Shown in pieces: positions 1 to 64,000 of a stretch of DNA of 64,000 nucleotides. The stretch covers positions 35,020 to 99,019 of the forward strand of contig JAAQTN010000016.1 in the NCBI GenBank assembly GCA_011742915.1, given 5' to 3'. Each line of letters opens with the position of its first letter. Within the stretch, counting starts at the first letter, position 1. Made by a program: the position numbers and the translations under genes. This DNA comes from Billgrantia desiderata. GTDB taxonomy: Bacteria; Pseudomonadota; Gammaproteobacteria; Pseudomonadales; Halomonadaceae. The notes beneath the pieces were generated by a model. The model was given only the letters and a program-made list of their open reading frames with translations, did no database searches and was not told the DNA's origin.

Positions 1-1028
1 CGAAGCGCGAGGACGGCTTGCCGAGCTTCCGCCTCGAGGACCTGACCGCCGCCAACGGCATCGCCCACGAAGGCGCCCACGACGCGGTAGCCGACGTGCG
101 TGCCACCATCGCCCTGGCGCGGCTGCTCAGACAGCGCAACGCACGCCTGTTCGACTACCTGCTGGCGCTGCGCAGCAAGCGCGAGGTGGCCAAGCGGCTC
201 GATGTGCCGGGGCGCAAGCCGGTGCTGCACGTGTCGCGGCGCTATCCGGCCAGCCGCGGCTGCAGCGCGCTGGTGATGCCGCTGGCGGAGCATCCCACCA
301 ACCCCAACGGCGTGATCGTCTACGACCTCTCCGTGGACCCTCAGGCGCTGATCGAGATGAGCGCCGAGCAGATTCGCCAGCGCGTGTTCGTCAGCAGCGA
401 CGACCTCGCCGAGGGCGAGGCGCGCATTCCGCTCAAGGTCATCCACATCAACCGCAGTCCGGTGATCCTGCCTGCGGCGGCGCTCAAGGACGTCGAAGGT
501 CCGCGCCAGGGCGAATACGGCGAGATCGTCGAGCGCCTGGGACTCGATCTGCCAGCCTGTCGCGCCAACTGGAAGCGCCTGATGGCCAGCCCCGAGGTGG
601 GGCAGAAGGTGGCCGCGGTGTTCGCCCAGGCGCCCCCCGAGGGCCCGCACGACCCCGATTTGATGCTCTACAGCGGCGGCTTCTTCTCCCCCGCCGACCG
701 CCAGGAGATGCAGCGGGTGCGCGCCACCTCGCCCTGGGATCTGGTCGATGCGCGTTTTGCCTTCCAGGACCCCCGGCTGGAGGAGATGCTGTTCCGCTAT
801 CGCGCGCGCAGCTATCCCGACACCTTGAGCAGCGAGGAGCAGGCGCGCTGGGAGGCGTATCGTTGGGATCGCCTGAACGATGCTGCCGTGGCCGGTTTCA
901 CCCTGAGGGACTTCGCCCGTGAGATCGAGCGCTTCAATCAGGTGGCGCTGAGCGACCGCGACCGGGCGATCCTCGAGGAGCTGGTGATGCATGTGGAGGC
1001 GATGATGCCTGCCCAGGCCTTCGGCTGA
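1..1028 (+). CDS. sbcB: Exodeoxyribonuclease I, C-terminal part (5' end outside window)
   Basis: This is the 3' part of exonuclease I, the processive 3'-to-5' single-strand DNA exonuclease used in recombination and mismatch repair. The reading frame is open from the first base (codons start at position 3), so the gene is cut by the window edge and not truncated by mutation. The first visible residues include the ExoIII-motif stretch GAHDAVADVRATIALA, which carries the catalytic His and Asp of the DEDDh nuclease fold. The remaining ~300 residues are the SH3-like and helical C-terminal domains. About 341 residues are visible; the E. coli protein has 475. The stop is TGA at 1026-1028. Confidence 0.93.
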   Translation, partial: KREDGLPSFRLEDLTAANGIAHEGAHDAVADVRATIALARLLRQRNARLFDYLLALRSKREVAKRLDVPGRKPVLHVSRRYPASRGCSALVMPLAEHPTNPNGVIVYDLSVDPQALIEMSAEQIRQRVFVSSDDLAEGEARIPLKVIHINRSPVILPAAALKDVEGPRQGEYGEIVERLGLDLPACRANWKRLMASPEVGQKVAAVFAQAPPEGPHDPDLMLYSGGFFSPADRQEMQRVRATSPWDLVDARFAFQDPRLEEMLFRYRARSYPDTLSSEEQARWEAYRWDRLNDAAVAGFTLRDFAREIERFNQVALSDRDRAILEELVMHVEAMMPAQAFG

Positions 1029-1094
1029 CGACGTGCGGCCAGACATGACTGCGCCCGGCCAATGGCCGGGCGCAGTGCGTTCCGTGGTTCGGTT

Positions 1095-3971
1095 TCAGTC
1101 GTCGGCTTCGGGCAGCGGTTCCAGGTGCCGGGTGAGAGCGGCGACGTTGCTGGGCTCGTCGCCCGGGTCGTAGGCGATGGTGGCGATGGCGCGCTCGGTC
1201 AGGCTCGGCCAGGTCTCGCGCAGATCGTCTGCCGTCACCGACAACACGCGCTGAGCCAGCCGCTCGCGACGGTCGAAGCCGGTATCGCCGAACGACAGCG
1301 CGCGCCACAGGCGATTGGTCAGCCCTGCAAGGCTGGTGTCGCGCTGCAGCAGGCTGTCGTGCACGGCCTGACGGTAGGGGGCCAGGTCGGCGTCGTCCAG
1401 CTCCGTCAGTTGCTGGCCGAACTCCACCAGGAAGGCATCGATGTGATGCTTGATCTCGTCGCTGGCGACGTCGGGAGACTGTACCAGCAGGCTGAGCCCC
1501 GGGGCGTCCAGCAGCGGCGAGTAACCGGCGCTGACCACATAGCCCAACTGCTCCTCGGTGCGCAGGCGCTGATAGAAGGGCGTGTCGATCAACTGGCCCA
1601 GTACCGCCAGCCGCGCCTGACTGTCGAGTGAGCGGTCGCTGCCCTGCAGATAGCGCAGCACCAGCGACTCCTCGCGAGTCGTATGGGGGTGCAGGATGGG
1701 CAGCGCCTCGTCGATGCGCAGCGGCGTCAGATCCGGGATCGCCTCTTTCGCCAGGGTGGGGGTCAGCATCTCGGCGACCAGCCGCCCCTCGCGTTTGGCC
1801 AGTTCGGCATCCAGGTTGCCGATGGCCAGCGCCTGCAGACGCAGCTCACCGAGGAAGGCATCGCGGAAGGTGCGCAGATCGTCCACCGTCAGCTCTCGGC
1901 TGGCGTCGAGCAGGCTCTGGGTCGGCCACTGCGGACGCATCAGCGCTTCGGCCAGGGTGCGATGGCCCTGGCGGAACAGCGCTGCCTGCGGGGCATTGCG
2001 CCATTCGCGCTGCAGGCGATAGCGCACGCGCTCGAAGCTGGCCTCGTCGATGTCGCCATGGCGCAGCTGCTCCAGGGTGCGGCGCATCACCCGGTCCTGA
2101 CGGTCGCGCCAGCCGGCAAAGGCCAGCGTGATGCCGCGGGCGTGGGGGTAAGCCTCGACATCGTGGCCGGCCAGTCGCGCCGCATAGAACTCCTCGTTGA
2201 GACTGTCGTCCAGCCAGCCCGCCAGCAGGTGGGCCAGGACGGCATGCCGCGGGTCGCTGCTGGCCGTGGGATTCTGCAGGCTGAAGCGCCACTCGACCTT
2301 GGGCGTGTTGAAGCTGGCATCCGCCATGTGCCAGAGCTCGAAGCCCGGTTCCTCCAGCAACTGCGCGGGTCGCTCGTCCTGCTGGTCGAGCAGGGCCAGG
2401 TCTTCGGCGATGAACGGATTCGGCGCTGGCAGGGCGAGCCCCGCCAGGGGCTGAGCGGTGCTCGCCTCGGGCTCCACTTCACGCCAGGGGGTATTGAACC
2501 AGGGTGACGTCTGCTCGCCCTCCACTTCGGGACCGCTGTAGACCCGCAGCAGCAGCTCGGGGCGCAGGGCGTCGAGATAGGTGGCGATCAGTTCGGGCTC
2601 GAAGCCGTCCATGCGATAGGCGGCGTACTGCACGTCTTCCACCGGGAAGCGCGCCAGGTTCATGGCCAGCCGCATGGCGCTCTGCAGCGGTGAGCCATGC
2701 TGCTGAAAACGGAACTGCTGCTCGGCGAGCTGGGCCTGCTCGTCGTAGCGCCACGCCTCCAGCCCCTGTTCGCGGATCTGCTCGATGGCGGCGAACAGGG
2801 TGGCCTCGATCTCGTCGATGCGCTCGGCCCCGGCCGGCGTCAGGCTGACGCTGACGGTGAACAGCGCGTGGCGCTCGTCGCCACGGCCCACGCCGGCGGA
2901 GAGACCGTCGGCCAGACCGGCGTCGCGCAGCACCGCGAACAGGCTGCCTTCGCCTTCATGGCCGAGTAGGTGGGCGAGGAAGTCGGCGGGCTTGTGACGG
3001 TAGTGCTGGAGCGAATCCGGCACCGGGAACATGAAGCGCACATGGCGGCTGTCGCGCACCGACTGCAGCTCCACATGGCGCGGCAGCGCCGTCTCGTCGA
3101 TCAGCGGCTCCTCGATCACCGGGCGCTCCAGACCGCGATCGGCGATATCGGCGAAGCGCTCGGCCACCATTGCTTCCAGCTCGTCCAGCGGCTGCGGACC
3201 CACCAGCGTCAGGTGCATGACGTTGGCGTCGTAGTAGCGCTCGTAGAACTCGATCACCCGCTCGCGCAGGGTCGGCTCGCCGGCGGGCGGGTCGGCCAGG
3301 GTCTCACGGCTGCCCACCGAGAAGCCCGTGGTGGGGTTGGCGGGATTGAGCACCTGGTTGAGCACGTCGTTCTCACGGCGGCCATCGTCGCGGATGCGCG
3401 CCATGTATTCGGAGTGCACGATGTTGCGCTCGCTCTCCAGCTGATCGGCGTTGAACAGCGGCGTGAGGAAGAACTGGCTGAAGCGATCCAGAGCGCCGGG
3501 CAGCGCGGCGGGTTCGACCTCGAAGAAGTAGTTGGTGTCCTGCGGTGCGGTGAAGGCGTTGTGGCTGCCGCCGTGACGGCGCAGATAGCCCTGGTAGGCA
3601 TCGGCTTCGGGGAAGGGCTCGGTGCCGAGGAACAGCATGTGTTCGAGGAAATGCGCCAGCCCGGCCAGATCGTCCGGATCCTGGGCGCTGCCCACGCCGA
3701 CGTTCATCGAGGCGGCGGCGCGGTCGGCCGTGACGTCGCTGACCAGCAGTGCAGTCAGGCCGTTCTCGAGCGTCAGCACCCGGTAGTCGCGATCGTCATG
3801 GGGGCTGACGTGGGGTTCGATGACCTCCTCGATGGCCGCTTCGTAGTCATGTGCCGCTTCCTCGGCCTGCTGCGCCTGGGCCAGGGCCGGAAGCAGCAGG
3901 CCGGTAAACAGCAGGCCGGCAAGCCAGGGCAGAGAGCCGCGGCCTGGCAGAGTCGGATGGGGCTTGAGCAT
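1095..3971 (-). CDS. ptrA: Periplasmic M16 zinc metalloprotease, pitrilysin (protease III) type
   Basis: About 958 residues, close to the 962 of E. coli protease III. An N-terminal signal peptide (hydrophobic residues 14-30, likely cut after AQA near residue 33) sends it to the periplasm. The inverted zinc motif HFLEH is at residues 107-111, and the downstream zinc-binding Glu is probably in RNIVHSEYMARI. The rest fits the four M16 domains. Start choice: AGGAG lies 5 nt before the ATG at 3971; another ATG at 3974 is only 2 nt from it and forms ATGA with the stop of the upstream SRAP gene. The two genes are therefore tightly coupled. The family degrades small peptides; the substrate here is unknown. 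Confidence 0.93.
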   Translation of the reverse strand: MLKPHPTLPGRGSLPWLAGLLFTGLLLPALAQAQQAEEAAHDYEAAIEEVIEPHVSPHDDRDYRVLTLENGLTALLVSDVTADRAAASMNVGVGSAQDPDDLAGLAHFLEHMLFLGTEPFPEADAYQGYLRRHGGSHNAFTAPQDTNYFFEVEPAALPGALDRFSQFFLTPLFNADQLESERNIVHSEYMARIRDDGRRENDVLNQVLNPANPTTGFSVGSRETLADPPAGEPTLRERVIEFYERYYDANVMHLTLVGPQPLDELEAMVAERFADIADRGLERPVIEEPLIDETALPRHVELQSVRDSRHVRFMFPVPDSLQHYRHKPADFLAHLLGHEGEGSLFAVLRDAGLADGLSAGVGRGDERHALFTVSVSLTPAGAERIDEIEATLFAAIEQIREQGLEAWRYDEQAQLAEQQFRFQQHGSPLQSAMRLAMNLARFPVEDVQYAAYRMDGFEPELIATYLDALRPELLLRVYSGPEVEGEQTSPWFNTPWREVEPEASTAQPLAGLALPAPNPFIAEDLALLDQQDERPAQLLEEPGFELWHMADASFNTPKVEWRFSLQNPTASSDPRHAVLAHLLAGWLDDSLNEEFYAARLAGHDVEAYPHARGITLAFAGWRDRQDRVMRRTLEQLRHGDIDEASFERVRYRLQREWRNAPQAALFRQGHRTLAEALMRPQWPTQSLLDASRELTVDDLRTFRDAFLGELRLQALAIGNLDAELAKREGRLVAEMLTPTLAKEAIPDLTPLRIDEALPILHPHTTREESLVLRYLQGSDRSLDSQARLAVLGQLIDTPFYQRLRTEEQLGYVVSAGYSPLLDAPGLSLLVQSPDVASDEIKHHIDAFLVEFGQQLTELDDADLAPYRQAVHDSLLQRDTSLAGLTNRLWRALSFGDTGFDRRERLAQRVLSVTADDLRETWPSLTERAIATIAYDPGDEPSNVAALTRHLEPLPEADD

Positions 3972-4654
3972 CATGTCTCCTGTTCGTTCCAGCGCAACAT
4001 GGGGCCTGTGGGGTGTGCGCAGGCGGGATCCTGATTGTTGGGATCGTTGACCCTTCTTGATACCGGAAAGGCGCCCAACAGTTCCCTCGGCGCGGGACGC
4101 AGCAGTGCCCGCGCGGTTTCCACCGGCGTGTCGGGGTCGAGCCAACTGCGGGCCTCGTCGGCAGCAATCAGCGCCGGTAGCCGGTCGCCCAGCGGGGCCA
4201 GAAAATCGTTGGTCGGCACCGTCACCAGCGCCATCGAGTCGGTGTGCTCGGTCAGCGTCGTGTGGTAGCGGCACCAGATGCCCGCCAGCAGCAGCGGAGC
4301 GCGATCGCCCCGGGTGATGAGAAACGGCTGCTTAAAGCGGGGCTGCATCTTCCACAGATAGATCCCGCCGACCGGCACCAGGCAACGGCGCGCGGCGAAG
4401 GCCTCGCGAAACATGGGGCGAGCGTCGAGGGATTCAGCCCGGGCGCAGTGGGGGGCATGATCGAGCACGGTCAGCCAGGCAGGGGTCAGCCCCCAGAACA
4501 CCGGCCTCGTGCAGGCTCTGCCCGCTTCCAGGCGAATGTGCGTCAGTACGCGTCTGGGCGCCACGTTGGCGCCGGTCAGCAGCGGTGACTCCTGGCACAG
4601 CCCGGGTAGCAATCGAGCGACGTCGAGCTGAGGAATGTACAGGCGGCCGGCCAT
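3971..4654 (-). CDS. SRAP-fold (YedK/HMCES-like) protein lacking the catalytic residues
   Basis: About 227 residues with the SRAP (SOS-response-associated peptidase) scaffold: N-terminal MAGRLY aligns with MCGRF of YedK, and NVAP, PVFWGLTPAW, CARAES (for NARVET), GIYLWK (for WFEWK), GDRLPALI (for HDRRPLVL) and FPVSRRVNDPNNQ follow in family order. YedK forms a DNA-protein crosslink at abasic sites through Cys2, helped by Asn75, Glu105 and His160. Here these read Ala2, Cys70, Leu100 and Gly156, so all four are replaced. GGAG lies 5 nt before the ATG at 4654, and the stop overlaps the ptrA start. The frame is intact, so it looks like a maintained pseudoenzyme rather than a decaying gene, but this is inferred. 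Confidence 0.8.
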   Translation of the reverse strand: MAGRLYIPQLDVARLLPGLCQESPLLTGANVAPRRVLTHIRLEAGRACTRPVFWGLTPAWLTVLDHAPHCARAESLDARPMFREAFAARRCLVPVGGIYLWKMQPRFKQPFLITRGDRAPLLLAGIWCRYHTTLTEHTDSMALVTVPTNDFLAPLGDRLPALIAADEARSWLDPDTPVETARALLRPAPRELLGAFPVSRRVNDPNNQDPACAHPTGPMLRWNEQET

Positions 4655-4728
4655 GGAATCTCCGGGTGTCGGGGTGGCGTCAGGGTAGCCAAGTCGAGGG
4701 GTAATGAACAAGGCTTCGCTCGCAATGG

Positions 4729-4745
4729 TCGAAAACAGTGTTCGA
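4729..4745. promoter_or_regulatory. Dyad, candidate operator of the TetR-type gene
   Basis: TCGAAAACAGTGTTCGA is a 17-bp imperfect palindrome (14 of 17 positions symmetric, outer arms TCGAA/TTCGA perfect). It lies between the divergent SRAP and TetR genes, about 70 bp before the TetR start. Size and position suit a TetR-family autoregulatory operator. This is inference from symmetry only. Confidence 0.4.
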
Positions 4746-4815
4746 TGTGCGCTATCCTACGCTACCGTGCGAAGTAATCCGCCCACGAGATTGGTAACGT
4801 TCTGCGAGGAACTCG

Positions 4816-5433
4816 ATGGCTCGTCCCCGACAGCATGCGCCCGAAGCGCTCCATGCCCAGGTCATGGCGGCATGCGATGACTGGCTGCAGAGCAATCCCG
4901 TACACGCGCTCTCGCTGCGAGCCCTGGCGCGTGAGGTGGGCTGTGCGCCGAGCACGTTGCTCAAGCTCTACGGCAGCTTCGGCAATCTGTTGCAGCATGT
5001 GAACATCGAGACGCTGGCGCGTCTGCGTATGGTCATCGAACCGCTGACCGAGGGCGTGGCGCCGGAACGGCAGATGCGCTCCCTGGCGTTGGCCTACTGG
5101 CAGTTCGCCCAGCGCGAGCCGTTCCGCTGGCAGCTGCTGTTCGATTATCCGCTGGCGCAGGAGGGCGAGCTCGACCAGCGTCAGTCCGACATGATCGAGG
5201 CGCTGTTCCTGCGCGTGGAGAACGGGCTGAAGGAGTATCAGCCGGCGCTGGGCGATCTCGAGGCCAGGCGCCTCGGGCGCACCCTGTGGGGCAGCGTGCA
5301 CGGCCTGGTACAGCTTGGCCTCAACGAGCGCCTGGGCTATTGGCAGGGCCAGCAGCTCGAGGTGCCGGAACTGCTCGACCAGCTGCTCTCCACCATCCTC
5401 GCCGGCCTGAAGCATAGGTCCGATATCGCGTGA
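4816..5433 (+). CDS. TetR/AcrR family transcriptional regulator
   Basis: 205 residues. The N-terminal TetR helix-turn-helix is residues ~10-56 (HALSLRALAREVGCAPSTLLKLYGSFGNLL); the C-terminal ligand/dimer domain contains RLGRTLWGSVHGLVQLGL, a pattern seen in the WHG-type TetR C-terminal domains. GAGGA lies just upstream of the ATG. The stop overlaps the GTG start of the acyltransferase (GTGA), so the two form a translationally coupled pair. That link suggests control of a membrane-lipid step, but the ligand cannot be read from sequence. The dyad at 4729-4745 is a candidate operator. Confidence 0.82.
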   Translation: MARPRQHAPEALHAQVMAACDDWLQSNPVHALSLRALAREVGCAPSTLLKLYGSFGNLLQHVNIETLARLRMVIEPLTEGVAPERQMRSLALAYWQFAQREPFRWQLLFDYPLAQEGELDQRQSDMIEALFLRVENGLKEYQPALGDLEARRLGRTLWGSVHGLVQLGLNERLGYWQGQQLEVPELLDQLLSTILAGLKHRSDIA

Positions 5434-6149
5434 ATCTCGTCCTGTACGGGCTGCTTGCCGTCATGCTGACCGCCGGCGGCTGGCGCATGGTTCGCAAGCC
5501 GCGACCGGTCATTCGCTATCTCATCTTTCTGCTGATCCACTGCTGCTATCGGCTGCGCCTGCGCGGGCTCGAGCATATTCCCGCCAAGGGCGCGGCCGTG
5601 GTGGTGTGCAACCATGTCAGCTTCATGGATGCGTTGGTGATCGGCGGTGCGAGCCCGCGCCCGCTGCGTTTCCTGATGGACCGGCCGATCTACGAGTCGC
5701 CCTGGCTCAACTGGCTGTTCCGCCTGGTGGGAGCGATTCCGGTGGAGTCCGACCGGCGCGATCCCGGCAGCGTACGCCGGGCGCTGGAGGAGGTCAGTCG
5801 GGCGCTGCGCAGCGGTGAAGTGGTGATGCTGTTCCCCGAAGGCCGCTTGACGCCGGATGGCGAGGTGCATGCCTTTCGACGCGGGCTGGAGACGATCCTG
5901 GCCCGCGATCCGGTGCCGGTGATCCCTGCCGGTCTGGCCGGCCTGTGGGGGTCGTGGACGTCGCATTGCAACGGTCCGGCGCTGTCCAAGCGGCCGAGCC
6001 GCTTCCGCGCCCGAGTGGCGCTCTACTTCGGCCGGCCGATTCCGCCGCGGCTGGCGCAGCGCGACCGGCTGGAGGCGCACGTGCGGGCGCTCAAGGCCGA
6101 AGCCGACGGCTGGGCCTGCCCGCACCGGCTCGGCACGCCCCGGCACTGA
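5430..6149 (+). CDS. 1-acyl-sn-glycerol-3-phosphate acyltransferase family protein (PlsC-like)
   Basis: 239 residues, starting at GTG inside a GTGA overlap with the TetR gene. One N-terminal membrane segment is visible (residues ~3-18). The acyltransferase motifs are present: NHVSFMD at 61-67 (the NHxxxxD catalytic pair) and FPEGR at 135-139 (substrate phosphate binding). Family role: transfer of an acyl chain to lysophosphatidic acid or a related lysophospholipid at the inner membrane. Substrate is not proven; it resembles the short acyltransferase modules also seen fused in Aas-type proteins. Its TGA directly abuts the stop of the converging yfjD-like gene, with no base between. Confidence 0.87.
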   Translation: MNLVLYGLLAVMLTAGGWRMVRKPRPVIRYLIFLLIHCCYRLRLRGLEHIPAKGAAVVVCNHVSFMDALVIGGASPRPLRFLMDRPIYESPWLNWLFRLVGAIPVESDRRDPGSVRRALEEVSRALRSGEVVMLFPEGRLTPDGEVHAFRRGLETILARDPVPVIPAGLAGLWGSWTSHCNGPALSKRPSRFRARVALYFGRPIPPRLAQRDRLEAHVRALKAEADGWACPHRLGTPRH

Positions 6150-7436
6150 TCAGGGCTGTCGCGCACGTCCGCTGCGCACCGTCTGCCAGCAGCGCGCCGA
6201 GGTGATCAGGTTGTCCCGCACTTCGATTATTTCCATGCGAACGCTGCCGATCTGCAGGCAGGCCGGGCCATCGGGGAAAGCTTCCAGATGCTCGAGGATC
6301 AGGCCGTTGAGGGTCTTGGGGCCGTCGGTCGGCAGCTTCCAGCCCAGGGTGCGGTTGATGTCGCGGATGTTGGCGGTACCGTCGATCACGTGACTGCCGT
6401 CGTCCTGGCGATGGATCTCCTGATCCTGGCCGGCCACGTCGGTGGTGAACTCGCCGACGATCTCCTCGAGGATGTCCTCCAGCGTGACCAGCCCCTCCAC
6501 GTCGCCGTACTCGTCCACCACGATGCCGATGCGGCGCTTCTGTTTCTGGAAGTTGAGCAGTTGGGTGTGCAGCGGCGTCGATTCGGGAATGAAGTAGGGC
6601 TCACGGGCCTCCTGCACGATCGAGGCCTTGGTCACTTCGTCCCGGGACAGGAAGCGGGCCGCATTGCGCAGATGCAGCATGCCGATGATGTTGTTGATGT
6701 CGCCCTTGAATACCGGCAGACGGGTGTGCTGGCTGGTGCGGATCTGGGTCAGGATGGTCTCCAGCTCATCGTCCAGATCGATACCCACCACCTCGTGGCG
6801 CGGCACCATGATGTCGTTGACCGTGACGTTCTCCAGATCGAGGATCGACAGCAGCATGGCCTGGTGGCGATGGGGGATCAGCGTGCCCGCCTCGTGCACC
6901 ACGGTGCGCAGCTCATCCCGGGTCAGGCTGTCGCCGCCGCCCTCGATGCTCTTGATGCCGGTCAGCTTGAGCAGGCCGTTGGAGATCGCGTTGACCAGCC
7001 ATACCAGCGGATAGAGCAGCTTGAGCAGCGGTTCCAGGATCAGCGAGGCGGGATAGGCGATGCGCTCCGGCTTGATCGCGGCGTAGGTCTTGGGGCTGAC
7101 CTCGGCGAAGATCAGGATCACGATGGTGAGCAGCAGCGGGGCGAGGGCGGGACCGGTGACCTCGCCGAAGAAGTGGATGGCCAGCACGGTGGCGATGGCG
7201 GCGGCCAGGTTGTTGACCAGATTGTTGCCGATCAGGATGACGCCGATCAGCCGGTCCGGGCGCGCCAGCAGCCGCAGGACCCGGCGAGCTCGACTGTCGC
7301 CGCTGTTGGCTTCGTGATTGAGCCGATAGCGGTTGATCGACATCATGCCGGTCTCGGAGCTCGAGAAGAAAGCGGAAAGGCAGATGAGCAGGAAAAGCAG
7401 GCCGAACAGCAATCCCACTGGGAAGTCGTCGCTCAA
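6150..7436 (-). CDS. yfjD: CNNM/CorC (HlyC) family membrane protein with CBS pair, YfjD/CorB type
   Basis: 428 residues. An N-terminal DUF21/CNNM membrane domain (about four hydrophobic segments, residues 1-150, including SETGMMSINRYRLNHEA) is followed by two CBS motifs (~200-330) and a C-terminal CorC_HlyC transporter-associated domain (from ~345). The family is linked to magnesium/cobalt efflux. The start read here is TTG at 7436 with GAGGA about 10 nt upstream, so the N-terminus is somewhat uncertain. Next to ypjD and ffh, it reproduces the E. coli yfjD-ypjD-ffh order. Confidence 0.9.
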   Translation of the reverse strand: MSDDFPVGLLFGLLFLLICLSAFFSSSETGMMSINRYRLNHEANSGDSRARRVLRLLARPDRLIGVILIGNNLVNNLAAAIATVLAIHFFGEVTGPALAPLLLTIVILIFAEVSPKTYAAIKPERIAYPASLILEPLLKLLYPLVWLVNAISNGLLKLTGIKSIEGGGDSLTRDELRTVVHEAGTLIPHRHQAMLLSILDLENVTVNDIMVPRHEVVGIDLDDELETILTQIRTSQHTRLPVFKGDINNIIGMLHLRNAARFLSRDEVTKASIVQEAREPYFIPESTPLHTQLLNFQKQKRRIGIVVDEYGDVEGLVTLEDILEEIVGEFTTDVAGQDQEIHRQDDGSHVIDGTANIRDINRTLGWKLPTDGPKTLNGLILEHLEAFPDGPACLQIGSVRMEIIEVRDNLITSARCWQTVRSGRARQP

Positions 7437-7511
7437 GGTCGTTGGATCCTCGCTGGCGTGTCAGCCCCGTTTGTAGGGATTTGCTCCGGCAGTGTCAAGG
7501 CGACCTACGCT

Positions 7512-8312
7512 TCAGGTACGGTTGAGGATGACTTCGAGCACGAACTTGCTGCCGAAATAGGCCAGTAGCAGTACGGCGCAGCCGCCCAGGGTCCAGCGCA
7601 CGGCGCGCATGCCGCGCCAGCCCAGTACGTGATGGCTGATCAGCAGGATGGCGAAGATCACCCAGGCCGCCAGCGAGAGGATGGTCTTGTGGGCCAGGTG
7701 CTGGGCGAACATGCTCTCGACGAAGGCGAAGCCGCTGACGATCGACAAGGTCAGCAGTGCCATGCCGGCCCAGATCAGCTCGAACAGCACCCGCTCCATG
7801 GTGGTCAGCGGCGGCAATACCTGCACCACGCCGCGGGTATGGTGGTGGCGCAGGGCATGATTCTGCAGCCCCAGCAGCACCGCCTGGCAGGCAGCAATGA
7901 AGAGTACGCCGAAGGCGAGTGCCGAGCTCATGGCGTGCAGGGCGATCCCCGGGGTCATGCCGCCGGTGCGCTCAGGGCTCGGCAGGCCCACGGCCAGCAG
8001 CAGGGCGATGCCGGAGATGGGAAACAGCCCGACGGCCACGCTCAGCACCGGCTTGGCCAGACTCACGCCGAGCAGCAGGATGACCATGATGGCGGTCAGC
8101 ATCACCGCGCTGGTGGAGAGGCCGGGCATCAGGCCGGGGCTCTGATCGATCAGCTTGAAGGCCACCGGCAGATGAAACAGCAGACCCAGCAGGCCCAGCA
8201 CGCGAACCAGGGCCGGGCGCTGCGGCACGCGCCGCAACAGCGTTAGCCCTTGCCAGGAGGCTGCGCCCAGATAAAGGATGAAGGCCATGAGGGCCAGGGG
8301 AAGCGCCTGCAT
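7512..8312 (-). CDS. ypjD: Inner membrane protein YpjD, cytochrome c assembly (CcsA-like) fold
   Basis: About 266 residues from the ATG at 8312 (E. coli YpjD has 263); an open frame extends further upstream but adds only a non-conserved polar segment. Eight or so hydrophobic segments run through the protein (first is MQALPLALMAFILYLGAASW, residues 1-20). It belongs to the CcsA/HemX-like membrane fold, but the tryptophan-rich haem-handling motif of true CcsA is not seen, so a cytochrome role is not implied. The gene is transcribed away from ffh, with the ffh promoter in the shared intergenic region. Confidence 0.85.
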   Translation of the reverse strand: MQALPLALMAFILYLGAASWQGLTLLRRVPQRPALVRVLGLLGLLFHLPVAFKLIDQSPGLMPGLSTSAVMLTAIMVILLLGVSLAKPVLSVAVGLFPISGIALLLAVGLPSPERTGGMTPGIALHAMSSALAFGVLFIAACQAVLLGLQNHALRHHHTRGVVQVLPPLTTMERVLFELIWAGMALLTLSIVSGFAFVESMFAQHLAHKTILSLAAWVIFAILLISHHVLGWRGMRAVRWTLGGCAVLLLAYFGSKFVLEVILNRT

Positions 8313-8428
8313 CAGTGTCGTCCGTGCGCCGTCGCCAGCGTCAGTGCCTCTCGGGTGGATGGAGTCTGCCGAGGCCACTATACCCAATCCTCGCTGCGGC
8401 GCACAGCCGTGGACGGGGCGCGCATGCA

Positions 8429-8457
8429 TGGAGACTGGCCGCCGCAGCGCGTATAAT
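8429..8457 (+). promoter_or_regulatory. Promoter-like sequence of ffh
   Basis: A perfect -10 hexamer TATAAT (8452-8457) lies 17 bp from TGGAGA (8429-8434, 4 of 6 matches to the -35 consensus). It would give a leader of about 140 nt before the ffh ATG. Confidence 0.6.
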
Positions 8458-8605
8458 GTCGCCCAGACTCTTCAAACCGCTTTATCAGGGCTGTTTCCTC
8501 AGCGTGCGCCAGCGTGTCACCACCTGTGTGACCCCTTGTCGCAGACACCTCCCGAACCCCGTGAGGTATCGCCCCGAGCCGACAGCCTGACAGCCGGAGT
8601 GGCTT

Positions 8606-10015
8606 ATGTTCCAGAATCTCAGTGAGCGCCTTTCCCAGACGCTCAAGTCCATCAAGGGTCAGGCGCGCCTGACCGAGGACAACATCAAGGACACGCTGCG
8701 CGAGGTGCGTCGGGCGCTGCTCGAGGCCGACGTCGCCCTGCCGGTGGTCAAGGCCTTCATCGAGCGCGTGCGCGAGCGCGCCGTGGGCCAGGAGGTATCG
8801 AAGAGTCTTTCGCCGGGGCAGCAGTTCGTCAAGATCGTCCAGCAGGAGCTCGAGGCGATCATGGGCGAGGCCAACGAAGGGCTCTCGCTCAAGGGTTCCC
8901 CGGCGGTGGTGCTGATGGCCGGCCTGCAGGGGGCGGGCAAGACCACCTCGGTGGCCAAGCTGGCGCGCTTCCTCAAGGAGCGTGAGAAGAAGAAGGTGCT
9001 GGTGGTTTCCGCCGACGTCTATCGCCCGGCGGCCATCGACCAGCTCGAGACCCTGGCCGGCGAGGTCGGCGTCGACTTCTTCCCCTCGCGCAGCGACCAG
9101 AAGCCGGTCGACATCGCCCAGGCGGCAATCAAGCACGCCAAGATCCAGTTCCACGACGTGCTGCTGGTCGACACCGCCGGTCGCCTGGCCATCGACGAGG
9201 CCATGATGGCCGAGATCGCCGAGCTGCACCGCGCCTGCCAGCCTCAGGAAACCCTGTTCGTGGTCGATGCCATGACCGGTCAGGATGCCGCCAACACGGC
9301 CAAGGCGTTCCACGAGGCGCTGCCGCTGACCGGCGTGATCCTGACCAAGGCCGACGGCGATGCCCGTGGCGGTGCGGCACTGTCGGTGCGTCACATCACC
9401 GGCAAGCCGATCAAGTTCATGGGCGTGGGCGAGAAGATCGACGCCCTGGAGCCCTTCCACCCGGATCGGGTGGCCTCGCGCATCCTCGGCATGGGCGACG
9501 TACTGTCGCTGATCGAGGAGGCGGAGCGCACGGTCGACAAGAAGAAGGCCGAGCAGCTCGCCAAGAAGGTCAAGAAGGGCGAGGGCTTCGATCTCGAGGA
9601 CTTCCGCGACCAGCTCCAGCAGCTCAAGAAGATGGGCGGCATGGGCGGTCTGCTCGGCAAGCTGCCGGGCATGGGGCAGATGGCCGAGCTGGCCCAGGGG
9701 CCTGGTCCGGAGAAGGAGCTCGGCAAGCTCGAGGCGCTGATCAACTCGATGACGCCCCAGGAGCGGCGCAAGCCCGAGATCATCAACGGCTCGCGCAAGC
9801 GCCGCATCGCTGCGGGTGCCGGCCTGCAGGTGCCCGACCTCAACCGTCTGCTCAAGCAGCACAAGCAGATGCAGAAGATGATGAAGAAGGCGGGCAAGAA
9901 GGGCGGCATGCAGAAGATGATGCGCGGCATGTCCGGCATGATGGGCGGCGGCGGCCCGGGTGGCCCCGGCGGTATGGGCGGCATGGGTGGTCCCGGCGGC
10001 TTCCCGTGGCGCTGA
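8606..10015 (+). CDS. ffh: Signal recognition particle protein Ffh
   Basis: 469 residues. Ffh binds 4.5S RNA and nascent signal sequences and, with FtsY (also in this window), delivers ribosomes to the membrane. The N helical bundle is residues 1-~90, followed by the SRP GTPase with GLQGAGKTT, DTAGR and TKADGD. The methionine-rich M domain starts near 300, contains the RNA-binding SGxxxxxxxxG region, and ends in a Gly/Met-rich tail (GGMQKMMRGMSGMMGGGG). GGAG lies 8 nt before the ATG. The group ffh-rpsP-rimM-trmD-rplS follows in the usual order. Confidence 0.97.
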   Translation: MFQNLSERLSQTLKSIKGQARLTEDNIKDTLREVRRALLEADVALPVVKAFIERVRERAVGQEVSKSLSPGQQFVKIVQQELEAIMGEANEGLSLKGSPAVVLMAGLQGAGKTTSVAKLARFLKEREKKKVLVVSADVYRPAAIDQLETLAGEVGVDFFPSRSDQKPVDIAQAAIKHAKIQFHDVLLVDTAGRLAIDEAMMAEIAELHRACQPQETLFVVDAMTGQDAANTAKAFHEALPLTGVILTKADGDARGGAALSVRHITGKPIKFMGVGEKIDALEPFHPDRVASRILGMGDVLSLIEEAERTVDKKKAEQLAKKVKKGEGFDLEDFRDQLQQLKKMGGMGGLLGKLPGMGQMAELAQGPGPEKELGKLEALINSMTPQERRKPEIINGSRKRRIAAGAGLQVPDLNRLLKQHKQMQKMMKKAGKKGGMQKMMRGMSGMMGGGGPGGPGGMGGMGGPGGFPWR

Positions 10016-10077
10016 GCCGCACGGCGGCTGCGCTGGGGGTCGATTCTACGGCTAGTGCTCGGAGGCTCGAAAAAGGG

Positions 10078-10106
10078 TTTCAAAGCGGGGCTGATTTCCG
10101 TAGAAT
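10078..10106 (+). promoter_or_regulatory. Candidate promoter of the rpsP operon
   Basis: TAGAAT (10101-10106) is a good -10 element 17 bp from a weak TTTCAA (10078-10083). It sits 197 bp before the rpsP ATG. The hairpin at 10191-10216 would lie within the leader. Confidence 0.45.
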
Positions 10107-10190
10107 GCTGCGTCTTCATGGCAGGACCGTGGCTATGCCCGGCTGCACGCTTGTAACGAAGCATTTGCCAAGAAAGTGACCGAATGACGC

Positions 10191-10216
10191 GAAAGCGGGT
10201 CCACGGGCCCGCTTTC
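10191..10216 (+). terminator. 9-bp hairpin in the ffh-rpsP intergenic region (terminator or leader structure)
   Basis: GAAAGCGGG (10191-10199) pairs with CCCGCTTTC (10208-10216) around an 8-nt loop. Few T residues follow, so it may be an attenuator or leader structure of the rpsP operon rather than a strong terminator of ffh. Confidence 0.5.
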
Positions 10217-10302
10217 CTGGCAGAAGCCGAGTACCCTGGCCGTTCGCCGGGGCCGGCGCATCGGTATTTAAACGTAACCTCAACCGAAGGATAGTCAACG
10301 CC

Positions 10303-10551
10303 ATGGTTACCATTCGTCTGGCACGTGGTGGCGCCAAGAAGCGTCCCTTCTACCACCTGACCGTGACCGATTCACGCAACTCCCGCGACGGCCGTTTCAT
10401 CGAGCGTCTGGGCTTCTTCAACCCGATCGCTCGCGGTCAGGAAGAGCGTCTGCGCGTCGATCTGGATCGCGTCGCTCACTGGCAGGGCCAGGGCGCACAG
10501 ATGTCCGACCGCGTGGCCGAGCTGGTCAAGGAAGCCCGCAAGCAGGCCTGA
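10303..10551 (+). CDS. rpsP: 30S ribosomal protein bS16
   Basis: 82 residues, the family length. The N-terminus [19 protein letters not shown] and the following [19 protein letters not shown] are the bS16 signature. It is an assembly protein of the 30S body. It is the first gene of the rpsP-rimM-trmD-rplS operon; rimM starts 22 nt after the stop. Confidence 0.97.
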
Positions 10552-10573
10552 GCCTGTGCAGTTCGGTGACGTC

Positions 10574-11131
10574 ATGAGCGAGCAGGCCGCACGCAGCGAA
10601 CGCGACGACCATGTGGTGCTGGGCAAGTTGACCAGCCCCTACGGCGTCAAGGGTTGGCTCAAGGTCTACTCCCATACCGGTCCGATGGACGGCATTCTCG
10701 AGTATCCCGAGTGGGTGCTGCGTCAGGACGATACCCTGAGCCGTCATCGCCTGCTGCAGGGACGGCGTCACGGCAAGGGCCTGGTGGCCCTGCTGGAAGG
10801 CGTCGATTCGCGCGAGGCCGCCGAGCGTGTGGCCGGCGCCGAGATCCTGCTGCCCAAGGCGGAGCTGCCCGAACTCGGCGGCGACGAATACTACTGGCAC
10901 CAGCTCGAAGGGCTCACGGTCGTGACCCGTGAGGGCATGGTGCTGGGGCGTGTCGCCTACCTGTTCGAAACCGGCGCCAACGACGTGCTGGTGGTCAAGG
11001 GCGACCCACAGGGGGAGCCGCCGGCCATCGACGATCGCGAGCGTCTGCTGCCGTTCCTGCCCGACGAGGTGATCGTCGCGGTGGACCTGGCGGGCGGCAG
11101 CATGACCGTCGACTGGGATCCGGAGTTTTGA
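10574..11131 (+). CDS. rimM: 16S rRNA processing / ribosome maturation factor RimM
   Basis: About 185 residues from the ATG at 10574, which has GGTGA close upstream; a GTG at 10556 would add six residues. The N-terminal RimM barrel begins [24 protein letters not shown], and the C-terminal PRC-barrel includes [24 protein letters not shown]. RimM assists maturation of the 30S head and binds uS19. The stop TGA overlaps a possible TTG start of trmD by 4 nt. Confidence 0.95.
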
Positions 11132-11169
11132 GTCTCGAGACAGAGGCCGGGGCGAGCGCAGCGCCGGAC

Positions 11170-11958
11170 ATGTGGGTCGGCGTGGTGTCGCTGTTTCCCG
11201 AGATGTTCGAAGCCATCACCCGGCACGGCGTCACCGGAAGAGCGGTCAGTCAGGGGCGTGTGGCACTGGAGTTCTGGAACCCGCGCGACTACGCCACCGA
11301 CAGGCATCGCACTGTGGACGACCGGCCCTATGGCGGCGGCCCCGGCATGCTGATGAAAGTCGACACCCTGCGCGCGGCCATCCACGCCGCACGCCAGCGG
11401 GCGAGCGAGGCCACCGGCCAGCGGCCCAGGGTCATCTACCTGTCGCCCCAGGGGCGCAGGCTCGACCAGCAGGGTGCGCGCGAGCTGGCCTGCGGCCCCC
11501 CCCTGGTGGTGGTGGCCGGGCGCTACGAAGGTATCGATGAGCGCATCGTGGAGAGCGACATCGATGAAGAGTGGTCGATCGGCGACTATGTGCTCAGCGG
11601 CGGCGAGCTGCCGGCCATGGTACTGATCGACGCCGCGGCAAGACTGGTTCCCGGCGTGCTGGGACATCAGGACTCCGCGGTCGAGGACTCCTTCAATCAG
11701 GGGCTGCTGGACTGTCCGCACTACACGCGTCCCGAAGAGATCGACGGACGACGGGTACCGGAAGTGCTGCTCAGTGGCCACCATGGCGAGATTCGTCGCT
11801 GGCGGCTCAAGCAGTCGCTGGGGCGGACCTGGCTGAGGCGCCCCGACCTGCTGGAAGGCAGGTCGCTGAGCGCCGAGCAGCAGAAGCTGCTCGAGGAGTT
11901 CATCGAAGAATACGCCCTGTCGAATGGCAGGGCGGAGGTGCAGGACGCAAGACGCTGA
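11170..11958 (+). CDS. trmD: tRNA (guanine37-N1)-methyltransferase
   Basis: 262 residues from the conserved ATG ([13 protein letters not shown], matching the E. coli start). An in-frame TTG at 11128, overlapping the rimM stop, would add 14 non-conserved residues and cannot be excluded. TrmD places m1G37 next to the anticodon, preventing +1 frameshifts. The knotted SPOUT SAM site is seen in [45 protein letters not shown] and [14 protein letters not shown]; the C-terminal tRNA-binding part has [20 protein letters not shown]. Confidence 0.97.
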
Positions 11959-12093
11959 GCCCTGGAGGCCAGGCATCGCGGACCTGCGTCACCCATCATC
12001 TCCCGCGCTCTCGAGCCAGGCTCGGGCGCCGGGATCACGCGCCGCCGTCGACCTTGTAAGGAGCGGCGGCGCCGAATACGAGGAGTCATTGTC

Positions 12094-12450
12094 ATGAGCA
12101 GCAAGAACAAGGTGATCCAGGCGCTCGAAGCCGAGCAGATGAGCAAGCAGGTGCCGGATTTCGCCCCGGGTGACACCGTCGTCGTGCAGGTCAAGGTCAA
12201 GGAAGGCAACCGCGAGCGTCTGCAGGCCTTCGAAGGCGTGGTGATCGGCAAGCGCAACCGCGGCCTGAACTCCGCCTTCACCGTGCGCAAGATCTCCCAC
12301 GGTGTCGGCGTCGAGCGTACCTTCCAGACCTACAGCCCGCTGGTCGACTCCGTCGAGGTCAAGCGTCGCGGCGACGTGCGCCAGGCCAAGCTGTACTACC
12401 TGCGCGAGCGCAGCGGCAAGTCTGCCCGTATCAAGGAAAAGCTGTCGTAA
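12094..12450 (+). CDS. rplS: 50S ribosomal protein bL19
   Basis: 118 residues, the usual bL19 length. [40 protein letters not shown] and [13 protein letters not shown] are diagnostic. bL19 lies at the 30S-50S interface. It is last in the rpsP operon, 135 nt after trmD, and is followed by a strong hairpin terminator. Confidence 0.97.
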
Positions 12451-12507
12451 CGAAAGCGTGTGCGGGTCGTGCCCGAGTCCGGCCCGCTCGTGGTTTCGTT
12501 GTGCCGC

Positions 12508-12549
12508 AAGCCCCGCCACCGCTCACGCGGGGCGGGGCTTCGTCATTTC
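12508..12549 (+). terminator. Rho-independent terminator after rplS
   Basis: AAGCCCCGCC (12508-12517) pairs perfectly with GGCGGGGCTT (12531-12540) around a 13-nt loop. It is followed by CGTCATTTC, a short T-poor tail like those of other terminators in this window. Confidence 0.85.
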
Positions 12550-12616
12550 AGGCCGTGCCTGCGCATGGGGCTCAGGCCCGTGCATGGGTGCCGGCTCTGC
12601 GTATGGAGAGTAGGGC

Positions 12617-13519
12617 ATGCCCCCTGACGCCCGATCCTTGGTGCTGATCGAGTCCTTCCTCGATGCCCTGTGGCTCGAGCGTGGGGCCAGCGAGCACACG
12701 CTCTCGGCCTATCGTCGCGACCTCGAGGCCTGGGCGGCGCGGTTGGCCGAGTTGGGCGGCGACCTGCTGGCACCGGACCAGGCGCTGTTACCCGCCTGGC
12801 TCGACGAGCGGCGGGCCGCCGGCTACCAGCTGCGCAGCAATGCCCGGCTGCTCTCCAGCCTGCGTGGCTTCTATCGCTGGGCCCTGGCCGAGGGGCGCAT
12901 CGAGCGCGATCCGCTGGCCGAGGTGCGTTTGCCGCGGGTGCGGCCCAACCTGCCCGATACCCTCGACGAGGACGAGGTGGAGCGTTTGCTGGCGGCGCCG
13001 GACCTGGCCACCGATCTCGGTCTGCGCGACCGCGCCATGCTCGAGGTGCTGTATGGCTGCGGCCTGCGGGTATCGGAGCTGGTGGGGCTCAGCGTGGATG
13101 CCGTCAACCTGCGTCAGGGCGTGGTGCGGGTGCGCGGCAAGGGCGACAAGGATCGGCTGGTCCCGTTGGGGGAGGAGGCCGTACACTGGCTGACACGCTA
13201 CATGCGCAGTGCCCGAGGGGCGCTGATGAGCGACGCGACACGCCCCGCGCTTTTCCCCGGACGTGGCGACAACTGCATGACGCGCCAGACCTTCTGGCAT
13301 CGGATCAAGGCCCATGCGCGCACCGCGGGAATCACGCGGCCGCTGTCGCCGCATACGTTGCGGCATGCGTTTGCCACGCATCTATTGAATCATGGAGCCA
13401 ATCTGCGTGTCGTACAGCTGCTGCTCGGTCACAGCGATCTGTCGACCACGCAGATTTACACCCACGTTGCGCAGGCGCGACTCGAAGCCCTGCACGCCGA
13501 CCATCATCCTCGAGGCTGA
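12617..13519 (+). CDS. xerD: Site-specific tyrosine recombinase XerD
   Basis: 300 residues. With XerC it resolves chromosome dimers at dif. The N-terminal SAM-like core-binding domain (~8-95) precedes the catalytic domain with the complete active site: Arg151 (GCGLRVSEL), Lys175 (RGKGDKDR), His246-x-x-Arg249 (PHTLRHAFATHLL), His272 (GHSDLSTTQIYTHV) and nucleophile Tyr281. The LR-VSELVGL form and the dsbC-recJ neighbourhood favour XerD over XerC. dsbC follows 3 nt after the stop. Confidence 0.94.
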   Translation: MPPDARSLVLIESFLDALWLERGASEHTLSAYRRDLEAWAARLAELGGDLLAPDQALLPAWLDERRAAGYQLRSNARLLSSLRGFYRWALAEGRIERDPLAEVRLPRVRPNLPDTLDEDEVERLLAAPDLATDLGLRDRAMLEVLYGCGLRVSELVGLSVDAVNLRQGVVRVRGKGDKDRLVPLGEEAVHWLTRYMRSARGALMSDATRPALFPGRGDNCMTRQTFWHRIKAHARTAGITRPLSPHTLRHAFATHLLNHGANLRVVQLLLGHSDLSTTQIYTHVAQARLEALHADHHPRG

Positions 13520-13522
13520 ATC

Positions 13523-14278
13523 ATGATCGCGTTAACCCATCGTCTAGCCGGCTCCCTGTTCGCCCTGGCCGTTCCCCTGGCGTCGCTGCTGCTGCCTGCC
13601 GCTGCCTGGGCCGGTGCCGCCGAGCGACTGGCCGAGCGGCTGGAAGTCAACGGCCAGCCCATGCCGGTCGCCAGCGTGCACGAGACCCCGGTGCCGGGCT
13701 TCTACCTGGTACGCCTGGAGACCGGCGAGGCCTTCTACAGCGATGCCGAAGGCAAGTACTTCCTGGTCGGCGACCTTTACGAGAACGGCCAGGGTGGGCT
13801 GACCAATCTCACCGAGCAGTCGCGCAACGTCGAGCGGGCCGAGCAGCTTGCCAACGTGCCGGAGAGCGAGCGCGTCGTATTCCGTGGCACGGCAGAGAAG
13901 CGGGCCGAGATCTTCGTCTTCACCGATACCACCTGCCCCTACTGCCGTCAGTTCCATGAAGAGGTGCCGACCCTCAACGAGATGGGCATCGAGGTGCACT
14001 ACCTGGCCTTTCCCCGTGCCGGCATGAACTCCCAGGGCGCGCGGATTCTCGAGCAGATCTGGTGCGACGGCAATCCGACCGAGGCGATGAACGCGGGCAA
14101 GCGACAGGAAACGCTGTCGGGCGGCACCGACTGCGACAATCCGGTCGAGGCACAGTATCATCTGGGCATGACCGTGGGCGTGCAGGGAACACCGGCCATC
14201 GTGCTGCCCGATGGGCGGTTGGTACCGGGCTACGTGCCCGCCGAGCGCCTGGCCGACATGCTCGGCCTGGCGGAATGA
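13523..14278 (+). CDS. dsbC: Periplasmic thiol:disulfide interchange protein DsbC
   Basis: 251 residues with a signal peptide (cleavage near AWA, residue 30). The N-terminal dimerisation domain is ~31-95, and the thioredoxin domain carries the active site CPYC (Cys138, Cys141) in FTDTTCPYCRQFHEEVP. A second Cys pair (180 and 203) matches the structural disulfide of DsbC, and GTPA near 221-224 supplies the cis-proline. DsbC isomerises wrong disulfides. xerD-dsbC-recJ is a conserved group, here with hom-thrC inserted as in Pseudomonas. Confidence 0.94.
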   Translation: MIALTHRLAGSLFALAVPLASLLLPAAAWAGAAERLAERLEVNGQPMPVASVHETPVPGFYLVRLETGEAFYSDAEGKYFLVGDLYENGQGGLTNLTEQSRNVERAEQLANVPESERVVFRGTAEKRAEIFVFTDTTCPYCRQFHEEVPTLNEMGIEVHYLAFPRAGMNSQGARILEQIWCDGNPTEAMNAGKRQETLSGGTDCDNPVEAQYHLGMTVGVQGTPAIVLPDGRLVPGYVPAERLADMLGLAE

Positions 14279-14343
14279 GGGCAGACCGAGAGCTGCCGAG
14301 TGCATGAACGCTGGACATTGACACCATCATGGGGAGCAGGACA

Positions 14344-15660
14344 TTGAAACCGGTGAGAGTGGGAATCTGTGGTTTGGGTACCGTCGGTGGCGGCACCTTC
14401 AACGTGCTGACGCGCAACGCCGACGAGATTGCGCGGCGTGCCGGCCGCCCGATCGTGATCGAGCAGGTGGCGCTGCGCAGCACCAACCCTGAGTGCGACC
14501 TCACCGGGATCAAGACCACCAACGACGTCTTCGAGGTGGCCCGCAACCCGGACATCGACGTGCTGGTCGAGGTGTTGGGGGGCTATGACGTGCCCCGCGA
14601 GCTGGTGCTCACCGCCATCGCCAACGGCAAGCACGTGGTCACCGCCAACAAGGCGCTGATCGCCGTGCACGGCAACGAGATCTTCCAGGCCGCCCACGAG
14701 CAGGGCGTGATCGTCGCCTTCGAGGCTGCGGTGGCCGGCGGCATCCCGGTGATCAAGTCGCTGCGCGAAGGCCTCGGTGCCAACCGCATCGAGTGGGTGG
14801 CGGGCATCATCAACGGCACCGGCAACTACATCCTGACGCACATGCGCAGCGAAGGGCGCGCCTTCGAGGACGTGCTCGCCGAGGCCCAGGCGCTGGGTTA
14901 CGCCGAGGCCGACCCCACCTTCGACGTCGAAGGCATCGACGCTGCCCACAAGCTGACCATCCTCGCATCGATCGCCTATGGCGTGCCGCTGCAGTTCGAG
15001 AAGGCCTACACCGAGGGAATCTCACGGGTGACGTTCGATGACGTGGAACAGGCCGACAACCTGGGCTACGTGATCAAGCACCTGGGCATCTCCAAGCGCA
15101 CCGAGCATGGGCTCGAGCTGCGCGTGCATCCGACCCTGATCCCCAAGGAGCGCCTGCTGGCCAATGTGCACGGGGTCAAGAACGCCATTGCGATCATGGG
15201 CGATGCCGTGGGACCGACCCTCTACTACGGTGCCGGCGCCGGCTCCGAACCCACGGCCTCGGCGGTGGTGGCCGACCTGCTCGACGTGGCCCGCGACATC
15301 GCCACCGATCATCACTATCGCGTGCCCTACCTGGCCTTCAGCGGCATCGGCGACGACGACGGCGGCATGCCGATCCTGCCCATGGAGGACATCGTCACCG
15401 CCTACTATCTGCGCCTGCTGGCGGTGGACCGCCCCGGCGTGCTGGCGCGGGTGGCGACCATTCTCTCCGAGCAGGGCATCTCCATCGAGGCGCTGGTGCA
15501 GAAGGAAGCCACCGAAGGCGAACTGGTGCCGATCATCCTGCTGACCCACAGGTGCCGCGAGAAGCACATGAACGAGGCGATCCGCCAGATCGAGTCGATG
15601 GCCGACATCGCCGGGCCGGTCACGCGGATCCGCGTCGAGTCGCTGGACGAGCAGGAGTAA
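14344..15660 (+). CDS. hom: Homoserine dehydrogenase
   Basis: About 438 residues from a TTG at 14344, preceded by GGGGAGCAGG; an ATG at 14329 (5 residues longer) has no ribosome-binding site. The enzyme reduces aspartate semialdehyde to homoserine for threonine and methionine synthesis. The N-terminal NAD(P) fold (VGICGLGTVGGGTFNVL), the catalytic domain (VAGIINGTGNYILTHM, GYAEADPTFDVEGIDAAHKL) and a C-terminal ACT domain (RLLAVDRPGVLARVATILSE) are in order. The ACT domain implies amino-acid feedback. thrC starts 4 nt downstream. Confidence 0.95.
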   Translation: MKPVRVGICGLGTVGGGTFNVLTRNADEIARRAGRPIVIEQVALRSTNPECDLTGIKTTNDVFEVARNPDIDVLVEVLGGYDVPRELVLTAIANGKHVVTANKALIAVHGNEIFQAAHEQGVIVAFEAAVAGGIPVIKSLREGLGANRIEWVAGIINGTGNYILTHMRSEGRAFEDVLAEAQALGYAEADPTFDVEGIDAAHKLTILASIAYGVPLQFEKAYTEGISRVTFDDVEQADNLGYVIKHLGISKRTEHGLELRVHPTLIPKERLLANVHGVKNAIAIMGDAVGPTLYYGAGAGSEPTASAVVADLLDVARDIATDHHYRVPYLAFSGIGDDDGGMPILPMEDIVTAYYLRLLAVDRPGVLARVATILSEQGISIEALVQKEATEGELVPIILLTHRCREKHMNEAIRQIESMADIAGPVTRIRVESLDEQE

Positions 15661-15664
15661 GGGC

Positions 15665-17053
15665 ATGCGCTACATCAGTACCCGTGGGCAGGCGCCTGCG
15701 CTCTCTTTCGAAGAGGTCGTGCTGACCGGCATGGCCAGCGACGGCGGCCTCTACGTGCCGGAAACCATTCCGCAGCTCTCCCGTGAGGAGCTCGCCGGCA
15801 TGGCCGGACTCTCCTATGCCGAGGTCGCCTTCCGCGTGATGCGGCCGTTCGTCAACGGCGAGATCGACGACGAGACCTTCCGCGGCATCGTGCGCGACGC
15901 CTACGCCACCTTCAGTCACGACGCCGTGGTGCCGCTCAACCAGCTCGACGCCAACCACTTCCTGCTGGAGCTGTTCCACGGCCCGACGCTGGCCTTCAAG
16001 GACGTTGCCCTGCAGCTGCTGGGCCGTATCCTCGATCACTTCCTGGCCAAGCGCGGCGAGCGCGCGGTGATCATGGGCGCCACCTCCGGCGACACCGGTT
16101 CGGCGGCCATCGAAGGCTGTCGCCACTGCGACAACCTCGACATCTTCATCCTGCACCCGCACAACCGGGTCTCCGAGGTGCAGCGTCGGCAGATGACCTC
16201 GGTGCTGGCCGACAACGTCTTCAACATCGCCATCGAAGGCAACTTCGACGACGCCCAGGCGATGGTCAAGGCCAGCTTCGCCGACCAGGGCTTCCTCGGC
16301 GGCACCCGCCTGGTGGCGGTGAACTCGATCAACTGGGCGCGCATCATGGCCCAGATCGTCTACTACGTGGCCGCCGGCGTAGCGCTGGGTGCGCCACACC
16401 GGCTGGTCAGTTTCTGCGTGCCTTCGGCCAACTTCGGCAACGTCTTCGCCGGCTACATGGCCTACCGCATGGGGCTGCCGGTCAAGCAGTTCATCATCGC
16501 CACCAATGCCAACGACATTCTGCACCGCACCATCGCCGACAACGACTTCTCCAAGCAGGAGCTCAAGGCGACCCTGGCGCCCTCCATGGACATCGTTGTG
16601 TCGTCCAACTTCGAGCGCCTGCTGTTCGAGGCCTACGAGCGTGACGGCGCTGCCGTGGCTGCGCTGCTCGGGCGCTTCCAGTCCGAGCCGACGGCGCTGG
16701 CCGAGGCGCCGCTGGAGCGGCTGCGGGCGCTGTTCGCCAGCCATAGCGTCGACGATGCCACCATCCTCGAGGTGATCCGCGAGGCGCACCACCGTACCAA
16801 GGAGGTGCTCGACCCACACACGGCTACCGGTTATCGCGCCGCCGAGCGCGCCCGGGCCGATGCCGCCACACCGATGATCACCCTGGCCACGGCCCACCCG
16901 GCCAAGTTCGCCGAGGCGGTGGTCAAGGCGGGCTTCCCCGGTGTGCCGCTACCGCCGCACATGGACGACCTGCTGGAGCGCGAGGAGCGTTACGCCGTGC
17001 TGCCGGCGGAGCTGGCTAAGGTGCAGGCGTTCGTGGCCGAGAACCGGCGGTAA
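15665..17053 (+). CDS. thrC: Threonine synthase
   Basis: 462 residues. It converts O-phosphohomoserine to threonine with PLP. The Schiff-base lysine is Lys112 in PTLAFKDVALQLLG; the phosphate loop is ATSGDTGSAAIEG. The N-terminal MRYISTRGQAPALSFEEVVLTGMASDGGLYVPE is the typical opening. It forms an operon with hom. Family A element copy 1 begins about 37 nt after the stop. Confidence 0.96.
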   Translation: MRYISTRGQAPALSFEEVVLTGMASDGGLYVPETIPQLSREELAGMAGLSYAEVAFRVMRPFVNGEIDDETFRGIVRDAYATFSHDAVVPLNQLDANHFLLELFHGPTLAFKDVALQLLGRILDHFLAKRGERAVIMGATSGDTGSAAIEGCRHCDNLDIFILHPHNRVSEVQRRQMTSVLADNVFNIAIEGNFDDAQAMVKASFADQGFLGGTRLVAVNSINWARIMAQIVYYVAAGVALGAPHRLVSFCVPSANFGNVFAGYMAYRMGLPVKQFIIATNANDILHRTIADNDFSKQELKATLAPSMDIVVSSNFERLLFEAYERDGAAVAALLGRFQSEPTALAEAPLERLRALFASHSVDDATILEVIREAHHRTKEVLDPHTATGYRAAERARADAATPMITLATAHPAKFAEAVVKAGFPGVPLPPHMDDLLEREERYAVLPAELAKVQAFVAENRR

Positions 17054-17089
17054 ACACCTTCGTTGACCGTCGCTGGCCGGCTCGGAGCC

Positions 17090-17190
17090 GTGCCGGCGAC
17101 AGGTCTTCGAGGAGGCGCTGTGAACCCATCCCTGGGCGCTATATTTGCCATCCATGGCAAATAACCTCCTCTACGACCTGTCTCCGGCGC
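17090..17190 (+). repeat. Family A intergenic hairpin element, copy 1
   Basis: The conserved core, beginning CTGTGAACCC and ending TGGGCGCTA, is at 17118-17141. Directly after it, TATTTGCCAT (17042+100: 17142-17151) pairs with ATGGCAAATA (17154-17163). Outer arms GACAGGTCTTCGAGGAGG (ending 17115) and CCTCCTCTACGACCTGTC (17166-17183) pair with few mismatches. Other copies: 33589, 53672 and 62440. It fills the thrC-recJ gap. Confidence 0.85.
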
Positions 17191-17191
17191 T

Positions 17192-17272
17192 CCTCGCATC
17201 GAGGCTAGCCCGAGCGGTGGTCAGTGTCGGCGAAGATAGTCCCTGCGCCCCTCGCATCGGGACCAGCCCGAG
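17192..17272 (+). repeat. Two direct repeats of about 23 bp upstream of recJ
   Basis: The units at 17192-17214 and 17250-17272 share CCTCGCATCG and AGCCCGAG with a variable centre, 58 bp apart. They immediately follow the family A element. No function is assigned. Confidence 0.5.
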
Positions 17273-17332
17273 AGGCCGCGCAGAGATGCCCATGAGCCGG
17301 CCGCAAAACCCGTCATGCAACAGGAGCCACGC

Positions 17333-19138
17333 TTGGACGCGAACGCGCCGCCCGATCTGCACGCCCGACTCAAACCGCGGCTGCTGCTGCGCCCACGCAA
17401 CGAGGCACTCTACGCCCGCGCGCTCGCCGAAGGCCTGACCGAGCTGCAGGCCCGGGTGCTGGCCGGTCGCCTGACCGACTACGAGGGCGAACTGGCACCG
17501 CTGACCCGGCCCAGCCTGCGCTATCTCGAACATCCGGAACGCCTGGCCGACGGTCGCCGCGCCGCCGAGCGCATCGCCACCGCCGTGGCCGAGGGCGAGC
17601 ACATCGGCATCCTCACCGACTACGACGTCGACGGCATCACCTCCCACGTGGTCATCCGGCGCACCCTGGTGGAGCTCTTCGGTGTGCCGGAGTCGCGTCT
17701 GCACAGCCTGATCGGCCATCGTATCCACGACGGCTACGGCATCAGCCTGCCGCTGGTGGAGCGCACGCTCAGGCTCTCGCCGCGGCCTACGCTGGTGATC
17801 ACCGCCGACTGCGGCAGCTCCGACGAGCCGCGCATCGCCCGGCTCAAGGCGGAAGGCATCGACGTGGTGGTGAGCGACCACCACGCCCTGCCGGTGGAAG
17901 GGCCGCCGCCCTCCGCTCATGCCGTGGTCAACCCGACCCGTGACGACTGCCAGTACCCCGACCGCACCATTGCCGGCTGCATGGTGGCCTGGCTGGTGAT
18001 GTCGCTGACGCGCAGCGTGCTGGTGGAGTGGGGCGTGATTCCCGATGCTACGCCCAAGCTCTCCGCCTGGCTCTCCTACGTGGCGCTGGGCACCGTGGCC
18101 GACTGCGTGTCGCTGGGGGCGAGCCCGGCCAATCGCGCCGTGGTCAGCCATGGTCTGACGTTGATCAACCGCATGGAGGCCGCCTGCTGGCGTGCCATGG
18201 CGACCCGCCTGGGCGAAGACAGCGTGCCGTTCTCCGCCGAGACCCTGGCCTTCCAGATGGGGCCGCGCATCAACGCCCGCTCGCGCCTCGACGACCCCTA
18301 CGCGGCGCTGCACTTCATGCTCGCGGGGGACGACGCCACGGCGATACGCCACCTGCAGACGCTGGACGACGACAACCAGTCGCGCAAGGCGATCGAGGCG
18401 GCAATGGTCGAAGAGGCCCGCGGCCTGGCCCTGGCGCAGCTCGAGGCCGACCGGCCGGCGCTGATCGTCTACCTCGAAAGCGGCCATCCGGGCGTGCAGG
18501 GTATCGTCGCTTCGCGTCTGGTGCAGGCCTTCGGCCGGCCTGCGCTGGTGCTGACGCCGGCGGCGGCGCCCGGCATGCTCACCGGCTCGGGGCGCTCCAT
18601 CGAGGCGCTGCACCTGCGCAATGCGCTGCAGCGCGCCCATGAACTGGCCCCCGAAGCGCTGCCGCGCTTCGGCGGGCATCGCGGCGCGGCCGGGGTCGGT
18701 GTACCGGTGGAGCAGCTGGAAATGTTCCGGTCGGCCCTGCTGCAAGCCGTGAGCGAGCAGTTGGGAGAGGCCGAGCTGTTCCCCCACGTGCTGACCGACG
18801 GAGCGCTCAACCCCGAGCAGCTGCAGCTGGCCACCCTGCTCGAGCTGGAGGCGCTGGGGCCCTACGGGCGCGAGTTCGACGCGCCGCTGTTCGAAGGGGA
18901 GTTCCTGATCGAGTCGATACGTGCCGTGGGCGCCGAGGGCAACCACCTGTCGATGCACCTGTCATCGGGCGCGACGAGCCTCAAGGCGATCTGGTTTCGC
19001 GCCCTCACGCCGGGAGAACTGCCCGCCTTCGGTCTGGGCGACCGGCTGCGCTGCGCCTACCGGCTCAATCGCAACCGCTGGCGGGGCCAGGAGTCGCTGC
19101 AGCTCATGATCGAGTATGCCGAGCCGTTGCACGGCTGA
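17333..19138 (+). CDS. recJ: Single-stranded-DNA-specific exonuclease RecJ
   Basis: About 601 residues from TTG at 17333 (AGGAG six nt upstream); an ATG at 17315 lacks a ribosome-binding site. RecJ degrades ssDNA 5' to 3' in RecF-pathway recombination and repair. DHH phosphoesterase motifs: TDYDVDG (95-101), ADCG (158-161) and DHH (182-184), then DHHA1 with SGRSIEALHLRNAL and GGHRGAAG, and a C-terminal OB fold. In E. coli prfB follows directly; here about 11.5 kb of other genes intervene. Confidence 0.92.
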   Translation: MDANAPPDLHARLKPRLLLRPRNEALYARALAEGLTELQARVLAGRLTDYEGELAPLTRPSLRYLEHPERLADGRRAAERIATAVAEGEHIGILTDYDVDGITSHVVIRRTLVELFGVPESRLHSLIGHRIHDGYGISLPLVERTLRLSPRPTLVITADCGSSDEPRIARLKAEGIDVVVSDHHALPVEGPPPSAHAVVNPTRDDCQYPDRTIAGCMVAWLVMSLTRSVLVEWGVIPDATPKLSAWLSYVALGTVADCVSLGASPANRAVVSHGLTLINRMEAACWRAMATRLGEDSVPFSAETLAFQMGPRINARSRLDDPYAALHFMLAGDDATAIRHLQTLDDDNQSRKAIEAAMVEEARGLALAQLEADRPALIVYLESGHPGVQGIVASRLVQAFGRPALVLTPAAAPGMLTGSGRSIEALHLRNALQRAHELAPEALPRFGGHRGAAGVGVPVEQLEMFRSALLQAVSEQLGEAELFPHVLTDGALNPEQLQLATLLELEALGPYGREFDAPLFEGEFLIESIRAVGAEGNHLSMHLSSGATSLKAIWFRALTPGELPAFGLGDRLRCAYRLNRNRWRGQESLQLMIEYAEPLHG

Positions 19139-19241
19139 AGCGAACTTCGTGGCCAGCTGAGTGAGGTCAATGATTTTGCGGGCGCTTGCCGCTAGAATCC
19201 GGGCCGTTCGGGGCTAGGCCCGCCATCCCAAGGAATCGTGA

Positions 19242-19859
19242 ATGGATCCACAAGATCTTACCACCGATCCCCATCGCCCCTACGAGGACGTGATGGCGAT
19301 GCTGGTGGGCACGCTGTTCGTCGCCCTCGGCGTCAGCTTCTATACCCAGGCGCTGCTGCTCACCGGCAGTACCGCCGGCATGGCCTTCCTGCTGCAGTAC
19401 GCTACCGGCTGGCGCTTCGGGGTGTGGTTCTTCCTCATCAATCTGCCGTTCTACTACCTGGCGGTGAAGCGCATGGGCTGGTCGTTCACCCTGCGCACCT
19501 TCGTCGCCATCGCCTTGGTATCGCTGTTCTCCGAGCTGACCGGCAAGTGGGTCGTTTTCGACAGCCTCAATCCGCTCTACGCCTCGCTGATGGGCGGCAG
19601 CCTGATCGGCATCGGCATGCTGGTGCTGTTTCGCCACCGCACCAGCCTCGGTGGCATCAACATCCTGGCGCTCTATCTGCAGGCTCGCTACGGCCTGCGC
19701 GCCGGCTACGTGCAGCTCGGCATCGATGGGGTGATCATGCTCGCTGCCTTCCTGGTGCTACCGGCCGACAGGGTCGGGCTCTCGGTGCTGGGCGCGGTGG
19801 CGCTGAACCTGATCATTGCCCTCAATCACAAGCCCGGCCGCTATATGGGCGTGAGCTGA
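19242..19859 (+). CDS. YitT family (DUF161) membrane protein
   Basis: 205 residues, mostly hydrophobic, with five or six transmembrane segments. LLTGSTAGMAFLLQYATGW and FRHRTSLGGINILALYLQ are the repeated Gly-rich motifs of the family, which has no firmly established transport substrate. AAGGA precedes the ATG. No DUF2179 tail is present. It is probably a single-gene unit: its stop is followed within a few bases by a family B hairpin element. Confidence 0.85.
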   Translation: MDPQDLTTDPHRPYEDVMAMLVGTLFVALGVSFYTQALLLTGSTAGMAFLLQYATGWRFGVWFFLINLPFYYLAVKRMGWSFTLRTFVAIALVSLFSELTGKWVVFDSLNPLYASLMGGSLIGIGMLVLFRHRTSLGGINILALYLQARYGLRAGYVQLGIDGVIMLAAFLVLPADRVGLSVLGAVALNLIIALNHKPGRYMGVS

Positions 19860-19861
19860 AA

Positions 19862-20030
19862 AGTGGCTGTGCTCGACCATACGGCGTTAAAAATCGGCTT
19901 AAAGTGCTCATTTACAAACACGTAAACTCCGCCTTTGCGCCGATTTTTGCCTTGCGACCCACATGGATGTGGGAAGTGCGTTGGCCCGTAGGGAACGGGC
20001 CTAGCCCTGGCCTTCGCTCGCCGACTTTTC
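19862..20030 (+). repeat. Family B 3'-flanking hairpin element, copy 1
   Basis: Arms AAAAATCGGC (19889-19898) and GCCGATTTTT (19939-19948) enclose the core TGCTCATTTAC ... GTAAACTCCGC, whose TTTAC/GTAAA form an inner stem. The end motif CTAGCCCTGGCCTTCGCTCG (from 20000) is separated by about 50 extra bases compared with other copies. It fills the gap between the converging YitT and VOC genes. Confidence 0.8.
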
Positions 20031-20047
20031 GGATGGCATGGCTCTTG

Positions 20048-20467
20048 TCAGTAGTTGGGCCAGACACCGGGCGTCGCCAGCTCGATCAGGTGGCCGTCGG
20101 GGTCGCGGAAGTAGAGACTCTCGCCGCCGCGGGGCCAGTGGGTGCGCCCTTCGATGGCCACGCCGTGGTCGTCGAGCTGGCGCTCCCAGGCGGCCAGCTC
20201 GTCGGCGGCGATGGCGAAGGCGAGATGCACCCGCCCTCTGCCGTCATGGGGCGGGATGGTGCCCATCTCGTTGGGCAGTACCACGGTTTGCAGCGTCTCG
20301 CCCTGCAGGAACAGCAGCAACACCGAACCGGCACCTGCATCGTAGGCGGTGAATCGATGATCGGCGTTGAACGGCTCGAGGCCCATCACGCCTTCGAAGA
20401 AGACCCGCGCCCGGTCCATGTCGTCGACGTAGAGTGCGGTCTCGAGTACGCCGTTGAGCTTGGGCAT
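20048..20467 (-). CDS. VOC superfamily (glyoxalase/bleomycin-resistance/dioxygenase) protein
   Basis: About 139 residues from the ATG at 20467 (AGGGAG eight nt upstream; ATGs at 20473 and 20488 are possible). Two beta-alpha-beta-beta-beta modules: TALYVDDMDRARVFFEGVMGLE and VHLAFAIAADELAAWERQLDDHG...YFRDPDGHLIELATPG. The RDPDGHLIEL metal-ligand end is typical. The substrate is unknown; such proteins may be dioxygenases, isomerases or antibiotic/metabolite-binding proteins. Confidence 0.85.
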   Translation of the reverse strand: MPKLNGVLETALYVDDMDRARVFFEGVMGLEPFNADHRFTAYDAGAGSVLLLFLQGETLQTVVLPNEMGTIPPHDGRGRVHLAFAIAADELAAWERQLDDHGVAIEGRTHWPRGGESLYFRDPDGHLIELATPGVWPNY

Positions 20468-20525
20468 GGCCATCACTCCCTCTGGCATATGCTTTCAGCT
20501 TAGCAGGTGCTCTCGACGGTTCGGC

Positions 20526-20600
20526 TCAGCGGCGCCACCAGAACCACCAGACGATGGCGACGATCAGCGCCAGGCCGGCGAGATTGACGATCCAGCTCAT
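20526..20600 (-). CDS. 24-residue single-span membrane peptide coupled to copA
   Basis: Reads [24 protein letters not shown] and stops. It has one transmembrane helix (about residues 3-21), a Trp-rich end and two terminal Arg, predicting a cytoplasmic C-terminus by the positive-inside rule. Its ATG overlaps the copA stop by 4 nt (ATGA), exactly as copA overlaps the regulator upstream, which argues that it is translated. It lacks Cys, His or Met beyond the start, so it is unlikely to bind copper. It could be a small accessory subunit of CopA. Function unknown. Confidence 0.65.
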
Positions 20601-23170
20601 GGCAGGGCCTCCTGCGTTTCCGCCGCTGCCGCCTGGCGCCCGGGGGCAACATCGCCACGGGTCTTGAGCAGGCGCAGGCGGTTGGCGTTGCTCACCACCG
20701 TGATCGAGGAGAGCGACATGGCTGCCCCGGCGATCATCGGTGACAGCAGCATGCCGGTGAAGGGGTAGAGCACCCCGGCGGCGATGGGGATGCACAGCAC
20801 GTTGTAGCCGAACGCACCCACCAGGTTCTGCTTGATGTTGCGCAGGGTCATGCGACTGATCTCGATGGCGTCGGCGATGCCGTGCAGCGAGCTTCGCATC
20901 AGCGTGATGCCCGCGCTCTCGATGGCCACGTCGGTACCCTGGCCGATGGCGAAGCCGACGTTGGCCCGAGCCAGCGCCGGGGCGTCGTTGATGCCGTCGC
21001 CGACCATGCCGACGATCTCGCCGGCCTGCTGCAGACGCTCGATCTCGGCGTGCTTGTCCTCAGGCAACAGCCCGGCGCGGAAGTCATCGATGCCCACCTC
21101 GCGGGCGATGGCCGCCGCGGTGTGCTCGTTGTCGCCGGTCAGCATTACCACCCTGAGGCCGTCGGCCTGTAGCCGTTTGACCGCCGCCACGGTGTCGGCG
21201 CGCAGCGGGTCGCTGATGCCGAACAGTGCGGCCAGTCTGCCACCCACGGCGAGATAGACCACGGTGCGAGCCTTCTGCTCGAGATCGCGGGCCAGCGCAT
21301 CACCGGCGGTGAGCGCGACGCCGGCTTCCCGCAGCAATCGGGCGTTGCCCAGCAGGAGCGTTTCTCCGTTCGGTCCGGTGGCCTTGACCCCGCCGCCGGT
21401 GACGCTGTCGAAGTCGCGGATGTCCGCGACCTCGGCGCCGGCCTGTTCGGCATGCTGCAACAGGGCGGCCGCCAGCGGATGCTCCGAGCCGCGCTCCAGC
21501 GCTGCCACCAGCCCCAGCAGCGTCGCCTCGTCGCCTTCGAGAAAATGGCTCTCAGTGACCCGCGGCTTGCCCTCGGTCAGGGTGCCGGTCTTGTCCACCA
21601 CCAGCGTGGTGAGGCGGCTGGCGGTCTGCAGTGCCTGGCCGTTTCTCACCAGCACGCCGTGCTCGGCGGCCTTGCCCACGCCGATCATGGTCGAGATCGG
21701 CGTGGCCAGGCCCAGGGCACAGGGACAGGCGATGATCAGCACCGTGGTGGCGGTGACCAGCATGTGGATCAGACGTGGTTCGGCGCCGAAGTTGAACCAG
21801 GCCAGCGCGGTGAGTACGGCAATGACCATCACCGCGGGCACGAAGATGCTCGATATCTTGTCGGCCAGCTCGCCGATGGGCGGGCGGGAGTTCTGGGCCA
21901 GCGCCACCTGCTCGGTGATCTGGCCCAGGCGTGTGTCGGCTCCCACGCGGGTGGCGCGGTAGACCAGGCCGCCGCGGCCGTTCACCGTACCGGCGTTGAC
22001 TTCATCGCCTTCGCCCTTGGCCACCGGCAGCGGCTCGCCGGTGAGCATCGACTCGTCGATATGGCTGGCGCCGCTGGTCACCACGCCATCCACCGGCAGG
22101 CGCTCGCCGGGGCGCACGCGAATGTGGTCGCCCTCGCGCACCTCCTCGATGGGCAGCTCACGCTCGTCGTTGCCGCGGATGACCCGCGCCGTACGGCTCT
22201 GCAGGTCAAGCAGGCGCTTGAGCGCCTCGCTGGTGCGCCCGCGGGCGCGCAGCTCCAGGGCGTTGCCCAGCAGCACCAGGCCGATGATCATCGCCGAGGC
22301 TTCGAAGTAGATGCCGTGGGCCACCGCCGGCAGCCAAGGGGCGAAGGCCACCACCGCCATGGAGTAGAGCCAGGCGGTGCCGGTACCCATGGCGATCAAG
22401 GTGTCCATGTTGGCCTGATGGTGCTTGAAGTTCTTCCAGGCGTTGACGAAGAAGTGACGGCCCGGGCCCACCAGCACGGCCAGGGTCAGCAGGCCGATCG
22501 CCAGCCAGTAGAGCCGCCCCATGCCCATCGGGTGAGGATGGTAGACGAACATGCTGGCCATCAGCGGCACCGCCAGTGCCAGCGACCAGAAACTTCCGCG
22601 CAGGCGGCGCCGATAGGTCTCGGCGTCCTTGGCGGTGCGGGCCTCCTCGGCCTGGCGCAGGTCGAGAATGGGCTCGGCGTCGTAGCCCGCTGCCTGCACC
22701 GCCTTCACCAGTGTCTCGGTGTCGGCACGGCCATGCACCTGAGCCACACGGGTGCCGAAGTTCACCGCCGCCGTGGCCACGCCCGGGGTGCGCTCCAGCG
22801 CCTGCTGCACGCTCTTCACGCAGCTGGCGCAGGTCATGCCCGAGATCGCCAGGCGCAGGGTCGTGCCGCCTTCGCGGCGGGGGGCGTTGACGCTGTCGGC
22901 CGGCGGTGTGGCAGGCTCGGCTACCGGCCGTTCGTTGGCAGCCGCGCCAGCATCGCTGGCAGACCCGGCCTGAGGCGGGTAGCCGGCCTGAGCCAGTGCC
23001 TCGTCGAGGCGTTCGCCATCCAGGCTGGAGTTCACTACCAGGCGCTTCTCCGCGGGAAAGCCGGTGACCTCGGCCTCGGGATCGAGGGTCTGGATCGCCT
23101 CGCGCATGCGCTTCACGCAGCCCTGGCAGTTCATGCCCGGTACGCTGCGCTCGTGATCGTGAGTGTTCAT
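20597..23170 (-). CDS. copA: Copper-exporting P1B-type ATPase CopA
   Basis: 857 residues. Two N-terminal metal-binding domains: GMNCQGC (Cys15, Cys18) and GMTCASC (Cys114, Cys117), joined by an Ala/Pro linker. Membrane metal site CPC at 482-484, phosphorylated Asp526 in DKTGTLT, HP locus SEHPLA (564-565), and GDGIND at 724-729. Tyr789-Asn790 and MSLSS (818-822) in the last two helices are the P1B-1 Cu(I) signature, separating it from ZntA. AGGAAAGG precedes the ATG, which overlaps the regulator stop (ATGA). It pumps Cu(I) to the periplasm. Confidence 0.95.
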
Positions 23171-23613
23171 TGCCTTTCCTCGCCGGCTCGGGAGCAGTGG
23201 GAAGGCGCCGCCTCGGGAAAGCTTTCGATCAGGCGGCACAGGCTGTGGCCGTCGGGCGTGCCGTCGGGCATCTCGGCCCAGGCATCGAGGGCCTGTTCCA
23301 TGCGCGATGCCAGCGCTTCCAGCTCGCGGATACGGGCGCGGATCTGCGGTAGCCGGCTGGCCAGCAGGTCACGCACCATGGGGCAGGGTGAGTCGCCCTG
23401 ATCGGCATGGGTCAGGATCTCGCCGATCTCGGCTACGCTGAAGCCCAGCGTGCGGGCCCGCTGAATGAAGCGCAGCCGCTCGAGATCGGCCTGATCGAAC
23501 AGCTGATAGCCGTTGTCGGGATCGCGCTGCGGATGCAGCAAGCCTTCCCGTGTGTAGTGACGCACCGTCTCGGCGGTCACCTCGGCCCGCCGGGCCAGTT
23601 CGCTGACTTTCAT
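23167..23613 (-). CDS. MerR-family heavy-metal-responsive regulator (CueR-like position)
   Basis: 148 residues. Winged [29 protein letters not shown] (1-26); a long dimerisation helix runs ~80-115. Cysteines are Cys77 (DSPCPMV), Cys126 (SLCRLI) and Cys140 (PSHC). CueR has Ser at the 77 position and a close CxxxxxxxC loop, whereas divalent-metal sensors carry a Cys there, so the metal cannot be named by sequence alone; linkage to a Cu(I) pump suggests copper. AGGAG precedes the ATG. It heads the regulator-copA-peptide operon and should control its own promoter. Confidence 0.88.
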
Positions 23614-23647
23614 GATGGATCTCCTGGGAGATAGGGATCATGCAGGC

Positions 23648-23679
23648 AGTGTAAAACCTTTGGGTAACCCATAGGTCAA
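23648..23679 (-). promoter_or_regulatory. MerR-type promoter/operator of the copA operon
   Basis: On the minus strand, -35 TTGACC (23679-23674) and -10 TTACAC or TACACT (ending 23649/23648) are 19 or 20 bp apart, the over-long spacer typical of MerR-activated promoters. The spacer holds the dyad ACCTATGGGT-T-ACCCAAAGGT (23676-23656), symmetric except at one pair. It sits about 35 bp before the regulator ATG. Confidence 0.8.
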
Positions 23680-23793
23680 GCAGGCGTTTCGGCACAGTCA
23701 GGGCGGGCTGCGTTGCGCTAGGGTGGGTAAAGTTCAACGCCTCAGCCGAAATTAACCTAAAACTGGACTAAAGTATGAGGATTTATCGCATTA

Positions 23794-23824
23794 AAACGAA
23801 CGTTTGCCCTTGATCCGAACGGAT
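23794..23824. promoter_or_regulatory. Tandem palindromes upstream of the FadL-type gene
   Basis: AAACG-AA-CGTTT (23794-23805) and ATCCG-AA-CGGAT (23813-23824) are two palindromes whose centres are 19 bp apart and share the CGAACG centre. The first also fits AAAC-N4-GTTTG, resembling the fatty-acid-responsive PsrA motif of Pseudomonas. They lie ~92-122 bp before the start codon. Confidence 0.5.
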
Positions 23825-23915
23825 GTTTGGCGAAAACTGGCCTCGTAGGGCACCGCTCCGCTGTGGACGGAACAACAATCAGCGCCAGCTCGTATCTGGA
23901 AGAGGACGTCGAGAC

Positions 23916-25259
23916 ATGCAGAACAAGTTCAATAGGATCACCTGGGCCGTGGCCATCGCCGCTGCCGCCTTCGCCAGCCAGGCCAATGCCGGCGGTTACC
24001 AGATCAACGAGCAGAGCGTCAGCGGCCAGGGCTATGGCCACGCTGGACGGAGCTCCAACGTCAACGATGCCACCATCGTCTTCGGCAACCCCGCGGGCAT
24101 GTCGTTCCTCGACCGTGCCCAGCTCACCGCTGGTGGCACCTACCTGAACGTCAACAGCCGCATTCGCAACGCCGAGGCGACTCGGGACTTTGGCGCTGGC
24201 CCCGTGCCTGTCGAAGGGACCTCGGAAGGCGATATGGTGCCGGGCACCCTGATTCCCTTCGCTTTCTACGCCCATCCGGTCAATGAGCAGCTGGCCTTCG
24301 GCTTCGGCGTCTATGCCCCGTTCGGCTCCAAGACCGATTACGAGGACAACTTCGTCGGGCGCAACCTGGGCAATTACACCGAGCTGCGCGTGATCAGCGC
24401 CCAGCCCACCGTCTCTTACCGCTTCAACGACCAGTGGTCCATCGGTGCGGGTATCACTTACAACCGGGTGGATGGCGAACTACGCCGGCAGGTGGCCAAC
24501 CCCTTTAACCCCGTCGATCCCAGTGCAGACCTGGATGCCCGGATCGAGGGCGATGATGACGGCTGGGGCTACAATCTGGGTGTGATCTTCCAGCCAGTGC
24601 CGGAAACCACCTTTGGCCTGACGTATCGCTCCAAGGTGAGCTATACCTTGACGGGCGATTACCGCGCAACGGATCCTTCCGGGCTCGTTGATATGATTGC
24701 CCCCGAGCGTTTGAATCGGGATGCGCAATTGGATCTGACTACACCAGAGACGATTAACTTCTCCATCACCCAGCAGATGAGCGACCGTCTGAAACTGATG
24801 GCTGGCGCCTCCTGGGTTCGCTGGAGCCGATTCGATGAAATCCGTGTCACCGATCCTAACGATGCGGATGGTCCCCCTATTACGTTCGAGCAGCAGGATT
24901 ACTCGAATGCTTGGGCCTACGCCGTGGGCGGCGAGTATCAGTTGAATTCCCAACTGGCGCTGCGTGCCGGCGTGACGCTCGATTTCACGCCCACCAGCGA
25001 CCAGTACCGCAGCGCGAGGATTCCCTCCGACGACCGCCGCATCTTCTCCATCGGCGCCGGCTGGACTCCCATGGACAACCTGACGCTGGATTTCGCCTAC
25101 TCCTATTTGACGGAGCGGAGCACCCGAGTTGACCAAGAAAGAGGTGACTCAGTCTTCGTTCCTGGTACTGGTCTAGTAGAAGGCGTAACTTCTACATATT
25201 CCGCCGACTACAAGAACGAAGCCCATGGCTTCGGCGCTCAGCTGACCTACCGCTTCTGA
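23916..25259 (+). CDS. Outer-membrane transporter of the OmpP1/FadL/TodX family
   Basis: 447 residues from the ATG at 23916; a longer open frame upstream would precede the signal peptide and is unlikely. Signal peptide 1-25 (cut after SQANA), then the family N-terminus GGYQINEQSVSGQGYGHAGRSS and NPAGMSFL, which forms the hatch. The rest is a 14-strand beta barrel ending in the C-terminal aromatic QLTYRF. It should import long-chain fatty acids or other hydrophobic compounds. The centre (about 24660-24900 and 25120-25200) is visibly less GC-rich than its neighbours. Confidence 0.92.
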   Translation: MQNKFNRITWAVAIAAAAFASQANAGGYQINEQSVSGQGYGHAGRSSNVNDATIVFGNPAGMSFLDRAQLTAGGTYLNVNSRIRNAEATRDFGAGPVPVEGTSEGDMVPGTLIPFAFYAHPVNEQLAFGFGVYAPFGSKTDYEDNFVGRNLGNYTELRVISAQPTVSYRFNDQWSIGAGITYNRVDGELRRQVANPFNPVDPSADLDARIEGDDDGWGYNLGVIFQPVPETTFGLTYRSKVSYTLTGDYRATDPSGLVDMIAPERLNRDAQLDLTTPETINFSITQQMSDRLKLMAGASWVRWSRFDEIRVTDPNDADGPPITFEQQDYSNAWAYAVGGEYQLNSQLALRAGVTLDFTPTSDQYRSARIPSDDRRIFSIGAGWTPMDNLTLDFAYSYLTERSTRVDQERGDSVFVPGTGLVEGVTSTYSADYKNEAHGFGAQLTYRF

Positions 25260-25299
25260 GTCGGTCAAACGCTTGAGGAGGTGAGGCAGGCGTTCGTTC

Positions 25300-25334
25300 A
25301 AGACCCGGCAGCTGAGCTGCCGGGTCTTGTCGTT
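25300..25334. terminator. Terminator between the FadL-type gene and oppDF
   Basis: AAGACCCGGCAGC (25300-25312) pairs perfectly with GCTGCCGGGTCTT (25316-25328) around TGA, followed by GTCGTT. It lies between converging genes and may serve both. Confidence 0.9.
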
Positions 25335-25340
25335 GGGCTG

Positions 25341-26951
25341 TCAAGCGACCTGTTCGAGAAAGGCGGCGCGTATCAGTTCGCGGGTATAGGTCTCGCGGGG
25401 TGAGCGGAACAGCGCCTCGGTCTCGCCCTGCTCGACCACGCGGCCCTCCTTCATTACCAGCACGGTATCGGCCAGCGCCCTGACCACGGCGAGGTCGTGG
25501 CTGATGAACAGGTAGGTCAGGCCGTGTCGCTGCTGTAAGTTTCGCAGCAGTTCGATCACGGTGGCCTGCACCGAACGGTCCAGCGCCGAGGTCGGCTCGT
25601 CCAGCAGCAGGAAGCGCGGCTTGAGCACCAGCGCCCGGGCAATGGCGATGCGCTGGCGTTGGCCGCCGGAGAACTCGTGCGGGTAGCGCTGTCGCGTGGC
25701 GGGGTCCAGCGAGACCTCCTCGAGCGCCTCGATCACACGTTCGGTGCGCTGGCGGCGAGTCAGCTCGGGGTGATGCACGCGCAGGCCTTCGCTGACGATC
25801 TCGCCCACGGTCATGCGCGGCGAGAGCGAGCCGAACGGGTCCTGGAATACCACCTGCATGCGCGAGCGCAGCGGACGTAGCGTGCCGCTGTCCAGGTGCG
25901 TCAGGTCGGTATCCTCGAAGTGAATGTCCCCCGAGCTTTGCAGCAGCCTGAGCAGTGCGCGCCCCAGGGTCGACTTGCCGGAACCCGATTCGCCGACGAT
26001 GCCCACCGTCTGGCCCTGACGAATCGTGAGGTCGATGCCGCGTACCGCTTCGAAGTAGTCGCTGGGCCGAAACAGGCGCTTCTTCAAGGCGAAACGCACC
26101 TTGAGGTCGCGTGCCTGCATGATCACCGGGGCGGTATCCGCTACCGGCGGCTTGCGTCCGCGGGGCTCGGCCTCGATCAGCATGCGGGTGTAATCGTGAC
26201 GAGGCGAGGCGAACAGCTCCCGGGTAGTGGCGCTCTCCACCACCTCGCCGTGGCGCATCACGCAGACCCGGTCGGCGAAGTGCCTGACGATGCCCAGGTC
26301 GTGGGTGATGAACAGGATGGCCATGCCGTACTGGCGCTGCAGCTGCTTGAGCAGCGCCAGGATCTGCGCCTGCACGGTGACGTCCAGCGCAGTGGTGGGC
26401 TCGTCGGCAATCAGCAGGCGCGGCTCGCAGGCCAGCGCCATGGCGATCATGACGCGCTGGCGCTGGCCGCCGGAAAGCTCGTGAGGATAGCTCGCCACGC
26501 GTCTTTCCGGCTCGGGGATGCCGACCTGTTCGAACAGCTCGATCACCCGCCGCTGTGCCGCCTGGCCACGTAGCTTGGTGTGCTTGTCGAGCACTTCACG
26601 CACCTGCCGGCCGATGCGCTGGAGCGGGTTGAGCGAGGTCATCGGCTCCTGGAAGATCATCGAGATTTCGTTGCCGCGGATGTGGCGCATGCGCCTCGAC
26701 GAGGCGGCGAGCAGGTTCTCCCTGCCCTGGCTGCCGTGCCAGTGAATGGCGCCCCGGGTTGCCGCGAACTCGGGCAGCAGGCGCAGTATGGCGGTGGAGG
26801 AGACCGACTTGCCCGAGCCGGATTCGCCCACCAGGGCCAGCGTCTCGCCTTCGGCGAGTGAGAAACTGACATCCTTGACTGCCGCCACTCGGCCGTGAGG
26901 CAGCTCGAAGGCGACCTGCAACCGCTCGATTTCCAACAGGGATCGTGACAT
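25341..26951 (-). CDS. oppDF: Peptide ABC transporter, fused double ATPase (OppD-OppF)
   Basis: 536 residues from the ATG at 26951 (GGAGG five nt upstream). Two complete ABC ATPase domains lie in one chain: Walker A GESGSGKS at 42-49, signature LSGGQ 159-163, Walker B IADEP 181-185; then Walker A 320-327, FSGGQ ~427-431 and LLLDEP 448-453. Each half is followed by the oligopeptide-type C-terminal extension. Most systems use two separate ATPases; fused forms occur in YejF and GsiA. It powers import through OppB/OppC. It is last in oppA-oppB-oppC-oppDF. Confidence 0.93.
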
Positions 26952-26963
26952 GTCCGCCTCCAT

Positions 26964-27860
26964 TCAGCGCGTGCGAGGGTCGAGGGCATCGCGCAGCCCG
27001 TCGCCGAGGAAGTTCAGGCACAGCAGGGTGACGGCGAGGAAGGTCGACGGCACCAGCAGCATCCAGGGGGCACCCTGCATCATGTCCACACCTTCGCTGA
27101 TCAGCACGCCCCAACTGGTCATCGGCTCCTGCACCCCGAGCCCGAGGAACGACAGGAAACTCTCCAGCAGGATCACCTTGGGCACGGTGAGGGTGACGTA
27201 GACGACCACCGGCCCCAGGGTATTGGGAATCAAGTGACGCATGACGATGGTGCGCGACCTGACGCCCAGGGCGCGGGCCGCCTCGACGAACTCGCGGCGC
27301 TTGAGCGCCAGCGTCTGGCCACGCACGATGCGCGACATGTCGAGCCACTCGACGGCGCCGATGGCGGCGTAGATCAGCAGGATGTTGCGGCCGAACACCA
27401 CCATCAGCAGGATCACCAGGAACATGAACGGCAGCGAATACATGATGTCGACGAAGCGCATCATCAGATTGTCGACCCGGCCGCCCAAATAGCCGGCGAT
27501 GGCACCGTAGAGCACGCCGATCACCAGCGAGACGAGGGTGGCCACCAGTGCCACCGAGAGCGATATCTGGCCGCCATAGAGGGTTCGGGTCAGCAGGTCG
27601 CGACCATTGGCGTCGGTGCCCGCCAAGTGGCCATCGGCAAGGCTGGGTGGAGCCCTGAAGGCGTTCCAGTTGACCTCGTTGAGTCCCCATGGTGTCAGCC
27701 AGGGGCCCACGACGCAGGCAATGGCAATCAGGATCAGCAGCACCAGGCTGACCATGGCGGCGCGGTTCTGCTTCAGGCGCCGCCAGGCGTCACGTCCCAG
27801 GCTTTCGCCCGCCGGCAGGTCGCCGGCGCCTGGGTGGGTTGCGGTGTGTTCAGTCGTCAT
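26964..27860 (-). CDS. oppC: Peptide ABC transporter permease OppC
   Basis: 298 residues. An N-terminal cytoplasmic segment carries WRRLKQNRAAMVSL, typical of OppC/DppC; about six membrane spans follow. The EAA loop reads EFVEAARALGVRSRTIVMRHLIPN, the contact site for the ATPase. The start overlaps the oppB stop by 11 nt. It ends with SFLGLGVQEP...GDGLRDALDPRTR, as expected for the family. Confidence 0.93.
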   Translation of the reverse strand: MTTEHTATHPGAGDLPAGESLGRDAWRRLKQNRAAMVSLVLLILIAIACVVGPWLTPWGLNEVNWNAFRAPPSLADGHLAGTDANGRDLLTRTLYGGQISLSVALVATLVSLVIGVLYGAIAGYLGGRVDNLMMRFVDIMYSLPFMFLVILLMVVFGRNILLIYAAIGAVEWLDMSRIVRGQTLALKRREFVEAARALGVRSRTIVMRHLIPNTLGPVVVYVTLTVPKVILLESFLSFLGLGVQEPMTSWGVLISEGVDMMQGAPWMLLVPSTFLAVTLLCLNFLGDGLRDALDPRTR

Positions 27861-28776
27861 AGCGGATCTGCGGGTCGAGGGCGGAATAGAGGACGTCGAC
27901 GATCAGGTTGAGCAGCACGATCAGGATGCCGTAGAACACCACGGTGCCCATCACCAGGGTGTAGTCGCGATTCAGGGCGGCCTGAACGAAGTAGCGGCCG
28001 ATACCGGGGATGCCGAAGATCTGTTCGATCACCACCGAGCCGGTGATGATGCCGGCAATGGCTGGCCCCAGATAAGAAACCACCGGCAGCAGGGCGGGGC
28101 GCAGTGCGTGGCGCCAGATCACCTCACGCTCCGACAGCCCCTTGGCGCGTGCGGTGCGGATGTAGTGAGTGCCAAGGACCTCGATCATGCTGGCCCGCGT
28201 CATGCGCGCGATATACGCCACCTGCTGGATCGACAGCGCTACCACCGGCAGCACCATGTTGCGCCAGTGCCCGTCGTTCCAGCCGCCCACCGGCAGCCAG
28301 GCCAGCAGTACGCCGAACACCAGCGCGAGTATCGGGGCGATGACGAAATTGGGGATCGCGACCCCGGCCAGCGCCGTGCCCATCACCAGATAGTCGACGC
28401 TCGAGTTGCGATGCAGCGCGGCCACGATGCCGAGCGGTAGCCCCAGGGCAATGGCCAGGGCGATGGCCCACAGGCCGAGTTCGAGGCTGACCGGAAACCC
28501 CTGGGCGATCAGCTCGGTGACGGTGAAGTCCTTGTAGCGGAAGGAGGGGCCGAAATCTCCCTGCAGCAGGTTGCCCAGATAGATCAGGTACTGCCGCCAC
28601 ACCGGCTGGTCGAGGTGGTAGGCCGCGCGCAGGTTGGCCTCGATCTCGGCCGGCAGCTGGCGTTCGCCGTCGAACGGCCCGCCCGGTGCCAGATGCATCA
28701 GGAAGAACGACAGCGTGATGACGATCAGCAGCGTAGGAATGGCCTGGAGCAGGCGCTTGAAGACATAGAGCAGCAT
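27850..28776 (-). CDS. oppB: Peptide ABC transporter permease OppB
   Basis: 308 residues starting MLLYVFKRLLQAIPTLLIVI, the OppB/DppB opening. Six membrane spans; the EAA loop is HYIRTARAKGLSEREVIWRHALRPALLPVV. It pairs with OppC to form the inner-membrane channel. It starts 51 nt after oppA, with a strong hairpin in the gap that may set the ratio of binding protein to permease. Confidence 0.94.
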   Translation of the reverse strand: MLLYVFKRLLQAIPTLLIVITLSFFLMHLAPGGPFDGERQLPAEIEANLRAAYHLDQPVWRQYLIYLGNLLQGDFGPSFRYKDFTVTELIAQGFPVSLELGLWAIALAIALGLPLGIVAALHRNSSVDYLVMGTALAGVAIPNFVIAPILALVFGVLLAWLPVGGWNDGHWRNMVLPVVALSIQQVAYIARMTRASMIEVLGTHYIRTARAKGLSEREVIWRHALRPALLPVVSYLGPAIAGIITGSVVIEQIFGIPGIGRYFVQAALNRDYTLVMGTVVFYGILIVLLNLIVDVLYSALDPQIRYDD

Positions 28777-28786
28777 GGCATCCCCC

Positions 28787-28806
28787 GGCCCCGGCTGCCC
28801 GGGGCC
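28787..28806 (-). terminator. oppA-oppB intercistronic hairpin
   Basis: GGCCCCGG (28787-28794) pairs perfectly with CCGGGGCC (28799-28806) around a 4-nt loop. No T-run follows. It probably protects the 3' end of oppA mRNA or partly terminates transcription, as is common after periplasmic binding-protein genes. Confidence 0.6.
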
Positions 28807-28827
28807 TCGTCAGGCTAGATGGAGAGA

Positions 28828-30414
28828 TCACTCTTCGAAGGAGACCCAGCGCGAGCGGTGGATGTCCTCGATGTTGTTCTCCCAGCCTTGCAGGGCGGGA
28901 TTCACCAGGTTGCGCGAGACGTAATAGAAGATCGGCAGGGTGGCACTGTCTTCGAGAGCCAGGCGTTCGGCCTCGGCCATGATCTCGCCGCGGCGGTCGA
29001 GATCCTGGGTCTCGGCGGCCTCGCGCATCAGCGCATCGAACTCCTCGTTGCTGTAGGCGCCGTAGTTGTTGGCCACGCCGCTCTCCAGCAGGCTGAGGAA
29101 ATTCTGGGCGTCGTTGTAGTCGCCGATCCACCCGGCGCGTCCTACGTCGAAGTCGCCCTGCCGCAGGTCGGCGTAGTGCACGGCGATTTCCGAGTTGAAC
29201 AGGTCGACCTCGACGCCCAGCGGCTCCCACATGGCGCCGATGGCGATGGCCACCTGGCGGTGATCCTCGCTGGTGTTGTAGCGCAGGCGCAGCTGCAGGG
29301 GATTGTCGGGGCCATAGCCGGCCTCGCTCATCAGTTCGCGGGCGCGCTCCAGGCGCTCCTCCTGAGACATGTCGACGAACGGGACCATCGCCGGCTCGTA
29401 GTGGCTGACACCGGGCGGGACGAAGCTGTAGGCCGGCTCCTCGCCGGTGCCCAGGATCTGCTCGGTGATCACCTCGCGGCGCACGGCCAGGCTCAATGCC
29501 TTGCGCACGCGCGGGTCCGCCGTAGGGTGGCCCTCGCGGGAGTTGAGCACGTAGTAGTAGATGCCGAGGAAGGGCGCCGTGTGGGTCGCGTCGGGCAGGT
29601 TGTCACGCAGCCAGCGATACTGCTGGGTCGGGAACTCCCGCGCCACGTCGATCTCGCCGGCACGAAAGCGGTTGAGCGCCGTGTTGCGCTCCTCGATGGG
29701 GAAGTAGATCACCTGGTCGAGTGCGACATTGTCGGCATCATGGAAGTGCTCGTTGCGGATCGCCTCGATACGAGTCTGCGATTGCCAGCGTTGGAGCTTG
29801 AAGGGACCGTTGGAGACCATGCTGCCGGGTCGCGACCAGCGGTCGCCGTGCTCCTCCACCACGTGCCTGGGCACCGGGTAGGCGGTGTAGTGGGAGAGTT
29901 GGTCGAGGAAATAGGGGGTCGAGCGTTCCAGGGTGATCTGCAGGGTATGATCGTCCAGGGCCTCGATGCCCAGCGTCTCTGGCTCGGCCTCGCCGGTGTA
30001 GATCGCTTCGGCATTCTGCACCGGATAGAGCAGGTAGGCATAGTCGGCGGCCGTCGCCGGGGTAAGGATACGCCGGAAGGCGAAGACGAAGTCTTCGGCG
30101 GTCACCGGCTCGCCGTCGGACCAGCGAGCGTCCTGACGAAGTTGAAACGTATACACGGTGCCGTCTTCGGAGATCTCCCACGACTCGGCCACGCCGGGAA
30201 TGCGCTCGCCGTCGGCGGCTTCGGTGATCAGGCCTTCGAAGAGGTCGCCTACCACGTCGTTCTCCCAGGTGCCGCTGATCTTGTGAGGGTCGAGGGAGGC
30301 GGGCTCGCCCATGATGGCGATGCGCAGCGTGTCGGCCTGCAGCGGCAGGGCGGTCAGGCTTGCCGTCAGCGTCAGGACGGGAAGGGACAGAGGGAAGCGT
30401 AGCTTGGACATCAT
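28828..30414 (-). CDS. oppA: Periplasmic oligopeptide-binding protein OppA/MppA-like
   Basis: 528 residues with a signal peptide (cleavage near LQA, residue ~27; no lipobox Cys, so soluble). The SBP_bac_5 fold is evident from GEPASLDPHKISGTWENDVVGDLFEGL, GVAESWEISEDGTVYTFQLRQDARWSDGEPVTAEDFVFAFRR in successive stretches, and NSREGHPTADPRVRKALSLAVRRE. It captures peptides for OppBC-DF. GGAG lies 10 nt before the ATG. Promoter elements are not obvious, but a direct repeat lies ~90 bp upstream. Confidence 0.94.
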   Translation of the reverse strand: MMSKLRFPLSLPVLTLTASLTALPLQADTLRIAIMGEPASLDPHKISGTWENDVVGDLFEGLITEAADGERIPGVAESWEISEDGTVYTFQLRQDARWSDGEPVTAEDFVFAFRRILTPATAADYAYLLYPVQNAEAIYTGEAEPETLGIEALDDHTLQITLERSTPYFLDQLSHYTAYPVPRHVVEEHGDRWSRPGSMVSNGPFKLQRWQSQTRIEAIRNEHFHDADNVALDQVIYFPIEERNTALNRFRAGEIDVAREFPTQQYRWLRDNLPDATHTAPFLGIYYYVLNSREGHPTADPRVRKALSLAVRREVITEQILGTGEEPAYSFVPPGVSHYEPAMVPFVDMSQEERLERARELMSEAGYGPDNPLQLRLRYNTSEDHRQVAIAIGAMWEPLGVEVDLFNSEIAVHYADLRQGDFDVGRAGWIGDYNDAQNFLSLLESGVANNYGAYSNEEFDALMREAAETQDLDRRGEIMAEAERLALEDSATLPIFYYVSRNLVNPALQGWENNIEDIHRSRWVSFEE

Positions 30415-30500
30415 TAGTATGTTTCTCCTTGTATCTTGTTATTGAATGGCTAATCCACCGCCAACTCGCTTAACCCTAGTAGATTTAACCAGGAATGTGA

Positions 30501-30531
30501 TGTAAGACTTTCGCCTGCTTGTGTGTAAGAC
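30501..30531. promoter_or_regulatory. Direct repeat upstream of oppA
   Basis: TGTAAGAC occurs at 30501-30508 and 30524-30531, 23 bp start to start, about two helical turns, in the oppA-prfB divergent region. It could be a tandem activator site. No match to a known regulator was recognised. Confidence 0.35.
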
Positions 30532-30670
30532 ATTGCTGACAGTGCCGGCCGGCAAGGATGCGCCCCTGCGCCGAGTTCGCTACAATAAGCGCCTTTTCCG
30601 CGCCGTCCGCCCAGGGTTCGTATCCTTCGGCGGCGTCGTTATTCCCTAGCGAATCAGGCGAGCGAGCCCC

Positions 30671-31769
30671 ATGCTGGAAACCAACCCCATTCACAACCTC
30701 ATCAAGGACCTGGCCGAACGGACAGACGTCCTGAGGGGGTATCTTTGACTATGCCGAACGCAAGGATCGGCTAGAGGAAGTCTCCCGCGAGCTGGAAGAC
30801 CCGAACGTCTGGAACGACCCCGAGTACGCGCAGAAGCTGGGCAAGGAGCGCGCCGCGCTGGAGCTGGTGGTCGAGACCATCGACGAGCTCGACCGGGGCC
30901 TGGCGGACAGCCGCGACCTGCTCGAGCTGGCCGAGATGGAGGAGGACGAGGACACCGTCGCCGAAGTCCGCAAGGAGCTCGACGGCCTGCAGGCGAGCCT
31001 CGAGAAGCTCGAGTTCCGGCGCATGTTCTCCGGCGAGATGGACGCCAACAACGCCTACCTGGACATCCAGGCCGGCTCCGGCGGCACCGAGGCTCAGGAC
31101 TGGGCCAACATGCTGCTGCGCATGTACCTGCGCTGGTGCGAGCACCACGGCTTCAAGACCGAGATCACCGAGCTTTCCGCCGGTGAGGTGGCGGGCATCA
31201 AGTCGGCCACGATTCACGTGCAGGGCGACCACGCCTTCGGCTGGCTGCGTACCGAGACCGGCGTGCACCGCCTGGTGCGCAAGAGCCCGTTCGACTCCGG
31301 CGGCCGTCGCCACACGTCGTTCGCCTCGGTGTTCCTGTCGCCGGAGATCGACGACAGCTTCGAGGTCGAGATCAACCCGGCGGACCTGCGCGTCGACACC
31401 TACCGCTCCAGCGGCGCCGGCGGTCAGCACGTCAACACCACCGATTCCGCGGTGCGTATCACCCACGAGCCCACCGGCATCGTGGTGGCCTGTCAGAGCC
31501 AGCGCAGCCAGCACGCCAACCGCGACTTCGCCATGAAGCAGCTCAAGGCGAGGCTGTGGGAGCACGAGATGGAGAAGCGCAACGCCGCCAAGCAGGAAGC
31601 GGAAGACTCCAAGGCCGATATCGGCTGGGGCAGCCAGATCCGCTCCTACGTGCTCGACGACCAGCGCATCAAGGACCTGCGAACCGGCGTGCAGACCAGC
31701 AACTGCGACCGGGTGCTGGACGGCGATCTGGACGCCTTCATCGAAGCCAGCTTGAAGCAAGGCTTGTAA
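30671..31769 (+). CDS. prfB: Peptide chain release factor RF2, with programmed +1 frameshift
   Basis: 365 residues if decoded as codons 30671-30745 joined to 30747-31769, the exact length of E. coli RF2. The first 25 codons end in CTT, then TGA (30746-30748) followed by C: the classic CTTTGAC slip site with an AGGGGG Shine-Dalgarno-like stimulator just upstream (30734-30739). RF2 itself recognises UGA, so low RF2 favours the shift. SPF anticodon motif (RKSPFDSGG) and catalytic GGQ at residues 250-252 (codons 31419-31427) are intact. lysS follows, as in E. coli. Confidence 0.97.
30734..30749 (+). promoter_or_regulatory. RF2 programmed frameshift signal
   Basis: AGGGGGTATCTTTGAC: internal Shine-Dalgarno, 3-nt spacing to CTT, in-frame UGA and following C. 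It matches the E. coli prfB signal base for base. Confidence 0.97.
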
Positions 31770-31894
31770 CCGGCACTTGCGCTTGCCGATACGGCAGAGC
31801 CCCTCGATTCGAGGCGTGTAAAGGGCGCGCCTCTCCCGTCGAGGGGCGTCTTGTCTCGGTATCTTTCGAACGGATGAATCCAACAGGTAGCAAC

Positions 31895-33445
31895 ATGGCC
31901 AACCAGAGCTCCTCCCCGGAAAGCCCCCAGACCGACGAGAACCGTCTGATCGCCGAGCGTCGGGCCAAGCTGGCGGCACGCCGCGAGCGCGCCGCCGCCA
32001 CCGGCGGCAGCGCCTTCCCCAACGACTTCCGCCGCGACAGCCTGGCGGCCGAGCTGATCGCCGAGCTGGGCGAGAAGGACAAGGCCGAGCTGGAGGCGCT
32101 CAGCCGCCCGGCGGCGGTGGCCGGGCGCATCATGCGCAAGCGCGGTCCGTTCCTGGTGATCCAGGATCCCAGCGCCACGATCCAGCTCTACGTCGACAAG
32201 CAGGGCCTGCCGGAAGCGACGCTCGAGGACATCAAGGGCTGGGACATCGGCGACATCGTCGCGGCCCGCGGCCCGGTGCACAAGTCGGGCAAGGGCGACC
32301 TCTACGTGATGATGGAAGAGGCCAGGCTGCTGACCAAGAGCCTGCGTCCGCTGCCGGACAAGTTCCACGGCCTGACCGACATGGAGGCGCGCTACCGCCA
32401 GCGCTACGTCGACCTGATCATGAACCCCGACTCGCGAAAGGTGTTCGAGACCCGCGCCGGGGTGATCAGCGCCATGCGCCGCTTCTTCGAGGAGCGCGGC
32501 TTCATGGAGGTGGAAACCCCTATGCTGCAGCCGATTCCCGGCGGTGCCACCGCGCGGCCCTTCATCACCCACCACAATGCGCTGGACATCGACATGTACC
32601 TGCGCATCGCACCGGAGCTCTACCTCAAGCGCCTGGTGGTGGGCGGCTTCGAGAAGGTCTTCGAGATCAATCGGAACTTCCGTAACGAAGGTCTCTCGAC
32701 TCGCCACAACCCCGAGTTCACCATGGTCGAGTTCTATCAGGCACATGCCAACCATCATGACCTGATGGATCTCACCGAGGAGATGCTGCGCACCATCGCG
32801 CTCAAGGTGCTGGGCACCACTACCGTGGTCAACACCGTGCGCAACGCCGAGGGCGAGGTGCTCGAGAGCTACGAGTACGACTTCGGCAAGCCGCTCAAGC
32901 GCATCAGCGTGTTCGACTCGATTCTCGAGTTCAACCCGGACATCCACGCCGAGGCGCTGGCCGACGAGGCCGCCGCGCGGCAGATCGCCGAGCGGCTGGA
33001 CATCGACGTCAAGGACGGCTGGGGCCTGGGCAAGATCCAGATCGAGATCTTCGAGAAGACCGTCGAGCATCGCCTCAAGGACCCGACCTTCATCACCGAT
33101 TACCCCACCGAGGTGAGCCCGCTGGCACGGCGCAACGACAGCAACCCGTTCGTCACCGAGCGCTTCGAGTTCTTCGTCGGCGGGCGCGAGATCGCCAACG
33201 GCTTCTCGGAGCTCAACGACGCCGAGGACCAGGCCGAGCGCTTCCGCGCCCAGGCGGCGGAGAAGGAGGCCGGCGACCTCGAGGCGATGTACTACGACGC
33301 CGACTACGTGCGCGCACTGGAGTACGGCTTGCCGCCCACCGCCGGTGAGGGCATCGGCATCGACCGCCTGGTCATGCTGTTCACCGACAGCGCCTCGATT
33401 CGGGATGTGTTGCTGTTCCCGGCCATGCGCCCTGAGGTTGAATGA
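31895..33445 (+). CDS. lysS: Lysine--tRNA ligase, class II
   Basis: 516 residues from the ATG at 31895; a longer open frame upstream overlaps prfB and is not coding. The N-terminal OB-fold anticodon domain (~65-170, including [17 protein letters not shown]) is followed by the class II core: motif 1 in [22 protein letters not shown], motif 2 [14 protein letters not shown], motif 3 [29 protein letters not shown] precedes the start. The first family B element begins right after the stop. Confidence 0.96.
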
Positions 33446-33560
33446 AGGGGCTACGCTTCGGCCAGGCGTTGTTGCTCAGGAGTTCGCTTTGCTCATGTAC
33501 AAACTCGTACACTCCGCCAGCGAACACCTGAGCGCCTAGCCTGGCCTTTGCTCGCCTCCT
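33446..33560 (+). repeat. Family B 3'-flanking hairpin element, copy 2
   Basis: Arms GCTCAGGAGTTCGCT (33474-33488) and AGCGAACACCTGAGC (33519-33533) pair with one mismatch around the core TGCTCATGTAC ... GTACACTCCGC. Here the inner stem is GTAC/GTAC instead of TTTAC/GTAAA. The 3' flank GCGCCTAGCCTGGCCTTTG matches the other copies. It starts immediately after the lysS stop. Confidence 0.85.
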
Positions 33561-33588
33561 TCCGCTGGGAGCGGTGGCTGAGCGAGGG

Positions 33589-33690
33589 GCGCCGGGGGAG
33601 GCCGAAGAGGAGGTTTTTTGCCATGGATGGCAAAAGTAGCGCCCAGGGATGGGTTCACAGCGCCTCCTCGAAGGCCTGCCCCCGGTAAAG
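33589..33690 (-). repeat. Family A intergenic hairpin element, copy 2 (reverse orientation)
   Basis: The core is at 33637-33660 on the minus strand. The inner stem TTTTGCCAT (33616-33624) pairs with ATGGCAAAA (33627-33635). The outer arms (GAAGAGGAGG side and CCTCCTCGAAGGCC side) also pair. It lies back to back with family B copy 2. Confidence 0.85.
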
Positions 33691-33724
33691 CCCCGGGCTA
33701 CTTGGTGCCGCCCCGGCGGAAGTA

Positions 33725-33754
33725 TTGGTAAGCGGCGGCGCTAGCGCCCATAAT
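33725..33754 (+). promoter_or_regulatory. Promoter of the small acidic protein gene
   Basis: TTGGTA (33725-33730) and CATAAT (33749-33754) are separated by 18 bp and lie ~30 bp before the start codon. It restarts transcription after the two repeat elements. Confidence 0.6.
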
Positions 33755-33784
33755 GATCACCGTTTCGACGTCGAGGAGACCGCG

Positions 33785-34171
33785 ATGAAACTGCTCAACC
33801 GCTCCGCCCTGAGCGTCAGGCCGACCCGGCACTTCGTGGACTGGATCAATGCGCTGGAACCCACCATGGGGGAGGACGACCTCACCCTGGAGGACGTCGA
33901 ACGTGAAAGCACGGTCTATCTGATTCCCGAGATGGACACCCCGGAGGCCCTGGAGGCCTTCGTGCGCGAGCGCTACCTCGAGATCCTCGAGACCGAGCTG
34001 CGCGCCTGGGAGGAGGACGAGCGGCAGTGGCCCGAGGCTCTCGACTGGGCGCTGTTCCAGCGCTTCCTGCAGGTCGAGCATAGCTATCTCGCCATCGACC
34101 TGGACGACGAAACGGCGCTGGAAATCTCCGAGGTCGACGATTCACTCCTGCTGGAAACCGACCAGGACTGA
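33785..34171 (+). CDS. Conserved acidic protein of unknown function
   Basis: 128 residues from the ATG at 33785, with GAGGAG six nt upstream. It begins MKLLNRSALSVRPTRHFVDW and is strongly acidic (dense Glu/Asp, e.g. EDDLTLEDVERE and LDDETALEISEVDD). No signal peptide, membrane segment or cysteine is seen. It resembles a short protein found next to various genes in pseudomonads whose function I do not know. It has its own promoter and is followed by a degenerate family B element, so it looks monocistronic. Confidence 0.8.
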   Translation: MKLLNRSALSVRPTRHFVDWINALEPTMGEDDLTLEDVERESTVYLIPEMDTPEALEAFVRERYLEILETELRAWEEDERQWPEALDWALFQRFLQVEHSYLAIDLDDETALEISEVDDSLLLETDQD

Positions 34172-34186
34172 GGAAAGCCCCGATTT

Positions 34187-34325
34187 TCTGCTGCGCTCGA
34201 TATCCCGCTCTCCGGCGGTGTCGAGGCGTCGAACCGTCGCATCCTCATTTAGCAGGCTGTAAACTCCGGTTGCTGCGCTCCGGCGGAAAGCGGGCTCTCA
34301 TCGCTCGCGACGCAAATCGGCGTCT
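34187..34325 (+). repeat. Family B hairpin element, copy 5 (degenerate)
   Basis: CTCATTTA (34244-34251) and TAAACTCCG (34260-34268) form the family core. CCGATTT (34187 on) and AAATCGG (about 34314-34320) can close the outer stem. Arms are less regular than in the other four copies. It sits between the acidic-protein gene and the MFS gene. Confidence 0.55.
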
Positions 34326-34401
34326 TTCCATTTTTAAGGCAGATGCGAAAACCGGCTGCGGCCGGTTTTCTCGTTACGAACTCCGCAGCGATGGAAACCG
34401 A

Positions 34402-35811
34402 ATGAGCCGACTCTTTTCGACCCGGCCCGGCGACGACGGCTTGCCGGGTCCCGAGCGACGCCTGGCGGTGCTGGCGCTGATCCTCGGCACGCTGATGGCG
34501 GTGGTCGATGTCACCATGGTCAACATCGCGCTGCCGTCGATAGCGCGCGATCTGCAGATCTCCGATGCCCGCGCGGTGTGGGTCACCAACCTCTACCAGA
34601 TCGTCTGCGCCGCCTTCCTGCTGGTATGCGCCTCCTTCAGCGAGATGATCAGCCGCCGTCGCCTCTACGTGGCCGGGCTGCTGCTGTTCGTGTTCGCCTC
34701 GCTGGGCGCGGCGCTGTCGCGCAGCCTGGAGTGGCTGCTGCTGTTTCGTGCGCTGCAGGGGCTGGGGGCGGCCGCCACGCTCTCCATCGGTCCGTCGCTC
34801 TATCGTTCGATCTTTCCCACCCGGCTGCTGGGCAGCGCGCTGGGGCTCTCGGCGCTGGTGGTGGCAGGTGGCTATGCCGCCGGCCCGGCGCTCGGCGGGC
34901 TGATCCTGTCGGTGGCCAACTGGCCTTGGCTGTTCGCTCTGCATCTGCCCCTGGGGCTCATTTCGCTCTGGCTGGCCTGGCGCGCGCTGCCTCGCGAGAA
35001 GGGACGCCGCGGCGGCTTCGACGGTCGCGGGGCGCTGGGCTCGGTGATCATGCTGGGCAGCTTCTTTCTGGCCATGGACACCCTGGGCCATGGGGCGCCG
35101 CTGTGGCAGGCGCTGGCCTGGCTGGCCGTGAGCGTCGTAGTGGGCTACCTCTTCCTGCGCCGCCAGCGCCGCGCCAGCCATCCGCTGCTGCCACCGCAGT
35201 TGTTCCGCGTGGCGCGCTTCCGTCTGGCGGTTTCCGCCTCGGGTCTGGCCTTCGTCGGCCAGGGGCTGGCCTTCGTCGCGCTGTCGTTCCTCTACCAGCA
35301 GGAGATGGGCTTCTCGCCGCTGCACACCGCCTGGCTGTTCACCCCCTGGCCGCTGGCCATCATGCTGGTGGGCCCGCTGGCCGGCCGCCTTGCCGACCGC
35401 GTCAATCCCAGCCTCATGGCCAGCACCGGGCTGGTGCTGCTGATGCTGGGGCTGGCCTCGCTGGCGCTGCTGCCCAAGGATGCGGGGCTCATCGACAGCC
35501 TGTGGCGCACGGCGCTCTGCGGCATCGGCTTCGGCTTGTTCCAGCCTCCCAGCAACCGCGAGATGATGACCAGTGCGCCGCGGGAGCTCAGCACCAGTGC
35601 CTCGGGGGTACTCAGCACCACGCGCACCGTGGGACAGTCCCTCGGTGTGGCCCTGGTCGGCGCCTTCATGGCCGCCAGTGCGCCGGTTCAGGTCACGCTC
35701 TGGGTCGGCTGTCTGGCCTGTCTGCTGGCACTCGGCGCCAGCCTGGCGCGGATGTCGCTCGCCGGTCAGGCACTGTCACAGGTGAAGTCGCCGGACAAGG
35801 GAGTACAATGA
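34402..35811 (+). CDS. MFS drug exporter, DHA2 (EmrB/QacA) family
   Basis: 469 residues from the ATG at 34402, with about 14 hydrophobic segments. The family motif VVDVTMVNIALPSIARDL is in the first helix, motif A-like FSEMISRRRLYVAG follows helix 2, and GPALGGLI matches motif C of the antiporters. It exports drugs or metabolites against protons. No membrane-fusion partner lies nearby. bolA starts 28 nt downstream on the same strand. Confidence 0.87.
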   Translation: MSRLFSTRPGDDGLPGPERRLAVLALILGTLMAVVDVTMVNIALPSIARDLQISDARAVWVTNLYQIVCAAFLLVCASFSEMISRRRLYVAGLLLFVFASLGAALSRSLEWLLLFRALQGLGAAATLSIGPSLYRSIFPTRLLGSALGLSALVVAGGYAAGPALGGLILSVANWPWLFALHLPLGLISLWLAWRALPREKGRRGGFDGRGALGSVIMLGSFFLAMDTLGHGAPLWQALAWLAVSVVVGYLFLRRQRRASHPLLPPQLFRVARFRLAVSASGLAFVGQGLAFVALSFLYQQEMGFSPLHTAWLFTPWPLAIMLVGPLAGRLADRVNPSLMASTGLVLLMLGLASLALLPKDAGLIDSLWRTALCGIGFGLFQPPSNREMMTSAPRELSTSASGVLSTTRTVGQSLGVALVGAFMAASAPVQVTLWVGCLACLLALGASLARMSLAGQALSQVKSPDKGVQ

Positions 35812-35839
35812 CCCCATGTTTCATCATCGAGGAGCCACC

Positions 35840-36148
35840 ATGAGCATTCAGGCCGTCATCGAAGAGAAGCTGCAGGCCCTCGAGCCCACCCACCTGGCGG
35901 TGGAGAACGAGAGTCATCGACATGCCGTTCCGGCCAACTCCGAGACCCACTTCAAGGTCACGGTGGTGTCCGAGCACTTTCAGGGCCTGATGCCGGTAAA
36001 GCGCCACCAGCGCCTCTATGCGCTGCTGGCCGATGAGCTGGCGGGGCCGGTACACGCCCTGGCGCTGCATCTCTACACGCCTCAGGAGTGGGCGGCGCGC
36101 GGCGGCGCGCGTCCCGACTCCCCCGACTGTCGCGGCGCCGGCGCGTGA
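35840..36148 (+). CDS. bolA: BolA family protein
   Basis: 102 residues from the ATG at 35840 with GAGGAG just upstream; an ATG eight codons earlier lacks a good site. The BolA class II KH-like fold is evident: IEEKLQALEPTHLAVENESHRHAVPANSETHFKVTVVS in successive stretches, with the invariant His of NESHRH and of RHQRLYALL. BolA pairs with monothiol glutaredoxins in Fe-S handling and affects morphology. The stop overlaps the GTG of the holD-like gene. Confidence 0.9.
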   Translation: MSIQAVIEEKLQALEPTHLAVENESHRHAVPANSETHFKVTVVSEHFQGLMPVKRHQRLYALLADELAGPVHALALHLYTPQEWAARGGARPDSPDCRGAGA

Positions 36149-37017
36149 CCACCGAACCGCAGCGCCTTCAGTATCTGGAGGCGATGGGGCTGACCGCCTG
36201 GGTAGCGCGCTACCGGCTGCCCAATGCCCGGCCGACCGAAGCCTGCGAGTGGACGCTGCCCGAGCGGGCGGCGCCCGCACCGCCCGCTGAGCGTCTGCAT
36301 GCGCTGCTGGACGAAGCCGAGGCCACCCCCCGTCAGGCGCCACCCGCATCGACGGCGGGCGAGAGTGCACGCCCCAGGCCGCCCCGTCGCGCCCGGCAGC
36401 TGCTGGGCATCGAGCCCGAAGGCGAGGCGCCTGAGACAGACTCTGCCCCGGTCAGTGCGAAAACGGCGAATGCCGATGCGGCCAGCCCGGAGGCGAGTCC
36501 CGAGACGACGCCCACGATGCCACGGCAGGCGCAGGAGCCCCTGCGCTTCACCCTGCAACTGGCCTGCCTGGCCGGGCGCTGGCTGGTGTTCGTGCCGCAG
36601 CCGTCGGCGCCGGACGCCGCCCAGGGCGAGCTGCTCAGCAATGCACTGAAGGCAGCCGGGATCGACGTTCCCGTGCCGCTGGTCTTCGAGACCTTTCGCT
36701 GGCCACCCATGGAGAACCTGCCGGTCGAGGCCCCCCTGGAAGAGGCGCGGGAAGGGCTTGCCGCCTTCGTCGAGGGCACGCAGAGACGCGGATGGTCGCC
36801 CGAGCGGGTGCTGATCTTCGGCCGTGACGAAACGCTCGATCGACTCCTCGACCTGAGTCACGGCGAGGGGCGAATCGAATCGCTGGGCCTGCCCGGCTGG
36901 CAGGGGCCCGGTCTGGATGAGCTGGTGCAGAGCGCCGAGGCCAAGCGTTCGCTGTGGCCCACGCTGCTGGCGTGGCGGCGGGCCTGGTCGGCGAAGGACG
37001 CCGAGGCCGATGACTGA
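36145..37017 (+). CDS. holD: DNA polymerase III psi subunit-like protein (HolD)
   Basis: About 290 residues from GTG at 36145 (GTGA overlap with bolA). The N-terminus RLQYLEAMGLTAWVARY resembles the psi N-terminal peptide that binds the clamp loader (E. coli QLQQLGITQWSLR); the C-terminus LDELVQSAEAKRSLWPTLLAW resembles LTDLRANPTARAALWQQI. Between them lies a long Pro/Ala-rich linker (~50-145) absent from the 137-residue E. coli protein. The gene overlaps rimI by 8 nt, as holD-rimI do in E. coli. Identity rests on ends plus context, so it is moderate. Confidence 0.65.
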   Translation: MTTEPQRLQYLEAMGLTAWVARYRLPNARPTEACEWTLPERAAPAPPAERLHALLDEAEATPRQAPPASTAGESARPRPPRRARQLLGIEPEGEAPETDSAPVSAKTANADAASPEASPETTPTMPRQAQEPLRFTLQLACLAGRWLVFVPQPSAPDAAQGELLSNALKAAGIDVPVPLVFETFRWPPMENLPVEAPLEEAREGLAAFVEGTQRRGWSPERVLIFGRDETLDRLLDLSHGEGRIESLGLPGWQGPGLDELVQSAEAKRSLWPTLLAWRRAWSAKDAEADD

Positions 37018-37471
37018 AGGCGGGGTGCGCCGCCTCTCGCTCGGCGATCTGGAGCGGCTGGTGGCGCTGGAACGGCAGCAGCCTCGCCACTGGTCGGCCG
37101 GTCAACTGCAGGCCGCGCTCGAGGATCGCGACTGCTGCGTGTTCGGCATCGAAGTCGAGGATGCGCTCGTCGGTCACGCCGTGGTGGCAAGGCTACCCTT
37201 CGAGGCCGAGCTGCAGGCGATGCTGGTCGCACCCGCCATGCGTCGCCGCGGCCTGGCGGCGACGCTGCTCACGGCAGTGGTGGCGCAGTGCCGCCGCTGG
37301 GGCAGCGAGAGACTGTTGCTCGAAGTGCGGGCGGGCAATGCGGCGGCCGTTGCGCTCTATCGGCGTGCCGGCTTCAACGAAGATGGCCGGCGGCGCGGTT
37401 ATTACCCGCCCCTGGAGGGCACGACCGGCGCGAACAGGGAAGATGCCATCCTGATGTCGCGCCGTCTGTAA
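37010..37471 (+). CDS. rimI: Ribosomal protein S18-alanine N-acetyltransferase RimI
   Basis: 153 residues from the ATG at 37010, inside the end of the holD-like gene. GNAT fold with acetyl-CoA site MLVAPAMRRRGLAATLL and the RimI end LLLEVRAGNAAAVALYRRAGFNEDGRRRGYYPP. It acetylates the N-terminal Ala of uS18. It converges on zapB with 13 bp between stops and no visible terminator. Confidence 0.92.
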   Translation: MTEGGVRRLSLGDLERLVALERQQPRHWSAGQLQAALEDRDCCVFGIEVEDALVGHAVVARLPFEAELQAMLVAPAMRRRGLAATLLTAVVAQCRRWGSERLLLEVRAGNAAAVALYRRAGFNEDGRRRGYYPPLEGTTGANREDAILMSRRL

Positions 37472-37484
37472 GAGAAGTGAGGGC

Positions 37485-37676
37485 TTAGCCGCGCTCGGCT
37501 TCCACTTCGTCGAACTTGCCCAGCAGGGCGGTCAGGCGGCGCTCCCACTCTTCGCGCTCCTGCTTCAGCCGGCTGTTTTCCTCGCGCAGCTCCTCCGCCT
37601 CCATCTTCAGCAGCTCCAGGGCCTCGACGGCACTGGCCACTTTCTGTTCGAGCCGGTTGAAGAGTTCGGTGCTCAT
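37485..37676 (-). CDS. zapB: Cell division protein ZapB-like coiled coil
   Basis: 63 residues from the ATG at 37676 with CAGGAG upstream; the longer open frame has no ribosome-binding site. The whole protein is a coiled coil: FNRLEQKVASAVEALELLKMEAEELREENSRLKQE, ending LLGKFDEVE, which matches LLGRMEEV of E. coli ZapB. It is about 18 residues shorter than E. coli ZapB in the middle heptads. ZapB stabilises the Z-ring by binding ZapA. It follows rsmD on the same strand. Confidence 0.85.
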   Translation of the reverse strand: MSTELFNRLEQKVASAVEALELLKMEAEELREENSRLKQEREEWERRLTALLGKFDEVEAERG

Positions 37677-37792
37677 CGTGTTCTCCTGAAATAGGTCCTG
37701 CCGGGGCGGGCACCTGCCCGCACTGAATCCGTTGCGCAGCGTAACGCCGAGGGCCGAGGCTCGGCAAGCGTAGCCGAACGGCGACGCAGCCT

Positions 37793-38425
37793 TCAGGCGG
37801 CGGGCTTCGCCTGGCGCCGGTAGAGCCGGCCGGTGCTGTCGCCGGCGCGCACTTCGCGATGCAGCGACCAGCTCTCGGGTACCTCGATGTCGAGGCCCGT
37901 TTCGGTCTCCACATAGATCCACGCATCCGTCGTGAGCCAGCCCTGCTCCAGTCGCTCGATGCAGGGCGTCGCCAGGCCCTGGCGAAAGGGCGGGTCGAGA
38001 AAGACCAGCGAGAAGGGGCCGAGGCCGGTCGGGCCGGCGACGAGGAGCTCCAGGGCGTCGGCGCTACGTACCGTGCCTCGTTCGCCGGCGCCCAGGGTTT
38101 GCAGGTTGTCGCCGAGGGCCTGGGCAACCCGGGCATCACGCTCGACGAACAGCGCCTCGGTCGCGCCGCGGGAGAGCGCCTCCAGGCCCAGCGCGCCGGT
38201 ACCGGCGAACAGGTCCAGTACCCGTGCCCCCGGGGTGGCGGCCGTCAGCCAGTTGAACAGCGTCTCCCGCACCCGGTCGGGCGTGGGACGCAGCCCGGGG
38301 CTGTCGAGCACCGGCAGCAATCGACGCCGAAACTCGCCGCCGATGATGCGCAGCCGCCCGCCGCCCTTGGACGAATGGGTGCCGGAGCGGGAGTGTGAGC
38401 GGGGGGGAGGACGGCGTCGGGTCAT
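37793..38425 (-). CDS. rsmD: 16S rRNA (guanine966-N2)-methyltransferase
   Basis: About 210 residues from the ATG at 38425. A basic N-terminal tail (MTRRRPPPRSHSRSG) precedes RIIGGEFRRRLLPV and LRPTPDRVRETLFNWL. SAM motif VLDLFAGTGALGLEALSRGA and catalytic LVFLDPPF follow. It modifies G966 of 16S rRNA. It diverges from ftsY, the usual arrangement. Confidence 0.93.
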   Translation of the reverse strand: MTRRRPPPRSHSRSGTHSSKGGGRLRIIGGEFRRRLLPVLDSPGLRPTPDRVRETLFNWLTAATPGARVLDLFAGTGALGLEALSRGATEALFVERDARVAQALGDNLQTLGAGERGTVRSADALELLVAGPTGLGPFSLVFLDPPFRQGLATPCIERLEQGWLTTDAWIYVETETGLDIEVPESWSLHREVRAGDSTGRLYRRQAKPAA

Positions 38426-38450
38426 GGGGCGAATTGTACCCGTCGCCTTG

Positions 38451-38479
38451 TCCACAGTCATGATGCGCGGTGTTAGGAT
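38451..38479 (+). promoter_or_regulatory. Candidate ftsYEX promoter
   Basis: TCCACA (38451-38456) and TAGGAT (38474-38479) with a 17-bp spacer, 36 bp before the ftsY ATG. Confidence 0.45.
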
Positions 38480-38514
38480 GTAGCGATCATTCACCCGTGA
38501 GGCTGAATTCCCCC

Positions 38515-39915
38515 ATGTTCGGTTTTTTCAAGCGCAAGAAGCAGCAGGAAGAGCAGCAGGACGAGCTGAAAGGTCAACAGCCGACGCCGCCCGAAGAGCA
38601 GACCGAAGAAGAGCGTGCGCGCGACGGGCGACCCACCGAGGAATCCGCGACAGAGGTTACGACCGCTGAGCAGGCCGAACGCGAACCGGCTCCTGCCGAA
38701 CCGGATGTGGTCGACGCCCCGCGCGCCGGGGAGCGTGCCATGGCCGGCCCCGCCGCGGACGAGGCGCATGAGCGTACCGAGGCGTTCGACGAGGTTGATC
38801 GGGAAGAGGAGAACGCAGTGCTGCGCGCCGAGGCGCTGGCTTCCGAACCCGAAACCGAGCCTGCAGCGCAAGCGGCAGCGGAGTCCGAGCCTGAACCTGA
38901 ACCTGAACCTGAACCTGAACCTGAGCCCGCGCGCACGCCGCTGCAGGAGAAGCCGGTGGCCGAGAAGCAGGGCTGGTTCGCGCGCATCCGCTCCGGCCTG
39001 GGCAAGACCCGCGCCAACCTCACCGAGGGCATCGCCGGGCTGTTCCTGGGCAAGAAGCAGATCGACGACGAGCTGATCGAGGATCTCGAGACTCAGCTGC
39101 TGATGGCCGACGTGGGCATCGAGGCCACCACCGAGATCATCGACCGCTTGACCGAGCGCGTCTCGCGCAAGGAGCTCAAGGATCCCCAGGCGCTCTACCG
39201 CGCGCTGCAGGACGAGCTGGCCACGATGCTCGACGCCGTGGCCAGGCCGCTGGCGCTGCCGGCCAAGGGCGAAGGCCCCTTCGTGATCCTGGTGGTGGGC
39301 GTGAACGGGGTGGGCAAGACCACCACCATCGGCAAGCTGGCCCAACGCTTCCAGCGGGAGGGGCGCAGCGTGATGCTGGCCGCCGGCGACACCTTCCGCG
39401 CCGCGGCGGTGGAGCAGCTCAGGGTGTGGGGCGAGCGCAACAAGGTGGCGGTGATCGCCCAGCACACCGGCGCCGACAGCGCCTCGGTGATCTACGACGC
39501 CGTGGCCGCGGCCAAGGCGCGCAAGGTCGACGTGCTGATCGCCGATACCGCCGGGCGCCTGCACAACAAGGGGCACCTGATGGAGGAGCTCAAGAAGGTG
39601 CATCGGGTGATGGGCAAGCTCGACGACAGCGCCCCCCACGAGGTGATGCTGGTGCTCGACGCCGGCACCGGCCAGAACGCGCTGTCACAGGCCAGCACCT
39701 TCAACGAGGCGGTGCCGGTCACCGGCATCACCCTGACCAAGCTCGACGGCACCGCCAAGGGCGGCATCATCTTCGCCCTGGCCAAGCAGCTCGGTACGCC
39801 GATCCGCTTCATCGGCGTAGGCGAGGGCCTGGATGACCTGCGTCCTTTCGAGGCCCGCGACTTCGTCGACGCGCTCTTCGACCAGGGCGACGAGGGAGCC
39901 GCCGCCTCGTCATGA
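38515..39915 (+). CDS. ftsY: Signal recognition particle receptor FtsY
   Basis: 466 residues from the ATG at 38515 ([17 protein letters not shown]). The acidic A domain (~1-150) has an E-P dipeptide run encoded by a tandem hexanucleotide (38888-38926). The NG domain follows: [41 protein letters not shown] and [14 protein letters not shown]. It docks Ffh-ribosome complexes at the membrane. ftsE overlaps its stop by ATGA. Confidence 0.96.
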
Positions 39916-40580
39916 TCCTCTTCGAGCATGTGGGAAAGCGCTACGGCGGGCGCTTCGACGCGCTGGCCAACATCGATTTTCGCGTAGAGCGTGGCGAGAT
40001 GGTCTTTCTCACCGGCCATTCGGGGGCCGGCAAGAGTTCGCTGCTGCGTCTGATCATGCTGCTCGAGCGGCCCACCCGCGGCCGGGTGCTGGTTGCCGGT
40101 CACGACATCGGCCGCCTGCATCCCAGTCAGGTGCCGTTCTATCGCCGCCAGATCGGCGTGGTGTTCCAGGACCATCAGCTGCTCCACGACCGTTCCATCT
40201 TCCACAACGTGGCGCTGCCGCTGGAAATCCGTGGCTTCGAGCCGCACGAGGCGGCGCGTCGGGTACGGGCGGCGCTGGACAAGGTGGGCCTGCTGCATCG
40301 CGAGAAGGCATTGCCCATCGAGCTCTCCGGCGGCGAGCAGCAGCGCGTGGGCATTGCCCGGGCGGTGGTCTGCAAGCCCTCGCTGCTGCTGGCCGATGAG
40401 CCCACCGGCAACCTCGACCCGCAGCTCTCGGCCGACATCATGGCGCTGTTCGAGGACTTCAACCGCATCGGCACCACGGTCATGATCGCCAGCCATGACC
40501 TGGCGTTGATCGCCCGCCTGCGTCATCGCGTGCTGCGCCTGCGCGAGGGGCGTCTGGTCGCCGACGAGGAGGCCGCATGA
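39912..40580 (+). CDS. ftsE: Cell division ATP-binding protein FtsE
   Basis: 222 residues. Walker [10 protein letters not shown], signature [14 protein letters not shown], Walker [12 protein letters not shown]. With FtsX it forms the ABC-type complex that controls septal murein hydrolases through EnvC-like partners. ATGA overlaps link it to ftsY and ftsX. Confidence 0.96.
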
Positions 40581-41584
40581 GCCGCCGTCAGCCGCGGGAA
40601 GGCGGTACCAGCCGCCGTCAGCCGCCGCCACCGCCCCGTGGTGCCCGTACCCAGCGCACCCGCTCCTCGAGCCGCTTCCGCGGCTGGCTGCGCCACCATC
40701 GCGCCATGTGTCTCGACAGCGCCCGGCGCCTGCTGCGCACGCCCATCGGCAGCCTGTTGACCATGCTCGCCATCGCCATCGCCCTGGTGCTGCCGGCAGC
40801 GCTGTGGCTGGCGCTGGACAGTGCACGCCTGCTCGATGCCGAGCTGGAGGAGAGCGCCACCCTGACCGTCTATCTCGAGCACCAGGTCGACGAGGGGCAG
40901 GCCGGTCGCATCGACGAGGCGGTGGCGGCCCACGAGGGTGTGGCGCGGACCCGGTTGATCAGCGCCGCCGAGGGCATGGCGGAGTTCCAGCAGGCGCTGG
41001 GGTTGGCCGACGCCCTGGGCCGGCTGGAAGACAACCCGCTACCGGCCAGTATCGTGGTGGTGCCGGTGGACCCGGCTCCCGAAGCGGTGCGTCGGCTGGC
41101 CGGAGAGCTCGAGGCGCTCAGCGGCATCGACGAGGTACGCCTCGACCTGGCCTGGCTCGAGCGGCTGCGCCATCTGGCCGAGCTCGGCAGCCGCCTGGCG
41201 CTGGCGCTGGCGGTGCTGTTCGGCCTGGGCGTGCTGCTGGTGGTGGGCAATACCATTCGCCTGGCGGTGGAGAGCCGCCGCCAGGAGATCGAGGTGGTGA
41301 TGCTGATCGGTGCCACCCACGCCTTCGTGCGGCGGCCGTTCCTCTACAGCGGGGCCTGGTACGGTCTCGGCGGCGGCCTGCTCGCCTGGGGGCTGCTGGC
41401 GCTCGGCAATCAGTGGCTGGCGCTGCCGGTCAGCGCGCTGGCGGCCAGCTACGGCGCCACCTTCACGCTGCCGCAACTGGGGCCGGAGGGCTCGGCAACG
41501 CTGCTGTTGTGCAGTACACTACTGGGCTGGCTGGGCGCCTGGATCGCCGTGAGCCGTCACCTCGCGGAGGTTCGGCCGCGGTAA
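40577..41584 (+). CDS. ftsX: Cell division protein FtsX
   Basis: 335 residues. A basic N-terminal tail (about 40 residues) precedes helix 1 ([21 protein letters not shown]). A periplasmic loop of ~120 residues includes [16 protein letters not shown] and the FtsX-ECD, then three more helices with the [25 protein letters not shown] cytoplasmic motif. It is longer at the N-terminus than in Bacillus, as in other gammaproteobacteria. rpoH begins 141 nt downstream. Confidence 0.95.
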
Positions 41585-41725
41585 AAGGCCGCAGGGTTCC
41601 AGGCTGCGCTCGCGACCGCGCCCAGCATCTGCCACGCTGACGGCAGGATAGGGAACATTATCGACTCTCGTTCGTCTAAACGGGCGATTGAACCGTATAT
41701 TAGGTTTTCAAGGAGACAACCTGCA

Positions 41726-42592
41726 ATGAGCACCAGTCTTCTGCCGGTGGGTCACCTCTCACCGGGGCATGACCTCAATGGGTACATCCAGGCGGTCAAC
41801 GGCATCCCCATGCTCACCGCCGAGGAAGAGCGCGAACTCGCCTTCCGCCTTCACGACGAAGGCGATCTGGAGGCGGCGCGTCGTTTGGTGCTGTCGCATC
41901 TGCGCTTCGTGGTGCACATCGCCCGCAGCTACTCCGGCTACGGTCTGCCTCAGGCCGACCTTATCCAGGAGGGCAACGTGGGCCTGATGAAGGCCGTCAA
42001 GCGTTTCGACCCCAATCAGGGCGTGCGCCTGGTCTCCTTCGCCGTGCACTGGATCAAGGCCGAGATTCACGAGTTCGTGCTGCGCAACTGGCGTATCGTC
42101 AAGATCGCCACCACCAAGGCCCAGCGCAAGCTGTTCTTCAACCTGCGCAGTGCCAAGAAGCGCCTGGCCTGGCTCAACAACGACGAAGTCGACGCCATCG
42201 CCCGCGATCTCGACGTCAAGCCCGAGGTGGTGCGCGAGATGGAGGGTCGCCTGGCGGCCCATGATGCCGGCTTCGACGTCTCGCCCAGCGAGGACGAGGA
42301 TTCCGCCTACCAGGCGCCGGTGCACTACCTCGACGATGACGGCTCCGACCCGGCCGTGCAGCTCGAAGACAGCGACTGGGAAGACGACGCCAACCGTCGC
42401 CTGAAGATGGCGCTGGAGGCGCTGGACGAGCGCTCGCGGGACATCCTGCAGCAGCGCTGGCTGGCCGACGACAAGGCGACCCTGCACGAGCTGGCCGACG
42501 TCTACGGTGTCTCCGCCGAGCGTATTCGCCAGCTCGAGAAGAACGCCATGAAGAAGATCCGCCAGCAGCTGGGCGACACCCTGGCCGCCTGA
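41726..42592 (+). CDS. rpoH: Heat-shock sigma factor RpoH (sigma-32)
   Basis: 288 residues. Region 2 includes [37 protein letters not shown]; the sigma-32-specific RpoH box is QRKLFFNLR; region 4 HTH is [34 protein letters not shown] lies nine nt before the ATG. It directs transcription of chaperone and protease genes. rsmD-ftsYEX-rpoH is the conserved order. Confidence 0.97.
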
Positions 42593-42636
42593 CGCGGTGG
42601 CCTGCTTCCAGCGAGCTCTGCTGAGGACATGAACAG

Positions 42637-42670
42637 CGAAGCCCCGACCAGTGGTCGGGGCTTCGTCGTT
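42637..42670 (+). terminator. Terminator after rpoH
   Basis: GAAGCCCCGACCA (42638-42650) and TGGTCGGGGCTTC (42652-42664) pair perfectly; the tip is CCAGTGG and the tail is GTCGTT. It also separates rpoH from the converging slmA. Confidence 0.9.
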
Positions 42671-42673
42671 GAT

Positions 42674-42716
42674 GTGGCCTAGTCGTTGTGTGGTCTAGTC
42701 GTTGGCGTGGCCTAGG
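42674..42716. repeat. Imperfect tandem repeat at the end of slmA
   Basis: Two full units and one partial unit of 16-17 bp (GTGGYCTAGTCGTTG type) run from the rpoH terminator into the slmA stop codon. On the slmA strand each unit supplies a TAG. Confidence 0.6.
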
Positions 42717-43326
42717 CGCTTTGGGTAAGCGGCTCGCGCATCAGCTGCGCCGAGAGCAGCGCCCACTGATCGTCCCAGTGTTCGGTGGGCCGGCGCTGGA
42801 AGTCGCTGCGCACGTACTGCGAGATGCGCCCCTCGGCCACGGCGATCAGCAGGTTGGCGGTGGCCGACACCGGCAGCACGGTGCGCCGTCTTTCGCGCAG
42901 TTCCGCCTCGCGCAGCACCTGCTTGAGCTGGGTCTCCACGCGCTCGAACAGCTGGTGGATGCGCAGCCGCAGCCGGGCGGTCTCACCGGTCAGGACATCG
43001 CCTTCCAGCAGGCGCGAGAGGCCCGGGTTCTTCTCGGCGAAGGCCAGCAGCAGGATGAGGATCTGGCCGCAGCGCGGCACGGCCTCGTGCACCTCTTCGA
43101 GAATGCGCGAGATGCGCTCGAACAGGGTCTCCTCGATGAACGAGATCAGTCCCTCGAACATGCGCGCCTTGCTCGGGAAGTGGCGATAGAGGGCGGCTTC
43201 GGAGACCCCCACCTGGCGCGCCAGCGCCGCGATGGTGATGCGTTTGCCGCTGTCTTCTTCCAGCATCAGGGCGAGCGCCTGCAGGATCTGCTCGCGCCGG
43301 CTGGTGATCTGTGTAGCCTGCGTCAT
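42712..43326 (-). CDS. slmA: Nucleoid occlusion factor SlmA
   Basis: 204 residues, TetR-type fold: RREQILQALALMLEEDSGKRITIAALARQVGVSEAALYRHFPSKARMFEGLI, close to the E. coli protein, and the C-terminal FERVETQLKQVLREAELRE and SQYVRSDFQRRPTEHWDDQW. It binds DNA sites and blocks FtsZ assembly over the nucleoid. It is last of the coaBC-dut-algC-argB-slmA run. Confidence 0.95.
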   Translation of the reverse strand: MTQATQITSRREQILQALALMLEEDSGKRITIAALARQVGVSEAALYRHFPSKARMFEGLISFIEETLFERISRILEEVHEAVPRCGQILILLLAFAEKNPGLSRLLEGDVLTGETARLRLRIHQLFERVETQLKQVLREAELRERRRTVLPVSATANLLIAVAEGRISQYVRSDFQRRPTEHWDDQWALLSAQLMREPLTQSA

Positions 43327-43387
43327 GTGGGTCTTCTGTTATTCATGGCCGGCGCCACCCGCCCGGCGTTGCCGGGCGGATGGCCGC

Positions 43388-45737
<2,350 letters not shown>

Positions 45738-45839
45738 AACGGTTCCTTGTCAGACAAGTGTGAATTCATGTGCCTGGTTGCGATGACGCTGTCGCAAGGT
45801 CCTCTCCTTGGGCCGTGTGCGGCAGCGTCGTGTCGGTCG

Positions 45840-46322
45840 TCAGTGGCGCCCCGAGCTGCCGAAGCCGCCTGCGCCGCGCAGGCTGGCCTCGAAGTCGTCG
45901 ACGATTTCCAGTTCGGCCTGGACCACCGGTACCAGAACATACTGGGCCAGGCGTTCGAAAGGCTCCAGTACGAACGGGGTGCTGCCGCGGTTCCAGGTCG
46001 AGATCATCAGCTCGCCCTGGTAGTCGGAGTCGATCAGGCCCACCAGGTTGCCCAGCACGATGCCGTGCTTGTGACCGAGACCCGAGCGCGGCAGGATCAG
46101 GCCGGCCAGGCCCGGGTCGCCGATGTGAATCGCGAGTCCGGTGCGCACCAGCTCGCACTGACCGGGCGCGATGGTCAGCGGCTCATCGAGCAGGGCGCGC
46201 AGGTCCATGCCGGCGGAGCCCAGGGTGGCATATTGGGGCATGTAGTCGCGCAGACGCTCGTCGAGCAGCTTGACCTCGAGGCGCGGCTTTGGGGCTTGAT
46301 GGGTTGGCTGGGACTCGGACAT
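45840..46322 (-). CDS. dut: Deoxyuridine 5'-triphosphate nucleotidohydrolase
   Basis: 160 residues from the ATG at 46322; a much longer open frame upstream overlaps coaBC and is a shadow. All five dUTPase motifs appear: [53 protein letters not shown] and the glycine-rich GAGGFGSSG tail. It keeps uracil out of DNA and supplies dUMP. Confidence 0.96.
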
Positions 46323-46363
46323 GGTCGTTCCGTCAGGTTGGCTGAATGTCTGGGTAAATCGCG

Positions 46364-47623
46364 TCAGTGAACGGGGCGCTCGGCCAGGCGGCTCAGGGCC
46401 TGTTTCAGCACGGCCCTGGCGAGCTCGAGCTTGGGCTGCGGCGGCAGGCTCTCGCCGCCTTCGCCCTCGCCGTCGCGCCACATGAGCAGGGCGGCGTTGT
46501 CGTCGGCGCCGAAGCCGAGCCCCGCGGCCGAGACGTCGTTGGCCACGATCATGTCGAGCCGCTTGCGCTCTAGCTTGTCGCGGGCGTAGGTCTCCAGGTC
46601 GCGGGTCTCGGCGGCGAAACCCACCACGAAGGGGCGTCCGCCCGCCGCGTCGCGTCGCTCGGCGACGGCGGCGATGATATCCGGATTCTTGATCAATCTG
46701 AGGCTCAGGGTCTCCTCCCCCTCGCGCTTCTTGATCTTGTGCTCCGCCGCCTTCTCGGCGCGGTAGTCGGCCACCGCCGCACAGCCGATGAAGATGTCGC
46801 ACTCGCCGGCCAGCTGCTGGCTCGCCTCGTGCATCTGCAGCGCCGTCTCCACCTCGATGCGGGTCACGCCCGCAGGCGTCGGCAGGCTGACCGGGCCGCT
46901 GATCAGGGTGACCTTGGCGCCTAACTCCGCGGCGGCGGCGGCCAGGGCGAAGCCCATCTTGCCCGAGCTGTGATTGGAGAGGTAGCGCACCGGATCCAGC
47001 GGCTCGCGGGTGGGGCCTGCGGTGATCGCGATATGCAGCCCCCGGGCAACGGCCTGCCCCGTGCCGGACGCCGGCAGCAGCGCGGCCATGATCGCCTCGG
47101 GCTCGAGCATGCGACCCGGCCCCACGTCGCCGCAGGCCTGATCGCCGCTGTCGGGGCCCAGCAGTCGCCAGCCGTCCTGCGTGAGACGCTCGGCGTTGCG
47201 CTGGGTGGCGACGTGGCGCCACATGGCCTGGTTCATGGCCGGTGCCATGACCTTCTCGGCTTCGCTGGCCAGGCACAGGGTGGTGAGCAGGTCGTCGGCC
47301 ATGCCCTGGGCCAGGCGCGCCATCAGGTCGGCGGTGGCCGGCGCGATCAGGATCACGTCGGCCCAGCGGGCCAGTTCGATATGCCCCATGCCGGCCTCGG
47401 CTTCGGGGTCGAGCAGCGAGGTACGCACCGGCTCGCCGGTGAGCGCCTGCAGCGTCAACGGTGTGATGAAGGCCTGGGCGCCCTCGGTCATGACCACGCG
47501 TACCTCGCAGCCTACCTGCTTGAGCAAGCGGGCGAGCTGAGCGCTCTTGTAGGCGGCGATGCCGGCACTGATACCGAGCAGAATGCGTCGGCCGACGAGC
47601 CGATTGACGGTCTGCGTAATCAT
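46364..47623 (-). CDS. coaBC: Bifunctional phosphopantothenoylcysteine decarboxylase/synthetase
   Basis: 419 residues from the ATG at 47623 with CAGGAAA upstream. The N-terminal CoaC flavoprotein half has [24 protein letters not shown] and catalytic HIE in [12 protein letters not shown] with [19 protein letters not shown]; the C-terminal CoaB half has [24 protein letters not shown]. Two steps of coenzyme A synthesis. It is divergent from radC. Confidence 0.96.
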
Positions 47624-47758
47624 GACGATTTCCTGAACTGAAACCCGACCGCCTACCTTACCACCGCCGTTGAAGTTGCGCAGCCGCAGCCTTCGGCCAA
47701 GGTCGGTTACAATGGGTGACTTCCTATCACCAGGGAAAGCGTAGCAAGGAGACAGAGG

Positions 47759-48433
47759 ATGTCGATTCGCAACTGGCCCGAGGGCGAGCGCCCGCGGGAA
47801 AAGCTGCTGACACTGGGGGCCGAGGCGCTTTCCGATGCCGAACTGCTGGCCATCTTTCTGCGCGTGGGGGTAGCGGGGCGCTCGGCGGTGGATCTCGCCC
47901 GCGACCTGCTCACGGCCTTCGGCGGCCTGCGCCAGCTGCTCGAGGCCGACCAGACGCGCTTCTGCGCCGAGCGCGGCCTGGGTACGGCCAAGTTCGTGCA
48001 ACTGCAGGCGACGCTCGAGCTCTCAAAACGTCATCTTGCCGCCCAGCTGGCCCGCGGCAATGCGCTGACCTCCCCCACCTTGGTGCGCGCCTACCTGGCC
48101 ACCCAGTTGCGCCACCTGGGCCATGAGGAGTTTGCCGCGCTGTTCCTCGATACCCAGCACCGGGTGATCCGCTTCGAGTCGCTGTTCCGCGGCACCCTGG
48201 ACAGTGCTTCTGTCTACCCGCGCGAGGTAGCGCGCCGGGCGCTGGAGCTGGGTGCCGGGGCGATCATCTTCGCCCACAACCACCCCTCCGGTGTGGCCGA
48301 GCCCAGCGATGCCGACCGACGCATCACCGAGCGGCTGCGCGAGGCGCTCTCGCTGTTCGAGATCCGCGTGCTGGATCACTTCGTCGTCGGCGACGGGGAG
48401 GTGGTGTCTTTCGCCGAGCGAGGCTGGCTTTAG
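47759..48433 (+). CDS. radC: RadC family JAB/MPN domain protein
   Basis: 224 residues: [17 protein letters not shown], an HhH-like region, then the JAMM metalloprotease-like motif [14 protein letters not shown] and the typical end [10 protein letters not shown]. Despite the name, a repair role is doubtful in the family. The stop TAG coincides with the first bases of the inverted-repeat element downstream. Confidence 0.94.
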
Positions 48434-48642
48434 GAAACACTGCATAAATGTCTGCGCGAGCGAATCGCTGCGTTGCGCGGTGCTCAGAGTCCTCACCTAT
48501 ACCCCATAGGCTCCGGCTGACTCGCAGCCTTCGGCTACTCGCCCCTTCGGGGCCAGCCTACGGCTGTTTGTCGCTTCGCTCGGTACTGCGCTCCGTGCGC
48601 CTTGCGCTTCATCTCGCTCGCCAATTTATTCAGCGCTTCCTA
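48431..48642. repeat. 212-bp inverted-repeat-bounded element (MITE-like)
   Basis: TAGGAAACACTGCATAAAT (48431-48449) and, inverted at 48624-48642, TAGGAAGCGCTGAATAAAT match at 16 of 19. More inner pairing follows (GCGCGAG / CTCGCTCGC). No open frame of note lies inside. The TA at each end could be a target duplication. It begins on the radC stop codon. Confidence 0.65.
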
Positions 48643-48647
48643 GGGTG

Positions 48648-48772
48648 AGAAACCGGCTGCGCTCGGCCATGCGGCGTTGAACCTTGCTTCGCAATGCTCA
48701 TTTAGCCCACTAAACTCCGCTTGCTCAGCAAGGTTCGCCTAGCCTGGCCTTCGCTCGCTCGGTTCTCTGGCT
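48648..48772 (+). repeat. Family B hairpin element, copy 3
   Basis: Arms GAACCTTGCT (48679-48688) and AGCAAGGTTC (48727-48736) enclose TGCTCATTTAG ... CTAAACTCCGC with inner stem TTTAG/CTAAA. Outer GAGAAACCGGCTGCGCTCGG pairs partly with CTCGCTCGGTTCTC. Flank TTCGCCTAGCCTGGCCTTCG is as in other copies. Confidence 0.85.
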
Positions 48773-48864
48773 GGGTGGAGAAGGCCCATTGTTTGTGGTG
48801 GAAGTGCGACTGCTCATGAAAGCTTGCGGGAGTGGGGGTAAGGGAGTGTAGAATACGCGGCTAC

Positions 48865-48893
48865 TTGCCTGTAGGGGCGCACTCTGCTATAAA
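48865..48893 (+). promoter_or_regulatory. rpmBG promoter
   Basis: TTGCCT (48865-48870), 17-bp spacer, TATAAA (48888-48893); leader of about 105 nt. A second, weaker pair TTGCGG (48824-48829) and TAGAAT (48849-48854) lies 40 bp upstream with a 19-bp spacer. Confidence 0.75.
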
Positions 48894-49004
48894 GTGCAGC
48901 CTTTGAATTCCCTTGGGTCAAATGACAACGGGGTCGTTCCCGGTTTGCCCGACAGGTTTTGAACACACAGGTTTGACCACCTGGCCAAGCGGTTGGAGGC
49001 TCCC

Positions 49005-49241
49005 ATGTCCAAAGTATGTCAGGTCACCGGCAAGCGCCCGGTGACTGGTAACAACGTTTCACACTCCCAGCGCAAGACCCGTCGTCGTTTCTTGCCGAAC
49101 CTGCACACCCACCGTTTCTGGGTGGAGTCCGAGAACCGCTTCGTCAAGCTGCGGGTCTCCTCCAAGGGTATGCGCATCATCGACAAGAAGGGCATCGATG
49201 CGGTGCTCAGCGACATCCGCAAGCGCGGCGAAGCCGTCTAA
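49005..49241 (+). CDS. rpmB: 50S ribosomal protein bL28
   Basis: 78 residues from the ATG at 49005 with GGAGG five nt upstream. [34 protein letters not shown] is the family opening. It is the first gene of rpmB-rpmG. Confidence 0.97.
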
Positions 49242-49267
49242 GCGACCAGATCAGGGAGTAAGCAGCC

Positions 49268-49423
49268 ATGCGTGACAAGATCAAGCTGGTGTCCAGTGCC
49301 GGTACCGGTCACTTCTACACCACCGACAAGAACAAGCGGAACACTCCGGACAAGCTCGAATTCAAGAAATTCGACCCGGTCGTCCGCAAGCACGTGATGT
49401 ACAAGGAAGCCAAGATCAAGTAA
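49268..49423 (+). CDS. rpmG: 50S ribosomal protein bL33
   Basis: 51 residues: [20 protein letters not shown], then [20 protein letters not shown] and a Lys-rich end. It is the zinc-free form (no CxxC pairs). It lies 26 nt after rpmB and is followed by a terminator. Confidence 0.97.
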
Positions 49424-49461
49424 GCCTTGGTCGTCTTCCGCAGGTGTTCAAACCTGTTCGT

Positions 49462-49501
49462 CTGAACCCGGTCACATGGCCGGGTTCAGGCGTATTTATT
49501 T
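49462..49501 (+). terminator. Terminator after rpmG
   Basis: CTGAACCCGG (49462-49471) pairs with CCGGGTTCAG (49480-49489) around 8 nt, then GCGTATTTATTT. It ends 15 bp before the mutM start. Confidence 0.85.
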
Positions 49502-49516
49502 CCCGGATATCGTTGC

Positions 49517-50353
49517 ATGCCCGAGCTTCCCGAAGTCGAAACCACCCGGCGCGGCATCGCCCCCCACGTGGAAGGGCGCGAGATCGTCGAGGTAATCGTG
49601 CGCCAGCCGCGCCTGCGCGTACCGGTGCCCGAGGATTTCATCGAGCGCCTGGTGGGCTCGCGCATCGGCACCCTGTCGCGCCGCGCCAAGTATCTGCTGC
49701 TGCCGATCGAGGGCGGGGAAGAGCACGCGCGCGCCGGCAGCCTGATCTGGCATCTGGGCATGTCGGGCAGCCTGCGCATTGCCCGGCTGGGCGAGCTGCC
49801 GAAGAAGCACGACCACGTTGACCTGGTGCTCGACGACGGCGCCATTCTGCGCTACCACGACCCGCGCCGTTTCGGCTTCGTCGACTGGCTGGCCGGCAGC
49901 GCCGAACATGACCCGCGGCTGGCGAACCTGGGGCCCGAGCCGCTGTCGGATGCCTTCGACGGAGAACGCCTCTACCACCTCTCCCGCGGCCGACGCATGG
50001 CAGTCAAGCCGTTCCTGATGGACAATGCCGTGGTGGTGGGCGTAGGCAACATCTACGCCAGCGAAGCGCTGTTCCTGGCCGGCATCGATCCGCGCCGGGC
50101 GGCGGGGCGTATCTCCCGCGAGCGCTACGAGCGTCTGGCGGCTGCCATTCGCGAGGTGCTGGCTGCCGCGATCACCCAGGGCGGGACGACGTTGCGCGAC
50201 TTCGTCAGCGGCACCGGCGAGCCGGGCTACTTCAAGCAGCGTCTCAACGTCTACGGCCGTCACGGCAAGGGCTGCCGGCGCTGCCACGGCGAGCTGCGAC
50301 TGGTGACGCTGGGCCAGCGCGCCAGTGTCTTCTGCCCCTCTTGCCAAACATGA
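49517..50353 (+). CDS. mutM: Formamidopyrimidine-DNA glycosylase
   Basis: 278 residues. Catalytic Pro2-Glu3 in [15 protein letters not shown]2TH region [19 protein letters not shown], and C-terminal zinc finger CRRCHG...FCPSCQ. It removes 8-oxoguanine and ring-opened purines. It follows the rpmG terminator closely, so read-through or an undetected promoter must serve it. Confidence 0.96.
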
Positions 50354-50375
50354 TCCCCATTCCACGAGACCGACC

Positions 50376-51566
50376 ATGACCCAGACCCTGCGCCTCAAGA
50401 AGAACGCCGACCGCCGCCTCAAGGCCGGTCACCTGTGGCTCTACTCCAACGAGGTCGACATCGAGGCCACGCCGCTCAAGGGCCTCGAGCCGGGCGCCCA
50501 GGTGGTGGTCGAAGCGGCGAACGGCAAGGCCATGGGCGTGGCCTACGTCAATCCCAACTCGCTGATCTGCGCCCGGGTGGTCTCGCGCGATCCCAACATG
50601 CGCCTCGACCGTTCGCTGCTGGTGCATCGCTTCAACCAGGCGCTGTCGCTGCGTCAACGCCTCTATGCCAAGCCGTTCTACCGGCTGGTGCACGGCGAGG
50701 GCGACCTGCTGCCGGGGCTGGTGGTGGATCGCTTCGACGACGTGCTGGTGGTGCAGCTCAATACCCTGGGCATGGAGCGCCTCGCCGAGGAGGTCGTCGC
50801 CGCACTGGACAAGGTGGTGTCGCCGCGGGTCATCGTGTTCAAGAACGACTCCTCCGGGCGGCGCCAGGAGCAGCTCGAGCGTCAGGTCACCCTGGCCAAG
50901 GGCGAGCTCGACGGTCCGGTGCTGATGGAGGAGAACGGCGTACGCTTCCACGCCCCGGTCCTCGACGGCCAGAAGACCGGCTGGTTCTACGATCACCGCG
51001 CCAACCGTGCCTGGCTCAACGGCCTGGTGGCCGGCAAGCGGGTGCTGGACCTGTTCAGCTACATCGGCGGCTGGGGCGTGCAGGCGGCGGCTCACGGCGC
51101 CCGCGAGGTGCTGTGCGTGGACGCCAGCGCTCAGGCCCTGGAGCGGGTGGCCGAGAACGCGGCCCTCAACGGCCTGCACGAGCAGGTGGCGGTGGGCGAG
51201 GCCGATGCCTTCGAGGCGCTGAGCTCGCTCAAGGCCGACGGTGAACAGTTCGACGTGGTGATCCTCGACCCGCCGGCCTTCATCAAGAAGCGCAAGGATA
51301 TCCCCAACGGCGAACGCGCCTATGCCAGGCTCAACCGCGAGGCGATGCGCCTGCTGGGCCGCGACGGTTTGCTGCTCTCGGCCTCCTGCTCCATGCACCT
51401 GGCCCCCGAGCGGCTGGTGGACGTGGTGCGCGGTGCGGTGCGCCACCAGGACCGTCACGGTCAGATCGTCTATCAGGGCCATCAGTCGGCGGACCACCCG
51501 GTGCATCCGGCGATCCCGGAAACCGCTTACTTGAAGGCTTTGGGCGTCCGCGTCTTCCGGGATTGA
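50376..51566 (+). CDS. rlmI: Class I rRNA methyltransferase, RlmI-like (23S m5C1962)
   Basis: 396 residues from the ATG at 50376. N-terminal PUA domain (RLKKNADRRLKAGHLWLYSNEVD), then an EEHEE-like linker and a SAM domain: DLFSYIGGWGVQAAAHGAREVLCVD, DPPAFIKKRKD and catalytic Cys in SASCSMHL. It resembles RlmI/YccW, which methylates C1962 of 23S rRNA; the exact base is inferred. Confidence 0.88.
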   Translation: MTQTLRLKKNADRRLKAGHLWLYSNEVDIEATPLKGLEPGAQVVVEAANGKAMGVAYVNPNSLICARVVSRDPNMRLDRSLLVHRFNQALSLRQRLYAKPFYRLVHGEGDLLPGLVVDRFDDVLVVQLNTLGMERLAEEVVAALDKVVSPRVIVFKNDSSGRRQEQLERQVTLAKGELDGPVLMEENGVRFHAPVLDGQKTGWFYDHRANRAWLNGLVAGKRVLDLFSYIGGWGVQAAAHGAREVLCVDASAQALERVAENAALNGLHEQVAVGEADAFEALSSLKADGEQFDVVILDPPAFIKKRKDIPNGERAYARLNREAMRLLGRDGLLLSASCSMHLAPERLVDVVRGAVRHQDRHGQIVYQGHQSADHPVHPAIPETAYLKALGVRVFRD

Positions 51567-51567
51567 A

Positions 51568-51882
51568 ATGAGCGGCTACGTACGCGTCTTCGCCCACTCC
51601 AATGCGCTGCTGGTCAGCCACGTGCGCAACGTGCTGGACGCGGCGGGCATCCCCGTGGAACTGCGCAACATGGTGTTGGGAGGTGGTGCGGGCGAGCTGC
51701 CGCTGGGCGAATGCGAGCCCGAAGTGTGGGTGGCGGCGCACAACCGTGAGCGCGCCGAGGCGTTGATCCGTGAGGCCATGTCCGGTGCAGCCGACGTACC
51801 GGCGTGGCGCTGCCCCAACTGCGGCGAAGCGCTGGAGGGCGTATTCGATACCTGCTGGCGCTGCGGCACGTCCAAGACCTGA
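51568..51882 (+). CDS. DUF2007 domain protein with C-terminal zinc ribbon
   Basis: 104 residues, starting 1 nt after the rlmI stop. The DUF2007 half (residues 4-75, VRVFAHSNALLVSHVRNVLDAAGIPVELRN) resembles PII-like signal folds; CPNCGE and CWRCGT form a zinc ribbon at the end. Function unknown. Confidence 0.82.
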   Translation: MSGYVRVFAHSNALLVSHVRNVLDAAGIPVELRNMVLGGGAGELPLGECEPEVWVAAHNRERAEALIREAMSGAADVPAWRCPNCGEALEGVFDTCWRCGTSKT

Positions 51883-51901
51883 ACCTGCAAGGGAGTGCAC
51901 C

Positions 51902-52342
51902 ATGACACAGGAGTGGGACCTTCCCGATCCGTTCGTGATCGAACTCGAGGTGCAGCCCTCGGCCATCGACGAGTACGGTCACGCCAACAATGCTGCCTAC
52001 CTGCGCTGGGTCGAGCAGGTGAGCTGGGCGCATTCGGAGCATCTCGGCCTCGATCTGGCGCGCTATCGTGAGCTGGACCGGGCCATGGCCGTGCACCGCC
52101 ACGAACTCGACTACCTGGCGCCTGCCTTCGAGGGAGAGCGCCTGGCGCTTGCCACCTGGATCGTCGGCTGCGACGGCCGCCTGACCCTGACCCGCCGCTT
52201 CCAGCTCGTTCGACCCGCCGACGGTCGCACTCTGCTGCGCGCTCGCACCCGCTTCGCCTGTATCGAACTCTCCAGCGGTCGGCCACGCCGCCTGCCCGAG
52301 GAGTACGTGGCGATCTACGGTGGCGCGCTGGTGGCCGAGTGA
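51902..52342 (+). CDS. Acyl-CoA thioesterase, 4HBT family (YbgC/FadM-like)
   Basis: 146 residues from the ATG at 51902 with AAGGGAG upstream. Hot-dog fold with catalytic motif DEYGHANNAAYLRWVEQVSW. It hydrolyses acyl-CoA; the chain length is unknown. It is in line with rlmI and the DUF2007 gene. Confidence 0.88.
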   Translation: MTQEWDLPDPFVIELEVQPSAIDEYGHANNAAYLRWVEQVSWAHSEHLGLDLARYRELDRAMAVHRHELDYLAPAFEGERLALATWIVGCDGRLTLTRRFQLVRPADGRTLLRARTRFACIELSSGRPRRLPEEYVAIYGGALVAE

Positions 52343-52525
52343 GGCGTGATTTTTTTGTCATCACGCTCTTAAAAATAACGATTTTCTGCTGCTCTGGTCT
52401 TGAGAATGGATTTTTGCCGTTCTTTACCGTTGGCACTTCGTGTATGGACTGACTGTGCTGTAATGGGCATGACGATCCCCTGACAAGGACGATCCCTAAC
52501 AAGACAGCGCCGTTGGAGGTACCCC

Positions 52526-53641
52526 ATGAAGATCGCCGTGCCGAAGGAAATCAAGAACCATGAGTATCGCGTCGCCCTGACTCCCACCGGAGCGCGGGAG
52601 CTGGCGACGCGTGGCCATTCGGTGACCGTTCAGGTGGGGGCCGGGGAGGGAGCGGGCTTCGCCGATACCGACTATGAAGCGGCAGGCGCCCGGCTCGAGG
52701 CCGACGTCGATACCCTGTGGAGCGAGGCCGAGCTGATCCTCAAGGTCAAGGAGCCGCAACCGGAAGAGGTGGCGCGGCTCTCCCGCGGCCAGACCCTGTT
52801 CACCTACCTGCACCTGGCGGCCGAGGAGAAGCTGACCCGCGGCCTGATGGAGAGCGGGGCCACCTGCATCGCCTACGAGACCGTGACCGACCGCCAGGGC
52901 GGCCTGCCGCTGCTGGCGCCGATGAGCACCGTGGCCGGTCGCATGGCCATTCAGGCCGGCGCTCACAGCCTGGAAAAGGCCCAGGGCGGCTCCGGCGTGC
53001 TGCTGCCCGGCGTGCCCGGCGTGGCGCCGGGCAGGGTGACCGTGATCGGCGGCGGCGTGGTGGGCGAGAACGCCGCGCGCATGGCATTGGGCCTGGGTGC
53101 CGAGGTCAGCGTGCTGGACAAGTCGATTGCGCGCCTCGAAGTGCTCGACGACCGCTACCAGGGGCGTATGAAGACCATCTTCTCCACCGCCGACGCCATC
53201 GACGAGGCGGTGCGCGAGAGCGACCTGATCGTGGGTGCCGTGCTGATTCCCGGCGCCGCCGCGCCCAAGCTGATCACTCGTGCCATGCTCGCCGACATGA
53301 AGCCCGGCAGCGTGCTGGTGGACGTCGCCATCGACCAGGGCGGCTGCTTCGAGACCAGCAAGCCCACTACCCATGCCGAACCGACCTACGTGGTCGACGG
53401 TATCGTCCACTACTGCGTGGCCAACATGCCGGGTGCGGTGGCGCGTACCTCGACCCAGGCGCTGACCAACGCCACCCTGCCGTTCGTCATCGCCCTGGCC
53501 GACAAGGGCTGGAAGCGGGCGCTGGCCGACGATGCCCACTTCCTGCCCGGGCTCAACGTCCACGACGGACAGATCACCTACCGCGCCGTGGCCGAGGCTT
53601 TCGGCCTGGAATCTGTCGATCCCGCCACTCTGGTGCGATGA
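52526..53641 (+). CDS. ald: Alanine dehydrogenase
   Basis: 371 residues. [20 protein letters not shown] with catalytic Arg15, Lys75 region (KVKEPQPEE), His96 in YLHLAAEE, and the NAD motif [17 protein letters not shown]. It interconverts alanine and pyruvate plus ammonia. GGAGG precedes the start. The 183-bp upstream region is AT-rich with a hairpin GCGTGAT/ATCACGC (52344-52366). Confidence 0.95.
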
Positions 53642-53671
53642 AGACTGAGGTATGCGAGGGCGTCGAGGTAG

Positions 53672-53773
53672 GGTCCGGGGACAGGTCGAAGCGGAGATCA
53701 TTCTTCATGGATGAAGAATGTAGCGCCCAGGGATGGGTTCACAGCGTCTCCGCGTAGTGCCTGTCGCCGGGAC
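53672..53773 (-). repeat. Family A hairpin element, copy 3 (reverse orientation)
   Basis: Core at 53721-53744 on the minus strand. The inner stem is ATTCTTCAT (53700-53708) with ATGAAGAAT (53711-53719): a sequence different from the other copies but fully paired. The outer arms GGTCCGGGGACAGG and CCTGTCGCCGGGACC also pair. It lies between ald and trpS. Confidence 0.85.
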
Positions 53774-53900
53774 CCTTCCGGTCGTAGCAACGTCTCACGG
53801 CCATGAGGAATCTCTTTTCGGGGTGGTCTCTGCCAGGTCGCCTTGACCGCCCCCTCGCGTTACCATAGCGGGCATTTCCGACAAGCAGAGTCCGCTTTCC

Positions 53901-54926
53901 ATGAGTGCAGCTTCCCAGAAGACACGCGTTCTCACCGGTATCACCACCACCGGTACCCCGCACCTCGGCAACTATGTCGGCGCCATCAAGCCCGCCATCG
54001 CCGCGAGCCAGGACCCGAGCGTGCAGTCCTACTACTTTCTCGCCGACCTGCATGCACTGATCAAGTGCCAGGACCCGCAGCGGGTGCAGGAGTCGCGCCT
54101 GGAGATCGCCGCCACCTGGCTGGCGTTGGGGCTCGATACCGACAACGCCATCTTCTACCGCCAGTCGGACATTCCCGAGATCCCCGAGCTGACCTGGATG
54201 CTCTCCTGCGTGTGCGCCAAGGGCCTGATGAATCGCGCCCACGCCTACAAGGCGGCGGTGGCCGAGAACGAGGCCGCCGGCAACCAGGACCCCGACAAGG
54301 GCATCACCATGGGCCTGTTCGGCTACCCGGTGCTGATGGCCGCCGACATCCTCATGTTCAACGCTCACAAGGTGCCGGTGGGACGTGACCAGATCCAGCA
54401 CATCGAGATGGCCCGGGATATCGGCGGGCGCTACAACCACCTGTTCAAGGGCGAGTACTTCACCCTGCCCGAGGCGGTGGTCGACGACGAGGTGGCGGTG
54501 CTCAACGGCCTCGACGGACGCAAGATGTCCAAGAGCTACAACAACACCATCCCGCTGTTCGTCTCCGAGAAGAAGCTGCTCAAGCTGGTGCGCAAGATCA
54601 AGACCAACTCGCTTGAGCCCGGCGAGCCCAAGGACCCGGAAGGCTGCACTCTGTTCCAGATCTACTCCGCCTTCGCCAGCCGCGAGGAGCGCGAGGCGAT
54701 GCGTGCCGAGTACGCCAACGGCATCGGCTGGGGCGAGGTCAAGAACCGCCTGTTCGAGCAGCTCGACACTCAGCTGCGCGAACCGCGGGAGCGCTACCAG
54801 GCGCTGATGGAGGATCCGGGGCACATCGAGAACGTGCTGCAGAAGGGCGCCGAACGGGCCCGCGCCGAGGCCGCACCGTTCATGGACAAGCTGCGCCAGG
54901 CCGTGGGCCTGGGACGCTTCGTCTAG
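53901..54926 (+). CDS. trpS: Tryptophan--tRNA ligase
   Basis: 341 residues, class I. HIGH-like motif TGTPHLGNYVGA, KMSKS in GRKMSKSYNN, and PVGRDQIQHIEMARDI. It matches the bacterial TrpRS length. Followed by a 13-bp tandem repeat and a terminator. Confidence 0.96.
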   Translation: MSAASQKTRVLTGITTTGTPHLGNYVGAIKPAIAASQDPSVQSYYFLADLHALIKCQDPQRVQESRLEIAATWLALGLDTDNAIFYRQSDIPEIPELTWMLSCVCAKGLMNRAHAYKAAVAENEAAGNQDPDKGITMGLFGYPVLMAADILMFNAHKVPVGRDQIQHIEMARDIGGRYNHLFKGEYFTLPEAVVDDEVAVLNGLDGRKMSKSYNNTIPLFVSEKKLLKLVRKIKTNSLEPGEPKDPEGCTLFQIYSAFASREEREAMRAEYANGIGWGEVKNRLFEQLDTQLREPRERYQALMEDPGHIENVLQKGAERARAEAAPFMDKLRQAVGLGRFV

Positions 54927-54931
54927 CCTGC

Positions 54932-54978
54932 GAAACTGACCTTCGAAGCTGACCTTTGAAGCTGGCCTTGGAAGCGAG
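54932..54978 (+). repeat. 13-bp tandem repeat after trpS
   Basis: GAAACTGACCTTC, GAAGCTGACCTTT, GAAGCTGGCCTTG, then a partial unit, from 54932. It begins 6 nt after the trpS stop. Confidence 0.7.
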
Positions 54979-54981
54979 CTG

Positions 54982-55014
54982 AACGGGGCGCCTGCGGGCG
55001 CCCCGTTGCGTTGT
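54982..55014 (+). terminator. Terminator after trpS
   Basis: AACGGGGCGCC (54982-54992) pairs perfectly with GGCGCCCCGTT (54997-55007) around TGCG, then GCGTTGT. Confidence 0.88.
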
Positions 55015-55079
55015 GTGCACGCTGGCGGAGTGCGGCCTAACTTGCCAAGCTGCAGGGGCGAATCGAAAGGAGGAGTTTC

Positions 55080-56282
55080 ATGGCCACTGCACTGGAAGCG
55101 AAACGGCCCCGGCAGATCTCCCTGACGCTGGGGGCACTGCTGCTGGCAGGCGCTGTGCTGATCGGTCTGGCCTACGGCACGCGCCTGGGGCTGCTGATGA
55201 TCGTCGGGGCACTGCTCGGCGTGTCGCTCTATCACGCCGCCTTCGGCTTCACCGCCGCCTGGCGCGTCTTCATCAGCGAACGACGCGGGCGCGGGCTGCG
55301 TGCCCAGATGGTAATGCTGGCCATCGCCGTGCTGCTGTTCTTTCCTGCGCTGGGGGCCGGCACTCTGTGGGGCCAGGAGGTGAGCGGCTTCGTCTCTCCG
55401 ATCGGCGTTTCGGTGGTGTTCGGCGCCTTCCTGTTCGGTATCGGCATGCAACTGGGCGGTGGCTGCGCCTCGGGTACGCTGTTCACCGCCGGCGGCGGCA
55501 ACGCGCGCATGGTCATCACCCTCATCTTTTTCATCGTCGGCTCGCTGATCGGCAGCGCCCACTTCGCCTGGTGGATAGGCCTGCCGGCCTTTCAGCCGGT
55601 ATCGCTGGTGCACACCTTCGGTGCCGGCGGCGGCATGGCCGTGAGTCTGGCCCTGTTCGGGGGCATCGCTGCGCTGACCGTGCTGCTGGAGAAGCGCCGC
55701 CACGGCGGGTTGGAGGAAGCGCCACGGGCCAACTTCAGCCAGGGGCGCTGGCTCACCGGCCCCTGGCCCTTGCTGCTGGGTGCGGTGGCGCTGGCGCTGC
55801 TCAATTTCGCCACCCTGGCGCTGGCCGGGCGCCCCTGGGGCATCACCTCCGCCTTCGCCCTGTGGGGGGCCAAGGTCTACGAGTTCATCGGCGGCGACGT
55901 GAGCCAGTGGGGCTACTGGCAGAGCCCCGACAATGCCGCCGCGCTGCGCGCCAGCGTGTGGAGCGACATCACCACGGTGATGAACGTGGGTATCATCCTC
56001 GGTGCCATGATGGCCGCGACGCTGGCCGGGCGCTTCGCGCCGACCCTGCGCATTCCGCTCGGCTCGGTGATGGCGGCGGTGATCGGCGGGCTGATGCTGG
56101 GCTATGGCGCGCGGCTCGCCTTCGGCTGCAACATCGGCGCCTACTTCAGCGGCATCGCTTCCGGCAGCCTGCACGGCTGGGTGTGGCTGGTGGCGGGTTT
56201 CGCCGGCAATGCGGTCGGCATACGACTGCGCCCGCTGTTCTTCGAGCGCCCCAGCGAAGGATCCCGGGCCAAGAGCGGCTGA
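55080..56282 (+). CDS. YeeE/YedE (TsuA-like) sulfur-compound transporter
   Basis: 400 residues, about nine or ten membrane spans. The conserved Cys motifs are [22 protein letters not shown] and [20 protein letters not shown], which in thiosulfate-uptake TsuA line the pore. AGGAGG precedes the ATG. No TusA-like gene lies adjacent. The substrate (thiosulfate or related) is inferred. Confidence 0.85.
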
Positions 56283-56406
56283 GGCGGGGCGCCATGGTGC
56301 GGGAGGCGTGGTAGAGTTACGCCAAAGCGCCGCCAGAGCGCTCGGGAAGCCCGCCTGTCGAGCGTTTCCCTACGGCCCGGTTCCAGTCACCGTATCGAGA
56401 CAAGAG

Positions 56407-58083
56407 ATGCCTGAAAGCAAACGTCCACTTTACATTCCCTACGCTGGTCCTTCGCTGCTCGAGATGCCGCTGCTCAACAAGGGCAGCGCCTTCACCCGCG
56501 AGGAGCGGCTCGAATTCAACCTGGTCGGCCTGCTGCCGCAGAACGTGGAGACCATCGAGGAACAGGCCGAGCGGGCCTACCGCCAGTACCAGCAGTGCCA
56601 TAGCGATCTGGAACGGCACATCCACCTGAGGGCGATCCAGGACGACAACGAGACGCTCTACTACCACATGGTCATGGAGCATCTCGAGGAGATGCTGCCG
56701 ATCATCTATACCCCTACGGTGGGGCAGGCCTGCGAGGAGTTCTCCAATATCTACCGCAGTCACCGCGGCCTGTTCATCAGCTACCCCGACCGCGAGCGGA
56801 TGGACGACATCCTGCGCAGTGCCACCAAGGACAAGGTCAAGGTGATCGTGGTCACCGATGGGGAGCGCATCCTCGGTCTCGGCGATCAGGGCATCGGCGG
56901 CATGGGTATCCCCATCGGCAAGCTGGCGCTGTATACCGCCTGTGGCGGCATCAGCCCAGCCTACACGCTGCCGATCATGCTCGACGTGGGCACCAACAAT
57001 CAGGCATTGCTCGATGACCCCATGTACATGGGTTGGCGCCACCCGCGTATCTCCCAGGAGGAGTACGACGCCTTTCTCGAGGAGTTCATTGCTGCGGTGA
57101 AACGGCGCTGGCCCAACGTGCTGCTGCAGTTCGAGGACTTTGCCCAGGCCAACGCGGTACCGCTGCTGGAGCGCTACCGCGACCAGCTGTGCTGCTTCAA
57201 CGACGACGTGCAGGGCACTGCGGCGGTGGCCGTGGGCACCCTGATGGCAGCCTGCCAGGCCCGCGACGAGACCATCGCCGACCAGCGCGTGGTGTTCGTC
57301 GGCGCCGGCTCCGCCGGCTGCGGCATCGCCGAGCAGGTCGTCATCGCCATGCAGGCCGAAGGGCTCAGCGAGAAGGAGGCACGGCGGCGGGTATTCATGG
57401 TCGACCGCGAGGGGCTCGTCACCAGCGATCAGGAGTGGCTGCGTGACTTCCAGCGCCGCCTGGCCCACGACCCGGCGCTGGTCGAGGGGTGGCAGGACCA
57501 GTCGCTGCTCGAGGTGGCGCGCCATATCAAGCCCACCGTGCTGATCGGTGTCTCGGGCCAGCCGGGGCTGTTCTCCGAGGAGGTGATTCGCGCCATGCAT
57601 GCCGGCTGCGAGCGCCCGGTGATCATGCCGCTCTCCAACCCCACCTCCCGCGTCGAGGCCGTGCCGGCAGACGTGATCGAGTGGACCAACGGCCAGGCCC
57701 TGGTGGCTACCGGCAGTCCCTTCCCGCCGGTGGAGTATGAGGGCAAGATCTATCCCATTGCCCAGTGCAACAACGCCTACATCTTCCCCGGCATCGGCCT
57801 CGGCGTGGTGGCCAGCGGTGCCAAGCGCATCACCGATACCATGCTGATGACCGCGTCCCGGGCGCTGGCCCGCGAGGCGCCGCTGGTGAAGGCAGGCAAG
57901 GGGGCGTTGCTGCCGCCGCTGTCGCAGATCCGTGAGCTGTCCAAGGCCATCGCCTTCGAAGTCGCTGCCCAGGCCCAGCAGGAGGGCATGGCGCTGCGCA
58001 CCGACGGCATCAAGCTGCGTCAGGCCATCGAGCGCAGCAGCTGGACGCCGGAGTATCGCAGCTATCGGCGCCGCTCGTTCTGA
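56407..58083 (+). CDS. maeA: NAD-dependent malic enzyme (MaeA/SfcA type)
   Basis: 558 residues from the ATG at 56407 (E. coli MaeA 565). [19 protein letters not shown] with catalytic Tyr, [20 protein letters not shown], metal site [18 protein letters not shown] and [14 protein letters not shown], and NAD loop [15 protein letters not shown]. It decarboxylates malate to pyruvate, linking the TCA cycle to gluconeogenic or anaplerotic flux. It converges on acnA. Confidence 0.95.
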
Positions 58084-58110
58084 CGCAGAAGTTTCAGGTC
58101 AGGCAATGAC

Positions 58111-58143
58111 AAAGGCCCTGCCGGATATCCGGCAGGGCCTTTT
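58111..58143. terminator. Bidirectional terminator between maeA and acnA
   Basis: AAAGGCCCTGCCGGAT (58111-58126) and its perfect complement (58127-58142), followed by TTTG and preceded by GACAAA. It can work for both converging genes. Confidence 0.92.
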
Positions 58144-58169
58144 GCGTGAGCGCAGGATGCTGGGCGGAC

Positions 58170-60920
<2,751 letters not shown>

Positions 60921-60969
60921 GAAGGCCTCCTGTCACGGTTGAGAACGGTCCTTTTCGTACTCTCGTCTT

Positions 60970-60987
60970 TATCACATGGTCATGATA
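60970..60987. promoter_or_regulatory. Palindrome in the acnA/CPXCG divergent region
   Basis: TATCACATGGTCATGATA: arms TATCA/TGATA with near-symmetric inner bases. Its central position between divergent genes suits an operator. No regulator was recognised. Confidence 0.3.
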
Positions 60988-61090
60988 GGCCTCCCTTTCA
61001 AGCACTGCCCAAGGTTTCTATGCTGAAGGAAAATCCGTTGCATGGCGCCGAGGCCCCGTCGGGGGAGGGGCTGGCGCCGGGAGTTTCGTC

Positions 61091-61300
61091 ATGCATGAAG
61101 AACGCCTCGACAGCTACCCCGTTCACTGCCCCTACTGCAACATGCCCTTCGACCTGCCGGTGGATCTTTCCCAGGGCAGCCACCAGACCTGGGAAGACTG
61201 CCCGTTCTGCTGCGCGCCGATACAGGTGCGGATCGACGTCTCGCCCTTGGATGGTGAGCTGGAGACCCTCATGCTGGGCCGCGATGACGAAGTGCTGTAG
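61091..61300 (+). CDS. CPXCG motif-containing cysteine-rich protein
   Basis: 69 residues from an ATG with GGGAG seven nt upstream. Two zinc-ribbon pairs: CPYC (Cys13, Cys16) and CPFC (Cys37, Cys40), with an acidic tail. A conserved small family of unknown function in gammaproteobacteria. It lies between acnA and trxB. Confidence 0.85.
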   Translation: MHEERLDSYPVHCPYCNMPFDLPVDLSQGSHQTWEDCPFCCAPIQVRIDVSPLDGELETLMLGRDDEVL

Positions 61301-62407
<1,107 letters not shown>

Positions 62408-62439
62408 CAAACCTGGAAGCTGCTTGGCTATGAGCCCGC

Positions 62440-62545
62440 GGCTTCCTGGCGACAGGCCCGCTCGGGGGCGCTGTGAACCCATCCCTGGGCGCTACCGATG
62501 CCATCCATGGCATCGGACCCCCTCTCAGGCCTGCCCCCAGCGCCG
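62440..62545 (+). repeat. Family A hairpin element, copy 4
   Basis: Core at 62471-62494; inner stem CCGATGCCAT (62495-62504) with ATGGCATCGG (62507-62516). Outer arms GGCGACAGGCC and GGCCTGCCCCC pair partly. It lies between trxB and slyX. Confidence 0.85.
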
Positions 62546-62580
62546 CTTGTGTTGGTGGCGTCAATCTCTGGCCAGGCGGG

Positions 62581-62850
62581 TCAATAGTGCGGCGGCACCT
62601 CATCCTGCGGTGACGGTGCCGCCATCTCCACTTCCTGCAGCGCCTGCTGTTGATCGCGCAGTTTCTCCTGCATCATCGCATTGATGCGCTCCAACTGGGC
62701 CAGGCGCCGCTCCTGGCCGGCGACGGCCTGATCCAGCGTGTCGAGCCAGTGCTCCTGGTAGGCGATACGGCTTTCCAGCGCCTCCAGGCGTGCAGCGAGC
62801 GCATTCTCGGGGCTCATGCTAGAATCGTCGCGCTGCGTGTCGCTGTTCAT
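62581..62850 (-). CDS. slyX: SlyX family protein
   Basis: About 89 residues from the ATG at 62850 (GAAGG upstream); a start at 62895 would give 104. A coiled coil with the family order LEALESRIAYQEHWLDTLDQAV...LERINAMMQEKL and the C-terminal PPHY. Function unknown; named from its position near slyD in E. coli, which is not conserved here. Confidence 0.88.
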   Translation of the reverse strand: MNSDTQRDDSSMSPENALAARLEALESRIAYQEHWLDTLDQAVAGQERRLAQLERINAMMQEKLRDQQQALQEVEMAAPSPQDEVPPHY

Positions 62851-62943
62851 CGTGACACCTTCATCAGTCGACGAGGCCTCGGGTCGTGTCGTCATAGATA
62901 TCTCGTTTCACCATTCCACATAACAAGTGAGCAATACGGATCC

Positions 62944-63408
62944 ATGAATCGCAAGGTTATCTTTCGCTGTACGTTGATCAGCCTATTATTGGCACTGCCG
63001 GCTCCACTGCTGATCGTCCTCTTTCTCTCGCTGTTCGGCGGCGAGCTGGCAGCTCAGCTGTTTCTCATCCTGGAGGGCGGCGGCGTGGCGCCGGGCTATC
63101 TTGCCGTGGCTGGCGCCGCCTTCGTGCTGCTGCTGATCGCCACTCTCACCCTTCACGCCTTCAGCCCCCGGCTTGCGGTACTGGCCGAGGTGGAGAACGA
63201 CGACCGCGAAATCGGCGAAGTGAAGTGGTTCAACGTCAACAAGGGTTACGGCTTCATCAAGCGCGAGACGGGTGAAGACGTGTTCGTCCATTTTCGCGCC
63301 ATTCGCGGTCGCGGTCACCGTACCCTGGCCGAGGGTCAGAAGGTGCGTTATCACGTGATAGAAAACGATCGGGGGCTGCAGGCCGACGACGTCACGGTCA
63401 TTACTTGA
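62944..63408 (+). CDS. Membrane-anchored cold-shock-domain protein
   Basis: 154 residues. Two N-terminal membrane segments (about 8-33 and 48-71) are followed by a C-terminal cold-shock domain, residues ~85-152: EVKWFNVNKGYGFIKRETGEDVFVHFRAI. RNP1-like KGYGFI and RNP2-like VFVHF aromatic motifs are intact. The more familiar fused form is CSD-DUF1294 with the membrane part at the C-terminus; here the order is reversed. It should hold a nucleic-acid-binding domain at the inner face of the membrane. Confidence 0.85.
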   Translation: MNRKVIFRCTLISLLLALPAPLLIVLFLSLFGGELAAQLFLILEGGGVAPGYLAVAGAAFVLLLIATLTLHAFSPRLAVLAEVENDDREIGEVKWFNVNKGYGFIKRETGEDVFVHFRAIRGRGHRTLAEGQKVRYHVIENDRGLQADDVTVIT

Positions 63409-63538
63409 ACGAAGCGCCTGCGCTCGACCAGGCGTTGTTGGAATTGCAGCGCGAGATGCTCATTTACTAAAGTAAACTCCGCTCTCTCGCTGCAATCCCG
63501 CCTAGCCTGACCTTCGCTCGCCAGCTTTCGCAAGCTGG
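63409..63538 (+). repeat. Family B hairpin element, copy 4
   Basis: Arms ATTGCAGC (63443-63450) and GCTGCAAT (63489-63496) enclose TGCTCATTTACTAAAGTAAA with CTCCGC following. The flank CCCGCCTAGCCTGACC matches other copies. It begins directly after the CSD gene stop; a short stem CCAGCTT/AAGCTGG ends it. Confidence 0.85.
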
Positions 63539-63551
63539 TCAGGCTTCAACA

Positions 63552-63592
63552 ACATCGCCCCGCATGTTTCGAACATGCGGGGCGATGTCGTT
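63552..63592 (+). terminator. Rho-independent terminator, target of the intron
   Basis: A perfect 17-bp stem (63552-63568 with 63572-63588, GCCCCGCATG / CATGCGGGGC centre) with a TCG tip is followed by CGTT (63589-63592), where the intron begins. Confidence 0.92.
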
Positions 63593-64000
63593 GTGCGCCA
63601 GGCATGGCGCGTAGCACCGATAGGTGCTGTTCCCGAGGGTGGTGCCTCGGGATGACTCGGGGGTGAAAGTCCCCTGCGGACCCTGATAGCGGGAACCGCT
63701 AGCCGAACAGCAAGGGTGTCCGCCGCGAGGCGGAATCTGAAGGAAGCTGAAGGCAAACTCCCGGCCTGACGAACAGGAATCGCATATGAGGCAGCCACAT
63801 CTGGGTGAGAGGGCAATGACACTCGAAGCCCCATAGCTATCCGGAAGATGTGGAGGTAAATGCGGCGGGTAGATGGGAGGAAGGTCGCGCGTCTTACCCT
63901 GGGAGGTCTGGTGGTCTGCCACGGTGCTACCGGCGTCGAGAGGCGACGGGATGGACCACCAGACGTCAGCAGAGGCCATAGTAAGTGCCGGTTCACCGCG
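63593..64000 (+). mobile_element. Group II intron, 5' part (continues past window)
   Basis: GTGCGCC at 63593 matches the GUGYG 5' end of group II introns. The following 400 nt has bacterial group II domain-I hallmarks: GGGTGAAAGTCCCC, CTGAAGGAAGCTGAAGGCAAAC and GAATCGCATATGAGGC. The arms GTCTGGTGGTC (63906-63916) and GACCACCAGAC (63954-63964) form a perfect 11-bp stem. The reverse transcriptase gene and 3' end lie beyond the window. It starts 4 nt behind the hairpin, as terminator-targeting class IIC introns do. Confidence 0.85.
63951..64000 (+). CDS. Possible start of the intron-encoded reverse transcriptase (partial)
   Basis: From an ATG at 63951 the frame stays open to the edge: MDHQTSAEAIVSAGSP. 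The AGAGGCCATAGTA segment is the kind that opens group II reverse transcriptase frames. Only 16 codons are visible, so the call is weak. Confidence 0.35.
   Translation, partial: MDHQTSAEAIVSAGSP

Follow-up and report, generated by a model that had tools for sequence, protein, structure and literature searches.

A dispersed intergenic repeat of Billgrantia desiderata and its relatives probably encodes an RNA with two candidate CsrA/RsmA-binding hairpins

What is the palindromic repeat that recurs in the intergenic spacers of Billgrantia desiderata: a REP-type element, or a structured RNA? Both were offered in the original prediction, which described four copies of one defined unit in the 64,000-nucleotide stretch of DNA analysed here (the window), with a size of about 105 bp (101-106), a fixed core, GACAGG-like blocks in the arms and no open frame. 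The four copies do lie where they were placed, share the 24-nt CTGTGAACCCATCCCTGGGCGCTA and run two in each orientation, with CTGTGAACCC at 17118 (+), 62471 (+), 33651-33660 (-) and 53735-53744 (-). All four are intergenic according to a codon-usage gene caller and are flanked by housekeeping genes (Table 1). The absence of an open frame is true of called genes, although mechanical ORFs of at least 100 aa overlap the copies. The unit itself is larger than first drawn: the covariance model R1 gives about 120 bp, because the outermost stem extends past the ends previously assigned. The GACAGG-like blocks form a covarying stem of the element. The core is identical in the four window copies but varies in the family, with TAC/GTA in place of CCC/GGG in some copies.

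Table 1. Copies of the element in the window, their loops and their neighbouring genes
Feature	Position	Strand	Remarks
Copy 1	17080..17200	minus (ANGGAN strand)	span of model R1
Copy 1, neighbours	threonine synthase gene 15665-17053; recJ-like gene 17315-19138	plus; plus	ANGGAN strand antisense to both
Copy 1, P4 loop	17128..17133	minus	AGGGAU, closing CCC/GGG
Copy 1, P5 loop	17150..17155	minus	AUGGAU
Copy 1, identical 24-nt core of the original prediction	17118..17141	plus	P4 and its flanks
Copy 2	33579..33698	plus (ANGGAN strand)	span of model R1
Copy 2, neighbours	class II tRNA-synthetase (D, K and N type) gene 31895-33445 upstream; gene without Pfam match 33725-34171 downstream	plus; plus	ANGGAN strand sense to both
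Copy 2, P5 loop	33623..33628	plus	AUGGAU
Copy 2, P4 loop	33645..33650	plus	AGGGAU
Copy 3	53662..53783	plus (ANGGAN strand)	span of model R1
Copy 3, neighbours	alanine dehydrogenase/PNT gene 52526-53641; tRNA synthetase class I (W and Y) gene 53901-54926	plus; plus	ANGGAN strand sense to both
Copy 3, P5 loop	53707..53712	plus	AUGGAU
Copy 3, P4 loop	53729..53734	plus	AGGGAU
Copy 4	62434..62553	minus (ANGGAN strand)	span of model R1
Copy 4, neighbours	pyridine-nucleotide-disulphide oxidoreductase gene 61394-62407; slyX-like gene 62581-62850	plus; minus	convergent; ANGGAN strand would read from the slyX side
Copy 4, P4 loop	62481..62486	minus	AGGGAU
Copy 4, P5 loop	62503..62508	minus	AUGGAU

Chance occurrence of the core is ruled out. 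Nor does anything observed point to an internal piece of a known IS, the window copies being set among housekeeping genes. The short string CTGTGAACCC is by itself unsurprising (4 found at up to one mismatch against 3.97 expected); TGTGAACCCATCCCTGGG, at up to two mismatches, occurs at 29 places in the 4.89-Mb genome and its reversed control at none, with one of the 29 (L027) being a chance match that lacks the rest of the element. Four is the number of copies in the window by both covariance models, but the genome as a whole carries at least 35 (R1, built from 25 copies, E<1e-10) in addition to weaker long forms, a lower bound because 150 of 4327 candidates were scored. Within the window, the extra matches of R1 are the opposite strands of the same four copies, and the broader model R2 adds a fifth match at 29929 with E=4.5. 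The window also holds a second dispersed repeat, CGCCTAGCCTGRCCTTYGCTCGC (family D18), at 33533-33555, 48736-48758 and 63499-63521; these copies are 91-96% alike, and those at 33533 and 63499 adjoin other palindrome-like sequence. At 63719-64000 (+), a group II intron runs off the window end (Rfam RF02001, 148.3 bits; RF01998, 42 bits). It is preceded at about 63554-63586 by a GC-rich inverted repeat, a setting typical of group IIC introns.

The meaning of the core lies on its reverse complement, not on the strand first read. On that strand, here called the ANGGAN strand, the order from 5' to 3' is an outer stem (P1), a stem formed by the GACAGG blocks (P2) and a third stem (P3, GAGGAGG/CCTCCTC and variants), inside which stand two hairpins, P5 and then P4. 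The P5 loop reads AUGGAU or AGGGAU, with variants, and P4 reads CCC-AGGGAN-GGG. Folded as RNA, the window copies take this shape. Among 119 distinct Halomonadaceae copies (alignment A5), double-sided changes were found in 31 of 36 pairs, and the covariation score was 0.387 as against 0.163 for shuffled alignments and 0.08-0.09 with slid partners; these copies had been picked for at least 6 of 8 standard pairs in P5 and at least 5 of 7 in P3, G.U allowed, a choice that raises the apparent pairing and could tilt the balance in those two stems from A.C towards G.U, while P1 and P2 were unselected. Accordingly, both the single defined unit and the structured RNA of the original prediction gain from the covariation and from the one-sided G.U excess described below, and a structured RNA encoded on the reverse complement of the core is very probable.

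The element is not uniform in length. In a long form the P5 loop takes in about 80 bp of inserted sequence with additional hairpins, and short and long forms have been exchanged at two orthologous sites whose flanks are nearly the same (L021/L242 and L019/L240). In distant copies the best-matching stretch of the arms measures 29 nt in the median, with 93.5% complementarity inside a copy, and the arms of different copies are hardly alike. Several such copies, L297, L299, L301, L346 and L347 among them, have arms of about 25-30 bp or more that are near-perfectly complementary and dissimilar from one copy to another.

Which strand is selected can be read from the imperfect pairs, since a signal read as DNA should be strand-symmetric. 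On the ANGGAN strand of the 119 copies, G.U outnumbers A.C by 115 to 37, a count that excludes one P4 pair at which G.U is almost constant (118 of 119). The excess holds in 60 sequences, is reversed in 9 and is level in 50; by pair position, it is 20 against 5. It persists in P1 and P2 only, the stems not used in choosing copies (99:30). Two distant sets give 27:6 and 40:12, with 34 and 28 other mismatches, in a comparison of each arm with its partner, without folding, that covered 78 of 93 copies; the remainder lacked two CANGGANG motifs at the right distance. As related copies are not independent, p-values on these counts serve only as a guide. The excess is one-sided and indicates that selection on pairing acts on the ANGGAN strand as RNA. 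A DNA-only palindrome, suggested by the few G.U pairs in a first 25-copy table, was abandoned once the other strand, with 119 copies, gave more G.U than A.C.

Two other indicators favour the same strand. The RF01731 matches in this genome, described below, fall on it, and in Halomonadaceae it is the transcribed strand in 86 of 118 tandem copies (p=7e-7 if copies are independent). The 32 antisense copies, window copy 1 included, speak against a sense-RNA reading, as do the copy-1 locus, with ANGGAN antisense in 12 of 21 genomes, and the Ysr224 matches described below, which lie on the other strand. This bias is absent outside the family (sense 15, antisense 12), and a second distant set gave sense 6 and antisense 15 with a cruder gene caller, by which 15 of 49 loci fell inside a called ORF. 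Folding energy was rejected as strand evidence: it is lower on the ANGGAN strand in 160 of 185 copies, but likewise in 82 of 100 shuffles, and is thus confounded by composition. In the window it is lower on that strand in all four copies, with z-scores of -4.3 to -6.6 there and -1.9 to -6.9 on the other strand, which scores equally well or better in three of four; only copy 4 has the better z-score on the ANGGAN strand.

The loops on this strand follow one pattern. Among 185 short forms from Halomonadaceae, the P5 loop is ANGGAN in 181 and its closing pair is C-G in all 185, although these loop letters were not fixed by the pattern searches that supplied nearly all copies (a few came through R1); the two N positions are variable, with covariation in the stem beneath them. 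The P4 loop is ANGGAN in 233 of 234 copies, most of its letters being fixed by the search pattern, and a subfamily of 11 of the 234 keeps this loop on UAC/GUA in place of CCC/GGG. Both loops are ANGGAN in 180 of the 185 short forms, and in these the two GGA motifs lie 19 nt apart; the remaining five lack one loop. In the class-wide set the spacing is about 20 nt. The combination is rare elsewhere: when hairpins of six pairs and a six-nucleotide loop are compared, C-ANGGAN-G occurs in 72 of 156 inside the family, and outside it in 2 of 273 hairpins between genes and 0 of 988 within genes.

Copies of other shape tend to retain a loop of this kind. In 49 non-short copies, the insert that displaces the P5 loop carries a new same-strand ANGGAN hairpin in 28, a shifted P5 keeps the loop in 9, the loop is on the other strand in 5, and 7 have none by the rule used. 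A different P5 insert, CCGCC-ATCCAT-GGCGG, with the loop on the opposite strand, is found in L098, L139, L167, L175 and L197. Further afield, 44 copies from the order (48 loci, four of them without a recognisable core) have ANGGAN in P4 in 43 and in P5 in 36, and of 49 copies from the class, 40 have at least two ANGGAN hairpins and 9 have one; these counts are supportive rather than independent, because the models that found the copies were trained on the loops. An ANGGAN hairpin also occurs outside the element, as CCCAC-AGGGAT-GTGGG in the spacer of genome G027 that is orthologous to that of copy 3 (L267).

This loop has a published counterpart. High-affinity binding by RsmE/CsrA calls for an ANGGAX hexaloop placed directly on a stem (PMC4005645), CsrA selects the SELEX site RUACARGGAUGU, and one dimer bridges sites 10-63 nt apart (PMC7652899). 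The element has such hexaloops directly on its stems, closed by C-G, and agrees with the published rule in how long the loop is, which pair closes it and where the letter is free; the 19-nt spacing falls inside the bridging range, and the UAC/GUA form of P4, UAC-AGGGAN-GUA, is close to the SELEX site. Thus, the two loops are a predicted doubled high-affinity site of the CsrA/RsmA type. Against this, most CsrA SELEX hairpins have four or fewer contiguous pairs (PMC7652899), and very stable stems may disfavour CsrA.

A single csrA gene is present in this genome. Across the class, csrA was matched in 56 of 60 element-bearing genomes and 216 of 261 others (p=0.046), and among genomes at least 90% complete in 48 of 49 and 196 of 227 (p=0.024; matched by hand), a weak signal because csrA is nearly universal. 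Four of the 60 carry the element without a csrA match, one of them (G426) 98% complete. Judged from the loops, CsrA/RsmA is a probable partner of the element RNA.

At up to one mismatch, the core occurs in 33 of 37 genomes of the genus and in 2 of 21 from other families. Longer-core matches, among those listed, come from genera of the Halomonadaceae such as Halomonas, Billgrantia, Vreelandella, Salinicola, Chromohalobacter, Modicisalibacter and Onishia. R1 finds the element in 51 of 194 genomes of the order, and R2 in 60 of 321 genomes and 54 of 243 genera of the class, with at most 10 candidates scored per genome. Spread by phages or plasmids was considered and set aside: no phage record matched the core, but one entry of a plasmid collection did so at 8 places (Halomonas sp. 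PA16-9, 1.83 Mb), and one viral contig also matched.

The nearest described relative is the TwoAYGGAY RNA (RF01731, clan CL00106), which likewise sets a pair of AYGGAY-type hairpin loops on a shared stem; the second loop letter of the element is often G, and not only Y. No Rfam family matched the window copies at threshold. At E<=10, RF01731 has three matches in this genome (150 of 184 candidates scored), all on element copies and on the ANGGAN strand, the best three copies scoring 22.7, 19.2 and 18.5 bits and so not reaching the threshold of 43; a distant copy, L310, passes with 43.5 bits, also on the ANGGAN strand. TwoAYGGAY is typed cis-regulatory in Rfam, whereas a 2010 table lists it as probably an RNA, probably not cis-regulatory, from human gut, Gammaproteobacteria and Clostridiales (PMC2864571). 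It has been predicted, without a test, to bind CsrA (PMC4333381), and, unlike the element, it is not described as a dispersed repeat in the literature examined. The same Rfam clan, CL00106, includes CsrB/RsmB and other Csr/Rsm sponge RNAs (RF00018), whose GGA hairpins titrate CsrA (PMC7652899, PMC4333381). CsrB is one dedicated gene with many sites, whereas the element has two sites per unit and dozens of units.

Other families resemble the element in part. The Yersinia sRNA Ysr224 (RF02770) shares a two-hairpin layout in its alignment, but window copy 1 (21.5 bits) and the distant copies L311 (29 bits) and L316 (25.8 bits) all score under its threshold of 70, and in the three of three copies where it appears the match is on the strand opposite to ANGGAN. 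YPAL/RU-2, also from Yersinia, is a dispersed intergenic palindromic repeat at or near dyad symmetry that is reported to be co-expressed with upstream genes and to have moved recently (PMC2229807); it differs from the element in its length of about 168 bp and its target-site duplications of 3-26 bp. Matches of the long arms to microRNA families were discounted as generic hairpin matches. Literature searches on the core strings, CCATCCATGG, Halomonas REP, CsrA repeats, YPAL/Ysr224 and TwoAYGGAY, with subscription papers mostly outside reach, gave no such repeats described as CsrA sites. The CsrA idea for an RNA of the TwoAYGGAY kind is therefore already in print; what appears new, as far as the literature searched shows, is its carrier, a dispersed intergenic repeat that turns over, stands in dozens of copies in Halomonadaceae, is widespread in the class and bears strand-specific evidence of selection as RNA.

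The position of the copies relative to genes bears on what such an RNA might do. Of 164 Halomonadaceae copies examined for context, two inside called genes and six at locus edges were left out. In tandem contexts, copies start a median of about 26 nt past the upstream stop, with ends approximated from the core. Convergent gaps hold 28 of 156 copies as against 14 of 176 other gaps, and divergent gaps 10 of 156 as against 64 of 176, the baseline being limited to gaps of 150 bp or more, a cut that may over-represent divergent ones. A 3'-UTR stability or termination hairpin would suit this pattern: the long stem would block 3' exonucleases or stop transcription from either side, with little importance for the GGA loops. 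The stable fold on both strands also favours such a hairpin, as do the long, almost perfectly complementary arms of distant families, whose sequence differs from copy to copy. It would, however, leave unexplained why conservation in P5 peaks at the loop A, GG and A and the closing C-G while the stem letters change, and why the GGA spacing is fixed; as the principal account of the element, it is unlikely.

The copies turn over. A recognisable element stands at the copy-1 locus in 21 of 30 genus genomes (23 with two diverged copies, L211 and L216), the core strand running along the genes, with ANGGAN antisense, in 12 of the 21 and against them in 9. At the copy-3 locus it is present in 9 of 26 genomes, with ANGGAN sense in 7, and four further loci showed only one flanking gene; the locus counts are underestimates, as the search pattern misses a long form in L262 as well as L211 and L216. 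A comparison of 13 pairs with the near relative G009 often showed an element of another orientation, subfamily or form in the shared spacer. Since orthologous spacers hold differing elements, copies have been gained, lost and replaced over evolutionary time. One pair (own C52 versus G009/G008) looks like an in-place inversion, but replacement is the better reading there because arms and spacer also differ from G009. Apparent collapsed remnants, outer arms only, were seen by eye at L218, L222 and L210, beside intact elements within the same spacer, which suggests repeated insertion and deletion.

This turnover raises the case of non-autonomous, MITE-like mobile DNA whose hairpins would be recognised as DNA by some transposase or nuclease. 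The element is multi-copy and palindromic, is present or absent at orthologous sites, and occurs in both orientations and as different subfamilies in the same spacer. A DNA signal should nevertheless be symmetric, yet in three sets one strand shows more G.U than A.C; no clean insertion boundary or target-site duplication was found in the orthologous spacers compared, which are much rearranged, and a search of this genome with PF01797 gave no Y1 transposase. As the whole explanation MITE-like mobility is improbable, but it may be true of the element's spread, alongside an RNA function.

The lack of a Y1 gene also counts against the REP-type reading of the original prediction, under which a RAYT would drive a REP or REPIN element. 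GTAG REPs and REPINs are, like the element, palindromic, extragenic and repeated, and GTAG precedes P4 in most Halomonadaceae copies. The element, however, is far larger, has two different hairpins and does not conserve the GTAG, which in distant forms is mostly CGAGC or CAAGC. Y1 is also absent from 18 of 37 genus genomes, 10 of which hold 12-24 copies; genomes with and without Y1 average 16.7 and 11.9 copies, not a significant difference (p=0.20), and four Y1 loci, one of them from the genus, have no element core within about 2.3-3.4 kb. A term search of the main text of PMC3733652 gave no mention of Halomonas or Chromohalobacter. The route of spread in this genome is thus not RAYT, and a RAYT-driven element is very improbable as an account of the family. 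An RNA site for some other GGA-loop-binding protein is scarcely credible either: selection on the loops would fit such a protein, but in the length of the loop, in its closing pair and in the positions left free, the consensus coincides with what is published for RsmE/CsrA.

Taken together, the element is best read as a dispersed RNA-coding element of the TwoAYGGAY type that carries a two-pronged CsrA/RsmA site, a reading to which we give a probability of about 0.6. Comparison of the copies shows that the ANGGAN strand forms a long covarying stem, P1 to P3, on which stand P5 and P4; both hairpins end in ANGGAN hexaloops on a C-G closing pair, and together the two loops would offer one CsrA/RsmA dimer a ready-made two-pronged site. 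In Halomonadaceae, where the element lies just after stop codons, read-through from the upstream gene would make this RNA part of a 3' UTR or set it free as a 3'-derived RNA. CsrA held on the element would be kept from other mRNAs, making the copies a distributed sponge, and/or would alter the stability or the 3' end of the host mRNA. That the sponge, rather than effects on host mRNAs, is the main role is less likely than not. More broadly, it is conceivable, if doubtful, that a class-wide repeat family has turned the two-pronged CsrA site into a genetic element, with dozens of copies per genome after stop codons acting as a joint CsrA sponge whose strength is set by the transcription of the host genes.

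The literature examined treats interspersed palindromic repeats apart from Csr/Rsm sponge RNAs. In the present repeat family, the loop letters that are best conserved are those by which a global RNA-binding regulator recognises its sites. A modelling study of CsrA targets that includes Halomonas hydrothermalis considers 5' UTRs and early coding sequence (PMC12889724), and the present findings suggest that surveys confined to those regions would miss dozens of candidate sites. If CsrA does bind, the role of bacterial intergenic palindromic repeats would become testable for one family. If the distributed sponge is real, CsrA activity would be tied not only to dedicated Csr sRNA genes but also to read-through across the genome, and it would be rewired each time a copy is gained, lost or replaced.
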